Part shown: positions 1 to 64,000 of the stretch, piece after piece
How positions within the stretch are numbered: position 1 is the stretch's first letter
How the letters are laid out: each line of letters starts with the position of its first letter
Source of the DNA: Cheilinus undulatus
Taxonomy: Eukaryota > Chordata > Actinopteri > Labriformes > Labridae
DNA: 64,000 bases
Direction: 5' to 3'
NCBI RefSeq assembly: GCF_018320785.1
Contig: NC_054869.1
Span: forward strand, 14,890,698 to 14,954,697
Translations under genes and position numbers: made by a program
The notes under the pieces: model-generated
The model's input: the letters and a program-made list of their open reading frames with translations, nothing else
Told to the model about the DNA's origin: nothing
Databases searched by the model: none

Positions 1-672
1 TGGCAAATACATCATCTTCTATTTAGCTTGTAACAATGATGATTTAAAATGGTGCATGACTTCACCATGCCATACCTTCAGTGAGCCTGCTTAGTGAATT
101 TTGCAAAATGAAGGACCATACTAGTGTATGTAGAGATTATAGGTCAGGTTACAGCAAGATAAATTTCATTTTTATCTCTAGGCTTCTACAGACAAACTAT
201 CTGCAAAATCAAAGTGACTCCTCACGGTTTCTTTGCCCTTCAGATAAGAGCTCTCTGAATGGGAACACTCTGACAGATTGTAACAGCAGTGTTTCTGTGC
301 TGAACAGGTGTTCAGTGAAGTGTCTGCAAACTCACTGGAACAAGCTGAAAGTTCTCTCCTGTTTCTGACGGTTTGTGTCTGCATTGTATTTTCGTGGGAA
401 TATAAACCATCAAAAAACTCTTGAGGGAGGTCGTCCTTACCTGTACAAAGTCAAGATTTGTTTGTAGAGCTCAGACAAGGGTTTCCCCAAACAAGGGTAC
501 AATCAGTCTGATGCAAAAGTGTTGGACAGCAAATATGACAAAAGCTTTAGAGCCAGGATGAAGTATCTGGTTGAAGTCTTGGGCAAAATCTCAGCAAAAG
601 TCGTGCATTCCACAGACATCCAGTCACTCGACACATTGCTGCCGGCAGAAGTCAGATACTAGGTTTTGTATT
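1..672. other. no gene recognised
   Basis: Only short unrelated open frames on both strands. I see no splice-site-bounded exon, no recognisable domain and no transposon end until the target-site duplication at 673-678. Confidence 0.5.
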
Positions 673-927
673 TATTCCTACGGTGGCCCTGAGAGCTCAC
701 AGCACTGCAACTTAAGAAAACATGCAAAAAGCAAAAACACAAGCAATTTAAGAAAACATCTTCCTCAATTTGACAACACATGCGCAGCATTTAGAAAACA
801 CGCTGCAAAGATCAACACAACACATTAGAAAAACGCGCTGCAAATACACCGCAACACAACGGAAGTGTTTCCAGAGGACACTTAAAAGTGATGCACATGT
901 CCGGACACGCTTATTGATGTTGTTGAC

Positions 928-1920
928 CATAGATATGGATACGTAGATGACGCGTCCACAGCTATTAAACGTAGCCGCTCTGCATCTGCCGGTCCGCCAT
1001 CTTGGAACTGGCGGGATTAGTGAACGCTCATTATAAACAAGCCCACTTCGCCTGAAATCCGCCCTACCTTGCTTAATCCTGAACCAATCTACATGAAATT
1101 TGTTTTGTTATAAAGATGAAAGCTTGAACATCATACTGATTACTTACTGGAGTTAAATCGAGGTACTTATTGTGGGTCTGATCAACTTTAAATTAAAAAT
1201 CCTATTATGTCTATGATGTGAACAGGGAACATGTGTAATTGAATATTTAGAATCTATAATAAGATAGTTTTTGTTTCCCCAAATAGATTTATATAGATAA
1301 TTTCTCTCCCTCTCATCTTGCAACTGGTCTTCAATCTAGGCTACATGCAGGCATACACTGGGAGTCGTCACGCCCTTTCTCACCTGATGATTTTTGAGTT
1401 TGCAGTGCATATTAGCCATGTGAGGACACAACGGCCGATCTCGGCTTAATTACTCATGCAGGGGATGGATTTCTGACTTAAACACCCGCAGAGCTAGCAG
1501 ATTCCAGTAAAATTTTCTGAGCGGATCATCAGATGGGAGGCAGAGAGAGAGAGAGAGAGAGAGCTACATGAGGAAAACTAAAGTCTCAACAGGTAAAAGT
1601 CCCGACGAGTCACGTGATTTCTAATTTCTCATGATTTTCTTCTTTATGGTACAACAAAAAGTGGCAAAACAAAGAAGGAAAGAGCAAAGTTAAAGCTGAA
1701 TGTTCCTGGCTTCTTTGATCATCTTTATGTTGTCTAAAAAGCCTAAATCAAACTGATACTCACACTGTCTGTACAGCGCAGTGCACACTGACTCTCTCTC
1801 TCTGCGGTGCATATAATAATGCTTATCGTCAAAACGAGAGAATTTTCCTGCATTTAAGTCAAAGGCCCCAAAGACGTACCATCAGATAACGAACGCGTCA
1901 TCTACATCTTGACATCTATG
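928..1920. mobile_element. 993-bp MITE-like element nested in the fold-back transposon
   Basis: It interrupts the left fold-back arm between two copies of TTGTTGAC (920-927 and 1921-1928), an 8-bp target duplication (9 bp if the adjoining G is counted). Removing it restores the arm to match 2460-2480 of the right arm. The ends are imperfect terminal inverted repeats of about 28 bp: the left begins CATAGATATGGA and the right end, reverse-complemented, begins CATAGATGTCAAG; both run into GTAGATGACGCGT. The interior has an (AG)11 microsatellite and no transposase frame. An 8-bp duplication is compatible with hAT-type insertion, but the termini are not the common hAT CAG ends. Confidence 0.75.
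1542..1563. repeat. (AG)11 microsatellite
   Basis: Uninterrupted AG dinucleotide run inside the nested MITE-like element. Confidence 0.9.
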
Positions 1921-3165
1921 TTGTTGACGTGGATTTTGAGTTACAGTGGTGTTAGAAAATTAGATAAAAAGTGTTTTTGATTAATTTTAACATTGTGGTC
2001 GCATGATTCAGATATTAGCCTATTGCAGTGATCTGCTGTTAAACTATCGTTAGCCTTTTGCTTTTAATTAGCCTGCCAATTCTCATAACCTGATGAAATA
2101 ATACACATGGTTAATTCACTGTAAAACCATAGACTGTATATAGTGTGAAACCATGTCAGCAAAACCCACCGGTAGTTTAACTTACTTGTCCCCTATTAAG
2201 GGTTCTGATAGTAACTATAGCCAGCTAACAGCGTGTTTCACACTATATACAGTCTATGGTTTCACAGTGAATTAACCGTGTGTATTATTTCATCAGGTTA
2301 TGAGAATTGGCAGGCTAATTACAAGCAAAAGGTTAATGATAGTTTGACAGCAGATCACTGCAATAGGCTAATATCTGAATCATACGATCACAATGTTAAA
2401 ATTAATCAAAAACACTTTTTATCTCATTTTCCAGCACCACTGTGACTCAAAATCCGCGTCAACAACATCAACAAGCGTGTCCGAACGTGTGCATCACTTT
2501 TAAGTGTCCTCTGGAAACACTTCCGTTGTGTTGCGGTGTATTTGCAGCGCGTTTTTCTAATGTGTTGTGGTCTATTTGCAGCGCGTTTTCCTAATGTATT
2601 GTGTTGGTCTTTGCAGCGTGTTTTCTAAATGCTGCGCATGTGTTGTCAAATTGATGAAGATGTTTTCTTAATTTGCTTGTGTTTTGTCTTTTTGCATGTG
2701 TTTTCTTAAGTTGCAGTGCTGTGAGCTCTCAGGGCCACCGTATATTCCTCCTCTTAACTGCACCAGAAATATGCAGAAAACAGAATGCGAAATACATTTG
2801 CTCTTTAAATATAAACAGAATTGCTATCCAACCCTATAACAGGTGTCTTAATAGCAATACTTTGTGCTGTGTAATGTTACTGTACATATTAGCAAGGTGC
2901 ACTAGCCTAGCATGCTAGTTGTTACTTGACACCCCTGCTTTGACACTTAGGTGCAAATTATTTAACTTAACACATTGTTATTTACTGACAAGGATCCATA
3001 ATAATGGTGAGAGAGTCTCTTGCGCTTCAACCCCTCCACTCGTGGAGGTCGGTGCTCACAAAAGGACCAGCAACAGTCAGAGGTGTTTCAGTGGGTAAAC
3101 CAGGTAAACCCAATGAAGAAACTGGAGCACACGAATCACTTGAGGACGTTTAATCAGGTGCAGAG

Positions 3166-3204
3166 GACTAACGTTTCGACGCGCACTGCGTCTTCATCAG
3201 AGTC
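3166..3204 (-). ncRNA. hammerhead-ribozyme-like motif in left PLE arm
   Basis: Reverse-strand twin of the motif at 5717-5755 with the same bases in core and stems: GACT at 3204-3201, CTGATGA at 3200-3194, stem II, GAAA, CGTT, and AGTC at 3169-3166. It lies downstream of the RT/endonuclease frame on the same strand, where it could cut the element's own RNA. Confidence 0.75.
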
Positions 3205-3463
3205 AAACAGTACTGGTGTTGTTTGAAGACCTTAAATCCCCTCCTGAATAAAGAGTTACTACACTGATTGGTTGTTTGAGGTGGGACGTCAGCCCGCAGT
3301 GGACCAATACTGTGACAGCACTCATGTCAAACTATCTATTCCAAACAGGAATATGTGAACATATTTCACAACAAATATATACAAGTATACAATATTTACA
3401 AAATACATAGACCGACAATGTAGACGGTAAAATGTAACATACTGAGCGTAACAAATCCACATA

Positions 3464-5200
3464 TTACAAAAAACATGAGAGGCTAAGTTCTTCATTCAGT
3501 CCAAATGGTTCAACTGTGTTAAGGGTGTATATGCAAAATGCCTCCCTCCTGAGGAGCTTGTTGACAATGTCACCACCCCTCAGGGAGGGAGAGATTTTCT
3601 CAATGCCCCAGAAGCGGAGGGTCGCAGCGGAGCCGTGATTTACCTGTTTGTAATGTCGTGCTATTGCGTAGTCCATATTGTTGTAGCGGATGGCTGCTTT
3701 GTGTTCTGCTATGCGTGCTTTGAGGGGACGTTTAGTCTGACCGATATAAACCATACTGCAGGGACATTTGAGCATGTAGATGACATGTGTGGTACTGCAG
3801 TTTATAAAAGAGTTTATGGGAAATCTTTTACCCGTTCGGGGGTGACAGAAGTGTTTGGTATCAGAGGAGTTTGAGCAATGAGCGCAGTGACCACACCTGT
3901 AAAAACCAGAGGGAGGAGCAGGCAGCCAGGTGGCTTTGTGAGGGGGTTGTGTTGTTGTGTGGACAAGTCTATCTCTAAGGGAGCGGGCTCTTCTAAACGA
4001 GATGAGAGGGGGTTGTTCACAGATCTGCTTTAGGGCTGGGTCACTCTGTAAAACATGCCAGTGTTTCATGATGGTGTGTTTAATTTGGCCAGCAATGGGG
4101 GAGAACTCCGTGGAGAAACAGGGGCGTGAGGATGTAGGGGGGCGCTGTGATTTCTCGAGGAGGCGGGGTCTATCGGAGCGCACCGCCCGCTGATAGGCTG
4201 CTTTGATGACGTCTTCCTTGTAGCCTCTGCTCAGAAAGCGCTCACTTAGCTCCGCTGCTTTGCATTCAAACTCATTGTGTGTACTACAATTTCTTTTCAG
4301 ACGTAAAAACTGTCCTGTTGGGATGTTATTGATGAGTTTTTTAGGGTGATGGCTGTCGGCTCTGAGGAGTGTATTTCTGCTTAGTGGTTTGCGGTAAATT
4401 GTGGGCTCCAACCCTGCTTCGTTGTTTTTATAGATGGTTAAGTCCAGAAAGTTTATCTTTTCTTCTGAATGTTCAATGGTGAAACGTAGATACTCTGTGG
4501 TGGAGTTAATATAGGCCAGAAAATCATTGAGTTCGTCGGTAGTGCCAGTCCAGAGAAACAGAATATCATCTATGTATCTTTTCCAAAGTGAAATCCTGGG
4601 GAGAAATGAATTATTATTCGCATTGTGAATGTATTTATCTTCCCAGAACCCCATGGTTAAGCAGGCATATGATGGTGCGAAAGAACTACCCATGCTCACC
4701 CCTTGTTTCTGTAAATAATAGGAGCCTGCATATTGAAAGTAGTTTCTAGACAGGACAAGTTCCGTTAAGGTGAGCAAGAATTCATTAGGCGGAAAAGCAT
4801 TGGAGCGTGTGTCTAGATAGTATTTAAGTGCTTCCGTGCCTGCTTCGTGCGGGATACATGTGTATAGGCTTTGGACATCACAGGTAACTAAAATGAAGTC
4901 CCTGTCGCTTTTAAATGATCCCAAAATGTTCAACACATCTGTGGTATCTCCTAAGTAGGAGGGGAGATTTAGCACAAATTTCTTGAGGAAAAAGTCCAAA
5001 TATTGAGAGAGGTGTTCAGTTAGACAGCCAATGCTTGATACGATTGGTCTCAGAGGTGGATTTTGTAGTGATTTGTGAATTTTTGGAAGGCCGTAAAATA
5101 CGGGACAGACAGGGTGTTTAACTGACAAGAATTCACTTTCGTTTTCTGTTATCCAGCCTCTTGAAAAACTCTGTTTTTCCTGTCTAGAAACTACTTTCAA
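3464..5200 (-). CDS. Penelope-type reverse transcriptase with C-terminal GIY-YIG endonuclease (N-terminally truncated)
   Basis: A 578-codon uninterrupted frame. Reverse-transcriptase landmarks in order: FYGLPKIHK near residues 35-43; motif A with D108 in VTCDVQSLY; motif B QGVSMGSSFAP (166-176); motif C YIDD (209-212). A cysteine/histidine linker (C436, C439, C442, H450, C452, H453) precedes the GIY-YIG domain (VIY at 473-475, VYIG at 484-487, then R495 and H500). PLE reverse transcriptases copy their RNA into chromosomal DNA; the GIY-YIG nuclease is thought to nick the target. The frame lacks the usual N-terminal part of the family. Its first few residues (MKVVSR) are not native: they come from the abutting inverted copy, so the ATG at 5200 is accidental. 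Poseidon- versus Neptune-type assignment is unresolved. Confidence 0.92.
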   Translation of the reverse strand: MKVVSRQEKQSFSRGWITENESEFLSVKHPVCPVFYGLPKIHKSLQNPPLRPIVSSIGCLTEHLSQYLDFFLKKFVLNLPSYLGDTTDVLNILGSFKSDRDFILVTCDVQSLYTCIPHEAGTEALKYYLDTRSNAFPPNEFLLTLTELVLSRNYFQYAGSYYLQKQGVSMGSSFAPSYACLTMGFWEDKYIHNANNNSFLPRISLWKRYIDDILFLWTGTTDELNDFLAYINSTTEYLRFTIEHSEEKINFLDLTIYKNNEAGLEPTIYRKPLSRNTLLRADSHHPKKLINNIPTGQFLRLKRNCSTHNEFECKAAELSERFLSRGYKEDVIKAAYQRAVRSDRPRLLEKSQRPPTSSRPCFSTEFSPIAGQIKHTIMKHWHVLQSDPALKQICEQPPLISFRRARSLRDRLVHTTTQPPHKATWLPAPPSGFYRCGHCAHCSNSSDTKHFCHPRTGKRFPINSFINCSTTHVIYMLKCPCSMVYIGQTKRPLKARIAEHKAAIRYNNMDYAIARHYKQVNHGSAATLRFWGIEKISPSLRGGDIVNKLLRREAFCIYTLNTVEPFGLNEELSLSCFL

Positions 5201-5843
5201 TATGCAGGCTCCTGTTATTTACAGAAACAAGGGGTGAGCATGGGTAGTTCTACGCAATAGCACGACATTACAAACAGGTAAATCACGGCTCCGCTGCGAC
5301 CCTCCGCTTCTGGGGCATTGAGAAAATCTCTCCCTCCCTGAGGGGTGGTGACATTGTCAACAAGCTCCTCAGGAGGGAGGCATTTTGGATATACACCCTT
5401 AACACAGTTGAACCATTTGGACTGAATGAAGAACTTAGCCTCTCATGTTTTTTATAATATGTGGATTTGTTACGCTCAGTATGTTACATTTTACCGTCTA
5501 CATTGTCGGTCTATGTATTTTGTAAATATTGTATACTTGTATATATTTGTTGTGAAATATGTTCACATATTCCTGTTTGGAATAGATAGTTTGACATGAG
5601 TGCTGTCACAGTATTGGTCCACTGCGGGCTGACGTCCCACCTCAAACAACCAATCAGTGTAGTAACTGTTTATTCAGGAGGGGATTTAAGGTCTTCAAAC
5701 AACACCAGTACTGTTTGACTCTGATGAAGACGCAGTGCGCGTCGAAACGTTAGTCCTCTGCACCTGATTAAACGTCCTCAAGTGATTCGTGTGCTCCAGT
5801 TTCTTCATTGGGTTTACCTGGGTTACCCACTGAAACACCTCTG
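5179..5843 (+). repeat. inverted, internally deleted second PLE copy
   Basis: Read on the plus strand this encodes the RT segment SRNYFQYAGS through GVSMGSS, then jumps directly to YAIARHYKQVN downstream of the GIY-YIG core and continues to the same C-terminus (SLSCFL) and 3' arm. About 340 codons are missing between the two blocks. The junction with the main copy is near 5178 and shows a few bases of shared sequence (TCCTGTCTAG). The arm from 5250 mirrors 3078-3671. This could arise by a template jump during target-primed reverse transcription. Confidence 0.85.
5717..5755 (+). ncRNA. hammerhead-ribozyme-like motif in right PLE arm
   Basis: Core order matches a type I hammerhead with minimal stem III. 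Stem I strand GACT (5717-5720), CTGATGA (5721-5727), stem II GACGC (5729-5733) closed by a 5-nt loop with GCGTC (5739-5743), GAAA (5744-5747), CGTT (5748-5751), stem I return AGTC (5752-5755). All five stem II pairs and all four stem I pairs are Watson-Crick. The predicted cleavage follows GTT at 5751. Stem III is only A-CG-T, which is self-complementary and could form 4 bp in a dimer. Hammerhead motifs are known in PLE pseudo-LTRs; activity here is inferred. Confidence 0.75.
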
Positions 5844-5857
5844 AAGGATCCATAATA

Positions 5858-6589
5858 CCCTTGGCCCTTTTCCTGCATGTGTATCTGAGGGCTATTTATC
5901 CACCTGTATGCTGAAATGAAGACCCAAAGAACTTTAGCTTGTGTAAGCTTGACATGCAACTTATTAATAAGCAATACTAATACAAGTCTTGAAAATGTAA
6001 ATATGCCAGATTATATGCAATGGCTAATTTCAGTCTATTGTTCCTTGCAGATGTTGCCTAAAAAATATACGCAAAAATGCAAACTAAGGTCTCATTGATG
6101 CAAATGCATAAATGAATAAACATAAAAAGTCTTCAAGAAGCATGCAGCACAAATCCTAAAAGTAGCTTTGCACATAAGTTGCGTCATCACTACACATGCT
6201 GTCAAGGCCGTTATCATAACTTAATGGTGCTGTTTTGTTTTTTCATGTCTGCTTTGATTTTAACCCTTTCAACTGAGTTTTAAAGTGCTGTATGAGTGGC
6301 ATTCTCTGACTGTAGATGGTTAGCTTTCCATACATTGAATTTAGGGGCTGTGTCCACATTTTTGTGCTACAATTAGCAGCAGCTATTTTTTCATACAAAA
6401 TCAGTGCTTATGGGTGTTTTCAGTATTTTCAAGGCTCAGTGTAAAAGCACAAGAGCGCCCCTGGTGTCAGCTGTTTTTTGTTGTCACAATGCCCAATGAT
6501 CATGTGCACACTGCATCTTGCATCCACACTCATTTTTCAGAATGTGCACAGTCGACTCCCCACTCAGGAGGTGCACTGCAGTCATTGTG
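5858..6589. other. intergenic, nothing recognised
   Basis: AT-rich sequence between the PLE target duplication and the next Tc1-like end. No conserved frame or repeat structure seen. Confidence 0.4.
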
Positions 6590-8310
6590 CATATACACCA
6601 TATGGACAAAAGTGTTTGGCCACCTGGTCGTTACATCAACAGGGACTCTAATGAAATTGTAATTCAAATACATGAATTTTAATATTGAGTTGGTCACCCT
6701 TAGGCAGCCTTAACAGCCTCCACTCTTCTTGGAACACTTCTTACACGATTTAGGAGTTTTTCTGTTGGAATTTGTGCCCATTCATCCTGTAAAGCATTTA
6801 TGAGGTCACTGATGTTGGATGAGAAGGCCTGACTCACAATCTCCATTCCAATTCATCCCAAAGGTGTTCGAGTTTGGTGTGAATGAACTTGACTGGCCTG
6901 CACAGAGCCCTGACCTCAACCAAATCACAAACCATCTTTATCGTCCTTGCTTTGTGCACTGGGGCACAGTCGTGTTGGAATAGAAAAGGGCCTTCCTCAA
7001 ACTGATGCCACACAGTTGGAAGCGTAGCATTGTTCAAAATGTCTTGGTATGCTGAAGCATTATGACCTTATTGCCCTTCACTGGAGAGAAGGGGCCTAGC
7101 CCAACCCCTGAAAAACAGCCACATAACATTTTATCTCCACCATATTTCGTAGTTGGCACGACGCAGTCAGGCAGGTAACATTCTTTGGGCATCCACCAAA
7201 CTCAGACTCACCAATCAGACTGCCAAACAGAGAAGCGTGAATCGTCACTCCCCAGTGTATGTTTCCACTGTTCCACAGTCCGGTGTCAGTGTGCTTTACA
7301 CAACTCCATCTGATGCTTTGCATTAGACTTGGTGATGATTGGTGCGGCTTTAGCGCACCACCGTCTTAGCAGTTGTTGACCCAACTCAGTGATTTTACGT
7401 GGTCTTCCGCTTGGTGGCTGAGTTGCTGAGTTGGTCTAGGAGTTAGCCTTGACCAATGGTTCTCAAATGGTGTGGCAAAGCACACTGGTGACTCTCCTTA
7501 ATGTGCTTTGAGGAAAGTCGAGGTGTGCCTTGGGAATTTGTACAACCATACATGATGATTTAGACTATACAACTAAAGATACTTTTACATATGTTTGCAC
7601 TTTTATGTTTTGATCCTAACCCTGATTAAGATAATCATTGCTACAATAATATTGTTGTAAAGCTCGTATTATCATCAACTGTCAAAAAAATTGTACAACC
7701 TCTGAGAGAGCTAACATTTTTCCGTGGTATGTGCGGTATTTTCTAACCCTACATATACTTGATAGTTTGGTATAAGAATGCTTGATAACAGGTGCAATTT
7801 TCTTTTCTTTTAAAAGCTGATTGCTATAATCAACAACTGCAAAAGGGTAGATATAGCTGATATGCATACATTTTTGTATGAATTTGTGTGCCTCAGTTGT
7901 TCCCAAATGATGAAGGCCCGGGATGTCTAGCTGTGTGCTGTGAAATTAAACAACCATGCATTATTACGTAAACTATAAGTCAAATAAAGATTCAAATAAA
8001 TACATGTTAAAGAGGCGATTTTGCATTAACAGGGGGATGGGGTGCCTTGAGATTATGGCTTCAACATGTGTGCCTTCAGAAAATCCGTGCCCTAGAGGCT
8101 TCCATTTTCTCATAATATCACCTCTATTTGACTGTGGAATATCCAGCAGGGATGAAATTTCACTTATTGCAGAGGTGGCATCCATCACAGTACCACAACT
8201 GAAGTCACTAAACTCTTCAGAACGGCACATTTTGCATCACAAATGTTTGTAAATGGAGACTGCATGGCTAGGTGCTTGAATTTATACACCTGTGGCAATG
8301 GATCTGTTTT
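6590..8310 (-). mobile_element. degenerate Tc1-like transposon, interrupted
   Basis: The left end has the ATGGACAAAAGTGTTTGGCC type of terminus common in fish Tc1-like elements. Transposase pieces on the minus strand follow the expected order: the N-terminal paired-like domain at 8230-8095 (EEFSDFSCGTV, SSLLDIPQS, KWKPLG), then after an insertion ATQPPSGRPRKITELG near 7430-7380, then catalytic-core pieces at 7323-7096 (ending CYVAVFQGLG) and 7037-6834. Stops and frameshifts break all of it. The right terminus fades near 8310 without a clear inverted repeat. Not functional. Confidence 0.85.
7434..8090. mobile_element. ~650-bp unclassified insertion splitting the Tc1-like transposase
   Basis: The Tc1-like sequence is continuous up to about 7433 and resumes at about 8090 (GGCTTCCATTTTCTCATAAT...). 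The intervening DNA has no transposase frame. It starts near GTTCTCAAATGGTGTGGC and ends near GTGCCTTCAGAAAATCC. I could not define a target duplication, so its boundaries are approximate and its class is open. Confidence 0.5.
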
Positions 8311-9404
8311 TTTGTGAGAGCATTAATCTTTGTTAAAAATGGACAATGACATTTTGAAAACTGGATTTTAAAATGGACTGGAACTGTATTGTTGCATGCT
8401 TTATGATAATTATACAGGTCAATCCACACTTTTGAAGACATAAACATTTAAAAAAAAAAAAACATTTCTATTTGCCCATCAATGCCAGTGCAGATGAACT
8501 AGTTGTTCCACTCTTTCAAAAGGAAGAAAAATTGCCTCCCAAAACACTTGATAAGAGGCTTTTTCACACACAGATTCACATATTGAAATCTAAGAGATGC
8601 CAGACACAGATTTGAAACAGAGGAGACAAAAGAACAAGATTTTTTAGATGTTACCCAAGCCTAAGAGCCTGCTCTAACTGAAAAAGAAAAGATGTGTCCA
8701 CTACATCAGAAATTCAAGGACGGGTGGGTTAGAGTTCTTGAAAACCATACAGGCTGCCTTTGTCCAGTTTGACTCATATTATCTTTGAGAGAATAAGTGG
8801 AACTAAAAAGGCATTCTTCTTTGGTAAAAGGCAATTAAGGGAGCCAAAGTGTCACAAAGAAGTCTTAAACGTTTACTGTGCGCCAAAGACTGTATAGAAC
8901 ATAGTGTAGTCCCACAGCTGTCACTCAGCAGTTTTGAACCCTTAGATTTAACATCTAGGCCATACCTAGGCCATAAAGACTTTAAAAGAATCAGCTGAAT
9001 GAAGCTACTTCATAAATATGTCTCAACTGTCAATACTTCAAAATAGCAGACAACACAGCATCTCCATGCCACTGTACTGGAAACAAACTGTATACAAGTA
9101 ATAGCTGATATCATTTCCATGTTAGCCTTCTCTCATTGTTGTTTTCAGCTATTGCTGTCATTTTGCGCTGCCTGCAGGGACGTCCTGAGTGAAGCTGCCA
9201 TGGACTTAAGTGTCATGGCCCTCCATGTTACTCCTCCGGTCGACTGAAGATGCTTTATCTTCATATTCATGAAAGAAACTCTCACTTTTCCACTCCCTGT
9301 GAAAATAGTCTAGAACTGGCAAACTTAAAAGGAACTTTAATTTCTGAACTACAGCTGACAGGCTTACTGTATTAACTGTATTAAAATGTAAAAAAACCCT
9401 GAAA
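8311..9404. other. intergenic, nothing recognised
   Basis: AT-rich unique-looking sequence with a short poly-A run near 8450-8462. No gene or transposon ends seen. Confidence 0.4.
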
Positions 9405-10400
9405 TATCATATGGACAAAAGTATTCAGACCCTTTGCAAAAACACTTGAAAATGAGCTCAGGTTCCCTCCATTTCTCTGAATTGTTGCTGACATGATACA
9501 TCATGAAACCTTGATTTGTAGACTCAAATGATTTGCCATGATTTGGAAGGGCACACACCAGGTATTACTCTACTCTTGTGAGACCTGGATTGATGGCCAG
9601 AGTTGCCAGCTGGACTCCTTGTTGACAACTTCCCTTGAGTGCATTTTTGTGGATCACTGGCAAGGCTGTGTGTCTGCTGCTGACGTACTCAGGAGAGTGG
9701 GTCAGGCAGCTTTTACAGGCACCTGCCGTGCTTTACCAGGCCTGAACCAGTTCACTGCATACTGGGTGCCCAGGATGTGGTGGGCTGGTCCAGACGCCAG
9801 TAGGTGACTGTCATGGTAGGGGCAACTGGGAAGATACCAGGAGAGATTGGGCATGGGCCTGGACGATGGCCATCAGAAGGCCAGAGCAGTACAAGACTAA
9901 AGTTGATGCAGCCCAGTGCAAAACGGGCATATGATCCCCTACCTGACCTGACACAGGCCTCACAGCTGACAAATACATATCTGGTCTCTACAGGCAGTTC
10001 CTTTGACCTTATGGCATGCTTTTTGCTCTGAGACACGATTTTTGCAAGGCACAGATCTTGGGAAGGCTAGAGAAAAAAAAAAAACCTGCTGTATTTAAAG
10101 TTCTCAAGAGCACAGTGGCCTCCAAAATTATCAAATGGAAGAAGTTAGGCACAACCGGGACTCTTGTAAGAGCTGGTCGCCCGGCCAAACTGAGCAATAG
10201 AGGGAGAGTGGTCTTAGTAAGAGAGGTGGCCAAAAACCTGATGGTCACTCTGCCATGAGCCCAGATCAGTGCATGGCTGCAGTAATGGTTGTCCTTCTGG
10301 AACTCTGTCCCATCTCCACACAGGTCCCTGGAGCTCAGTCAGAGGGGCTAGACTTAAGCCTTTCCTCAGTGCAAAACACATGAAAGCCTATTTGGAGTAA
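9405..10400 (+). mobile_element. truncated Tc1-like transposon carrying a LINE fragment
   Basis: The left terminus has ATGGACAAAAGTATTCAGAC, typical of one fish Tc1-like family. The transposase N-terminal region is readable at 10050-10255 (STVASKIIKWKKLGTTGTL, AGRPAKLSNRGRVVLVREV, then MVTLP), the helix-turn-helix and GRPR-like DNA-binding part. The catalytic core and right inverted repeat are absent. A LINE fragment occupies about 9561-9953, and 9986-10029, which holds the transposase start, is inverted relative to the rest. Dead copy. Confidence 0.85.
9561..9953 (+). pseudogene. C-terminal fragment of a non-LTR retrotransposon polyprotein
   Basis: The translated segment contains VLLYSCETWIDGQSCQLDSL, HWQGCVSAADVLRRVGQAA and, after frame changes, AWAWTMAIRRPEQYKTKVDA. 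This order (ETW, HWQD-like, VLRR-GQ, then W-A-RRP-Y-VDAA) is recognisable as the end of a fish non-LTR retrotransposon reverse-transcriptase ORF. Frameshifts and loss of everything upstream make it non-functional. It sits inside the Tc1-like copy, so it arrived later. Confidence 0.7.
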
Positions 10401-11349
10401 GTGGGCTTTTATGCATTCTTTTTCTAACATTTTATTCTCTCACATGCACCATATGCCCCCCAGTGACCTGCTTAGGTAATGCACTTACATTGTAACCAGA
10501 GGTCTTTTTTGTGCCATATCATTCTGCTGAGCTTCTTCTGGCTTGGCTCAGCCTGAACACATCCATCTGACGTGGGGCTGAGCTATGATGGGTTGCATGC
10601 TGGTAGAGGAGAGAGACCTATTAACCTCTATTGATCACAACCAAGTCTTTGTAGCTACAAATGAACGCGCCCAAGCCTTAGACACACTGATCTCAGCGTC
10701 TGCTGTAAACATCACATGAAGTTCTCCCACAGCAGATCTACTTATCTGACTCCACACTGAGCTGTTGACTCAGAATCAATCCGCCAATGGCAGCATACGG
10801 CCACGGCTGTTTGCTCTCTGGCCCGGCTTGTTTAGTGGAGACTGGGAGTCAGTTTGAACGGATGAAAAACAGTGTCCACTTTGTCCTCTTTACTACTCCA
10901 CATCCAGACATCACATCAGTTCCTTATCAGCCGGCACCTCTGTCCTCTCTGCAAATATTTGCAAAGGGTGAAGGATGACACTGAACACATTAGAGACACT
11001 GTGGTCATGACCTCTGACGCATGAGAGCGAGGGCAGCAGTGTTAAAATTAGCAGCTACACAGAATGACATTTAACGGTTCCTCTGCAGTGAGAAATTCTC
11101 CTTTGTTTGAGCTTTTCAGTCACTGTGTATGAAATCAGAGCAATTTGAATACAGAAAATAAAAAATAGAAAAGATGAGGAATGATAAGATTTAGCTGGAG
11201 GCAGAGGATGATTAGTCGTTAAGGTCACGCGGATTAAACTGTTCCCCATCAGATCACGCGCGCCAGGCAGGAGCTCCCTCCATCAGAGCTGTCCGTCAAG
11301 TTTAAAAACACATTTAAACGAGAGTCACGCGCGTCAGATGGACTCGACC
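10401..11349. other. intergenic, GC content rising to the right
   Basis: No coding exon recognised. From about 10600 the sequence becomes less AT-rich, and CpG-containing blocks appear near 11230-11350, consistent with the approach to a promoter. Confidence 0.35.
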
Positions 11350-11550
11350 TATAAATCGCCTTGCAACACTCCCTTAACGCTCAAACTCGATTGCCACGCA
11401 CGTAATTTCTCCGCACATCATCCACATGAAATGCCAGAGCGTTGGAGAGCAGAGGGAGAAAGGTTCAGGCTTGCGTAAGTCGGTGTGAGAGGCGCGCATC
11501 TCTTCCCGCGCGTGTTCTGTGTGTGGAAACTGAGGAATCATCTTTAAGAG
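11350..11550 (+). promoter_or_regulatory. candidate TATA promoter and non-coding first exon for the downstream GPCR
   Basis: TATAAATC at 11350-11357 is followed by about 190 bp of relatively CpG-rich sequence (several GCGCG blocks near 11490-11512) that ends in AAGAG followed by GTAGGT, a good splice donor at 11551. The coding exon of the plus-strand GPCR begins with its own splice acceptor (AG at 17210-17211), so an upstream non-coding exon must exist; this is the best candidate I see. The assignment is inference: no transcript evidence, and the intron would be 5.66 kb. Confidence 0.4.
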
Positions 11551-13797
11551 GTAGGTTTGCCACACTTTCTTTATTTTAGGGTGGGAAATGTTCGAGTTTT
11601 CACGTTAAAAGACGAGTCGAAGTTCGTGTTTGTGCAGCAAAGATGAAAACAGATGCATTATTTACGTTGAGTGCATTCAACTTAAGTATGTTCTAAATGT
11701 GTCCTAGGTATGTTTTCATGGCTTAACAGTTTCAGTACAGTCGCCCTGCGGTAATAATTATCACTATTGGTAATCTACCTATCATTTTAACATTATAGAG
11801 TCTTTGACATCATTTTCAGCAGGAGTCTAAGAGCGAGTTTGTACAGCATTTATACATCAGGCACAGATCGGATCTGTCTTTTATATTAAAAAGTCTTAAC
11901 ACTTGTTAAAAACAGAAATGACAAAGTTTCTATTTCTGTGAAGTGTGTGTAAGAAAATCCAACAGCCTGTTTGTAGCGATTGATCAACAGCCTGCTGCTG
12001 CTGTTTGTTGGACAGATGTGACGCCATGTACCTGTGATTTTGCTGAAGTAACTGTTGGGGAAAAAAGCAGGAAAAGTTCATGCATATCAGGAGAACACAC
12101 TATCTCTCTCAGGACAATGGGTTAGTTTTTGCCTAAATTTTTAAATCAGTTAAATTATTTATCATCTTAAATTATATATCATCTCATTTTACGTGCCTTA
12201 CACAGCCTTCTACAGTGGTAGAAATTTTATTCAATTCTTTTTAACCAGGAAAACCTCAATGAGATTAAAATATTCACAAGAGTGAGCTGACCAAGACAGG
12301 CAGTAGCACAATTAAAGTCCCTGTAAAGTGATGAAGCGATCTTTATTTTATATTTGTTGTATGACAGGCCACTGTGTTACGAACCACCAGGCCAAATTTC
12401 AGTCATGAAAAACGTCTCTAAATTCATAAAATTAAGCGTCAAAATCATGAAAAATGAGGCTCCAGCATGACGTGGGCGTGTCAGTTGAATGAGACAAAGC
12501 CACGCCCACTCACAAGATCCTGCTTCTGATCAGATCGTAGCAGTCTGGCTGTGTCAGAGCGGAGACAGAAGTTTGGGGTTAAATTTACTGTTTTCTGGCA
12601 CAAATCTCTCTGTAATGATACTTTAAATGACCCATAGGCTACTGTGGCTGATAGAGTAGGGAAATTTACCTCACAATGAACAAAAACATAACTGACTGTT
12701 GACTGTCAATGAAGGCAGTGAAATCATCTAACAACAAACTGGGGTAATTCCCCATCAAGACCGGTGATGTCATGGGCTCAGATTTATGTCTTGCTCAAAT
12801 AAAACCAAGCCATGAAAGAGGTGAACAACTCTGTTGTTTACAGCATGTTTACAGCAACCTCATTCCAACATATCCAGTGAGTTTAGGTATCTCTGTGATT
12901 GTAACTGCTCTGATTTTTTGTGTTCGAGTCACAGAGCAGAAAGCCATCAGTCAAAACTCTACAACTTGATGCATCTTCCTCCAATGTCTTCAGTCTACCT
13001 TTAAAAAGATTTAAAGAGCCCAGCTCCTCAAGACATAAAGTCTCCTGCAGCAGACTCCAGGCTGCAGGTGCAGCACACCTGAAACTCCTGCCTCCAGCCT
13101 TTCACATAAATAAAATCACAAAAGTATGATGGAAGCAGGTTTAGTAAAGCCTTATAAATATGGATATGCTAATAATAATGCCTCTGAGTGGTTAATGAAG
13201 GCAAGCCAACTCAATGATAGAGAACACACTGATGAGGTAGGGACTGAAGGTTTGTTACCTCATTTAGATTTGGATTTAAACTGAAGCTTCCAAAAAATGT
13301 TCTGGTCAAGAGTTTCTCTTTTGACCAACATTGTATTGAAATGTCGGTCATAAAAAATGAAATGTTTCTTTAAATCAGTATGTGCCTGACCAGAGTGTAT
13401 CAGCCCCGTTTTTTATTCAGCTTTTTGTTCTTTATGAATTCATCAGGTCTGACTCAAACAACCAATCAGGCCAATCACAGTAACTCTGAGGGGAGAATGT
13501 TTGGGTTGCTCAGCAACAGTCTTTTTTCAGATAAGCATGCACATGTTTTACTATTGTAGCCTATATTTTTCATTGTATAAAGCTTGCATTCTGTAGGGCC
13601 ATCATTATCCTGAGTGATCAAAGCTATTGTGAGCAGAAAAGTGCTGTTTGTCATACACAGAAGGACATATGTGAACATACTTGTCAGGAGAGCCTGGCTG
13701 CAGATGTCATCCATAAACCAATGCAAACTTGGACATGTGAAAGCACATGCTATGGGCCCTGTCTTCTCAATAAAACCACACTGGATTATGTGTTTAA
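11551..13797. other. probable 5' UTR intron, no exon recognised
   Basis: Mostly AT-rich. A block near 12340-12620 with palindromic GTGGGCGTG / CCACGCCCAC text resembles dispersed fish repeat DNA, but I could not bound it. Confidence 0.3.
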
Positions 13798-14133
13798 CTA
13801 GGGATGCACAGTATCATCAGTATGGTATGATTATCAGAAGATATGAACATTTCTGCCGATATCTACAACCAATAATTTGGCTAAAAATCTGTTTATATCT
13901 GCCATAAATATTGGCGGACAAATAAGTCAGTGGTGATTTAGGCAGGACCGACAGACATATGCCAGCCAAAGATTTTTTTTATTCGTCATTTCCTGCACTT
14001 CGTGTGTTTTAAGGACTTAAGTTTTAGGTCTAAACTACATTTCAATATCCTTATTGAGATCAGTATTGGCTTAAATTATTTTGTAAATATCAGTGTATTG
14101 GATATTGTCAAAAATCCTGCATCATGCATCCAT
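13798..14133. mobile_element. hAT-like MITE of a GATGCA-ended family
   Basis: Begins TAGGGATGCACAGTATCA and ends with the reverse complement of TATGGATGCATGATGCAGG, giving short imperfect terminal inverted repeats. The interior has runs of the GATATC / CCGATATC type. Related copies lie at 18388-18457 and 37500-37790 (shared TTTTAGG, AACTACATTTAAATATT-like and AAAATCC-CCTGCATC segments). No coding capacity. Confidence 0.5.
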
Positions 14134-15918
14134 AGTATCAATAAATATGAAAACTACTGTTGTCAATTTATGAGTTAATTTCTCACATTGAAGGGAAAAA
14201 GCCCTTTAAAAGTGCCAGCACATTCTGAAACAAGCTACCAGCAAAGCATTTTGGGAGCATGGAGCAGCTTAAGGCCGGACAGTGTCAGCATTTTTAATCC
14301 TCTTTTCTCTCTCAATATGTAAAATTTATCCACGATTGGAGGTGGGCGGAGCACAATGCTCTGTGCTCAGTGGGGCTGTAGAGTACGGATGTCCGAGTGT
14401 GCGTGCATTTATGGATGTCTGCAGCCAGGTACCCTTTCATATTTGTCAGCATTTTAACCAAAATTGCAAATTCCTAATAATGGTTTAGACATGTGGCCAG
14501 TCTGTTTAAACTACTCTGTGAGTTGTGGCATTAAAATATGTTAACTCAGTTTGTTTAAACCACATAGATTTATATTATTTATTATACTTTTTTGTTTGTT
14601 TAGTGGTGTTTATGCATGTCATGTACAGTGATTACCAGTGTGGGCCTGGTCCCATGAACACCTGTCCCAGATGTTTGTCTCTTGGGACAGAAAAGCCTCT
14701 GCTCTATGTTGCTTTAAAACACCATTTGTGGCTATCTAAACCCTGAGGGGGAATTGTACTTTTATTCTTTATTATCATGGTTACGCTCCAGCTGATGTCA
14801 AAACGTAAGTTACCAGTTGGTAGTACGGAGAAAAGAGTCAACTCAGGTGTGATGTCAGCCCCATTATACCCTTTATATCAGGGGTCAACACTGCATTTAC
14901 ACAAGGGCCATCTTTTTCCTGGCAGTAACTTTGGGCATCAGATTTTCTAGCAAATGAAAACAGAAGACATTTTTTGGCTCTAAGTGGCATACTATTGTTT
15001 AAATATTATTTCCTCTTAAAATGTATGCAATTTATTATTTTTAACAGTGAGCTCAGTCCCGATTGGCTATTAGCAGTCAGCCAAAATATCTCAGTCGCCC
15101 CCTTCTGGCTGAGTTTTTATTGCTAATACACTGTATCATGACTGGTGACTTGTGAAGGGCGTAGGTCTTTTGTTTTGATTCTCAGGCCAGGAAAATGGCA
15201 CTTTTAAAAAAGCTTGGGCAGGAAGTTGACAAAGAAAAGCAGAGCTTTAGTAAAAAATTGACCAGTGGACTTGATCGTTTTTGGGTTGCTTGGATAGCTG
15301 TAAGGATTTAAAGAGAAAAGACAACATAAACTTGTCATTTCCTCTACACACGTTCTGGATTTAATGAGAATCTGGAAGCCAGATTAGAAGCTGTGGGGGG
15401 TCTGATGTAGCTCTGGGGTTGCCAGGTAATGACCACCGCCATATAAAGCTCACTGACTGAGTGACTCAGTGTACAACTGATTGTCTTTATCTCAGTAATT
15501 TTTGCTATCATGCTTTGCAGTGCAGTGATGTTTGACTGCTCTCGTACATGACAGATGGACAGGCGGGGTACCACTGATGTGAATATAGAGCACAGAAACA
15601 CTGAACAGTTCATATTTTGAAGCATTTTCTACAAAAGAAGGTTTTAAAAAAATTGTGAAGGATTTAGGATGGAGTAACAATTAGAGACGTCTGTGTGCAG
15701 CGGCGATGATGTAGATAGTAAACTTCAGACACCTCAGACTGTGACCAAAATCACAGACTTGTTCCTCCTCCCTAATCCTGGATTTGGTCCAAAGTCCTGT
15801 TTTTAATGCCCTGCCTGCAATATGAAACTCAAGGAGGCCGATTGGTGGGGGAATTTCTCCCACCTCATCTCACCATACAGGGAGTTAGGAAATGCAAGTG
15901 GGCTTTTTGACACAGGTT
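14134..15918. other. probable 5' UTR intron, nothing recognised
   Basis: No conserved frame. A CAGGGGTCAACACTGC segment near 14880 resembles the terminus of a dispersed hAT-type MITE, but only one end is visible. Confidence 0.3.
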
Positions 15919-16680
15919 ATGGTGCATCTAAAGAAAAAGAATATCATGGAAAGGTTCATTTTTCTTTCTAGTGATTTAATTCAAGATGTGAAACTTCCAT
16001 ATATTCTAGATTCATCATCACAAAGTGAAATATTTCAAAACTTTAAAAAAAAATCTTGATAATTACAACTTACTATCACATCCCCATGCTGAGTTAGTTA
16101 AGTTACTTTTTCCCTCGTGTTTCTAGTTTTGTCATTTCCTGTTTTATTTTGGTTACTTACCTTGTGTCTCTTTTCAAGATCATTCCTTCCTACCCATCCC
16201 TACCTGTTTCCCCGCATCCTGATTACCCTCACGTGTCTCACCTGTGTTGATTGTCTGTGCCTCTGTGCGAGATCATCTTGTTTCCTTGTGTGCATTACTT
16301 TCAAGCCTTATTTTCTGATAGATTCCCAGTGATTTAGACCCAGTTTTGTTATTAGACTCCTCGTGTTACAGCCTGCCGATTTGTATACCTCTGCCTGTGT
16401 GATTGATCTCCTGTTTACCGAACCTTGATTTGTATTAAACGGACTTGAACCTTTTGAGTGTGTCTGCCTCTGAATCCTTTGCCTGGCATTTCGTGATACT
16501 TACAGCTCACAAAAATCCACTTTGAAAATATTGGAGTATCACAAAACATCACTCCATTAAAAGGATGTTGACCTTCTGGAAAATTATGCTCATTTGTGCA
16601 CTCAGAAGTTGATTGGAGCTCCTTTTGCACAAATCACTGCATCTGAGAACAGCCTTGACATTGTGGCTGAATAAGGTACA
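15919..16680. mobile_element. Tc1/mariner-like remnant (GAATATCATGG family), interrupted
   Basis: The left part has the AAAGAATATCATGGAAAGG-type terminus and adjoining TTCTAGATTCATCATCAC segment of a common fish Tc1/mariner-like family. The matching continuation CTTACAGCTCACAAAAATCC resumes at about 16498 and fades near 16680. The two halves are separated by a LINE tail with its own target duplication. No transposase remains. Confidence 0.6.
16074..16497 (+). mobile_element. 3' tail of an L2-like non-LTR retrotransposon
   Basis: Inserted in the Tc1/mariner remnant with the direct repeat ACTTAC on both sides (16068-16073 and 16498-16503). The sequence is T/C-rich, non-coding, and ends TTTGCCTGGCATTTCGTGATA, similar to the 3' UTR ends of fish L2-type LINEs. 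Heavy 5' truncation is usual for such insertions. Family assignment is by appearance only. Confidence 0.5.
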
Positions 16681-17232
16681 GATCTGACCTTTGATGACTT
16701 ATTGATGAAATACTTTGAATTTGTTGCTGTTTTTTTCCTGTCAAAAATCTGATTGACCAAAAACGTTACTGATCAGCTACTTAAAACAGCATCTAATCTT
16801 GACTAACAAATCTACCTTGTAATTTAGATATCCAACAAGGTCGGAGTCCCATTGTTTTAACAATCAGGGCTTTAAAAAAATAAGCTAGCTGAATAAGGGT
16901 GATTGACAATTTAAGTATGCTGTGTCAGACAGAAATGTCCCAGCTCTGTGAGCACTGAAAAGCAGCCTTTTCTGCAGGAACATAACTGTAACTGGTGACT
17001 AAGAGTTAAATTGTGTCCTAATGAAAGAAAGTCATTGAACAGGGAATTTGCTTTTGACAGAACTGAAAATGAGGCATCAATAGGTAAGAATTAGAGAGGA
17101 ATGTGCAAACATGAAGCCTGGTCACTGGCACTGTGAAATACTCAGCCCAGAACAGTGTTCCATATAATCCTATAATATTTATGTATGTTAATCATTGCTT
17201 CTCCTTTCCAGGTTGACAGCAGCCCTCCGGGG

Positions 17233-20200
17233 ATGGAAGACACAGGCAGCAGCTGGTCAGCAGAGCTCACCACTCCCTGCACCATGCTGCACGAGCTGAA
17301 CGGTAACGACAGCGGTCAGGTGTTCGAGGTGGCTCTACAGAACACCTCCTCTAAGCGCAGCAGCCCTCAGTTTGTTGGCGTAGAGCTGCTGCAGTCCTTC
17401 AAGCTGCTCATCATCCCCTGCTACACCCTGGTGGCTCTGGTGGGCGTGTTCGGAAACTACCTGCTCCTCTATGTCATCTGCCGCACGCGCAAGATGCACA
17501 ACGTCACCAACTTCTTTATCGGGAACCTGGCCTTCTCTGACATGCTGATGTGCGCCACGTGTGTGCCCTTCACGCTGGCCTACGCTTTCAACCCCCACGG
17601 CTGGGTGTTTGGCCGCTTCATGTGCTACCTGGTGTACCTGATCCAGCCTGTGACGGTTTATGTGTCTGTCTTCACACTCACGGCTATCGGTGTGGACAGG
17701 TAAGGGTTAAAGAGCCAAAGGGATGTGGGCAGACTGTATAAATCAATCTCCTAGGGGGTTTCTGTAGAGCCTCATCATCATGCATCGTGTGTTTTACTAT
17801 CACATTCTGTAGGGTGCCACAGGCTATGCCAAAACTACAAGAACAACGATGATCCTCCTCAGGCATTAGTCAAAGTTGTCACTCTGAGATGAATAATTCA
17901 CAGAGCTATGAATTCTAATGTGTATAATCAAGAGTATAAACCGGGTTAAACCTGAAGAAATGCTTCTAAGATTAAAACATCTCTTCTCAGCACAGTTAAA
18001 GGCTTTCTGTGTTGCAGCTCTTTTCAGATCAAAACAAATCTGTGCATCAGACACACCTTCCCATGCCCTCCTCCCCCACCCCTCCCATCCTGTTTCACTT
18101 TCAAGCTTCTGTGTGGCGGTGAGAGCTGATAAACATGATAAATGGACTTGAGCTTATGTAGCCCTTTCTAGTCTTCTGCATACTCAAAGCACTTTTCACA
18201 TCACAGATCACATTTATCAATCACACCACATTCACACCAGGCTGCTATGTAAACCAACAATGTATGCCAACAAAGTAAATTCCCCCACATTGCCTCAATC
18301 TGAACATTCATCACATAGATGGAATGAGACTTGTAAATAGTCATCATACAGTATTTCAGCTAAACTGATAGTAGTAATGAGCATTGCATTCTTGGGATGC
18401 ACAGTATCATATCAGGATCAGCAGATATGAACATTTCTGCCGATATTTGCGACTGATACAGTACCCATAAAAAGTATTCAACCTCTTCAAGTCAGTGCTG
18501 TGATTGCAGCTGAAGGTGCAGCTACAAAACACTGACTCTGTGTGGATATGTCTTCAGGCTTGCACATCTGGACACTGCTATTTTACTCCAGTCTTATTTG
18601 CAAAACTGCCCAAGCTCTGTCAGGATCAGACATGAAGGGCCCTTTTGAAGCCCTGTCTACTGGACTGAGGTCCGTGCTTTGACTCAGCCACTCCAGAACA
18701 TTCACCTTGTTGTCCTTAAACCATTTCTGTGTAGCTTTCTCTGTGCTTCAGGTCATTGAAAAGAAATCTCTCAGCTCTTGCAGACTGAATAAGATTGTCC
18801 TCCAGGATTTTCCTAGAATTTGACACATTTATTTCAACCCTTACCTTTACAAACCTTCCAGTAGGCTGCCAAGAAGCATCCCCACAGCATGATGCTGCCA
18901 CCACCATGCTGCACAGTGGGGATGGTGTGTTTGTGGTGATGTCCAGTGTTTTGTGTCCACTAAACATAGCGTCTTGTCTGATGGCCAAAAACATTTTGGT
19001 CTCAGACTGAAGAACTTTCTTCTCCTTCTCCATGGAGTCACCCACATGCCTTTTGGCAATCTAGTTGAAATTTAACATGGCCTCTCTCACTAGTCTTCTT
19101 CTTGCACGGTCTCTCAGTTTGTGAGGACGGCCTGATGTAGGCAGATTTACTCATGCGCCATATTCCCTCCATTTCTTGATGATGGTTTAACTGAACTCCA
19201 GGGGATTTACAGTGCCTTGGAAAAGTGACTGACCTAATTCAACAGAGGTATGGCCAGTTGGTGCTAGTAGTCTCACAGTGAAGTGGGGATCACCTGAGTG
19301 CAGTGAATATGTCTCAAGTGATTGTAGTATAAAGACACCTGCGTCTGGAAGGTCCAGTCACCAGTTAATCAGTATTCCTGGCTACCATTACGCCATGACA
19401 ACAAAGAACTCTCCAAGCAACTCAGAAAAGGTTACTGAAAAGTGTAAGTCAGGGGATGGATGCCACTTTGTTGAAATTTTTTTTTTTCACTTTGACTTCA
19501 AAGAGTTTTTTAACACTTTTTTTGGCAAAAAAGCCAAAGTATATTGACCATGATTGATTTATAAAATCAATAAAAGTGTATAACATTCAAGGGGGTGAAT
19601 ACTTATTATAGGCACTGTACCTTAGGAGGAATGTTGTTAATGATAAAGTTTGTCCCTTTAGCTCAGAATTAAAGAAGTTACTTTTCCTTCTGATTGATTG
19701 ATTTTAAGGTTTATTTATTTCAGCCAGTTAAAAAGTGTCAGAACGGTTGTAGATGTCAGGTCTAAGGTCAAGTCAGCTGAATTTCAACCTTGAAGTCATG
19801 CCTCGCAATCACTAGAGTATTTGTCTCTTTAGAAAGGAGAACAGACTTCTACAAACCTAAGAAAAGACTTTCACTCCATCATGACACCACAGGACACAGC
19901 TTTGCACAGTGTAGGCGAGGCCGTCTCTCTTCGCTTCCAAGGTTACAGTGTTAACAGCTGGAGACGAAGGGTTTCATAGAAAGAAAGGAATACAGGTGAA
20001 ACAAAGACAAGCTAGAGGAAGCACCACCCCTAAATACTCAAATGTCCCTTATTAATGGGTTCTATCAATGAGCTGTCATTTATACAAATGTAATGTTCAA
20101 TGTGGTACAAAATAAATGACTATAAAAGACTGTTAATTATATATTAAAACAGTGAATAGTTCATCCACAGTCATAAGAGAGAACATCTTCAGTCAGCTGT

Positions 20201-21558
20201 GTCTGCTTTCAGTATTCCTTAGAAAGCGTCTGATAAGATCTGCATTAAGTTTGAGGTCTTTTTGTTATCTATTTTAAGAAAAGGTAGCAGCTGACTTAAA
20301 CACCTTTCTCCTCTGATTTGCTCTGACCTTTAGAGCAGACAGAATGAAAAGTTCCTGGGACTGCATACTTAAGTATACACCAGGTATAATGGCTTTGAAT
20401 GTGCTCTCCAGAACCTTTAATGGACCTTCAACAATGTATCAGAGTTTCTTTGAAAAGTGGGCCTAAGTGCAGATCCTCTTTCAGAACTCTTTCGTTTGAG
20501 TTTCTGAGCTTTTGAGTTGAGTGTAAACTTGTCTGAATAGAGTATTCAAAGTTTGGGTGTGTTTATCAGACTGTACAAATGTTCTGCAGGGCTCCAAGGT
20601 CCCATAACCATGAGCTGTGCTTGCGAAGTCTTTCACTTCTCTCTGGGTCGACCTTGTCAACAACTGGCAGAGCTGAATGTTTTTGTGAAGCTAAAGCAAA
20701 CTTTTCTATTGAGTGCAGTCAATTAGACATTGGCTACAGTCTGGCTCTTTTGTCTGTGGAGCTTACAGATCTGTTGTTGACAAGCAGGGATCATGAATGC
20801 TGTTCTTCTCCCTGCAGACACCAGAGAGCAATTAACTTCAGGTTGTCATGCTTCATTTGTCACCATCTGTTTGGATCATTTATATAATGTAAATTAACAC
20901 GGACCTCCTCTTTGTTTCTAGATACTACGCCACGGTTCATCCTCTAAAAAAGCGCATCTCCGTCTTGGCGTGCACCTACCTCCTGTCCGGGATCTGGCTT
21001 TTGTCATGCGGTCTGGTGGCCCCGGCTGTGGCTCACACGTACCACGTGGAGTTTAAAAACGAAGGCTTCACTATCTGCGAGGAGTTCTGGATGGGCCAGG
21101 AGAGGGAGAGGCTAGCGTACGCGTACAGCACCCTCTTCATCACCTACGTCCTGCCTCTGTCGGCGCTCTGCATCTCCTACCTGTGCATCTCCGTCAAACT
21201 GAGGAACTGTGTCGTACCAGGACACCACACGCAGAGCCAGGCGGAAGCCCAGCGCATGAGGAAACGCAAGACCTTCCGATTGGTGAGCCTGGTGGTGGCG
21301 GCATTTGGCATCTGCTGGATGCCCATCAGCGTGTTCAACGTGCTGCGAGATATTGACATCGACCTGATCGATAAGCGCTACTTCTTGCTCATCCAGCTGC
21401 TCTGCCATCTGTGTGCCATGAGCTCCTCCTGCTGTAACCCTTTCCTCTACGCCTGGCTGCATGACCGCTTTCGTGCCGAGCTCCGAAAAATGTTCACCTG
21501 CCGCCGTCGAATCGGGATCTCGGCGAATAACTGTGCAACAGCCAGCGTGGTTCTGTGA
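17233..21558 (+). CDS. prlhr: prolactin-releasing peptide receptor-like GPCR (PRLHR family), two coding exons
   Basis: Class A GPCR at the plasma membrane, predicted to bind an RF-amide peptide of the PrRP / C-RFa type. Coding exons are 17233-17699 and 20922-21558 (GT at 17700, AG at 20920-20921); the phase-2 junction falls inside the DRY motif (DR|Y) and gives 367 residues, close to the usual 370 of this family. The ATG at 17233 is preferred because a splice acceptor ends at 17211; the in-frame ATG at 17185 would lie in the intron. Visible landmarks: N-glycosylation sites NDS and NTS in the N-terminus, GNYLLLY and SDMLMC in TM1/TM2, TM3 cysteine (FMCYLVY) and its ECL2 partner (TICEEFW), [14 protein letters not shown] in TM6, NPFLY in TM7. 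The C-terminus ASVVL resembles the PDZ-binding tail of mammalian PRLHR. Linkage to rab11fip1 and adgra2 suggests the PRLHR2 paralogue rather than the direct mammalian PRLHR orthologue; NPY-type receptors are less likely. Confidence 0.9.
18388..18457. mobile_element. 5' piece of the GATGCA-ended MITE family
   Basis: CTTGGGATGCACAGTATC and CAGATATGAACATTTCTGCC closely match 13800-13870. The match stops at the left terminus of the Tc1-like element that follows, which may have inserted into it. Confidence 0.45.
18458..19619 (-). mobile_element. Tc1-like transposon with both termini, inside the GPCR intron
   Basis: Terminal inverted repeats: left ACAGTACCCATAAAAAGTAT, right (reverse-complemented) ACAGTGCCTATAATAAGTAT, with TA at each edge as expected for Tc1 targets. 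Degraded transposase text on the minus strand (18716-19045) includes [16 protein letters not shown]-like and [12 protein letters not shown]-like residues, the remains of the region around the second catalytic aspartate. The same family occurs at 47675-49150. The copy is internally rearranged (a second TTTACAGTGCCTTGGAAAAG near 19206) and inactive. Confidence 0.8.
19620..20921. other. remainder of the GPCR intron
   Basis: AT-rich intron DNA without recognisable exons. A good polypyrimidine tract and TTTCTAG acceptor close it at 20921. Confidence 0.5.
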
Positions 21559-22500
21559 GGCTGCTGGGTTTAAGGAGAAGCCTTGTCTTATTCTGGTGTC
21601 ATTCAAGTGATGCTGCACGCAACAGAAGTAGATGTGTTTGTCTTTGGCAAGGGAAGGTTCAGTTAAAACTGAGATTATTGGAGGACTTTCACTGCAAGGA
21701 TCCTGGTCTAAAAAAGTCCAAGTAAAAAGGTTAAATGTGTTTTATCCTGTGTGATGATTTCCATGGCTTCAGCAAAGTTCACAATGTGCAGTTTCTGTGC
21801 AGCTTTTTTAGTGTCATCATGTTCGCTGTGTGGAGTTTGATGTTCTGCTAGCTTACAGTGAAGTTATCAAGCTCTAAGTCTGTCCAGCTCCTCACTTGTC
21901 TTTAATTTAGGATTTTTTTTTTTTTTTACAAACCAGTACTCTACAAGGGTTATCTGTTTTCTTTAAATGCATGATTATGCTCTAATGAGGGAGAAAAGCT
22001 GTTGAAAAGTGACGCTGTTAGTTTTGTCTGTATTGCCAATTATCTCAGCACAACTTGAGCGTAGATGTAGCTGCTTGTAATGCATACATTTTCCGTTCTA
22101 TCAGGTTGTGTGCATGATGGGTGATGGTGGCAGCTCCACTCATGGGAATGATGTTGCATCTCTCTGGTGTATAAGATGCAGAGGACAATATAAGTGGGGG
22201 GGAAAAAAAACAAAAAAAAAAAAAAACAGCTGTGAGTGGCCGTTGCAGCATGCCACATTGCTGATTCATGATTAGAAGTGCGGCTTATCACATGCTAACT
22301 ATTTGGCTGTCTGTGAAAAGTGTCCAATATTTGGTTTGGAGCAACTTTTACTGTAGTTCCAGATGCTTTTGGTAGAAACAAACCTGGACGGTCAAAAGCT
22401 GTGATTTAAGGTAGCAAGTGTGCAACATCATTTAAGAGCCGAGCGCTCTGTGAAATAATGACCACATTTCTAAAATCATATACTAAAAGGAAAAAATAAA
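21559..22500 (+). promoter_or_regulatory. 3' UTR and polyadenylation signal of the GPCR
   Basis: Non-coding sequence after the TGA, with T-rich (21909-21926) and A-rich (22203-22227) tracts. The first well-placed AATAAA on this strand is at 22495-22500, giving a 3' UTR of about 0.95 kb. Inferred from the signal only. Confidence 0.45.
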
Positions 22501-25080
22501 GCAGATGGACTAAATGCATAGTCTTGTCTAGGTATTTTGACTACAACACTTTACAACACAATAAGACAATTTTATATGCACACTAATAAAATTATTATTA
22601 CTGGATTTCTGAAGTTACTTACTGTGTTAATTTCTTTCACTAAAATTATGACAAAAAATGTTTAAGTACATGTTCTTTCCATGAAGAAGACTGGACTAAG
22701 AGTAAAACTAAGACTAGCTAAAAATAGAGCATATCAGGTTAATTTCAAATCAATTGAAGCACTGATAGTCTGTTAAAAACTTAGCAGATGATTATCGTGT
22801 ACATGCACAATAATCACAGACAACTAGTATGTATTAAACAAAGCAACATCAATGGTTATCAATATCAATTAAACAAATAACTACTATAAAACTAAACCAC
22901 AACAAACAAACTATGCACAAACAATGCAAATCAAAGCGTGATAAATATGTGAGCGAGAAAGAGAAACGAGAGGGAGAAGAAGGCCTGTCATCTTAAAATG
23001 GTGGTCGTTTCCCATGTGGCTTTTAGATGATGGACTTTAAAAAAAAAAAAAGAAGCCCCCCTGGCATGGCTAAAGAGTCTACAAACTTAGTGTGGCAACT
23101 CCACAACACAGAAACCTAGTGGCCGGACTTTGATTCTGACAGCAGTCACTCTAGTTTTTGTGTAAGTAAAGACACTATACTGGATATAAATGGACACAGC
23201 AAAGTAAATCAACAACACATAAGCAGAGACAACAAGACAACAAATTGAGCTTTCAAAGAAACACTTCCAACAGCTAGTTCTGCCCACATCAAAGCCTCTT
23301 ACTTGTGATCTTGGAGTGTGATTGGAGTCTGATGTCCAACCCTGATTATCAGATTATGCTGTTTACATGACTATGTGAGTATTTGTAAGCAGATACTGAC
23401 CCCTAAATGAAAATCTGATGCACACAGCTTACTTTTTGCTTATTAATGTGATTACTCAGTGCATTATTCAGTTTATTCTGTTTTTCTCCATTCTATTGTA
23501 TCAGCAAGGGATGGGAATTCATAGTGATTTCAGTACTTGAGCACTTGCAGGACCTTATGAACAAATACTAGAATACTTAATATTTTTCCATGAAAAAAAC
23601 AAATACATTACACACTGATCAGCTGGTGTCTGACTATGTTTCCTCTGTTGTTCTGCCCATCCATACCTCGAATCCAAATTAGATCATCACCATAACTTGA
23701 TTATTTTCAGTTATCGATTCATAAGTGAACGTCTAAACAGGCTCATTGATTCGAAAAGTCTAAATAAACAAGGCCTAAATAGGCCTAATGCTGAATAAAA
23801 AATGCCCATGTGTTGAGCATATATTAATGACACCCAGTCATTACAGACACAAGTAAAGTCTGTTTGTGGCATCAGCTGATCTATTTCTAACAAATAAGCG
23901 CTTCAGAACCTGCTTTTGTTATCATGAAATAAGACGGTTATCTGGAATAGTCAGATACATATGGTGTAAAATAGGCATGAAGAGATATGTTGGACCTCAA
24001 ACAAATATACTTGCTTAATTTGGAGATTTTGCAGTGTACTACTCTTGAAGACATGTAAACAGACTTTGATTTGTGAATTCTGTGTAAATTCCCTTTAAGT
24101 TTGATGCATTAAATGCTTAAGGACTGCCTAATCTTGAGTTTTTGCACATTTCTCAGTCATGTTGAGCTACTGATTTTTGTAAACTCTAAAATACAAAACC
24201 TCTATTTTTAAAATGTCTTTCACCAAAGGACAGGGGAAAGATAAGGAAAATGCGACATTTTTATTATTGTCAGGACCGCCGACATCCTGGAAATCATTTT
24301 TTATTGTCTAACTTCCCTGCCTTCCATCTTTCAGCAGAGTGGAACATTTTGTGGTCTTTTAAAAAAAATGACAGACAACTGGGCACTAATCATTAGTGGG
24401 GCAGTGGTATACTGTGAATTTGTGGGTGATTATTTTCTGCTTTGGACTTGCTTTGCTGCAGTAATTACAGCTGCAGGGTGGATGTTGGATTGAGTGGAAA
24501 TAAACTACAGAGCCTTTTCTCACCATAGCCAGTGATTCTCCTTAAATAAAGCTGTGATGATTACTGCTCGGTCTTTATCAGGCTTTGGAAACACTGTACT
24601 CATTAGAAGGCTAATTTCTTTGCATCTTTTGTCCCTTTGTAGAATTCATAGTCAAAATGAAAATGTATAACACTCTCATATTTCTTTGTAGATGTAACCT
24701 TGCATTAAAAAGAGATGTTAGGTAAGAGCAACCTTTCTACAGAGATTGTTCATACCTTGTTGATTTATCATAATAATGACTGTCCAATTAGTCACATTAA
24801 CTATTGTAAAAAATATTAAAATGCCCATCTGAAGTGTTCGGATGCCAGAGAGGCATCTTTTGTATATAATAAATCATATGTTGTTTCCATGGCAAAGTCT
24901 GTTTTTTTTTCTTGTTGATCAGAGACATGCTGGATGTAAAAGACACAAACATGTTTACTAGAAAAGACTGAATATCTGGTACTAGCTGTTAATACAATAG
25001 AGAGCATGTTTAGCATGAATGATTTTCATTCATCAATTCTGATTCTGTTTCTTTCTTTCAGTGGTAATGTAATCATTTAA
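22501..25080. other. intergenic, no gene recognised
   Basis: AT-rich, with a poly-A run at 23041-23051. No splice-bounded frame or transposon terminus that I can defend. Confidence 0.4.
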
Positions 25081-25224
25081 ATCAGGGATAGACAACTTTG
25101 GTTACTCAGAGGGCCACATTTATTTTATTCTCACTGCTAGAGGGACACTTTTTTTACAAGGTGTGGGAAACTCTCAATGTAAAAATCAGTTATTCATACT
25201 TTAATGTAAGGAACAAATATATTG

Positions 25225-25410
25225 CTTCCTGCTCCAGAGATTCTGTGTGGAGAGGGGACAAAATTCCAGGAGGACAACCATCACTGCAGCCCTCCACTGA
25301 TCTGGGCTTTAAGGCAGAGTGGCTAGACAGAAGCAATGAGTTTCAGGACTGCAATATGACAAAATTGAAAAAAGTGAAGGGGGTCTGAATACTTTCTGAA
25401 TGCAATGTTT
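25225..25410 (+). mobile_element. internally deleted Tc1-like remnant
   Basis: CCAGAGATTCTGTGTGGAGA and AGGAGGACAACCATCACTGC match the transposase middle of the family seen at 9405-10400, and GAAGGGGGTCTGAATACTTT matches its right terminal inverted repeat. The two blocks are joined by a deletion. Confidence 0.65.
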
Positions 25411-25694
25411 ATCATCATTTCAGTTTATTCCAACCCCAGCCCCGCTTCGACAGATGGCTGACAACATAAGTCTACTTCTGCTCAAAGTTCCTGCCCATTA
25501 AAGGGTAGGTTTATGTCACTGATTCTACATACATTGCTAGTGCTGAGCTAATAGTGATTAGAGTTGGGTCTTTATAATAATTAGTCAAAGAGTTGGTCTA
25601 GACCTGCCCTCTTTGCAAAGTGTCTGAGATAACTTCAATTATGAATTGGTGCCATACAAACAAAGATTGATTGATACCAACACACTCAAACTGG

Positions 25695-26940
25695 TGAAAC
25701 AATTAGTGTCTTTATTTCAAATAAAACCACATTATTTCTCAGCATCACCTCTGTGTGAAGTTTCACATGAACTCTAGTTTCATTTTCATGCAAGACAAAA
25801 ACACTAAAATACATCAGGCTGCACGTTCTGTGAGCGCTCACTGCAGATAAAGAAGAGAGGTAGCCAGCTGTACATTCAGCAGACAGAGACGTCATGAAAA
25901 AGGCTTGAAAGGCACAAGTATGTGCATTAAGGAGATAAATGTGGTCATATAAAGGCATAAATGCAGGGTTCATTTATTAGTGTAGTTCAATACAAAGACA
26001 AGGCTGGTTCTTTATCACAGACACAGAGTCTATTATCCTCTGATCAGTAATTATAGATTAGCTCAGGTTTCATTTTATAAATACATCACAACAATCACAG
26101 GGATCAAAACATCCTACACTATTATTAGAAGAGTTTGATGTTATTATTACTTGCATATTATTTATTAAGTATGTGCACAGGCTACGCATCAGCCTCATGG
26201 AAGAAAGCTGCTCTATCTACTGTGTGAGTCACAATATGTACAGTACATAGCAGCTGCTTGCTTTTTTCTATTGCTGGTTCTCTAAAGAATACCTCTCTGA
26301 TGCATTAATAGGCACAGGATGAGTTTCAAGGACTGGAAGACCAGCTGACATTCAACTGTGGTGGGTACAACAGAGAAATAGTGTTCATTTCTCGACACAC
26401 TAATACATGCCAGCTAACAGGCTCACAAAGAAAGTAAAAAAATAAGACCTCAAAGGAGGAAGAAAGTCAATGTGCATTTTACATATAAACATTTGGAAGT
26501 TTGCCTCAGCTCATAAAGTCAAAAAGTCACAGTTAGGACCTGCAGGAGCTGTGCAAGGAATTCATTAAATTACTGAAATAAAATAGATAAAAGTTAGAAT
26601 GTACAAAGGCCAGATAATAGCTTTTATATATTATGTCTTCTTTGCATTATTAATTTCTTAAGCTAAACCCAGGTTTAAACAAGTATAGTATATGAATCAG
26701 GTTGTGGCATATATTTCCATGTAACATGTTTCTTTTTAAAGAAAAACTTAGTACCTTAGTGTCAGAGCTAATACATTCAATTGCTTAGAAGAACATTTTT
26801 TACTTGCTTGTTGTTAAGTGATGTTGTATTTCTTCAGAGAAGATTTAAAAAGTGCATTTCCTCTGAGATCTTCAGCACACAGTGGTAGCAGTACCATCTC
26901 ACCCAGACATGACTGGGGTGCTAGAGAGGCTCTCTTTGTC
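25695..26940 (-). promoter_or_regulatory. rab11fip1: 3' UTR and polyadenylation signal of rab11fip1
   Basis: The coding stop is at 26943-26941. Downstream on the minus strand there is no further exon, and AATAAA (TTTATT at 25711-25716 on the plus strand) gives a plausible end near 25695. Earlier AT-rich signals are possible. Confidence 0.4.
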
Positions 26941-29900
26941 TTACACAGGCTTTGCAGACTGGAGAGACTGCAGGATTGTGGGTTTCTCCTCAATGACACG
27001 GACAAGCAGGTTGTCAATGTACTCCTCCAGCTCTACGATCTTAGCGTCCTTCTTGGACAGGTCGGTCTGCTGCTTCACCACCAGTGTGATCAGCTCCTCC
27101 TGTGTCAGCTGAGTGTACGGTCCGCTTTCTACAGAGTCTCCCACCTGAGAATACAGAATAATCAAAGGCTAAAACCCTCCTTCATTCACCTCCCTCCTCA
27201 TCCTCTCAGTATAGCAAACCTTGAACCTGTGGTTTGTAGATGTCTTAAGCAAGTAATTATGGTAGTTGGAAACTGAGTAAAACTAAAAATAAGATGAAAA
27301 TAATGCAAGTTTACCTTTAGATGTTTTGGTCGAAGTGCTTTTGCAAAATCTAATACCAACTTCTGCTTTTCAGAGCAGACTGATATAAGATTACTGATGA
27401 GAATGCTCCTAGGAGGCTGCAATAGCTCAGCCTGCTGAGACTTGGGTTGGAAACTAGTGGGCTGAGAGGTGCCGGTTCACCAGATGAACAGATCAAGCAG
27501 TTGATCTAGATTCCGACGACAGTGCAGGGGTCTGGGAGTCTCCATGAAACAATTTAAGCATCAAACTTGTATTTCCCTGCAATCTGATGAATATTTAGGT
27601 AACAATTTGTTGTGGTAAGAGATCCTTGCAGGGTAAAACAACTAGCAAAACCTGTGAGTGGACCTGTAGGTTATTCATACTACTGGGTAATACCTAGTAA
27701 CTACAATAAATATAAAAGGAAAATGTAGAGTTCATTTTATTACAGGGCTCCTGCACACTTCTAAAAATCAAATTTAAGACTTTTTACACTTTTCAAGGAA
27801 CCACAGGAACCTTGTATTAAAAAAAAATCTACCGCTTCATGCATGATGCTTTTATTGTTGCCATATATAATCTGTTATTTTTCACACTGTCATTTAAAAA
27901 GAGGGATTCCACTCATGCAATCTTTTTTAAATCTGTTATTTTACTTTTAGTTGATGCATCTTGTAAGTCTGAGCTTTCTTTGATGACAAACTGAAACACT
28001 GATGTGTTACACGGAGAACATTATTTTTGTGAAATCAAAAAATGCCAAGTTGCTGAGTATTACATCAGTAAAAAGCTATCAAGATGCGTTGCTCCTCCTG
28101 AGCCAAGCGGAAGAGGGGGACGCATGTACTGAGGAGAACTCCTTATGAATGTGTGCAAATGTGACATGAAACTGAAGGTTTCAGGTGAAGGTGTTTTGCT
28201 GACTGTACCACGGTGTTTTCCAGTGGTTCTGAAGCATATTGTCTCATGATAATGATGACAGCTGAAGCTTGTGGAAAGCTCTGAGCCAGCCTGCTCTGCA
28301 TCCATTTCTGTCAGACTTTGGCAACGGCTGCAACAAGTGCATGACTGTGCATTGCCACATATGTCCTGTCATGCATGTTTACTCAGGTAAGGTGTCTGCC
28401 TGTACCAATCATGTGCTTAGTAGTGAAAATAATTTCTGTCCTTTGGGAATACCACAGGAATCCTGTGACCTGGGGGACTCCTGAAAAAAATGTCATCCTC
28501 TACCCTTTATTATTCCTAAAATAAAGGATATATGGGATACATTATGAAAGGGTAGAGCTTTTTGTTTCAACTCTTGAACCAAGAGTATCAGATTAAGTCA
28601 AAGTGTGGTGAGACATTTTCATGCTATTATCTCAGAAATCTTCCTACAGGATGTCAAGGTTAAATGTCAGCAGGTCTTTCCTGCTGTCAGTTTATCATTT
28701 ATGAAATATTTATCACTGTTTATGCCAACACAAACGTACCTGAATCTTCCCTGCTGTAGTCTCACGGGCCTTTAGGTCTTTCACAGCGGGGCTCTCAGCT
28801 GAGCTCAAGGGCTTCACAGGATGAGGTCTGGAAGGAAAGGACATCCATTATAATAAAGCCCCAAAAAAAGCAAAAATATGCACAGAAACCTCACAGAGAA
28901 TAACACAAGTATATTAAAGTGGAGCAAGAAATGAAACAACTTCTTCCAGTTTTACAATTTTTTCAGAATTTTCCCACTGTGATCAAAGCTCAATGTCTGA
29001 AATCAAACTCAAAGAAGGCCAAGACATCAGTTTTCAAAGTATTCACACACAGCTCACATTAAGTCCCAACACCATCAGCCTTTCAGTTCAACAACAGCAG
29101 CAGCCCTTACTTCTTATGCAAAGTCTACAAAAACATTCCACGAATGTATGCTCTGTAAGCGGCCTGTTCAATCTCACCTGCGTGCAGATAAGGCTAGCCC
29201 ACCTCCATTGCTATTCTGAGCACTGACAGGCTGAACCTCAGAGGGTGAGATCCACACTCTCACTGGTGCCTTCCCCCCTGACACACCTCCTGCCTGCGAT
29301 GCTGGCTCCTCCATGACTACAGGGAGGGGCTGCGAGGAGGTTAGGGTAAAAGGGTCCGCTCCAAAAGCCTCGTCTCCTCTGTAACGGGAGGTCGGTGGTT
29401 TCACATCAGCCTGAGCCTTTGATGTTGAGGACTCATCTTTTGTGTTGAGGCCTCCATTAGCTGTTGTCATGGTCGTGTCATATGCGGGTTCTTGTCGAGA
29501 TTTGGAAGTCTTATTATCCAAGTAAGACAGGGGAGAAGGGGTCTGTTTCCGACGGCTGGAACCGCTTCTTAGGAAATTAGGACTGATGTCATCTTTTTCC
29601 CTGTTCTCAGTTCGTCTTTCTGAACCACTGCCATTGAAATTAGAAAATGGATCTGTTGGGCTCTCTGTACTAAAAATGTTATCAAGATCTTCTGGTGTTA
29701 TGCCACAATCTTCAAGTCTGGAGTCTTTTTGGACACTGCTGCCAAAAACATCTGAAGCTTTGCTCTTTTCCGGCGGTGCCCATGGGTCTTTGGTGATGAG
29801 CTCAGTACTAGGAAATGGGTCAAACTCTGCAAAGCTCTCCTTTAAATCTTGGCTTAGATTAGAGCTAGTCTGGATATTACTGCTCAAGTTTTTGTCAGGG

Positions 29901-32900
29901 ATTACTGACACAACAGCTGAGTCGTCTTCTTTCCCAGATTCTTTGCCAGCAGCTCTCTGCCTGGGTTTTGCAGTGGGTGGCTCTTTGTTCACACCGACTT
30001 GTGTTTGTCTTTGATCATCTTGTGTTATATCTCGGTCTGTTTGGCTGGTTGGTCTAGTTAAATTCACTGCTGCAGGTGAAGGGTGTAACACCTTCCTTAC
30101 TCCATCCCTGGGCTTCACGGGGAGACCTTCCCTGCTGTAAATGTCATTATTTATAGGTAAAGGAACTGGAGATGGGTTAGGCCTGATTGGAGGTTGGAGA
30201 GCTGTAGTCTGGCTCCGTCTTTGACTTGACTCTGATTGCAGAGGTGCAGGTGCCACTGACTTTGGGGGCGCTGGAGCTGCTGCTTTTTTTGTAGACACAG
30301 GTTTGGTCTCATGAGTTTTATAAAGATCCATAGCAGGTCTCTCCTGTATTTGTGATGGCCTGGTTTTAGGCTCCTCTGGGCCATCCACACTCATTTCTGG
30401 ACCCACACACTCAGGCAAAGAGTCTCTGTTTCTCTGATTGACCTCTGCAATGATGTGGTCCCATCGAGTTTGGCCTTGCACTCCGTGTCTCTTCTGAGGA
30501 AAAAGTGTGTCATAATCAGGAAGTGGTAGACTTGGCTTGTTACCTTGCTGTGGTCTATCTACATCTACATATGCAGGATTGTTGAACTCTCTAGCAGGCA
30601 CTTGGGTCCCAAGTGCGGGCTGTGGGGGAGGCAGAGGGGCTCTTTTCTTCTTTTCTGCCATAGTGGGTGAAGATCCCCCAGAGGACAAATCCTCTGTGCT
30701 GCCACGAGGAGAACCAGGCGGGCTTTCACTTAATTTCAGAGGATCCAAGGACAAGTGGAGGTTGGTAGTGTCAGGGGACTCAGATGGGACACTAGAGAGG
30801 GTGGACTCAGTGGAGACTGGGGAATGGCTCAGCTGACTTGGGGATTGGGAGTCAGTAGGTTCAGACTCCAGAGACTGAGATGATCTGCCAGGGAGTGAAA
30901 ACAAAGGCCTACAGGTCAGTGTGACCATCACCTCAGGTCATTTCCATCAAGGTACAACCCGTCACCATTTTAGCTTGAATCACAAATGTCAACATAACTT
31001 TAAATCTAATTTTTCAATAGAGCTTTTCACAGTTCAATTTCCCGCCAACTTTTCACAACTTGTAGAATTTTTTCTCTACAAGGCTGACACAGTTCAATAT
31101 CATGAGCTGATCAAGACAAGGAGCTTCTTTATGCACATCTGAGGCGGTTACTTATGCTATTTTTAGCTTTGGCTCGCCCACATGTGACTGTCGAAGACGA
31201 CAATGTGGCGTCCTCACTTTAACCCAATCAAACTTACATTATTCTATGCAATTCAACATACAAAACAAAATAATGACAATTTAATATTCAAACTAACTTT
31301 AAATACTTAAACTACTATCTATCTGTATCACACAACCTTGACCATGACTTGTTTAAGACCAGTGAAAATGGCAAAAACAGACCCCTTACCATTGTGAAGG
31401 AAATGTAACTCCAGTCCACAAACACCAACAGAAAAATCTCCAAACTAAATCTGACTACACAAGATATCCTTGAAGAAAGTAACACTGTGGCGCAGTCACT
31501 CTTTATGAGCCCCGCTCAGTCTACTACCTGTTCCACAACATCCTCACAAACACAAGCCACACCCAGATTCCCATCTGCACCGGGCCCAAACTGGTCAAAC
31601 TGGCCCATCAACCCCAGGGTTGAATTCAAAGTTTTTAGTAATTCAAGATGGTCACATGCTTGAGTCAATGTGAGCAGAAACAGGATGGAAAGTTGTGAAA
31701 TTACCCAGTTTCGGTGTCAAAAGACATGGTGTTAGGTCATATTTCATAATGTAAAACCTGTTTTGGTCTCTTAAATTCCATTTTATTTGCTTTGTGCCTC
31801 TTGCTTGTTCATGCAAAACAATGAAGAAAATGACAACACTCTTCTGAAATTAGCATAAGCTCTTATTCTGGATGAATTAAATGTAAACAGTATGTGTTGT
31901 TTCAATTCAAGCTTATTGAAGAAAGTAGTCAGTATGCAGTAACACAAAGAGAAAGAAGCCTACCTGGGTTTGACTGCAGACACTTTAGCGGTGCGGTTCA
32001 GAAAGACCATAGCAGAGGGAGGCTGTGGGTTATGGTTGGACTTCTGAAGATCAGCTGGACTTTCATTCATGCTGACTCGAGGATCTGAGCTGAGGGGGAT
32101 GTCCTCAAAGGGGTTAGTGGAGCGGTGGGACAGTGGTGTATCAGAGTCAGCATGCAGGGTTGGTGGCAGCTCCTCTTTAATGAATGGTGGGACTTCCTCC
32201 TTCTTCTCCTCCTTCTTCTTGATGATTCCAAACAGAGAGGAGAGTCTCTCTGTCATGGAGGCCTCCTCCTGTTGTTTCTGCTCATCAGCTTTACGACTCT
32301 CCTCTTCAAGCTTCTGTTTTTCTGCTGCTTCCCGCATTCTGAGTTCTTCCTCTTTCCTCCTCCTCTCTTTCTCTTCCTCCTGTTTCTTCCTCCTTGCCTC
32401 ATCCTCCAAGAATCGTCTCTTCCTCTCCTGCTCTTCCTGTAGTCTGCGCTCCTCTTCCTCCTGAAGTCTTTTGGCTGCTGCCTTGTATTTCTCCTCTTCC
32501 TCCAGCCTCTTGGCCTCTGCCAGGCGCTTCTCCTCTGCCTGTCTTCTCTCCTCCTCCTCTAGATGGCGCCGTTGCTCCATCATTGACCTCTCTGAGGATT
32601 CTATCTGTAGAGAGGGGACAGGAACATCTACAGGGACTTCAGTGAATTTGCGAACGTCCTCCACAGATCCCCGGCCTGAGCTGTTCAGACTGAGAGTAGA
32701 TCCACTCTTGGACTCCTCCTCGGTGTAAACATGGCTGCCATTGATGCACAGGTTGTTTAGGTCACTGTTGCTCTGCTTGTTGCGACCTAGTAAGGAGAAA
32801 GGACCCTGGGACACCTTGCTGTCAGAGCTGCCTGATCGCTTGTGTCCCAGGAATTTGAATTTCTTTTTTCCTGAGGGAGGAGAGACAGCGGAGCATGATG

Positions 32901-35900
32901 TCAGTGTTGACATGCAAAACACCATTATTTAACTTTCACTGTGCTGCAGAGAACCGATGTGTAAACATACAATGCACACAGAGTAAAGGGGTTAAATTAC
33001 CTTCAGGGGAGTCGACATTGAGACCAGATGAGCGGCTGCCGCTGAGTGATGAATTCTTCTCAGGAAGAGTTCCAAGAGTTGACATGGACTGAGAGATGTT
33101 TCGCTGCAAGTTTGATTTAGGAGCAAAGAGTGTTTTGAGCTTAGATTTCTTTTTGGTTCCTGGGAACTGATTGAGTGACTGTGCGTCAGGCTCTCCTTCA
33201 CTGTCGGTGAGGACCTGGCTGACAGAGGGAACTATGGCTGAAGCAGAGTCGGAGAAACCGTCCTTTTTCTTTCCACGGACTTTGTCCTTCAGCTTGGAGA
33301 TGCGGGAGCGCGGTTTGTCCTGCATAGAAAGGTCAAACATGCTCGCTGACATGTTGTTTCTCAAAAAGATGATATCCAGCAGCACCTCCCCACGTGCCTT
33401 GTCCTCTTTTCCAGTTTTGTCCACCAGCTTGAACCAACTGCAAATAAAAATAGATAATTAGATTAGAGTACATCTGAATTCAGATCTTTAAAATCAAATA
33501 GATACGTTATCAGGTTAATATGAATCCACTAATTAGTAAGACTTGTTTTCTCTAACACAAAACAAAAACAGTAAGACATTTTCCTCTTGATCCTGATGCA
33601 TTTTTTTAATTGTTAAAAATGAAAATCATCATTTTTAGACTCTTAAAATTGTTCAACTGGTTGATTCCTTCTCTACACATTAAAGCAACTGAGTCCAGTT
33701 GAAAATAAATACAAATGAATTTTTTTCTGTTTAAATTGATTTCTAAGAATATTTTTCAAATTGGTGTTTTGTGCAAAAATGTACAAATAGGCAGGTCTAA
33801 CAGGGACATTTTTTTCTATCTGGTATCCATTTCTTGTCCACCTGGATGAGGCTGATGATGGGTGAGAAGTGTCAGAAAATCAACGTATGGCTAATTTTAA
33901 TGGCTGACAGCAAATTTCCAAAATTTTGGTTTATTTCGCTCCTACTCCTCATCTATGTCTTTCGTGGTGTTTGCTTTGGTTTCATTTTTCAAATGCAAAA
34001 AGCTACATATCAAACATTTAAAAATGCAAAAGCACACACTTTCTTCCCCTTAAATTTTATGTTTTACTCCTTTAAATTTAGCATTTCCAGATTAGCCATA
34101 TTGTGAGAATGTGTGGGGAATATTTAAAACCATGTTCAGACAAAATATACACCAACATATAATTCAAGTACGTGTTTAATTAGAGAAAAACACAGGCTAA
34201 ATGATGTACAGAACTCCCAGTTTGCAGGATTTATGGATGTATTGTTCTCATACTGTCTACATGTCAAACAATCAAACAATTGTGAAATCCAAAGTTAGAA
34301 AGAAATGGAAACATTTAAGTAGGCATGTAAAGATGCATCAGTTTAACATCAGTACTGGCAGATCTCGGCCCTACTGACAAACATTGACCACCAGTGGACT
34401 TTAGAAAAAAGTGGAAGAATTTTCTTTTATGACTACAACCAAAATCATTAATCCAAGAAATAATAAAAATCCTCAAAGAATGAAATAATTATTCTTGCAA
34501 ACCTGCACTCAAAACTGAATTTTGGTTCCACAGAAATGTCATGTTATTGGTGTTAAAACCAAAACGAACCAAAAGCGACACCAAATTATGTTTTGGTCTT
34601 GAATTTAATTAAATAGAAATCTGACCTGTCATCATTGCATGGGAAACATAGAACATTTCTTGAAGTGGGATTGAATAAGGTTAAGTGCATGTTGTGCATC
34701 AAAAAACTATATGCTATAAATAGCCCTGTATAATAGTCCTTAACAGGTCTGACAGTAAAGGCTTGAGATTTGTTGTTTATCTGCTTTGTCTCGTCAGACT
34801 TGAGGCTGATAGGTGTCATTAACTGTGAACAGCTTGTTCCAGTTCCTGTTTAGAGCTCCACGCCAGCCACAGATACAGACTAACTATCACAGCCTTGTTT
34901 ACTCCCACTAATGTGCACTGTGTTGGTCAGGATCAGCTTTAGCTCTTATTGTCTGCAGGGGAAAGGTAGGAGTGTTCTGGAGAGACCTTTCTAAAACCAG
35001 CCAAAACAACCAATTAGAGCCATTACATGCAGACGCTTCCTGCCTGTACAACTAAAGCCTTGCTATTATTAGACGGCTAATACAGTGACAGGGGTGCCCA
35101 TTATGACAAGCTTTCTCCCTTTTGAACACTTTTATTCCACGGTAGACCCCTCTAGCTCTTCCATTTTTTTTTTACCACTGAGAAGTGGTAGCACACACAT
35201 CAGTGCACGGAGATCACTTTTTCAACATTATTTAGACAGCACAGCTCAGCAGAACTAATGCTTTAATATTGGAAAAAAATACAATAATGCAACCAAAAAA
35301 TTCCAAATAACAGGAGTAACTCATATACAAACATTTATCTCCTAACTTTAACACTTAGCTATACATATATGATGACATAAACAGAAAGAGCTAAAATATT
35401 TCTCTCTGATATCATCATTTTTTATTCACCTCAAAACTTTCCACCAATTAAAAAAACAAGTTCTTTAGTGCATGTGGTCTTTCTAGACCTGGCAATTTAT
35501 GTCATATAAATGCTGCAATGAGCTTTAATATGCTTCATTTCTAATTCAAAGTCCACAAAACAGAAGTAATTTTACAATCTTTTAACAAAAACAAAAGCTC
35601 AAATATTAATAAGAAATACACGGATAAATCTTACACATATGAATACTATGCCAGTAAACCTGTATTTGCATTCTTCCACAATCAATCTTGCGTTCTGTGT
35701 CATACCTAAAAACTTTTGGTGTTATTCCTTTCGAGGAAATAATCCTTCCGCAGCAACCTTCCTCAAATATATCCAGACATCCAGCCTTCATGTCAGACAG
35801 TGACATTCAGTCTTGAGACTGGTGGTGGGCATTAACTTTGCACCTCTGTGAGAGAAGAATTCCTCTGTCCAGGTTGAGGAATGGACAGTGAGGTGGAAGG

Positions 35901-38900
35901 AATAGAGACACCACTCTGGGATGGGCTGTAAATCTCTTTGTTGGCTGGTACAGAGCTGTGAGACCTCAAATTGTCCCAGACATTTACAAAACCCTCTGGA
36001 TTAGACCTCACCTGCCCCGTACTCTCACCTGGTGGTGACGTTGACCTTTTTAAGAGGTCATCAGGGACTGAAAATACAAACTCATTCTTATTCGGCCTAA
36101 CGGAGAGTATGGGCATTTTATATTTTGTTTTATTTTTAGGCTGCCAAAATGTTTGTTACTTTTACAGATCTATGATACAATCTCTGTTATTTGAATGATG
36201 ATGGTGTCCATAGATACTGAAATTTCAATTGCAGGCAAACTCCAGCACACAATTGTACATAACTTGTGAGGGTGTGCAGGATTCTGTTTGTGATTTTTGA
36301 TGACAATAAACAAAAAAATCATTATTAAATGTCTGGGACTGCTATTTTTGTCGCTGTGGTATCAAAATGAGTATAAATGTGTTCTAAAATCTGGTATCAT
36401 AGAAACTTCACTAGGAACAAGCTAGATTAGCATAGACACTGCCAAGATGTTAACATTTTTAATCATGATGAAAGTGGGAAGTGGGTTCTAGATTGCATTT
36501 CTCTGCTGGAAACTGTGGCAACCAGTTGAATTTAATGTGTACCTGTAATGTCAATACAATACAATACAATACAATACAATAACTTTATTTATCCTTTTTT
36601 CCTTTTTTTCCTCTATGTTACCATGGAAACATGTAAAATCCAGGATGGCGGCATCCATGGAGGGGACCCTCCCTATGTATGAATTAAAGGTTTATTCTGA
36701 GTTGTTTTTTTCAAAATAGCTATTTTTGAATTTAGATGACTAAACACTTATTTAGATAGACCGTCTTAGAAATGTTTTGCTTTATTTTACCAAGTTTGTT
36801 CAGCTAAATGCTACTAGGCTAAATATTACACACTGCACCTTTAATGTTAGAGTAATTGACTTCCTGTTTAGATATACACCTGCTCTTATTTTAAAGGGGA
36901 ATAATGGATCTTTGGGTAGATCGAAGATTATAACACAAACTTAAGAATGACAAAAGGAATTTGTTATGAATTAAAAAGGAAACAAAGGAATGGTAAAAAG
37001 GTTCATGTTCAATAACACAAGGTGAGGATGAACCTTACTTGTCCAATGAGCTGAGTTTTTTTTTCAAGTGAAATGAGACATCAAGGAGCAGTAATGCACT
37101 TATTTTGTGTCACTGTGGCTGCAGGGAGACACTGCAATGGTATTATCACTGCAACACTACAATAAATGTGCAATAAAGCATGCAATTAATAGAAACTGAT
37201 GACTAATTCTGGACCTTACTTGCATCATGACTAATGCCGACAGCCCTAAAATAAATGCATCATTTAAATATACAGATGATTTTGGTGGTGGCTTTGTCTG
37301 GTTCTTCTTCTCTGCACTAAAAATGATAGTTCATGTGTGCAGTGTTTTTTAAGCAGCGAAAAATTGATTTACGGTTTAAAACGCTTTCATATAACATGGC
37401 CCAATTAAGCAAAATAAAAGTTAAGCAAAACTGTAATGGATTGGAGCATAAACACGTGTACTCGCCATTACCAACATCATTTAGCATTATCGAATGTATT
37501 TCTGATACTGATACTGGAATAAGAATGAGTCTACTATGATATCAGTGTCGGCAGATCATGATTTTGTAACTGTGGGGCAGAGTCTAGGACAAACTGTACA
37601 ACAGGAACGGAATTTCTTAAATTTGTTTATCCTTAAACTGTAATAGTGTGCTTTAAGGGCTGAAGTTTTAGGGCTGAACTACATTTAAATATTGGTCTCA
37701 ATATTGGTACTGGCTTTTATTTTTATTTTTTTCAAAACACTGGCATATCAGATAGCAAAAATCCAATATCCTGCATCCCCACTGTTTCCCTATGATAATG
37801 AGTCAGGCCGGCCACTACAGGATTTTAAACCTGATCTGAGGAAAGATTTGCCTCCCCCAACGTTTGTGGGGGCGTATCCCTACCGGCGCCTGTTGCAAAC
37901 CATTATTTGTCTAAATAATCTGCATGTGTGTGGTGTAAACATGATTATTTTACTGCTCCAAATCACGTCATATCCTCCCAGACTCCGAATTGTAAATATC
38001 AAACATGTTTGATATTTACGATTGTAGGTCGTGGTGCCTCTGATGGAGTACCCACAACAACCAATAAGAGCAAGCAAATGGGGGAGCATCACCAGCCAAA
38101 TCAAACGTAATTTCACTGCTCATTACCATAAACACAACTGTAGCTTCATTCCAACCAGGATTTTCATCCTGAGTCTTTCCCTTGTTTTAGGATTTTAGCT
38201 GCACCTGTGATGAATGTTAGGACAGCCTGTTGTGGAGAGACAGCGAGAGAGTATATCGACAGACAGCCATGTTTGTTTGTTTTTCTGAAGTCACGTGATC
38301 ACACGAGGTCGCTTGCAGGTTGGCAGGTGTGTGGTCTCCAGTGATCTGACAGTTTAGCTGAGTCGTCTAGTGTGGGCGCTCAGAGGATTAAGGAGCAAAA
38401 ACTGTTTGAAATTGTCCTCATGTCTGTGGTCTCCCACATTTTAAAAATTGTTTAAGATTTAAAAATCGTCCAGTGTGTGGCCGGCCTTAGTGTCTCAAGA
38501 TCTATACAATCTTCATTTTTTTAAAAAGGTACGGATGCACTCCTCTCTTTTGTCCCTTATCCATGTTCAATTGTATATTTTGTTCTATCCAAGGTCCTAA
38601 CTGCAACATTTTTCATTAATAAAATTGAGCAGTTTAAATTTTTCCAGAATGTGAGTTGCGATTTTTAATTTAACCTGATTTTTTGTTCCCAAGGACAGAC
38701 CAGAAAAAAAACACTGTTCCAACCTAGTTCACAGAATGTCAGGGGATCCAAAATAGTATGGAGAACTGTGTTATTAACTAAAGAACTGCTTAAGGTCACT
38801 GTTTAGTTTCCCTTTTTCATTATTCAAAAAATTGGTTTAATTAAAGATATATTGCATACATCACTGAAAAAATGAAGTGATGGTGAAGTAATCTATCAGT

Positions 38901-41900
38901 GATTTGAAACACAAAGCATAGCGTGTCATTAATCAGACAGTTATCTGCAGTTCATGTGGAGTTTACTGTTGCAGTTTTCATTAGTCATCAGCGTCATGCA
39001 CTGAAGCAGACATCCACACAGGCTCTCTGGATAACAATAACAGTCAGGAAAGAAGCTTGGGAGTGAACCAACATTCCTCAAACACTTCAAACATGCAGGG
39101 AGGAGCTTTTCACTGAGTGATGTAATGAAAGTTAGTCTGGGCCTAATTCAAACATTCCTCATTTCCCTCCCTTAACCCAACAGGCCAAGTAAAACAATCG
39201 CTAGCTAAAGTCTGAGCACAACAACACAGAGATCAACCGCGCTATGGCCATTAAGGAAAGTGCTGGTTGATCTCGTCTTGCAGCTCAGTCAACAGGACAT
39301 AGACAATGCATAGTTACGGTTATTAACAGAATAACAGGGTGTACATGTTCTGTTCTGTTTGTGCAGAATAAAGCGCCGTGCCCGATGAACGCTGTCACCG
39401 GTCCTGCTGGGCAGGTTCCCTCAGTTAACCGTCAAGGGCATTTCTCCTGTCTCATGTCTAATCATTAACAGAAGTGTGCATCTATCCTGTGAGAGGACAC
39501 TAGATGAGGTTCAGCTGATAATATGAGGATGTATCAGAAATGTAAATACAGATGACTTCCTCCATAATATCATCCAACACTCTAAAAACTGTTCAACCAT
39601 AATAATTCATTTTAAATAGCACCATTACAGAGTTTAACCTTCAGGCAAACAAAAACTTTATGAGCTCATATTTTGTTTGAACTTCTGAAAGTGTACTTTG
39701 AGTTAGATTTATAAAGAAAAAAGTTAAAATAAACTTCTAGATCACATAAGTTTTTAGTTTCACTGCTCTTTTATTGTTTATGAAACATAGTGGCTCAGGT
39801 GTCTCAACAAGTGAGCTCATTCTGGGGAGCAACTTAGCAACCGAAAACAATACAGTAACTCAATATTCAGCCCTGAAAACAATATTCAATTCACAGAAGT
39901 ATCATAGGTTATTATTATCATGGACACATCATTTCAGGTCTTTTCTTGAGAAATTATACCAAAGATTTACAAGGATCTAGCTGTAGTTTTTAAAAGCTTT
40001 TAGTAAGTCATTGTAACACTACTTGTTGATAAAGGCACAATATGTAAAGTTTTAAAAAGCCAGAATCAACTTGAAGATAGATAAATCTATTGTTATATAT
40101 ATGATTAAGGTACTTACATTAACTCAAATAATTCCAATAGTTTTCAAAGAAGTAAATTCCTTACATTGTCTAGATGTAACTAGGAGTTTAGATTGTTAAT
40201 TTTTAATCAATATTCCTTTTGAGCTTGAGTTCAAAAAGTTATAAAGGTCATCATTCCATCTTTTTAGTGCTAAAATAAACATTATTCATCTTCACAACTG
40301 TGATTATTTAAGTTTCTTGTTAACAACAGAATTGACAACACCATAACATTTTATTTACATTTACCTGAGAGTGGTTTAGTCTCTGACCTCCTTTCTTCCA
40401 ATATAAACCACCTCACTTGGTGCAATCATCTGCTCACAAGGCTTTTCTTATCACTGCTATACAGACTATACCCAGCCTTTCCTATCCTTTTCTCCAGATG
40501 ACATAACTGTCTCAGCTCGGATCTCTACCTGCCTTGCTGATATATAAATGGATGGAGGAATGTCACCTTCACTTCAATCTGTCCAAGACTGAGCTTTCTG
40601 TCATTCCAGTCAGTCCCACTATACAAAAAAAGATCAATATTCATCTTGGATCAAATAAACTCATGCCCACTAAGCCTGCCCAGAATCTGGTTGTCATGAT
40701 TAATGACCAGCTAACCTTCCAGGTTCATGTGGCCTTGATTGCTCAGCCTTGCCATTTACTCTCTTTAACATCAGAAGGCTCAGATCCTCCCTCACAGAGC
40801 ATGCAACACAGCTCCTGGTACAGGCTCTTGTAATATTGCACAACTTGTTTCTGGCAGGCCTCCCTGCATGCACATTTAAACCTCTGCAGATGATCCAGAG
40901 CACAGCTGAATGTCTGGTCCTCAACCAACCCACGACAGTACACGTCACTCCACTGTTCATCTCCATGCTGACTTTCAGTTGCAGCGTGCATCAAAACCCT
41001 ACACATTACCTAAGCAGTAAGTAAAACTATTCCTGTTTACCTGGAATCCCACATCCAGGTCTACACTCCCTCTTGTCCACTATGCTTGGCTAGCAAAAGG
41101 CGGCCAGTATTTCCATCATGAGAGCCCTAAGTCACAAGCTTGATTCTTCTCATCTGTTGTCCCCCAATGGTGGAATAATTTACCCAACTCCATTCGATCA
41201 GAGCCCCTTGCTACTCTCAAAAGAATTCTAAAGACCCAAAACTTTAGAAAACCCTATTCATTTAGCTAGACTCTTCTCTGCTGTTGTCCCGTAGGAGAAT
41301 GAGTCTCTCAAATACAGCTGGCTTGCACTGTCCCATTCTAGATCTGAGGAGAGCTCTTAGTGAGCAACCCAGCACTTGGTACTGTGGCCATTATTTGTTG
41401 GTGAAGAAAAATTAATTGATGGTGATGAAACGAGGTCTCCCGTTAATTATTGGTTGTTTTATTGCTGATGTTTATCATTAAAAACAAAAAACTCTACAGC
41501 CTATGTGCACAGCCTCTTGCACTGTATGCCAGAACCTCAGCCCAGTCCGATTAGACTTTGTGGTAGTTCACAATGTTGTTTCCTCCTGTCTAGATCTCGT
41601 ACCAATTCCCGTTTGGATAAAAGCATCTACTAAATGAGATTGTACCATCATAATACAACCGTCTGTCCCCTTGTTTTATATCATTGTATGCTGAACACAG
41701 ATTTCAACACTGCATTCATATTTTTCACTAATGGGACTTGCTACAAAGTTTGGGAGCACTTTCAGTGCTGATCTGAGCAGATGAAGAAGAAAACTGTCCT
41801 GAAGTAGCTGAAGCCAGTGCTATGATTGCATGCCACTCCAAGCGCAGCTGGAGTTGAAGGTAATGTATTATGTTTTAGTTTAATACACACTGCTGATGTG

Positions 41901-44900
41901 CTTTAGCTTATGTTAAAATGTTACTGACTATCAGGTATTGGAAAAATGCACTAATAGGTTGTAATGTACCTGGGTTTCATCTCCATCCCAAGTTGTACCA
42001 GGACGTGTCTTGTCATGGCAGCTATCTATCACGACACATGCAGTGGAAACTCCAGATAATCATCAAAGACGACAACAACATAAGGAAACGGGAATTGCTA
42101 CTGGAAGTTGCTGTATCTCATGTTTTGAGCTCAGTTGTGATGGACCACTTTTGGTCTCTGCCATTGGCTGCAAGTTCTGTTGCCCAAGCTCCCCTGTGAC
42201 ATACAAACACATCTATTTAACTTGTTTGTCTTGACTATGGTACAGTCGGGGTTTACTGTATAGCAGGTAATCACTTCCATGATTCCTGCTACTCTGCAAG
42301 TCATGTTATTGCTTTGATTGAGAGACCCCTGGCAGTAGAATTTACATGGCATAACTAAGGGGAATTGTTAATTTGTAGTTTTCTGACATTCCTGAGCCAT
42401 TTCAACATTAAAAACAATAATTAATGTGTTTCCCGAGCCAACTAGGTCTGTCATTTATTGTTTGATAAACTGTGTTAATAAATACTACAGATTTCTTGTA
42501 CAAACTGAAAACTATACCCCTTTGACCTAATTTTGTATTAAAAAACAATCTTTTGTACTTTAAGAATAGCAGAGCTTTCTTCTAGCAGAAAAACAAAGTT
42601 CTCAATGTCACACTCTGTCTCAGCTCTGAGGGCCTCCAGGATGGAAATCTAACACCCCACGCATCAGTGCCAAACCAGCAACATCCCATACCCACACTGC
42701 ATACTGGATCCTGAAGGAGACAGAGGGAGGAGGCCAGGAGAGAGACAATGAGAGTAAAGGCATTCAGACTAGGAGTGTAGAGACTGAACTTTGCCATTAA
42801 AGTGTACAGTAAAAACAGCCTGAGCAAACACAAGATAACGTTTCAGATATGATGGTACAATAAAGAAGTGAATGAGTTCACACATGCTGCAGGCTGCCTT
42901 TGGTGAAGAGATTACTGAGTTTTCCACATCACTCAGTCTTTACCAAAGGTCGTTTTTGAATAAAAGGAATGGTTTCAGGAAGTTTTACCAGGGTGGGAAA
43001 CATTTCTACGAGTCTATATTAAACTCTTTATTTTTAGAAGACCCATTACATAAGAGGGTGCGCAAATAGAGATTTAACGCTACTGCAATGTTTTATTGTG
43101 ACGCCTGTTACACCCATGTCACGCCCACGCTACGTAGTACCACAGATGTCATTCTGACTCATTCCTGGGTGTGCACAGTCGATCTGTTGTACACCAGTAA
43201 ATAGCCCCGAAGAATGTACGGGATCAACAGCAGCAGTGTGGGAAATGATTTTCAGATAGGTGTCAATTACAAGGCTGGTGGTGACAGAGATGGCTTTCTA
43301 CATATTTACAAAGAATACCGCTAAAGTGTCACACAAACATAAGGGCTGGTCTACAAAGAGGAAGAAGACACAGGGGAGTAATGACATCAGAGTTATCTTG
43401 GTCTGTTTTTCCCACAGTCCCCAAAGTTTCTGTGTTTCGTCTCAGACGCTGATAAGAAGAGGGAGGGGAGAGAGATTCCATCTAAGTCAACATTTTAAGG
43501 TTAATAGCTTTTTTCCATTTTGAGACCTGTAAACAGTACTCTGTTTGAAGGAGGATATCTCCACAAAAGGCTTCCTGGGAAAAATGCATGATTCATTTGA
43601 GTAAACTCAAGCTGAAAACACACGTAGAAACTTTTATTTGCTTTAAACTCAAGAATATAGAAATCAACTGGTAGGCTTAATACTTTGTTTTTCTTATCTC
43701 TACAAATGCAGGACAATGTCCAAAGTTGTTGCCATGAGTTGTTCAAGAAAAAAAATTTAATTACATAAAGCTTTATGAGTTTTTTATTGTTTGTTTGCTT
43801 TTTGTAGGAGAACAGATGAAATGCTGCACATTTGCAGTGGCTTTAATGGGCTTCAAATTCAAATTGGATGCCTCAGGTAACAATTACAGTTTAAAAATAG
43901 CATTTTCATAACAATTAGTTAAGCAATTGAAATGCTCTTATTATTCAGAATGAATCATCCCAATCACTGGATGCAAAAAAACACAAAAAAACAAAAAAAC
44001 AAAAAGAAAGAAAGTGAGAAAAAGTAAGCCACAGCAGTTTTGTAATGGTTTAAAGAGGGTAAAATCTATGTTTAGTTTCATCTAGGTGTGTTTTAAAAAC
44101 TCAAGAAGTGAAGTCATTGGTTTGACTTCTATGAGTCAAACGTGACATATTGAACTACAGGTTTATAGGACTGAGATATACAAATTGTTTGAAAAATGTG
44201 TTGTATATTTGTCACAGTTAGAGTGAGTGGGTCTTGCACAAATTGTTTTGGAGGGGTCTACAGCTATTAACACACAGGGGAATCAAGACAGGCCAAGTCA
44301 GGGTAAATACAGAACATACTAAATTAAATTCAGTACCTTTTAGGAACTTTTTCAAGATTGTCTTTACACATTTTAAGACCCTATCACACCTTCAATTTTT
44401 AAACCATTATATAAACAGCACAGTTATGCAAGTGTCTTGTGTAGTATTTTTCATTTAAGTATGGTTTCTTGAAGCGTTTGAGATTAGAATACAAGAAAAA
44501 GACCCCAGATTGGTATTATAAAGCTGCTGACAATAGAACATCAGATTATTTTATTTTTACTTAAATGACCTAGAGTAGCTATAACACAATTTTAAATATG
44601 TCATGTTTTGCACTGCAGTTAAAACTACAACAGCAAATATTTAGGGCTTGAGAAAAATCAAATGCATTATTGCGTATTTCAGCATACAATATTCTTTAAT
44701 TCAGATTTTGATGCACTGATGTGTCCATGATCATTTTACTATTGCAGCTGATAAGCTACAGCTTACTATAGTTAAGTTATATCAAATTTAGGACTGTCAG
44801 AACATCATAAATCCTAATGGCTGTTAATCTCAGATTTTATGTAGTTATTCGCGATTAATCACACCCTAGTAATCAAATTTGAAATTTCCTTATTGTGCAT

Positions 44901-46376
44901 TTAAAATTGTTATTGTGTCATTTTGGATTTTTTTACTGTTAACTAAGGGTCATGACTTCCTGTTTGGAAACAGACCTACTAACCGCAGAAGAAAAAACTA
45001 TCGATGGATTTAAAGAAAATAAGGTCATGGTAGAAAGGTAAAAATTTGATATCATTAGGTGCTGATGACTTTTCACTTGACTGACATGTTTGAAAGTTTT
45101 TTGAAGTGAAATGAGACATGAAGGAGCAGTGGAGGATTTAGTCCATTTTACACTGAGGCTGTAGGGAGAGGCTGCAATGGCTTAACAAAGGAGAAATTAA
45201 AGAGACAGTGAATCATGCAATTACAATAATTCAGTGCCCTAAATGCAAATTGTAGTTAATTGCGATTAATCCTGACAACCCAAATTAATTCTTATAATTT
45301 ATCTCAATAAGTCAGGGTGTAGTGTGAATTCTCACAGCATACACGCTTAGTAGGCTAAAACAAAATATAAGGGAGGCCTTTTTTAAACTTTCCAGTTACA
45401 GAATTAAGGCCTCGTAGTCTTGAATTTAAGACTTTTTAAAACTCTTTAAAGGGATAAATTTTCACCAAATTGATTTTTCAACTTTAAATACTTTTTATGG
45501 CCCTGCGAGTTGAAGAAAAGTGTGCAGGCTTATTAGTCAACATTTCAGTAGGTGGTACTGGACTGTATGTGGACTATTTTCATACTAGGAAAGTTTGCAG
45601 AGTGTAATACTTGTAATTTGTCTTTTTTAATCATGGCAAAGTTTCCTAACTAGAAAATTTGCTTCCAAGTTTACTTTCTGGTTTAATGCAACTACAATAC
45701 ATGAGAAACACTTTAACAAGGAACATTATCTTGTAAATGAAAATTAACCTTTTAAAAAGGGAAACACCTACAAGAATACATTCCTCAACACAAAGTGGCC
45801 ATCAACGTGTTGTGCTATTTTTAACCCTTTCTTCCCCTCTAATGTAGCCTCATTTCCCCAGATAAAGTTATATTTCACTGTAAATTTGTGCAGGGTTGAA
45901 GCGCCAAAACAAGAAACAAACTTGAGGAGACTTGAGTGAAGTTTGCTCATAGCTTCCAGCCAAACATGCTGTGGGTGTTCTGGGTAAGTCTGCAACATGT
46001 TGGGGCCTATACAAAAGTGTACTCACTCTGTCTTTTTGCGGGTGTTGTTATCATGGAGATCCAGCAGGTTCACCACAGCCTGACCCAGGAACTTGTCGAG
46101 CCCCACCTGAGCCCGGTGCATTACTATGATATACAGGGTACAGCGTTCAGCGTTTCCTGGGTGGAAGAGCGGCAGGTCAAACGAAGCCTCTTCTTTCCAC
46201 ACAGGAGCGACACTTTTCTCGGCTACGGAGGTCGAAAACTTATCTTTGGCCACCTGGATGATGGCGTAGGCGTCGTTGCTGCCATTTTTACCCTTCGCGC
46301 GGAGGTTACGAGCCTGATGAACCGTTACCTGGACACTCGTAGGAAACCACTGCTGGCTCTGGTCGGCCAGAGACAT
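26941..46376 (-). CDS. rab11fip1: Rab11 family-interacting protein 1 (Rab-coupling protein), six coding exons
   Basis: Class I Rab11-FIP: an effector that joins GTP-bound Rab11 (and Rab25) on recycling endosomes to membrane phospholipid. Exons on the minus strand: 46376-46027, 33437-33001, 32870-31964, 30884-29178, 28827-28740, 27144-26941. All have GT/AG borders; phases chain without a break and the total is 3693 nt, 1230 residues plus TAA. Residues ~10-105 are the C2 domain (VQVTVHQARNL, GSNDAYAIIQV, SVAPVWKEEASF). Residues ~117-170 contain MRNN-like FLRNNMSASMFDLSM, highly conserved in the family. Residues ~362-467 form a 100-residue E/R/K-rich helix. NPF occurs near 515, NPAY near 667, DPF near 920, 976 and 1075, and DPW near 931. 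The final exon is the FIP Rab11-binding domain with YIDNLLVRVIEE. Length fits the long isoform (human about 1280). FIP2 and FIP5 are alternatives, but sequence style and the adgra2 neighbour favour FIP1. Confidence 0.93.
27416..27560 (+). repeat. possible tRNA-derived SINE remnant in the last intron of rab11fip1
   Basis: GCAATAGCTCAGCCTGCTGA resembles a pol III A box and GGTGCCGGTTCACC a weakened B box about 45 bp further on, a spacing usual for tRNA-derived SINEs of fish. The cloverleaf is not intact, so this is not a tRNA gene. Boundaries uncertain. Confidence 0.35.
35832..36163 (-). CDS. unrecognised ORF inside rab11fip1 intron 1, host-gene strand
   Basis: The frame is open from a stop near 36158 to a stop at 35834 (about 107 codons; first ATG at 36116 gives 94 residues). 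The product is Ser/Pro-rich and looks protein-like rather than random: it includes KMPILSVRPNKNEFVFSVP, PDDLLKRSTSPPGE, NVWDNLRSHSS and SIPQPGQRNSSL. A second frame follows directly (35806-35606, SLSDMKAGCLDIFEEGCC). I do not recognise either. It could be an alternative or cassette exon of rab11fip1, a decayed gene or retrocopy, or a repeat-encoded fragment. A TTTTGGCAG acceptor-like site stands at about 36141, but a convincing donor is not obvious. Confidence 0.3.
36552..36581. repeat. (CAATA)6 pentanucleotide repeat
   Basis: Tandem CAATA units followed by ACTTTATTTATCC, a combination often seen at ends of fish interspersed repeats. Confidence 0.85.
36865..37250. mobile_element. copy A of a dispersed MITE family
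   Basis: Shares TTGTCCAATGAGCT, GTGAAATGAGACAT-AAGGAGCAGT and GGCTGCAGGGAGA-CTGCAATGG blocks, in the same order and orientation, with 44804-45290 and 59100-59640, and ends GCCGACAGCCCTAA like the CTGACA(A/G)CCC ends of the others. No frame. Confidence 0.55.
37500..37790. mobile_element. copy of the GATGCA-ended MITE family
   Basis: Contains GCTGAAGTTTTAGGGCTGAA, CTACATTTAAATATTGGTCT and AATCCAATATCCTGCATCCC, aligning with 13990-14133. The left boundary is unclear. Confidence 0.45.
37803..38489. mobile_element. ~690-bp non-autonomous DNA transposon with AGGCCGGCCAC termini
   Basis: The left edge AGGCCGGCCACTACAGGATT and the right edge, reverse-complemented AAGGCCGGCCACACACTGGA, form imperfect terminal inverted repeats. 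A 28-bp perfect palindrome lies inside. No coding frame and no clean target duplication found. Confidence 0.5.
37992..38019. repeat. 28-bp perfect palindrome
   Basis: Two 14-bp arms (GTAAATATCAAACA and its reverse complement) with no spacer. Lies inside the AGGCCGGCCAC-ended element. Confidence 0.9.
40490..41645 (+). mobile_element. 3' part of an L2/CR1/Rex1-like LINE, degraded
   Basis: The plus-strand translation includes WMEECHLHFNLSKTELSVIP, KPAQNLVVMINDQLTF, HATQLLVQALVILHNLFLAG, LPACTFKPLQMIQSTAECLV and, after frame changes, VVPQWWNNLPNSIRSEPLA-like text: the thumb and C-terminal part of a reverse transcriptase common in fish genomes. It ends with GGATAAAAGCATCTACTAAA, a conserved 3' tail of these LINEs. 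Frameshifted and 5'-truncated. Confidence 0.8.
44804..45290. mobile_element. copy B of the dispersed MITE family
   Basis: Starts GGACTGTCAGAACATC and ends GATTAATCCTGACAACCC, giving short inverted termini. The core blocks match copies A (36865-37250) and C (59100-59640). Confidence 0.55.
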
Positions 46377-46599
46377 CGCGAAAGTCCGGTAAGCTTTACC
46401 AAAAGTTAGTCCCTGCTGTCTTAATAGTAGCTTTCTACCTTTATTTGTCGGTTAACCTATTCCTAAGCTAGGTTTCCTTCCTTTGGCGTCTTCTGTGGCT
46501 GGTGGTTTAGAGTTACCTAGCTCGCCTTCAGTTCAGGAAGCTCAGGTTGATGTCGTAATACCTCTCCCTCCTCTTCGTAGCGATATACCTAAGCCTCTA

Positions 46600-46860
46600 A
46601 TAACACTTTAGTTGAGCTAAAACTCGGCAAAACAACCTGAAGCTAGTACTAACCCGTGTAACCCGACCAAAACATAACGCTGGTGTGACTAATTCCTTTA
46701 AGAGGCTTTCATGAAAACATTTTCCACTGCCTTGCCTCCGCTTAGTAAAACAACTTACTTCCCTGATGTTGTGAGTTTCCACCCATACTCTACAAAGCGC
46801 GGTCTGATTGGCTTAGACTTCTGTCAGCTACAAAAGTCAGCCAGTGATTGGACAGTGTAG
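46600..46860 (-). promoter_or_regulatory. rab11fip1: candidate rab11fip1 promoter with two CCAAT boxes
   Basis: On the minus strand, CCAAT occurs at 46811-46807 and 46851-46847, 40 bp apart and 430-475 bp upstream of the start codon. No TATA box is evident. Inferred from motif position only; the transcription start is unknown. Confidence 0.3.
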
Positions 46861-47674
46861 GAGGAAGGCGTTGTGACATTGTGGACCGTTAAGCAGCATT
46901 TCCAAGCACTGATCAGGAGTCAGTTTGGTGGAGTTGAAGTCATTGAGGAATTGCTCAAGATTACACATAACACTGAACTGAGTTCAGCGATGCTCATTTA
47001 GCATCAAATTAATCGTCAGTTTATTTTGGGTCTATAATTTAAAGAAATTGAATATTGATATTGTAAATAGAAGTGAACAAGAGATTGCCCTCACATTTAA
47101 TTTAATAGGGAAAACCGATAGAAAATGTTGATAACCATTTGTTGTTAAAGGAAGCTGAATTCAGATAATGACTGACATTATGAAATGTGACCATATTACT
47201 GTTGAAAGTCATGCAGGTAGACACAGCTCATTCCTGATAGTGAAATATCTTCACCCAGCCTTTGATTAAATAATTTAACACAACTGGTTTCAGGTAATAG
47301 TCCATTATTAGCTCATAGATACTGGAGTCTGCTGTTAAGAACAAGTGTTTCATAACTATTTACCTTGTGGGTTTGTGTAGGCTCACACTGATGACCACTC
47401 AACAGTCAAAGAGTGTCAGAAACTAGAACTTCCTTAGCCATGTTTCTAAAATTTGATGCCAAAATATCCTGCACTGTCTCGTTACCTTTTTACCTACAGA
47501 TTGTAACAGAAGGGAAAAATGGCAAAATTTCTTATCTTAAATGCACATTTGCAATAATTAATGTAAATTATGTCCATTCAGCATTCTGGCACCCTTTGCA
47601 CACTCTGTAATCATAGCATCATTGCACACAGATGGTATTTACTGGTTAAAATACCTAACAAGAGCTTGTACATA

Positions 47675-49150
47675 CAGTGCCTATAAAAAGTATTCACCAC
47701 CTAGGATGTTTTACCCGTTTATTAATTTTATGAATCAATCATGGGCAGTAGTAGCCTATAATTTGGCTTTTTTGACAAAAAAAAAATACAAAGAACTTGT
47801 GACAACAGATTTCTACAAGGAAATGTCAACTAGATAAAAAAAATATATGTCATGTAAAATAAGTAGCTGCATAAATATTCACTCCCTTCAAATCAGTATT
47901 TAGTCAATGCACTTTTGGCTGCAGTCACAGCACTGAGTCTGTGTGGATAGGTCTCAACCAGGCTTCCACCTCTGGATTCTGTTATTTTACTCCATTCTTC
48001 CCAGTAAAGCTTTTCAAGCTCTGTCAGGTTGCATGGGGATTTGGGCCCTTTTCAAGTCCATTCTCAAATTCTCTACTGGACTGAGGTCTGGGCTTTGACT
48101 CTGTCACTGCAGAACATTCACCTTGTTGTCTTAAACCATTTCTGCATGGCTTTTGCTGTATACTTTGGGTCATTGTCTTGCTGGAAAATAAATCTTCTCC
48201 CGAGTCGTAGTTCTCTTGCAGACTGAATAAGATTGTCCTCTAGGATTTTCCTATATTTTGATGCATTCATTTTACCCTCTACCTTTACAAGCCAGGGCCA
48301 GCTGCTGAGAAGCATCCCAACAGCACGGTGCTGCCAGCACTGTACTTCACAGTGGGGGTGGTGTGTTTGTGGTGATGTTTGGTGTCCGCCAAACATATCA
48401 TCTTGTCTGATGGCCAAAAAGCACTTTTATAGTCTCAGACCAAAGAACTCTCTTCTACTCAACCATGGAGTCTCCAACATGCATTTTGACAAACTCTAGA
48501 CCAGATTTATAATGAGTTTTGTTCAACAGTGGCTTTCTCTCTGGCACTCTCCCATAAAGCTTTGACTGGTGAAGAATGTGGGCAACAGTTGTATGCAGAG
48601 TCTCTCCCATCTCAGCTGCTGAAGCTTGTAACTCCACCAGAGTAGTCATAGGTGATTTGGTGGCCTCCCCCACTAGTCTCCTTTTTGCACGGTCACTCAG
48701 TTTGTGAAGACAGCCTGATCTGGGCAGATTTACACATGTGCCATATTCCTTTCATTTCCTGATGATGGGAGAAGTCAGGAGAATATTCTGTGCCAAGGAC
48801 ATTTTTTCGTATCCATCCCCTGACTTATACTTTTCAAAAACCTTTCTCTGAGTTGCTTGGAGTGTTGTTTTGTCTTCATGGTGTAATGGTAGCAAGGAAT
48901 ACGGATTAACCAATGACTGGACATTCCAGACACAATTGTCTATACAACAATCACCTAAGACACATTCACTGCACTTAGGTGATCCACATTTCACTGACTG
49001 TGAGACTACTAGCACTAACTAGCTACACCTATACCTGTTGAATTAACCCAGTCACTTTAAAGGTAGTTAATATTCATGCAATCACTGATTTTACATATTT
49101 CTATTTGACTGATATTACTTTGTAGAAATCTGTTTTCACTTTGACATGTA
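47675..49150 (-). mobile_element. Tc1-like transposon, second copy of the 18458-19619 family
   Basis: The left terminus CAGTGCCTATAAAAAGTATT follows TA at 47673-47674. Transposase pieces on the minus strand are in order: N-terminus near 48880-48790 (KYKSGDGYEKMS), DNA-binding second half at 48673-48455 (VELQASAAEMGETLH, KPLLNKTHYKSGLEFVKMH), catalytic region at 48300-48118 ([37 protein letters not shown]). Better preserved than its sister, but frameshifted, and the right inverted repeat is missing (match ends near 49150). Confidence 0.88.
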
Positions 49151-50690
49151 AGACTGGGGTTAAAATTCCTTGTTGAGTAAGAATACATGGCCAATAAAGC
49201 TGATTGTCATTCTGATAATAAGGTTTAGGTTGCACTCAGCCATGACCTTGAATTTGAGCACAGATATAAAGAGAAGCTGAAAGAAAAAATGAACACAATG
49301 ACACTGAAATTTATAGTGAATCAGGAAACAAGACAAATGTATCTCAAAGTTTATATTTGTTTTCCATGAGCGCTTCCATGAGTCACTGTCACAGGAAATA
49401 GATAAGTCTTTGGGTTCTTCATCCTGAATATAAACTATTCAGGGCATATCAAAAATCCCATAGTGCACACAGGAAATACAATAACACCATCTCAACAGAC
49501 TGAATGTATTAAGAGACCATGAAGTTTCAAATACAGTATGTTATTGTGTGGATCTCGTAAAACTTCCTCTCAGAGAACATTAGGAAAAAGCCTTGACAAC
49601 AGGCTGCATAGTAGACACACAATTTCCTCTTCACGTTATTTCCTGAATTGCAATTGTATCAGATTGTTTAAAAAGAGAAGTATGGCCTTTGCTCATCGGT
49701 AAACACATGAAGGAAAAAATTGACCAAAATAGTTAAAACGTACATGATCTACATGCATTGATGTTTCTTATTAGGTCACTGGTACGTGAAAAAAATGGTG
49801 GATACAAATTTGACATTTTTAATTAACATCTTTGAAACCATTATGAGGTTTAATGTGAGGTCAGAATAAATTAAGATGAATGGTAAGTGAGAATCACCCT
49901 ACTGGACAGGACTGAGAGCTTCCTACACCATCCTCTAGGGGGCAATAATTTGTCAGGTTGAAGTGAGAATTGAATCAAGTGAAAGCCAATTACTTTCAAC
50001 TCCTGCCTTTCGTTATTTCTTACTTTTTTAAAAAAATGAGCTCTGTCAGTGCTAATGGAAGTAAATACAATGAACATAAAAAAATCATCATTCTTATTTT
50101 CAAAAGCCTTGTATAGCCTTTTCTATTATGAGATTTTGTACAGCCACACAGATCCAATAATTCAGTATTTTATACATGTTAAACACACACTAGCACACAC
50201 TCTCACACACAAAACATACAGAAGCATACATTAGCACACACAACTGAAGCAAACCTAAAGGTGAAAACTGTCCACAGATTAAATGCATAAAGCTGTACTT
50301 TGGAAATGGAGCATGCAGTGCCCCATTTCATGCTATAGTTGATATGCATAGAAAAATCAGTAATAAAACAGTAAAGCTTTCATTACACATCAAAAATCAA
50401 CATCAAATGCTAATTTCAGAGATGTCTTGTATATTTTTTGTGAATTGAATAAAATAAATGAGTATCTTATTTTGAAAATGACAATAAAAAACCTGCATAA
50501 TAAATTTAAACAATTCACAGCAAACTATTTATAATACTACAGAGGCAGATGTACCAGTTTAGGGTCCTGGCTGCCTCCATGATTTTATATTTAAATTATA
50601 TAATTATAACAATCAAAAGACCATTAAAACATAACCCAATCATCAAGAGTCCATTAAGGTCATCCATAGAAGTTCACATGTAAGAATAGG
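49151..50690. other. intergenic plus probable adgra2 3' UTR
   Basis: AT-rich, with a CA-rich microsatellite-like stretch (50182-50237). The adgra2 stop is at 50691-50693; its 3' UTR must extend leftwards, but I found no canonical minus-strand AATAAA in a convincing place. Confidence 0.4.
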
Positions 50691-53600
50691 TTACACTGTG
50701 GTTTCACTTTTCCACAAACCACTCTTCATCCCAACGGAGCTCTGTGATTGGTCGGTGCCACTCATGTCCTGCTCCAGCTCCAGCACTGAATTTTTCAGGG
50801 TGCCATTTGGAGCAGCGGCCCCCGGCACAGTGTTAGTGACACTGTTCAAAGGGTAAGAGCAGCGCTTAGTGTCTCGCTCTGCAGCAGCTGCAAGTTTCAA
50901 ATTGTCTCTGCTGGCGCAACGTCTCTGAGCCCCGTGCATGGCCACTCTGCTGGCCATAGAGGGCAGCAGGGGGAAAGGTTTACGACTCCCACTGCTACCC
51001 CCATCACTCCCCTCTGAGGGGCTGGTCGCCACTGACTCCCCAGCACGCTTCCCATTGGTCAGTGGGCTGGCCTGGGTCTCTGAGAGGCTGTGATGGAGGC
51101 TGCCGTTCTCACTTGTAGCCTGTTTGTAAACCACATGTGAAGAACTGAGGTGATCTAACCCAGAGGGTCCTAAAGCTCCCAGGCTGCCTCCTCCTCCAGC
51201 AGTCCTTAGAGCTTTGAGGCGATAGTGACCCCTGCCCTCACCTCGATGGTGATACTGGCTGCTCCCTTGTTTAGTTCTGCTCCCCACTTTCCTCCTCTGA
51301 GGGTGCAGTGGGGCTGCAGAGTTAATGGTTGGCAGAACATTGTTTGTGGGCTTAGTGATGTTGTCAGTACTGGTGCTGGTGTTGTTGCTTGCAGGGGGAC
51401 GGGTGGTGTTGTTTGGACTGTCTTGAGCTACCTGCAGCAGGTTTGTGAGTTTGCAAGGTCCAGGCCCCACGCTGCTGATTCCACTTGGTGTGGATGATGA
51501 CCGAGCTGACGAGGAGTTATGAGACTCAGCAGGCGGATGGCAGTTAATAAAAAGCTGTGATCCCTGCTCTGAGGTCTGCACTCCACTCAGAGTGGTGCAG
51601 GTGTGTGTGTAAGTGGACATGGGTTGGGAGCGGCGGTAACCTGGACAACATGCGAGCCATGACGCCTGTACATCCAGGCGTCTGAAGCAGTGATGAACCA
51701 CCAGAAACACCCCCAAAACTGTAGCAGTAATCCCATAGAGACTGCTGAACAACAAGCTGGAGCGACCCGTCAGCCACATCGCCATCGCCCCACAACACCA
51801 CAGAGCCACAAACAGGAAGTGGGTTCCCACCAGCACCACGAACTGTGTCTTCAGTGAGTACTGGTCCTCTGGGGCCACAGCAGGAGTTATAGGCCCCACC
51901 ACAGAGTCTGTTGAGAGGAGGCTGGTGCTTCCTGCCAGCGCAGGCTGGCTCTCAGTCACAGGGGTGGACAGCGTGGTTCCTGTGCATTCTTTGGCTACAC
52001 GGTGCCTCAGGCGGACCCCAGTGCACAGGAAATAGATCCAGGTCACCAGCACCACCAGGCCAGCAGGGACAAAGAAAGAGCCCAGACTGGGGCGCCACAA
52101 GAGCCAACAGCTGCAAGAGGCAGAAAAAAAGTCAAGAGGGTCAGTGTGAAATAAAGAGACGTCTGTGAATTCATATCACAGGAAAGTTTTCACTTCACCA
52201 AACAAAACAACAAGAAGTCAAGAGATCAGGTGGCTCAAGTTTAAAGGCAGAAGTACTCACTAAGGGCTGTTGTCTCCATAGTTGTTGACATTGACAGCGG
52301 CAGTGATTCCACAAATGATAAGAGGAACTCCACCCGCTATCAAATAGAACCTTAAATAAGAGAGAAACATATCAAACATAGTTTCCCCGCTGTAGATTAA
52401 AATGCAGAGCAGCTTTTGTTTTATTCTACAGGATACTGTTTGACCTTTAGCTGCTACAATGTTTTTAAAGTGAGCATGTCAGTGTCATATTCCTCTTTGT
52501 GTTTTTATGTCTCTCAGGCTGTCTATAATCTGTGTGATTCTCTACTCTCAGTGGGCAGAGTGTTACAAGGGTCACTATGGGCTCCGGGAGCCTGTGATTT
52601 ATTGCTGACTGTTCCCATGTGGCTGAGCAGACAACAAAGAGAGGGTGGGAGGGCAGTGGCACAGTGTATGACAGGATCAGAGGGGCAGAGGAGGGAGGAG
52701 ACATAGAGGGAAAGACAGTGCAACCCTTGAAGCACCCTCCTCAGATTTATGATGGCCCCCTCTACTTCTGTTATGTCGGTTTCATACATTCCGCCCTCCG
52801 CCTCTTTTGGTTCTTATTGACTTATAGCGTTTTCATGCCTTACAGCAATACTCTGTTATGTCCATCCAAGTTTCTAGGGCACAATGGTCCACTTTGATTG
52901 CACACAGTCTGGGTGGCCATGCAACAGACTGCCCACATCTGTCTGAAACATCTACGGTAGTGACAGCAAACAACAATGCCCCAGTGCAGGAAGTGGGTGA
53001 AGGTGATTTGTGCTCACTGACCTGAGCATAGGTCGCTGAGTAGGAGGAGCAGGGGGCTCTCCTTCAGGCTGTCGGGGCGTTCTCCACACAGCTTCTTTGT
53101 AGAGAACCCTGGCACTGACTCCGATCCACAGCAGGGTCGACAGAGAGGAATAATGCAGCGCAATCCCCACCTGTCAAACAGCGCACTTTGATAAGAAATC
53201 ATGCTTAAATTCCACATATATAATGAGGAAAAATGTAAAATCATCACTTACTGCTTGGCAAACCACTGGGTAGCTGGTCAAGCTTATACCTCCTGCATAA
53301 ATAGCTGTTGTCATCGCGATGTGGAAGCAGGTGTTCAGTAATGTGTGCCAGCTTTTTCTTGATATGTGAATAGTACTGTAAGAGGCACAGAGGAATATAA
53401 TTACAATGTCAAGCAAATAAAAAACAGCAGAAGAAGTCTGATTCTGCACGTTTATGGCCGTACCTGTGGTGAAGTATGTGTGTGATGATGATGGTAAAGA
53501 GGCAGAGGAGGAGCAGTGCAGTGCAGGCATACACCACAGGGTGGAGCATTCTTATAGAGATGGGTGTGGAGTTAGGAAAGTCAGGCACCTCCTAGAAGAC

Positions 53601-56600
53601 AAAAACAGAAATTAAAGCCTCATTCATCCTTTGTGATCCTGAATGGATCATTGATAAATGACTTAAGGCTGTCCTACCTGCAGCACAGCGTAGTTGCTGA
53701 GCAGAGAACAGCGCATGGTGGAGGTGCTACTGTCACTGTAGACCAGCTGACAGCCCTCCTGGCTCCAGCTTCCCAATTTCTCCAGTGCCTTAAGGCTCCA
53801 CTGCGCTGCCACAGCATCAGAACCAGGGGACAAATGGCGCAGAGAAACCCAAACGGGCTCAGAGTGGTTCCACATACTGCAGCCATCTATTATGGCAAAA
53901 GGGGAAAAAATCAAAACCTGGATTGGTGACTGAAATTTTCATTGTGCATCAAAGAGAAAATCAGTCATTATGTAGATTGTTTTTAATTGTTTAACAAAAC
54001 AGTCTTCTATTGCCTAGTTGTGTTTCATGATCTTTAATATTTCTGCAACTCCCAACATGTATGCACAAAGATTTTTACCTCATTACATCAGTGCTTTACA
54101 CAGAGTCTATTCCCAGTACTGACAAATCTACAAAAGCACTACCACTGGTGGCAAATCTGGCTTTCTTGTTGACCCCGTTACTTTATTGTTGTTAGTATTA
54201 TGTCATATCTTGCACTGTTATCCAAAAGGACAAGTATAAGAAATGGCCAGGATATGCTAATTGTCCTCTTGGGTGTATTTTAGGATTTCCTTTACATGTG
54301 AGAGAACAAGATTTTACTCTAAAATCTGGGGCGTTTCCTCACCAAGGCCAACAAAGATGACAGGAGTGTTGACGCTACGTCTGCGCGAGTGTTCCCCAGT
54401 GCTGCTCAAGTTCATAGACAGGGGAAAAAAGCTGCCTGTTCTGAAGGCTACAAACTGCAGTTTACAGTCTGCAGGAGCGTCAGGAGGAAACAGAGTAGCC
54501 GGGAGAGTTACAGAGGCCAAGGCTACTGAATTCTGGAGAGAAAAAAGCACAAGACAAGAAAGTTGTGGTTAGTACTGAGGAAAATTAGTGCTAGAATAGC
54601 TGTGATCTCAGTTACAGTGAAGTTACAGTGGCTTAAGGGGTTTTAATTTTTCACCTTTAGGGGAAAATTGTTGAGCGAGGTGTTATGGGAGCCAGTGCTG
54701 CAGCGAAAACGAAGCTGCTGCTCTTGAGTAGACTCTGGCATTTCTACTCCCTGGCCGCCTGTTGAGACGTCCCGTCGCTGATAGGCAGTGCAGGTTATAC
54801 CAGTGAAGTGGGCTGGTCGGATAAAGTGGGCCTCCATCACAATGTTCCTGGACACCTGTACGCATCAAAATGAATACAATCAAATATCAGCTGTTAAGAC
54901 ATTTTAATCTTAGCAGTTCTTTTTCATGTGCACTGTTAGCACCAATAGCTGCCTTCTTGTAGTAGCAACTATGACCCATGCACTATAGGGTAGTTAGCAT
55001 CAGCATTGTCCCTACCTGGAGTCTACATGTACAGAGTCTGGGTCTGTTGATGGTGGCGGTAATGTTTGGGCTGTGATGTCCAGGTGGTAAAGTAGGGAAG
55101 ATAAAGTTTGTGTCCATGCTGGTGAGTGGTGAGGACTAGCATGGAGACTGGTGGCTCTGGGATGCTAGAGATCACTGTTCTCACTTGACAACCCTGGCAA
55201 AGCGCAGGCTTTCTGCTGCCCATCGGTCTGCAAAGTTGACTTGTGGGGACCAATATAAAGGGCTTAACTGAGTTTAGGGATCTCCTCACTAAGAGCTTAT
55301 CTTTTCAGTGGAGGACAAGTATCCTATGTTTCCTTCCTCATGTTTTTACTTTCTTTTAAGTCTCTTATGACACTCTAATCATCCAAAAATGGGGAAACTT
55401 CTTTTTTAAGAGGCAGCAAAGGCAGATAGATTTTTCAGACTCCATGTCTGTAATCAGGCAAATCCATGTTGAAAAGCTTCAATCCATACCGTTTGTGCCA
55501 CACTGAACACGGTTTGGACCAATCAGTGTTAGTTGTACCTAAAGCCATTTGCGATGGCTACTGGTAGTGCAGTGATAAGCTCGGATTCAGTTATAGTATA
55601 ACAATAGTTTTCCCAGAGCTGGACCACGTTTCTGTTTGAAATAAATACTGAAAGTTTCTTATCATGGAAAATATGTTTTTGCTTTTCTGCCAACTTGCTT
55701 CGACATGAGTTTGTGATAGTCATGGGGGGAAGGTGTTAGTTGTGATGTGAGTGGATATGTAATATCTGCTAGTTGAATGATTAGCTCAGATGAAGCCACA
55801 GCGACAGTTTTGTCAGAACTGGATGACATTTCTTTATTAAAACAAAAGCAAAGAGCCACACTGAAAGCTTTTTATGACGGAAAAGATGTTTTCACTCTTC
55901 TCCCGACCTGCTCCAGCATGGGTTTGCGATCGTTATAGGCAGGGTTTGCCAGTGGCTGCTGCTGCTACCGCAGTAGCTATTAACTTTAGTGTAGCTGCAG
56001 AACAGTGGCAGTTTAATCAGAACTGGACTACATTTCTTTTTAAAACAAGAGCAAAGCGCTACACTGATATCTTATCTTAGTAGAGATGTTTTTGCACATC
56101 TCCCGACCGGCCTTAGCATAAATTTTATTTGTACAGAAGCTCTGATTGCCCTGTCATGAATGTGAGGGTCAGAACTCTTGTCCAATCACCTTCAGAGAAA
56201 TTTTTGAACCGCCCTACCCTTCCCAAAAGCTTCCTAAGGGAGCTTTCCCAGATGAATGTAAAATATATCCATGCAATGGCGATGTGGAACAGTCTATCTG
56301 GCGTGTCAGGTTATTAAACAAGATAACTGCAAAAAAACTGCAAATGTAAAACCCAAAAAGTCAGGTCAAAAGTCCCTACCATGGAGAAATCCTGAGCATG
56401 ACTGTGCAGCTGAGGCCAGGCGAGGGTCTCCAGAGAGTAAACAATGGAGCTGCAGGCCCTCTTTTCTCTCTGGGCAAGTGCGAGGAGCTGATCATCTACC
56501 TGCATCAGGTTACTGCCCATCTCCACCAACACCTCTGACAACTGAAGACAAATCCACATGGAAATTATAGAGTGAGTGAATGGTACAGTAACACAGGGGA

Positions 56601-59600
56601 AGAACAATACACACTTCAACCTTTTCTTACCTCTCGTAACTGTTTGACATACTCCATAAACTTCTCCATCATTTGTGCCACATACAACACATCGACAGAG
56701 TCGGTGAAACCTGCAGCCTCCAGTGTGTATGTGCGCACCTGATGTGCCAGAGTGAGGGCGTTGGACACGTTGATGGGCCTCTGTAAAACAAAAGTACGAA
56801 TCAGTGAGGGAATCCAAACTGATTATGTACTTTATACGATTGTTTGAACAGCATTACTTACCAGGATAAAAGTGTGAAGCACTCGAGTGATACCATTGGT
56901 GTAGTGACAGTCTGTATAGTTTGCATCTCTCCACTTTCCATTGTCATCACAGTATCTGGAAGCCTTTTTCTGCTCGATACCGCCCTCCATAGACAGGGAA
57001 GGGTATCGCATCTGCAGGCAGTACTGATATGAGGTGATGCCTGTCAGAGTCCTGGGCCATCTGAGGATCAAAACACTGAATGAGAAAAGAAAACTTTGAA
57101 TCAGTAGGCTTGCATTAAAATCAGAACGAGTTACTAACCTGAACTCCCCACGGTTGTTGACAACTTTATCTTCTGGACAGAAGGAGGCGCTGTTCTCCAG
57201 CACCAGTATTTCTACACTGCGGGATGTGTTGCCCCGCCCGGTGGAAACCACACATTCCCACTCTCCTCTGGCCTCTGCACGCACGTTGTATAGAATGAGC
57301 TCACTGGATAAAGAGAGTAGAGACGGCTCATGTAAAGATTACCACTGCATGTGTGTATCTGAAAATAGTCAGATCTTCCTCCCAGTGTTTTTCACTCACT
57401 CTTACATGCACAGGACTAAAAGTTTAAGTGTTTTTCTGTACCTGGTGATGAAGGTACAGTCATGCAGGGCATTGCTCTCCAACTGGACACCCATCTCAGG
57501 GTCAGACTTCACCAGCTGGCCATTGTGACGCCAGTGTAAGGTAGTAATTTTGTCCACTAAGGCGGCAGTGCAATGGAAGGGCAGTCGGTCACCTTTAAAG
57601 ACTACCTGACGCTGGGATGGCAGCAGGGACAGGGTGTGCAGCTCCAGAGGACCATCTGCAGGAAAGATGCAGATATGAGACATCTTACTGACTTATGTCT
57701 GCTCTTCAGCCATTACTCAACATCAGTTAAATTTTTCCACAGAAGCTATTATGAGTCTGCAGCTTGACAGCAGATTAAATGCAGGCAGCAGCAAATTGGT
57801 AAATGCAACCCACAGGATTAGTTGTCAACACAGTTCCATGATACTTTTAGAAATACATTCCTGCTGAGCTGCTTCTTTGAATCTGTTTCAGCACTTTTGG
57901 TCTTTTTTTTTTTTCTAAGAAATACTGCGACGATTCTAAGCAGCGTTAGGAGTGCACTGTCACTGTCATCCACAAGCCAACAGTCTCTGGAACAAAGCGG
58001 TGAACCGCCTCATTCATGTTTCCCATTCTAGCCTGGTTCTCACCACAGCTCAGCTGGCTCTCCCTCAGTCCTCGCAGGGGTTTTCCCCTCAGGTTTCTCG
58101 GGTAGGCACATAGGGTCTCATCCCCCAGCCGTGCTGAAGTGCTGCGAAAGTAGCCAGGTACCCAACGTAGGCCACAGTCACAAGAAAGGTAGTCTGAATT
58201 AAAGTTCCTAGAGATAGAAGGGATGGACTATTATTATGTGAGATAAAGATTGTTAGTCAACATTGCAGTATACAGATTTACCGCTAGTTGCATATGAGAA
58301 GCACAATCTATCCCAACAGTTAATAAATAACACTTTGAGGCTGCTGGTTTGCAGTTACGCTTACACTACATAAGTACACATATGAAAAAGAAAGGACTTA
58401 AAACAAGTCTTGCTCTTATTTTATATATCGTTTAATTAAAGGGAAATAAATTTCAAGCTGTAACTTGGTCTTTTTTTAGTGCACTTTGGGGTTTCAGGAG
58501 AGTGTTTCGTATTAGGGGTAACACGAGGAATAACGCTGTACAAATGCTAATTCCAGAAAAGTTGCAATGTTTAGTAAAATGTGAATAAAAATAGTAAAGT
58601 ATGGCTGGCAAATCGTTTTCTACTTACAATGCAAAGACACATATTTAATGTTCAAATTGATACACTTTTTTTTGTTTTTTTCTTTTTCTTTTTGGAAATA
58701 TACACACATTCTGAATTTGATGCCTGCAATGTGTCTAAAAAAAGTTGGTGCAGGAGCAGTTAGATCACCCTCTAACAACACTCTGTAATTTGGGGACTGA
58801 AGAAACTGAATACTGAGATATTGAAAGTGAAATTCTCTTCTCATTCTTGCTTTATGTGCATTATACGTTACTTAACAGAGCACGGTTCTCTTTGTCATGT
58901 TTTGCACCTCATGACGTGCAGTACATTTTCATTTGGGGGCCAGCCTGGACAGCTTGCAAGCCAGTCTAATACTAACACTCTTTTACTGTGAAGCCATGCT
59001 GTTGTAACTCTTGCAGAATGTGACTTGGCATTGCCTCGCTGAAATTAGAAGAATATGTTGTCTGTACAGATGTATATGTTGCTCCGAAGTTTTAATGGCA
59101 TCTTTACTCAAAAGATTACTTTTTTTATCGCAATTAATATTAACATTTCTGTACTTAATCGAAATTAATCACACCCTTTTTATAGTATTTTAAAATTCCA
59201 CTATTCTGCATTTAAATCTATTTTTGTGTCATTTTGGATTTTTCTACCATCTTAAACTAGGGGTAATTAGCTTCCAATTTTGATACAGAACTGCTTTTAC
59301 AAGTAGAACAAAGATTTTAACATGAACTTAACCACAAGAAGGAACTTTTTATGTAACGAATGAGAAGTAAGTGAACAGTATAAATGTAAACGCTTGTTAA
59401 CACATAGTTTAAATGACTTTTGACTTGTCCAATGAGCTTTTTAAATGTATGGAATGAGATATTAAAGAGCAGTGGTGGACTTATTTTACACACTGGCTGC
59501 AGGGAGATGCTGGCATGGCTTAACCAAAGCTTGTTGAAAGTAGCAATAAAGCATGTGATTAATCATGATCAAAAAAATGTTGGATCACAGGTGTTTGCAA

Positions 59601-62600
59601 TTAATGCAATTGATCTTGACAGCCCTAGTCTTTAGAGATACAGTATGCAAGTTATCAATGCCATGGGCACTAATACAACCAAAGCCCATGTTTCCACTTC
59701 AGGTTAATCCATCTCAGATGAGCCTGAGCCAAGTGAAGTCGGCATTGCTTCTGGATGTTGTTAATTATTTGCATGGTAGAGTCTTAACTTATATTGTGCT
59801 ATCTGACAAGATAATCCAAAACTTAAGACAAAAATAAGGATCCTCGTGATCAGTGGATTATATTTTGTTGTAACAATGCTTCTTGACAAGAAATCTTATA
59901 TCTTTTGAAAGCCTGTTTATTTCCCTTTTAAATGTCGCCACATTTGTAAGAAAGATGCATTTGTGGGATGAGCAGCAGAGCTGAATATGAGGGTTGCAAC
60001 CATGAACATTTTTCAAATCTTCTGCCAATGCCAAGCAGCTTATTCTGCCGTTGCTACTGACTCTTGTTTTGAGCTTCGGGTACCCCTAGGTGCTGACAAT
60101 AAGATGCCTCATCGTCATCATTGGAGGCAATCTCAATGCAGAGAAATCAGGGCGAGAGTCTGCGTCCAGTGGCAATCCCATATCTTCACGGTCTAGGACC
60201 AGGGGCAGGGGTTATCAGGGACTACCTCCAGAATTTGAAAGTGGAATGGATGAAATGGCCTGCCAATATTCCTGACCTCAACACCACTGAACACTTGTGG
60301 GATCAGCTTGGGCGTGCTGTTCCTGCCAGAGTGACCAGCACAACCACATTGGCTGACTTATGTCAATGCTGGTTGAAGAAAGGGATGCCATCCCACAGCA
60401 GTGTGTGGCCAGGCTGGTGACCAGCATGAGGAGGAGGTGCCAGGCTGCTGTGGCTGTTTATGCTTCTCTCACATGCTACTGAGGCTCCTGTTGGTTAAAT
60501 TACTAAATGGTTAAATTGCTAATATGTCTTGTTTCTTCAGACTTCAATCATCCAATCCACCAAACAAGAGTGAATGTCAGAATAAGCTGGCATTGGGAGA
60601 TAAGATTTGGCAACTTCATGGGTGCAACCCTCATACTCAGCTCTGCTGCTCATCCTGCAAATTCATATTCCTCACAAAGGTAGCATCATCTATGAAGTCA
60701 GGGCTTGACAATTAATTGATTTTTGATTGTTATTTCAATTTTGGCTTCTCATGATCATAAAAACATTATAATTGAAGAAAAACGATTAATGTGTGCTTCA
60801 AAGAGTATTTTTGGGTTGTGTTTTTGGCTGTGTTATTAGTTGTTTTTTGCATGTTGCAAATTTTGCAAGTTTTACAGGATTGCATGTAGACTGGATATTT
60901 ATTTTTATTTATTGTTTTTTATTGCTATTATTTAATATATTGTTATTATTTGACTTGTTACTAATTTATTTTTGATTGTTCTTTTAAGTTGTGGTTGAAT
61001 AAATACTCAAATTTTGAAATCAATGAATAATTGTGCTTATTAATCGGGATTTCAATATCAATCAAAATAATCGTGCTTATTATTTTTGCCATAATAGTCC
61101 AGCCCTACTATAAAGGATATAAACAGGCTTTCCAACAGTATAAGATTTAATGCCAAAAAGCATACAACAAAGAAAAAATCTACTGAACACAAATTTCTTT
61201 ACTTTTTTGTGCTGGGTTTATTTTTTTTTATGGGGCAGCATTTCTGACCAGATTGTCCAAAACATATCCAGGCAAAACCCGAGGGGAGTTGGGAGGGAAT
61301 TTTAAGAGAAAAAACAAGATTTCCAAAAAATAGTATTTATTAGTAAAATCTATAATTAAGGCCTAATGTAAGGTGAAGATCAATCTTATCAGGTATTGTG
61401 TGGTTTGCTTTCTTTTAGGTCATTTAATTCTGTTTCAGAACAAGCTAAAAACTCCTGATGGCATCTTTTTATAAAAAGTGTTTTAAAGAAGAATGCGTAG
61501 TACTGCATATAAAAAACAGAGAACCTTTGTTTGAATTTAAATTGTTTGTAGACAGAGCAATCCTCTGATTCATGATAGCACAAGTTTAAATCTGGTAGAT
61601 CTCCAAATACCATGAATGTATTCTAATTCAAATAACTAGATGCCAAATAAATCCTCTGTGCTTATTTGACTTCTTCAACAGTCATTGTAAAACACTGCTT
61701 AGCAAAATAAATATGAACTGAAAATAAATGTTATCTTTGTCTTGGATATTTATTGTTTTATTCAGATATGGAATGGTATGCAGGGTGAGTGAACTGTATG
61801 GAGTCAGACTGTCTTACTCACACTAGCTTGAGGGATGGCAGCTCCTGAAATACTCCTGGATCCAGCGTGGATATGATGTTGCCAGAGAGATTCCTACAGC
61901 ACATAATGTTGAATGTAAACAAGTTAACTTAAGAGCTTGCCCACTTATTGTGAAAGTCAGACACTTTAAGGGAATCCATGTATCTTTTCTTACAGTTTGG
62001 TGAGGTTGGTCAACCCCTGGAACATGTCTGCAGTCAGGCAGCCAATGCGGTTGTTGGAGAGGTCGCTGGAAGTGAAAAGACAAAGGAATGTGTTGGATAT
62101 TTTTGAAACAAAAGGACTTAGCTTCAGTGTAGATTGTGTTGTTTTGACTTTTTCAGTATCCATGTTGTTTTAGAGATATCTGATCAAACAATACACTCCC
62201 AACGTACAGGTAAAACTGTGCAGGAAGTCCTGTTTATGATAAAACAATGATAAAGGGGCTCTCCATCTCAAAAATAGAAAGCTTAGATAATTTAACATCT
62301 AAATAAGCATGTCCACAGTCCCTAACACTTTCCCTTATCTCCCCTCAATGGGATGCCAGTGAAGGTTTATCAGCAAAGGGGTAAACACAGGGCCCCTGTT
62401 CTGCCGTCCACCTCTGAGTGTGATGTATAGCCGCAGCCAGAGAGGGATCTGCTCTGTTGCACCTCTGACATTACCCAGCAGAGAGCTGTCCAGAGCATGT
62501 GTTTATCTCCCCCCTGTTTGTTTTGAGAAGCCCCAGACCTCGCAGGGAAAACACAAGAAGGGGGAGGAGGGACAGGGAGTCATGCGGGGCAGCATGGACA

Positions 62601-63152
62601 ACTAACTACGATCCACGCCAAAATCAGACGTCAGAGTCCGAAAACACAATGAGCGAGAAGCAAAAAGCTGTCCTGTCGTACATAATGTCGGTGTGGAGCC
62701 TCTGCTTGGTCCTCAGGTTCTTAGCACTACAAGAGAAGCATCAAATGGTCTTGCTTGGTTTGGTGAAGAAGGCCTTTATTGTTGCAGAAACACCAGGAGC
62801 TCAATATAACATCTAACATGAGCTGCCAAAACAGAATCTGCTGAGGATAAACGTGAGTGGAGCTAGAGGGTCTGTCTCCTCTGTAACTGCTGGGTCAAAT
62901 TTCTGACAATCTTGGCAATCAACACTGCTCATATAATTACAAAACTACTACCTGACTCCATCATTTGTCCCAGACCCAAATATTAAATTCAAAATTTCCA
63001 TGCCGACGTTAAAAAAGTCTATTAATGTGTTTGCTTCTCTTAACACCAGAGGAATGTGAATCATGTTAATGTGTACTTACAGTTTCCGAAGCTCAGGCAG
63101 GCCTTGGAAAGCTCCGGGCATAATGGTGCTGATTAAGTTGTGCTTGAGGTCC
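50691..63152 (-). CDS. adgra2: adhesion GPCR A2 (GPR124), 17 exons, 5' end outside window
   Basis: Plasma-membrane adhesion GPCR; in vertebrates ADGRA2 works with Reck as a Wnt7-specific co-activator in brain angiogenesis. Minus-strand exons: 63152-63081, 62065-61994, 61893-61822 (three 72-bp LRRs), 58207-58044 (LRRCT), 57655-57442 and 57303-57139 (Ig), 57060-56862 (HormR), 56780-56631, 56541-56380, 54855-54655, 54532-54343 (GAIN), 53886-53678 (GPS), 53591-53464 (TM1), 53375-53252 (TM2), 53170-53022 (TM3), 52350-52261 (TM4), 52110-50691 (TM5-TM7, tail). All GT/AG, phases continuous: 3781 nt, 1259 residues plus stop. Seen: LRR text [36 protein letters not shown], Ig [32 protein letters not shown], and a 300-residue Ser-rich tail ending ETTV, a class I PDZ ligand (DLG-type binding known for the family). 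The signal peptide and LRR N-cap lie past 64000. ADGRA3 is the main alternative; the rab11fip1 neighbour favours ADGRA2. Confidence 0.9.
54914..55241 (-). repeat. unclassified ~330-bp interspersed repeat, copy 1
   Basis: Its reverse complement aligns along its length with 63630-63978: shared GCAGACC-ATGGGCAGCA, ACTCCAGGTAG-GACAATGCTGATGCT and ATTGGTGCTAAC-...-AAAAAGAACTG blocks. Lies in the adgra2 intron between the GAIN exons at 56380 and 54855. Confidence 0.7.
55421..56302. repeat. three-unit ~203-bp tandem repeat within a possible TIR element
   Basis: Three imperfect units align around a shared core: AGAGCTGGACCACGTTTCTG (55616), CAGAACTGGATGACATTTCT (55815) and CAGAACTGGACTACATTTCT (56018), each followed by an ACTGAAAG/ACTGATAT block, ATGTTTT, CCGACCTGCT-like text and ATGAGTTTGTGAT-like text. 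Spacing is about 200-203 bp. Outer edges GGCAGATAGATT (55421) and, reverse-complemented from the right, GCCAGATAGACT (56302) resemble terminal inverted repeats. Located in an adgra2 intron. Confidence 0.65.
59100..59640. mobile_element. copy C of the dispersed MITE family
   Basis: Shares TTTTTGTGTCATTTTGGATTT, TTGTCCAATGAGCTTTT and GGCTGCAGGGAGATGCTG with copies A and B, and ends TTGATCTTGACAGCCCTAG. In an adgra2 intron. Confidence 0.55.
59930..60690 (+). mobile_element. internally deleted Tc1-like transposon with ~110-bp inverted repeats
   Basis: Flanks 59950-60040 and 60580-60675 are inverted copies (GGATGAGCAGCAGAGCTGA-TATGAGGGTTGCA-CCATGAA). Between them only the transposase C-terminus survives: [31 protein letters not shown] at 60240-60340, with the glutamate of EHLWD as the third catalytic acidic residue, then a frame-shifted end. 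The first two catalytic residues are deleted. In an adgra2 intron, sense orientation opposite to the gene. Confidence 0.8.
60702..61108. mobile_element. hAT-like MITE, ~400 bp
   Basis: Left end AGGGCTTGACAATTAATTGA, right end reverse-complemented AGGGCTGGACTATTATGGCA. AT-rich interior with AATCGTGCTTATTA-type repeats. No clear 8-bp target duplication remains. Confidence 0.5.
61109..61821. other. adgra2: adgra2 intron, nothing further recognised
   Basis: AT-rich intron DNA between the MITE and the third LRR exon. The intron between the first two LRR exons (62066-63080) and the region 63153-63629 are likewise without recognised features. Confidence 0.4.
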
Positions 63153-63629
63153 CTGTGGAGACAGAAATATTAGGTCAATGAGAAAAAAGAGGCCTACGCA
63201 GGAACAATGTCAACATATCTTTAACTATTTATGCTACATTTTTAGACAAACTCTTCTAATTCTTGAAAACGTCAAAATTCTTTATGGTAATTGGAAGCTG
63301 AAGTCAAATAAGCCTAACACGAAGGCTGGAAACAGAGAGAACCTGCTAGCATGGCCATGTTAGGGAGGTAACTCAGAGCCATATCTTAAGCTAATAGTGT
63401 GTTTGGTGAAGAGTAGAGAACCTGAAGGTAAAAGACAACTGAGAATTTACTATGGGCTAAGTAATGTCTTTAATAAACCAAATGAGGTTGAATAAATACC
63501 TGAGAGTCCTAATTAGTTTCTCTGGAATTAGCCAGGTGAGCTCTTTCCATTGTTTATGCTAAATGTTTGGAGTAAACACAAGATACTCGTGACAGGAAGA
63601 AACTCCTAAACCGGGCTATGCCCTCTCAG

Positions 63630-63978
63630 GTCAACAGTGCAGACCAATGGGCAGCAAAAAGCCAGCAACAACCTTGCCAAGGATGTCAAGAGGAACCCCC
63701 TTTGCTGGTGTTTCTATCAGTTAATCCCATGACAGTGATCTCCAGCGCCCCGGGGCCATGCCAACACAAACATGGAGAGATTCTTTATCTTACCTACCCT
63801 ACCATACAGCCATCGCAGCCCAAACAGCATCTCCACCTTCAAAAAACTAGGATCTGCACATGCATACTCCAGGTAGTGACAATGCTGATGCTTATCCTAG
63901 CACACAGCTCATAATTGCCAAGACAACAAGACAGATATTGGTGCTAACATTACACCTGAAAAAGAACTGAAAGAGAAA
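63630..63978 (+). repeat. unclassified ~330-bp interspersed repeat, copy 2
   Basis: Inverted partner of 54914-55241, located in the adgra2 intron upstream of the first LRR exon seen here. No frame longer than about 98 codons and no recognised terminus. Confidence 0.7.
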
Positions 63979-64000
63979 ACAAGAGCTAATGGACAGAGAA

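What the first reader, a model, noticed from the sequence alone, without database searches (positions are those of the whole stretch)
3004..5857. Young Penelope-like element with two inverted hammerhead-like ribozymes
Seen: 14-bp perfect target duplication, 578-codon intact RT plus GIY-YIG frame, ~594-bp inverted arms, and in each arm a motif with complete hammerhead core order (GACT, CTGATGA, 5-bp stem II, GAAA, CGTT, AGTC). Known: PLEs carry hammerhead motifs in pseudo-LTRs. Inferred: the self-complementary ACGT stem III favours cleavage as a dimer, and because the two arms are inverted a read-through transcript could fold the arms together and mask both ribozymes. That would be a built-in on/off arrangement.
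Basis: partly seen in the sequence, partly recalled or inferred. Interest (0 to 1): 0.7.

Follow-up and report, generated by a model that had tools for sequence, protein, structure and literature searches.

The report
Two-sided Penelope-like retrotransposon insertion
A jumping gene of a known kind seems to have copied itself into this probably fish chromosome from both broken DNA ends at once, which would explain its mirror-image arms; the RNA motif in each arm is known from this kind of element, and the proposed on/off switch is not supported.

Summary
The anatomy is real: a 14-bp target duplication, 595-nt inverted arms (591/595 identical) and a hammerhead-like motif in each arm. It is one Penelope-like element (PLE) insertion made of two head-to-head copies. 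Copy A (minus, 5173-3004) lacks the N-terminal part of RT, so the ORF is open but not intact. Copy B (plus, 5175-5844) has a 1010-bp internal deletion. PLE hammerheads, dimeric cleavage and inverted pseudo-LTRs are already published. The core has one extra A, as do the 72 motifs listed genome-wide. The on/off idea is not supported: each read-through transcript carries one sense and one antisense motif. What the family adds: of 46 head-to-head pairs in 90 stretches read, 38 have a target duplication; in 36 of these one arm ends at a short site (S) and the other about 73 nt farther on (T); two are T plus a shortened end; none is S/S or T/T. Arms share subfamily haplotypes in 23 of 24 testable pairs (5.8 expected); target edges are symmetric. 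I read this as two-sided target-primed reverse transcription, one start site per DNA strand. 5' ends pile up just before the motif (25 of 76), not at its cut site (2 of 76).

The parts
2990..3003 (.). left target-site duplication AAGGATCCATAATA
3004..5173 (-). copy A of the PLE, 5'-truncated; its 3' end at 3004 is the long (T) end
3004..3076 (-). 73-nt 'tail' present in copy A only (between the S and T ends); holds a CCTCCAC/GTGGAGG hairpin
3077..3671 (-). left inverted arm (end of the nuclease coding part, 3' UTR/pseudo-LTR)
   Evidence: 591/595 identical to the right arm
3166..3204 (-). hammerhead-like motif of copy A; predicted cut between 3170 and 3169
3207..3208 (-). inferred RNA 5' end (query position q464-465), 31 nt downstream of a TTTAAG-containing box
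   Evidence: 5' ends of 25 of 76 family copies fall here; box position
3464..5173 (-). open frame, 569 codons plus stop: RT core (YIDD) and GIY-YIG-like nuclease motifs; N-terminally truncated; Trp to Cys in the nuclease part
5175..5844 (+). copy B, head-to-head with A; its 3' end at 5844 is the short (S) end
5175..5251 (+). first block of copy B (matches 4758-4682, 75 of 77), joined to the arm across a 1010-bp deletion with CT microhomology
5250..5844 (+). right inverted arm
5717..5755 (+). hammerhead-like motif of copy B; predicted cut between 5751 and 5752
5844..5857 (.). right target-site duplication (base A 5844 shared with the end of copy B)

Best explanation
This is a fairly recent insertion of a Penelope-like retrotransposon made by two-sided target-primed reverse transcription. 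A symmetric endonuclease dimer makes a staggered cut of about 14 bp. Both recessed 3' ends prime copying of element RNA: one starts at site T, the other at site S, 73 nt nearer the RNA 5' end. Each cDNA runs toward the RNA 5' end; the two cDNA ends are joined head-to-head and the overhangs are filled in. The result is two 3' ends facing outward, inverted arms, one 'tail' and a 14-bp duplication. The hammerhead-like motif lies at the 5' end of the inferred RNA, and again in the 3' pseudo-LTR of a tandem transcript; it is carried along in both arms and would act only when two sense copies meet. Shown by sequence: the anatomy, the target duplication, the S/T pairing across the pairs read, symmetric target edges, haplotype match of arms, the 5'-end pile-up. 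Inferred: the cut geometry, that S and T are reverse-transcription start sites here, use of one RNA (or RNAs of one source locus) for both strands, the joining step, the RNA 5' end, and any ribozyme activity.
For: TSD and outward-facing 3' ends in the window. Family: 38 of 46 head-to-head pairs are S/T, 0 S/S, 1 T/T; of the 38 with a target duplication 36 are S/T and 2 are T plus an end at q573 or q577. P of 36 of 36 mixed if ends were independent: 6e-12. Control for calling duplications: 27 of 2070 mismatched flank pairs, against 38 of 46 real ones. Duplication lengths 14 (20 of 38) and 15 (11 of 38). Target edges mirror each other: A 0.82 at -2 and 0.58 at -3 on the S side, T 0.89 at +1 and 0.71 at +2 on the T side, n = 38. 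Arms share subfamily haplotype in 23 of 24 testable pairs against 5.8 by random pairing (with one CpG column left out). 5' ends at q464-465 in 25 of 76 copies. In-vitro work on an anole PLE: both strands cut and extended, two adjacent internal start sites, predicted dimer (PMC11167929, parts 1 and 2 of 4 and passages). Rotifer PLEs: inverted pLTRs, TSDs, a tail on one of them (PMC3846280, passages).
Against: 44 of the 90 stretches show no such pair. Ten of these hold an inverted partner ending before q560 and show no target duplication at those ends, though in one of them (m7), as in the paired stretches m51 and m54, a candidate duplication lies beyond a short stretch that reads by eye as an S end. 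Seven look one-sided with a candidate duplication, four T and three S (weaker duplications, no control). Of the 46 pairs, 7 have an end that is neither S nor T, 5 of these without a duplication. In vitro, the anole protein showed no start-site difference between strands. The haplotype test gave 15 of 24 before I left out a CpG column (q539) after seeing it; 17 arm-arm differences had both bases common in other copies; and only 22 of 48 arms have no closer arm than their partner. The 17 of 17 for 'young' pairs is partly built in, since they were picked for similarity over the same columns. S-started arms more often reach farther 5' (22 against 9, 7 ties), but in the window the T-started copy is the longer. 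Tested in one family of one genome.
Confidence: 0.75

Rival explanations
1. One reading: the inverted arms are a built-in switch that hides both ribozymes in read-through transcripts and so regulates cleavage.
For: In the predicted minimum-energy fold of a transcript through the element, all 39 motif bases pair with the antisense copy, on either strand.
Against: Each transcript has only one sense motif, so there are not two ribozymes to hide and no dimer in cis. Any inverted repeat would fold so. Inverted pairs are common in the family (46 of 90 stretches), and arm lengths run from about 22 nt to at least 668 nt, the length of the query.
Confidence: 0.04
2. Snap-back: one cDNA folds back on itself at its 3' end and copies itself, giving the inverted arm.
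For: Makes inverted repeats from one template, so arms would match; self-priming, on an antisense template, was proposed for rotifer PLEs (PMC3846280, passages).
Against: Such a copy should run to the T end or into the target rather than stop at S, as it does in 36 of the 38 pairs with a target duplication; the S ends sit on the duplication. Copy B in the window has a deletion relative to A.
Confidence: 0.1
3. Twin priming, or recombination between two separate insertions, produced the inverted structure.
For: Head-to-head copies with a microhomology-bridged deletion resemble inversion junctions seen with LINEs (recalled). One T/T case (C24) has the same 20-nt flank on both sides, as a genomic inverted duplication would.
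Against: Twin priming does not duplicate the RNA 3' end on both sides (recalled). Chance juxtaposition does not give target duplications around 38 of 46 pairs (control 27 of 2070), nor one S and one T.
Confidence: 0.06
4. The hammerhead-like motif is a relic or variant without ribozyme activity.
For: Extra A in the core (72 of 72 in the list, by reading; 68 of 68 by script in the stretches fetched). A non-hammerhead fold of the 39-mer is predicted slightly more stable (-11.9 against -10.2 kcal/mol), and for two molecules the best predicted fold (-30.0) beats the hammerhead dimer (-18.5) (no tertiary contacts in the model). Within the family the motif is about as conserved as its surroundings (0.937 against 0.943, 0.925 and 0.939 per column; non-CpG columns 0.962 against 0.950, 0.925, 0.954), and 2 of 855 pair cells show a both-sided change. 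No 5'-end pile-up at the cut site.
Against: Layout and palindromic stem III persist at a locus with 48% protein identity although the stem sequences changed. A natural hammerhead with an extra A is known from chrysanthemum chlorotic mottle viroid (figure legend and reference title, PMC3705267; its place in the core recalled). The anole PLE ribozyme was active with protein present, and not without (PMC11167929).
Confidence: 0.3

Closest known systems
Penelope/Poseidon-type PLEs; anole PAc (Frangieh et al. 2024, PMC11167929; parts 1 and 2 of 4 read)
   Same: RT plus GIY-YIG frame; hammerhead motif near the start of the ORF; two adjacent internal RT start sites with a 'tail' between them; both DNA strands cut and extended
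   Different: Here the stretch between the ends is 73 nt (30-40 bp tail in their text) and one tail per two-sided insertion is close to a rule; their in-vitro start sites did not differ between strands
Bdelloid rotifer Pen2a_Av and relatives (Arkhipova et al. 2013, PMC3846280; passages)
   Different: Target duplication about 14 bp here against 8-10 bp in the passages seen; they favour self-priming on an antisense template for head-to-head repeats
PLE-associated small hammerhead variants (Cervera and de la Pena 2014; Lunse et al. 2017; titles and review passages only)
   Same: minimal stem III, proposed dimeric cleavage, location in pseudo-LTRs
   Different: One extra A after A9 here; whether the published variants share it I could not check (papers not held)

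Membership tests
Penelope-like element | reverse transcriptase domain in the frame | tested here: met
   Pfam RVT_1 E 5.3e-4 (20.2 bits, under its 29.6-bit cut-off; 2.2e-4 for the N-terminal part), YIDD motif
Penelope-like element | C-terminal GIY-YIG endonuclease in the same frame | tested here: inconclusive
   VIYML...VYIGQT...RIAEH at residues 464-491 (motif reading recalled), PHROG endonuclease family 1111 at residues 456-499, E 0.0031; no Pfam GIY-YIG hit; structure model unusable, mean pLDDT 36
Penelope-like element | pseudo-LTRs in direct or inverted order, with 'tail' | tested here: met
   inverted only in the window; family
Penelope-like element | target-site duplication | tested here: met
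   38 of 46 pairs in the family
Penelope-like element | telomerase-like RT phylogeny | not tested
   no reference PLE or telomerase RT set was aligned
Canonical type I hammerhead ribozyme | core CUGANGA directly followed by stem II, then GAAA | tested here: not met
   extra A between core and stem II; strict descriptor finds nothing, relaxed one does
Canonical type I hammerhead ribozyme | curated covariance model match | tested here: not met
   no Rfam hammerhead, gathering for the window or E up to 10 for 2950-5900
Hammerhead-like PLE variant | stems I and II paired, core GAAA, short self-complementary stem III | tested here: met
   second PLE locus
Hammerhead-like PLE variant | self-cleavage | not testable with these tools
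   needs RNA in vitro

The most novel reading that the evidence does not exclude
PLE insertion is an obligately asymmetric two-strand reaction: one RNA in a protein dimer carries two start sites, S and T; one site serves each cut DNA strand, so every complete two-sided insertion has exactly one tail. The RNA used starts just upstream of the hammerhead and is not cleaved by it.
Probability: 0.45. Interest if true: 0.7.

Novelty: new member of a known kind. Interest (0 to 1): 0.5.

Why it matters
How PLEs insert is still open; the 2024 in-vitro paper says additional steps are yet to be validated. A one-S-one-T rule, symmetric target edges and matching arm haplotypes would explain the inverted pseudo-LTRs and the 'optional' tail in one step, and give predictions that could be tested in the published in-vitro system. 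It also bears on the ribozyme: the 5' ends recorded in the copies read do not sit at its cut site.

Tried and rejected
Rfam gave no hammerhead. Viral and prokaryote collections and plasmids gave no relative; the four viral and two prokaryote pattern hits do not look like hammerheads by eye. PDB searches gave nothing significant (one hit at E 1.9). NCBIfam gave a weak RT match (Drt3a, E 0.013). The structure model without an alignment is unusable, so no fold search was run. The strict hammerhead descriptor failed because of the extra A. Within-family covariation is nearly silent: 2 of 855 pair cells changed on both sides, both at one stem II pair, 41 changed on one side, much of it at CpG positions. 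3' flanks of two further PLE loci, alike to each other (L128, L129), hold no hammerhead in the 404 nt fetched. A test of the S/T rule in a second PLE family (query L127) was asked for 14 times and never answered. The C24 T/T pair looks like a genomic inverted duplication; it is kept in the 46.
Full report
What is there. The window holds a single insertion between two copies of AAGGATCCATAATA (2990-3003 and 5844-5857). Inside are two copies of one element, head to head. Copy A lies on the minus strand from about 5173 down to 3004. Copy B lies on the plus strand from about 5175 to 5844 and matches 4758-4682 of A joined to 3671-3077; the 1010 bp between are missing and the join has a 2-bp CT overlap. 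The arms match at 591 of 595 positions and the extra block at 75 of 77. The outer end of A reaches 73 nt farther than that of B. No other piece of the element was found in the window (blastn and tblastn).

The protein. The minus-strand frame has a weak Pfam reverse transcriptase match, the YIDD motif and GIY-YIG-like motifs, and a weak PHROG endonuclease match at residues 456-499. It is open but truncated: the TTG at 5200 lies in the antisense of copy B, and three related frames without stops in the same genome are 809, 816 and 833 codons, stop to stop. At one position of the nuclease part A has Cys where B and another copy have Trp. 'Intact' is therefore too strong.

The ribozyme-like motif. 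GACT CTGATGA A GACGC-loop-GCGTC GAAACGTT AGTC occurs once per arm. A relaxed descriptor finds only these two places in the window and 1 in 200 shuffles; a strict one finds none. Genome-wide the pattern CTGATGA-N8-30-GAAACGTYRGTC occurs 72 times, against 1 for the pattern read backwards. All 72 have the extra A by my reading of that list; a script confirmed 68 of 68 in the stretches fetched. A PLE locus at 48% protein identity carries TGCC CTGATGA A GGCC-loop-GGCT GAAACATGTT GGCA: other stems, same layout, same extra A, again a palindromic stem III. Two other PLE loci show none in the 404 nt fetched. Within the family 55 of 95 copies keep the core and all nine pairs; the motif is about as conserved as its surroundings (many copies were selected by the motif itself), and only 2 of 855 pair cells changed on both sides. 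Predicted energies do not favour the hammerhead, alone or as a dimer. Rfam does not recognise it. So it is hammerhead-like and resembles the published PLE variants said to cleave as dimers (title in PMC7761336), but activity is untested and the canonical core is not met.

The on/off idea. A transcript of either strand through the whole element has one sense and one antisense motif, and in the predicted fold all 39 bases pair with the antisense copy. There is no transcript with two sense ribozymes to mask, and a dimer cannot form in cis. I found nothing that makes this a regulatory device.

Where the inverted arms come from. The genome (1.17 Gb, 46 contigs; probably a ray-finned fish, inferred) has many relatives: 57 matches to the last 668 nt of copy A, with only 40 of 419 candidates scored, and 116 copies of a 36-nt stretch downstream of the motif (not all listed). 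I read 90 stretches chosen by these searches. Not read: 7 of the 57 places, 4 of the 72, two of those listed, and those that it did not list. The stretches hold 153 copies. Their 3' ends fall mainly in two groups: S (q585-612, 54 copies, peak q594-595) and T (q655-668, 74 copies, peak q667-668); 25 are elsewhere. The query ends at q668, but the flanks beyond T ends differ from copy to copy with few exceptions (two duplicated copies, m21 and m75, and repeated tails in m24), so these are true ends.

Forty-six of the 90 stretches have a head-to-head pair with both 3' ends beyond q560: 38 S/T, 4 T with another end, 2 S with another end, 1 T/T, 1 with neither. With a target duplication there are 38: 36 S/T and 2 T with an end at q573 or q577. 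No S/S occurs. The T/T case has the same 20-nt flank on both sides. Independent choice of ends would give 36 of 36 mixed with probability about 6e-12. Duplications are mostly 14 or 15 bp (20 and 11 of 38); mismatched flanks gave 27 calls in 2070 trials. Of the other 44 stretches, ten have an inverted partner that ends earlier and show no duplication at those ends. A wider look at stretches without a confirmed pair shows, by eye, a short S partner inside a candidate duplication in m7, m54 and m62 (m54 is one of the 46). Seven look one-sided with at most 29 nt between duplication and 5' end (four T, three S; weaker duplications, no control; m75, a tandem repeat, not counted). Some stretches are too short to show a far partner.

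Two further tests. Rebuilt target sites of the 38 pairs, turned so that T is on the right, show mirrored edges, AAN at the S side and NTT at the T side; the target edges do not explain which side gets T. Arms of one insertion share subfamily bases: 24 of the 38 pairs span the variable columns in both arms; over seven columns 15 of 24 agree (random 4.2). Leaving out a CpG column, a choice made after seeing the result, 23 of 24 agree (random 5.8). Among 17 pairs with few differences all agree, which is partly built in. Arm-arm differences had a private rarer base in 53 cases, a rare one in 18 and both common in 17; 22 of 48 arms have no closer arm than their partner. This fits one RNA, or RNAs of one source locus, serving both strands, without proving it; RNAs of one subfamily active at one time would give part of it.

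5' ends. Among 76 copies containing q513-548 with a 5' end in q400-513, 25 begin at q464-465, 2 at q502-504 (the predicted cut) and 8 anywhere in q499-507. In stretches fetched by the motif-independent pattern the first two numbers are 10 and 1 of 36. A TTTAAG-containing box begins 31 nt upstream of q465. I infer that the RNA starts just before the motif and is mostly copied uncleaved, in line with the anole result that ribozyme mutants do not affect insertion in vitro (PMC11167929).

Comparison. Inverted pLTRs, target duplications, truncated copies and a tail optionally on one inverted pLTR are described in rotifer PLEs (PMC3846280, passages). Two internal start sites, a tail between them and extension of both strands are described for the anole PLE (PMC11167929, parts 1 and 2 of 4 and passages). 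I did not see the strict one-S-one-T pairing stated there or in the listings of my searches; key papers are not held, so it may be known.

Verdict. The element is an ordinary member of a known kind. The family-level pairing rule is the part worth following. It rests on one family in one genome; the search in a second family did not complete.

Noticed in passing
679-2742: Neighbouring inverted-repeat element: outer arms 679-927 / 2458-2742 and a nested palindrome 1918-2151 / 2235-2468; looks like a DNA transposon, about 250 bp from the PLE.
   Followed up: no
17185-21558, 29174-33424, 50691-52100: Host exons resembling a neuropeptide-type GPCR (+), a Rab11-FIP1-like protein (-) and an ADGRA2-like receptor (-); names recalled from the translations.
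   Followed up: no
L127 (G000 C16:43312670-43313370): A divergent PLE (48% protein identity, 809-codon frame) carries a hammerhead-like motif with the same extra A and a 6-nt palindromic stem III.
   Followed up: partly
genome G000, e.g. C23:29068200-29069700: Many short family copies run from just before the motif (q464-469) to the S or T end, some as tight head-to-head pairs.
   Followed up: partly
C21:35375228-35379478 and C11:44946700-44948200: Two differently shaped family insertions share the same 14-bp target sequence AATTGAAATCAGGT, perhaps one repeat hit twice.
   Followed up: no
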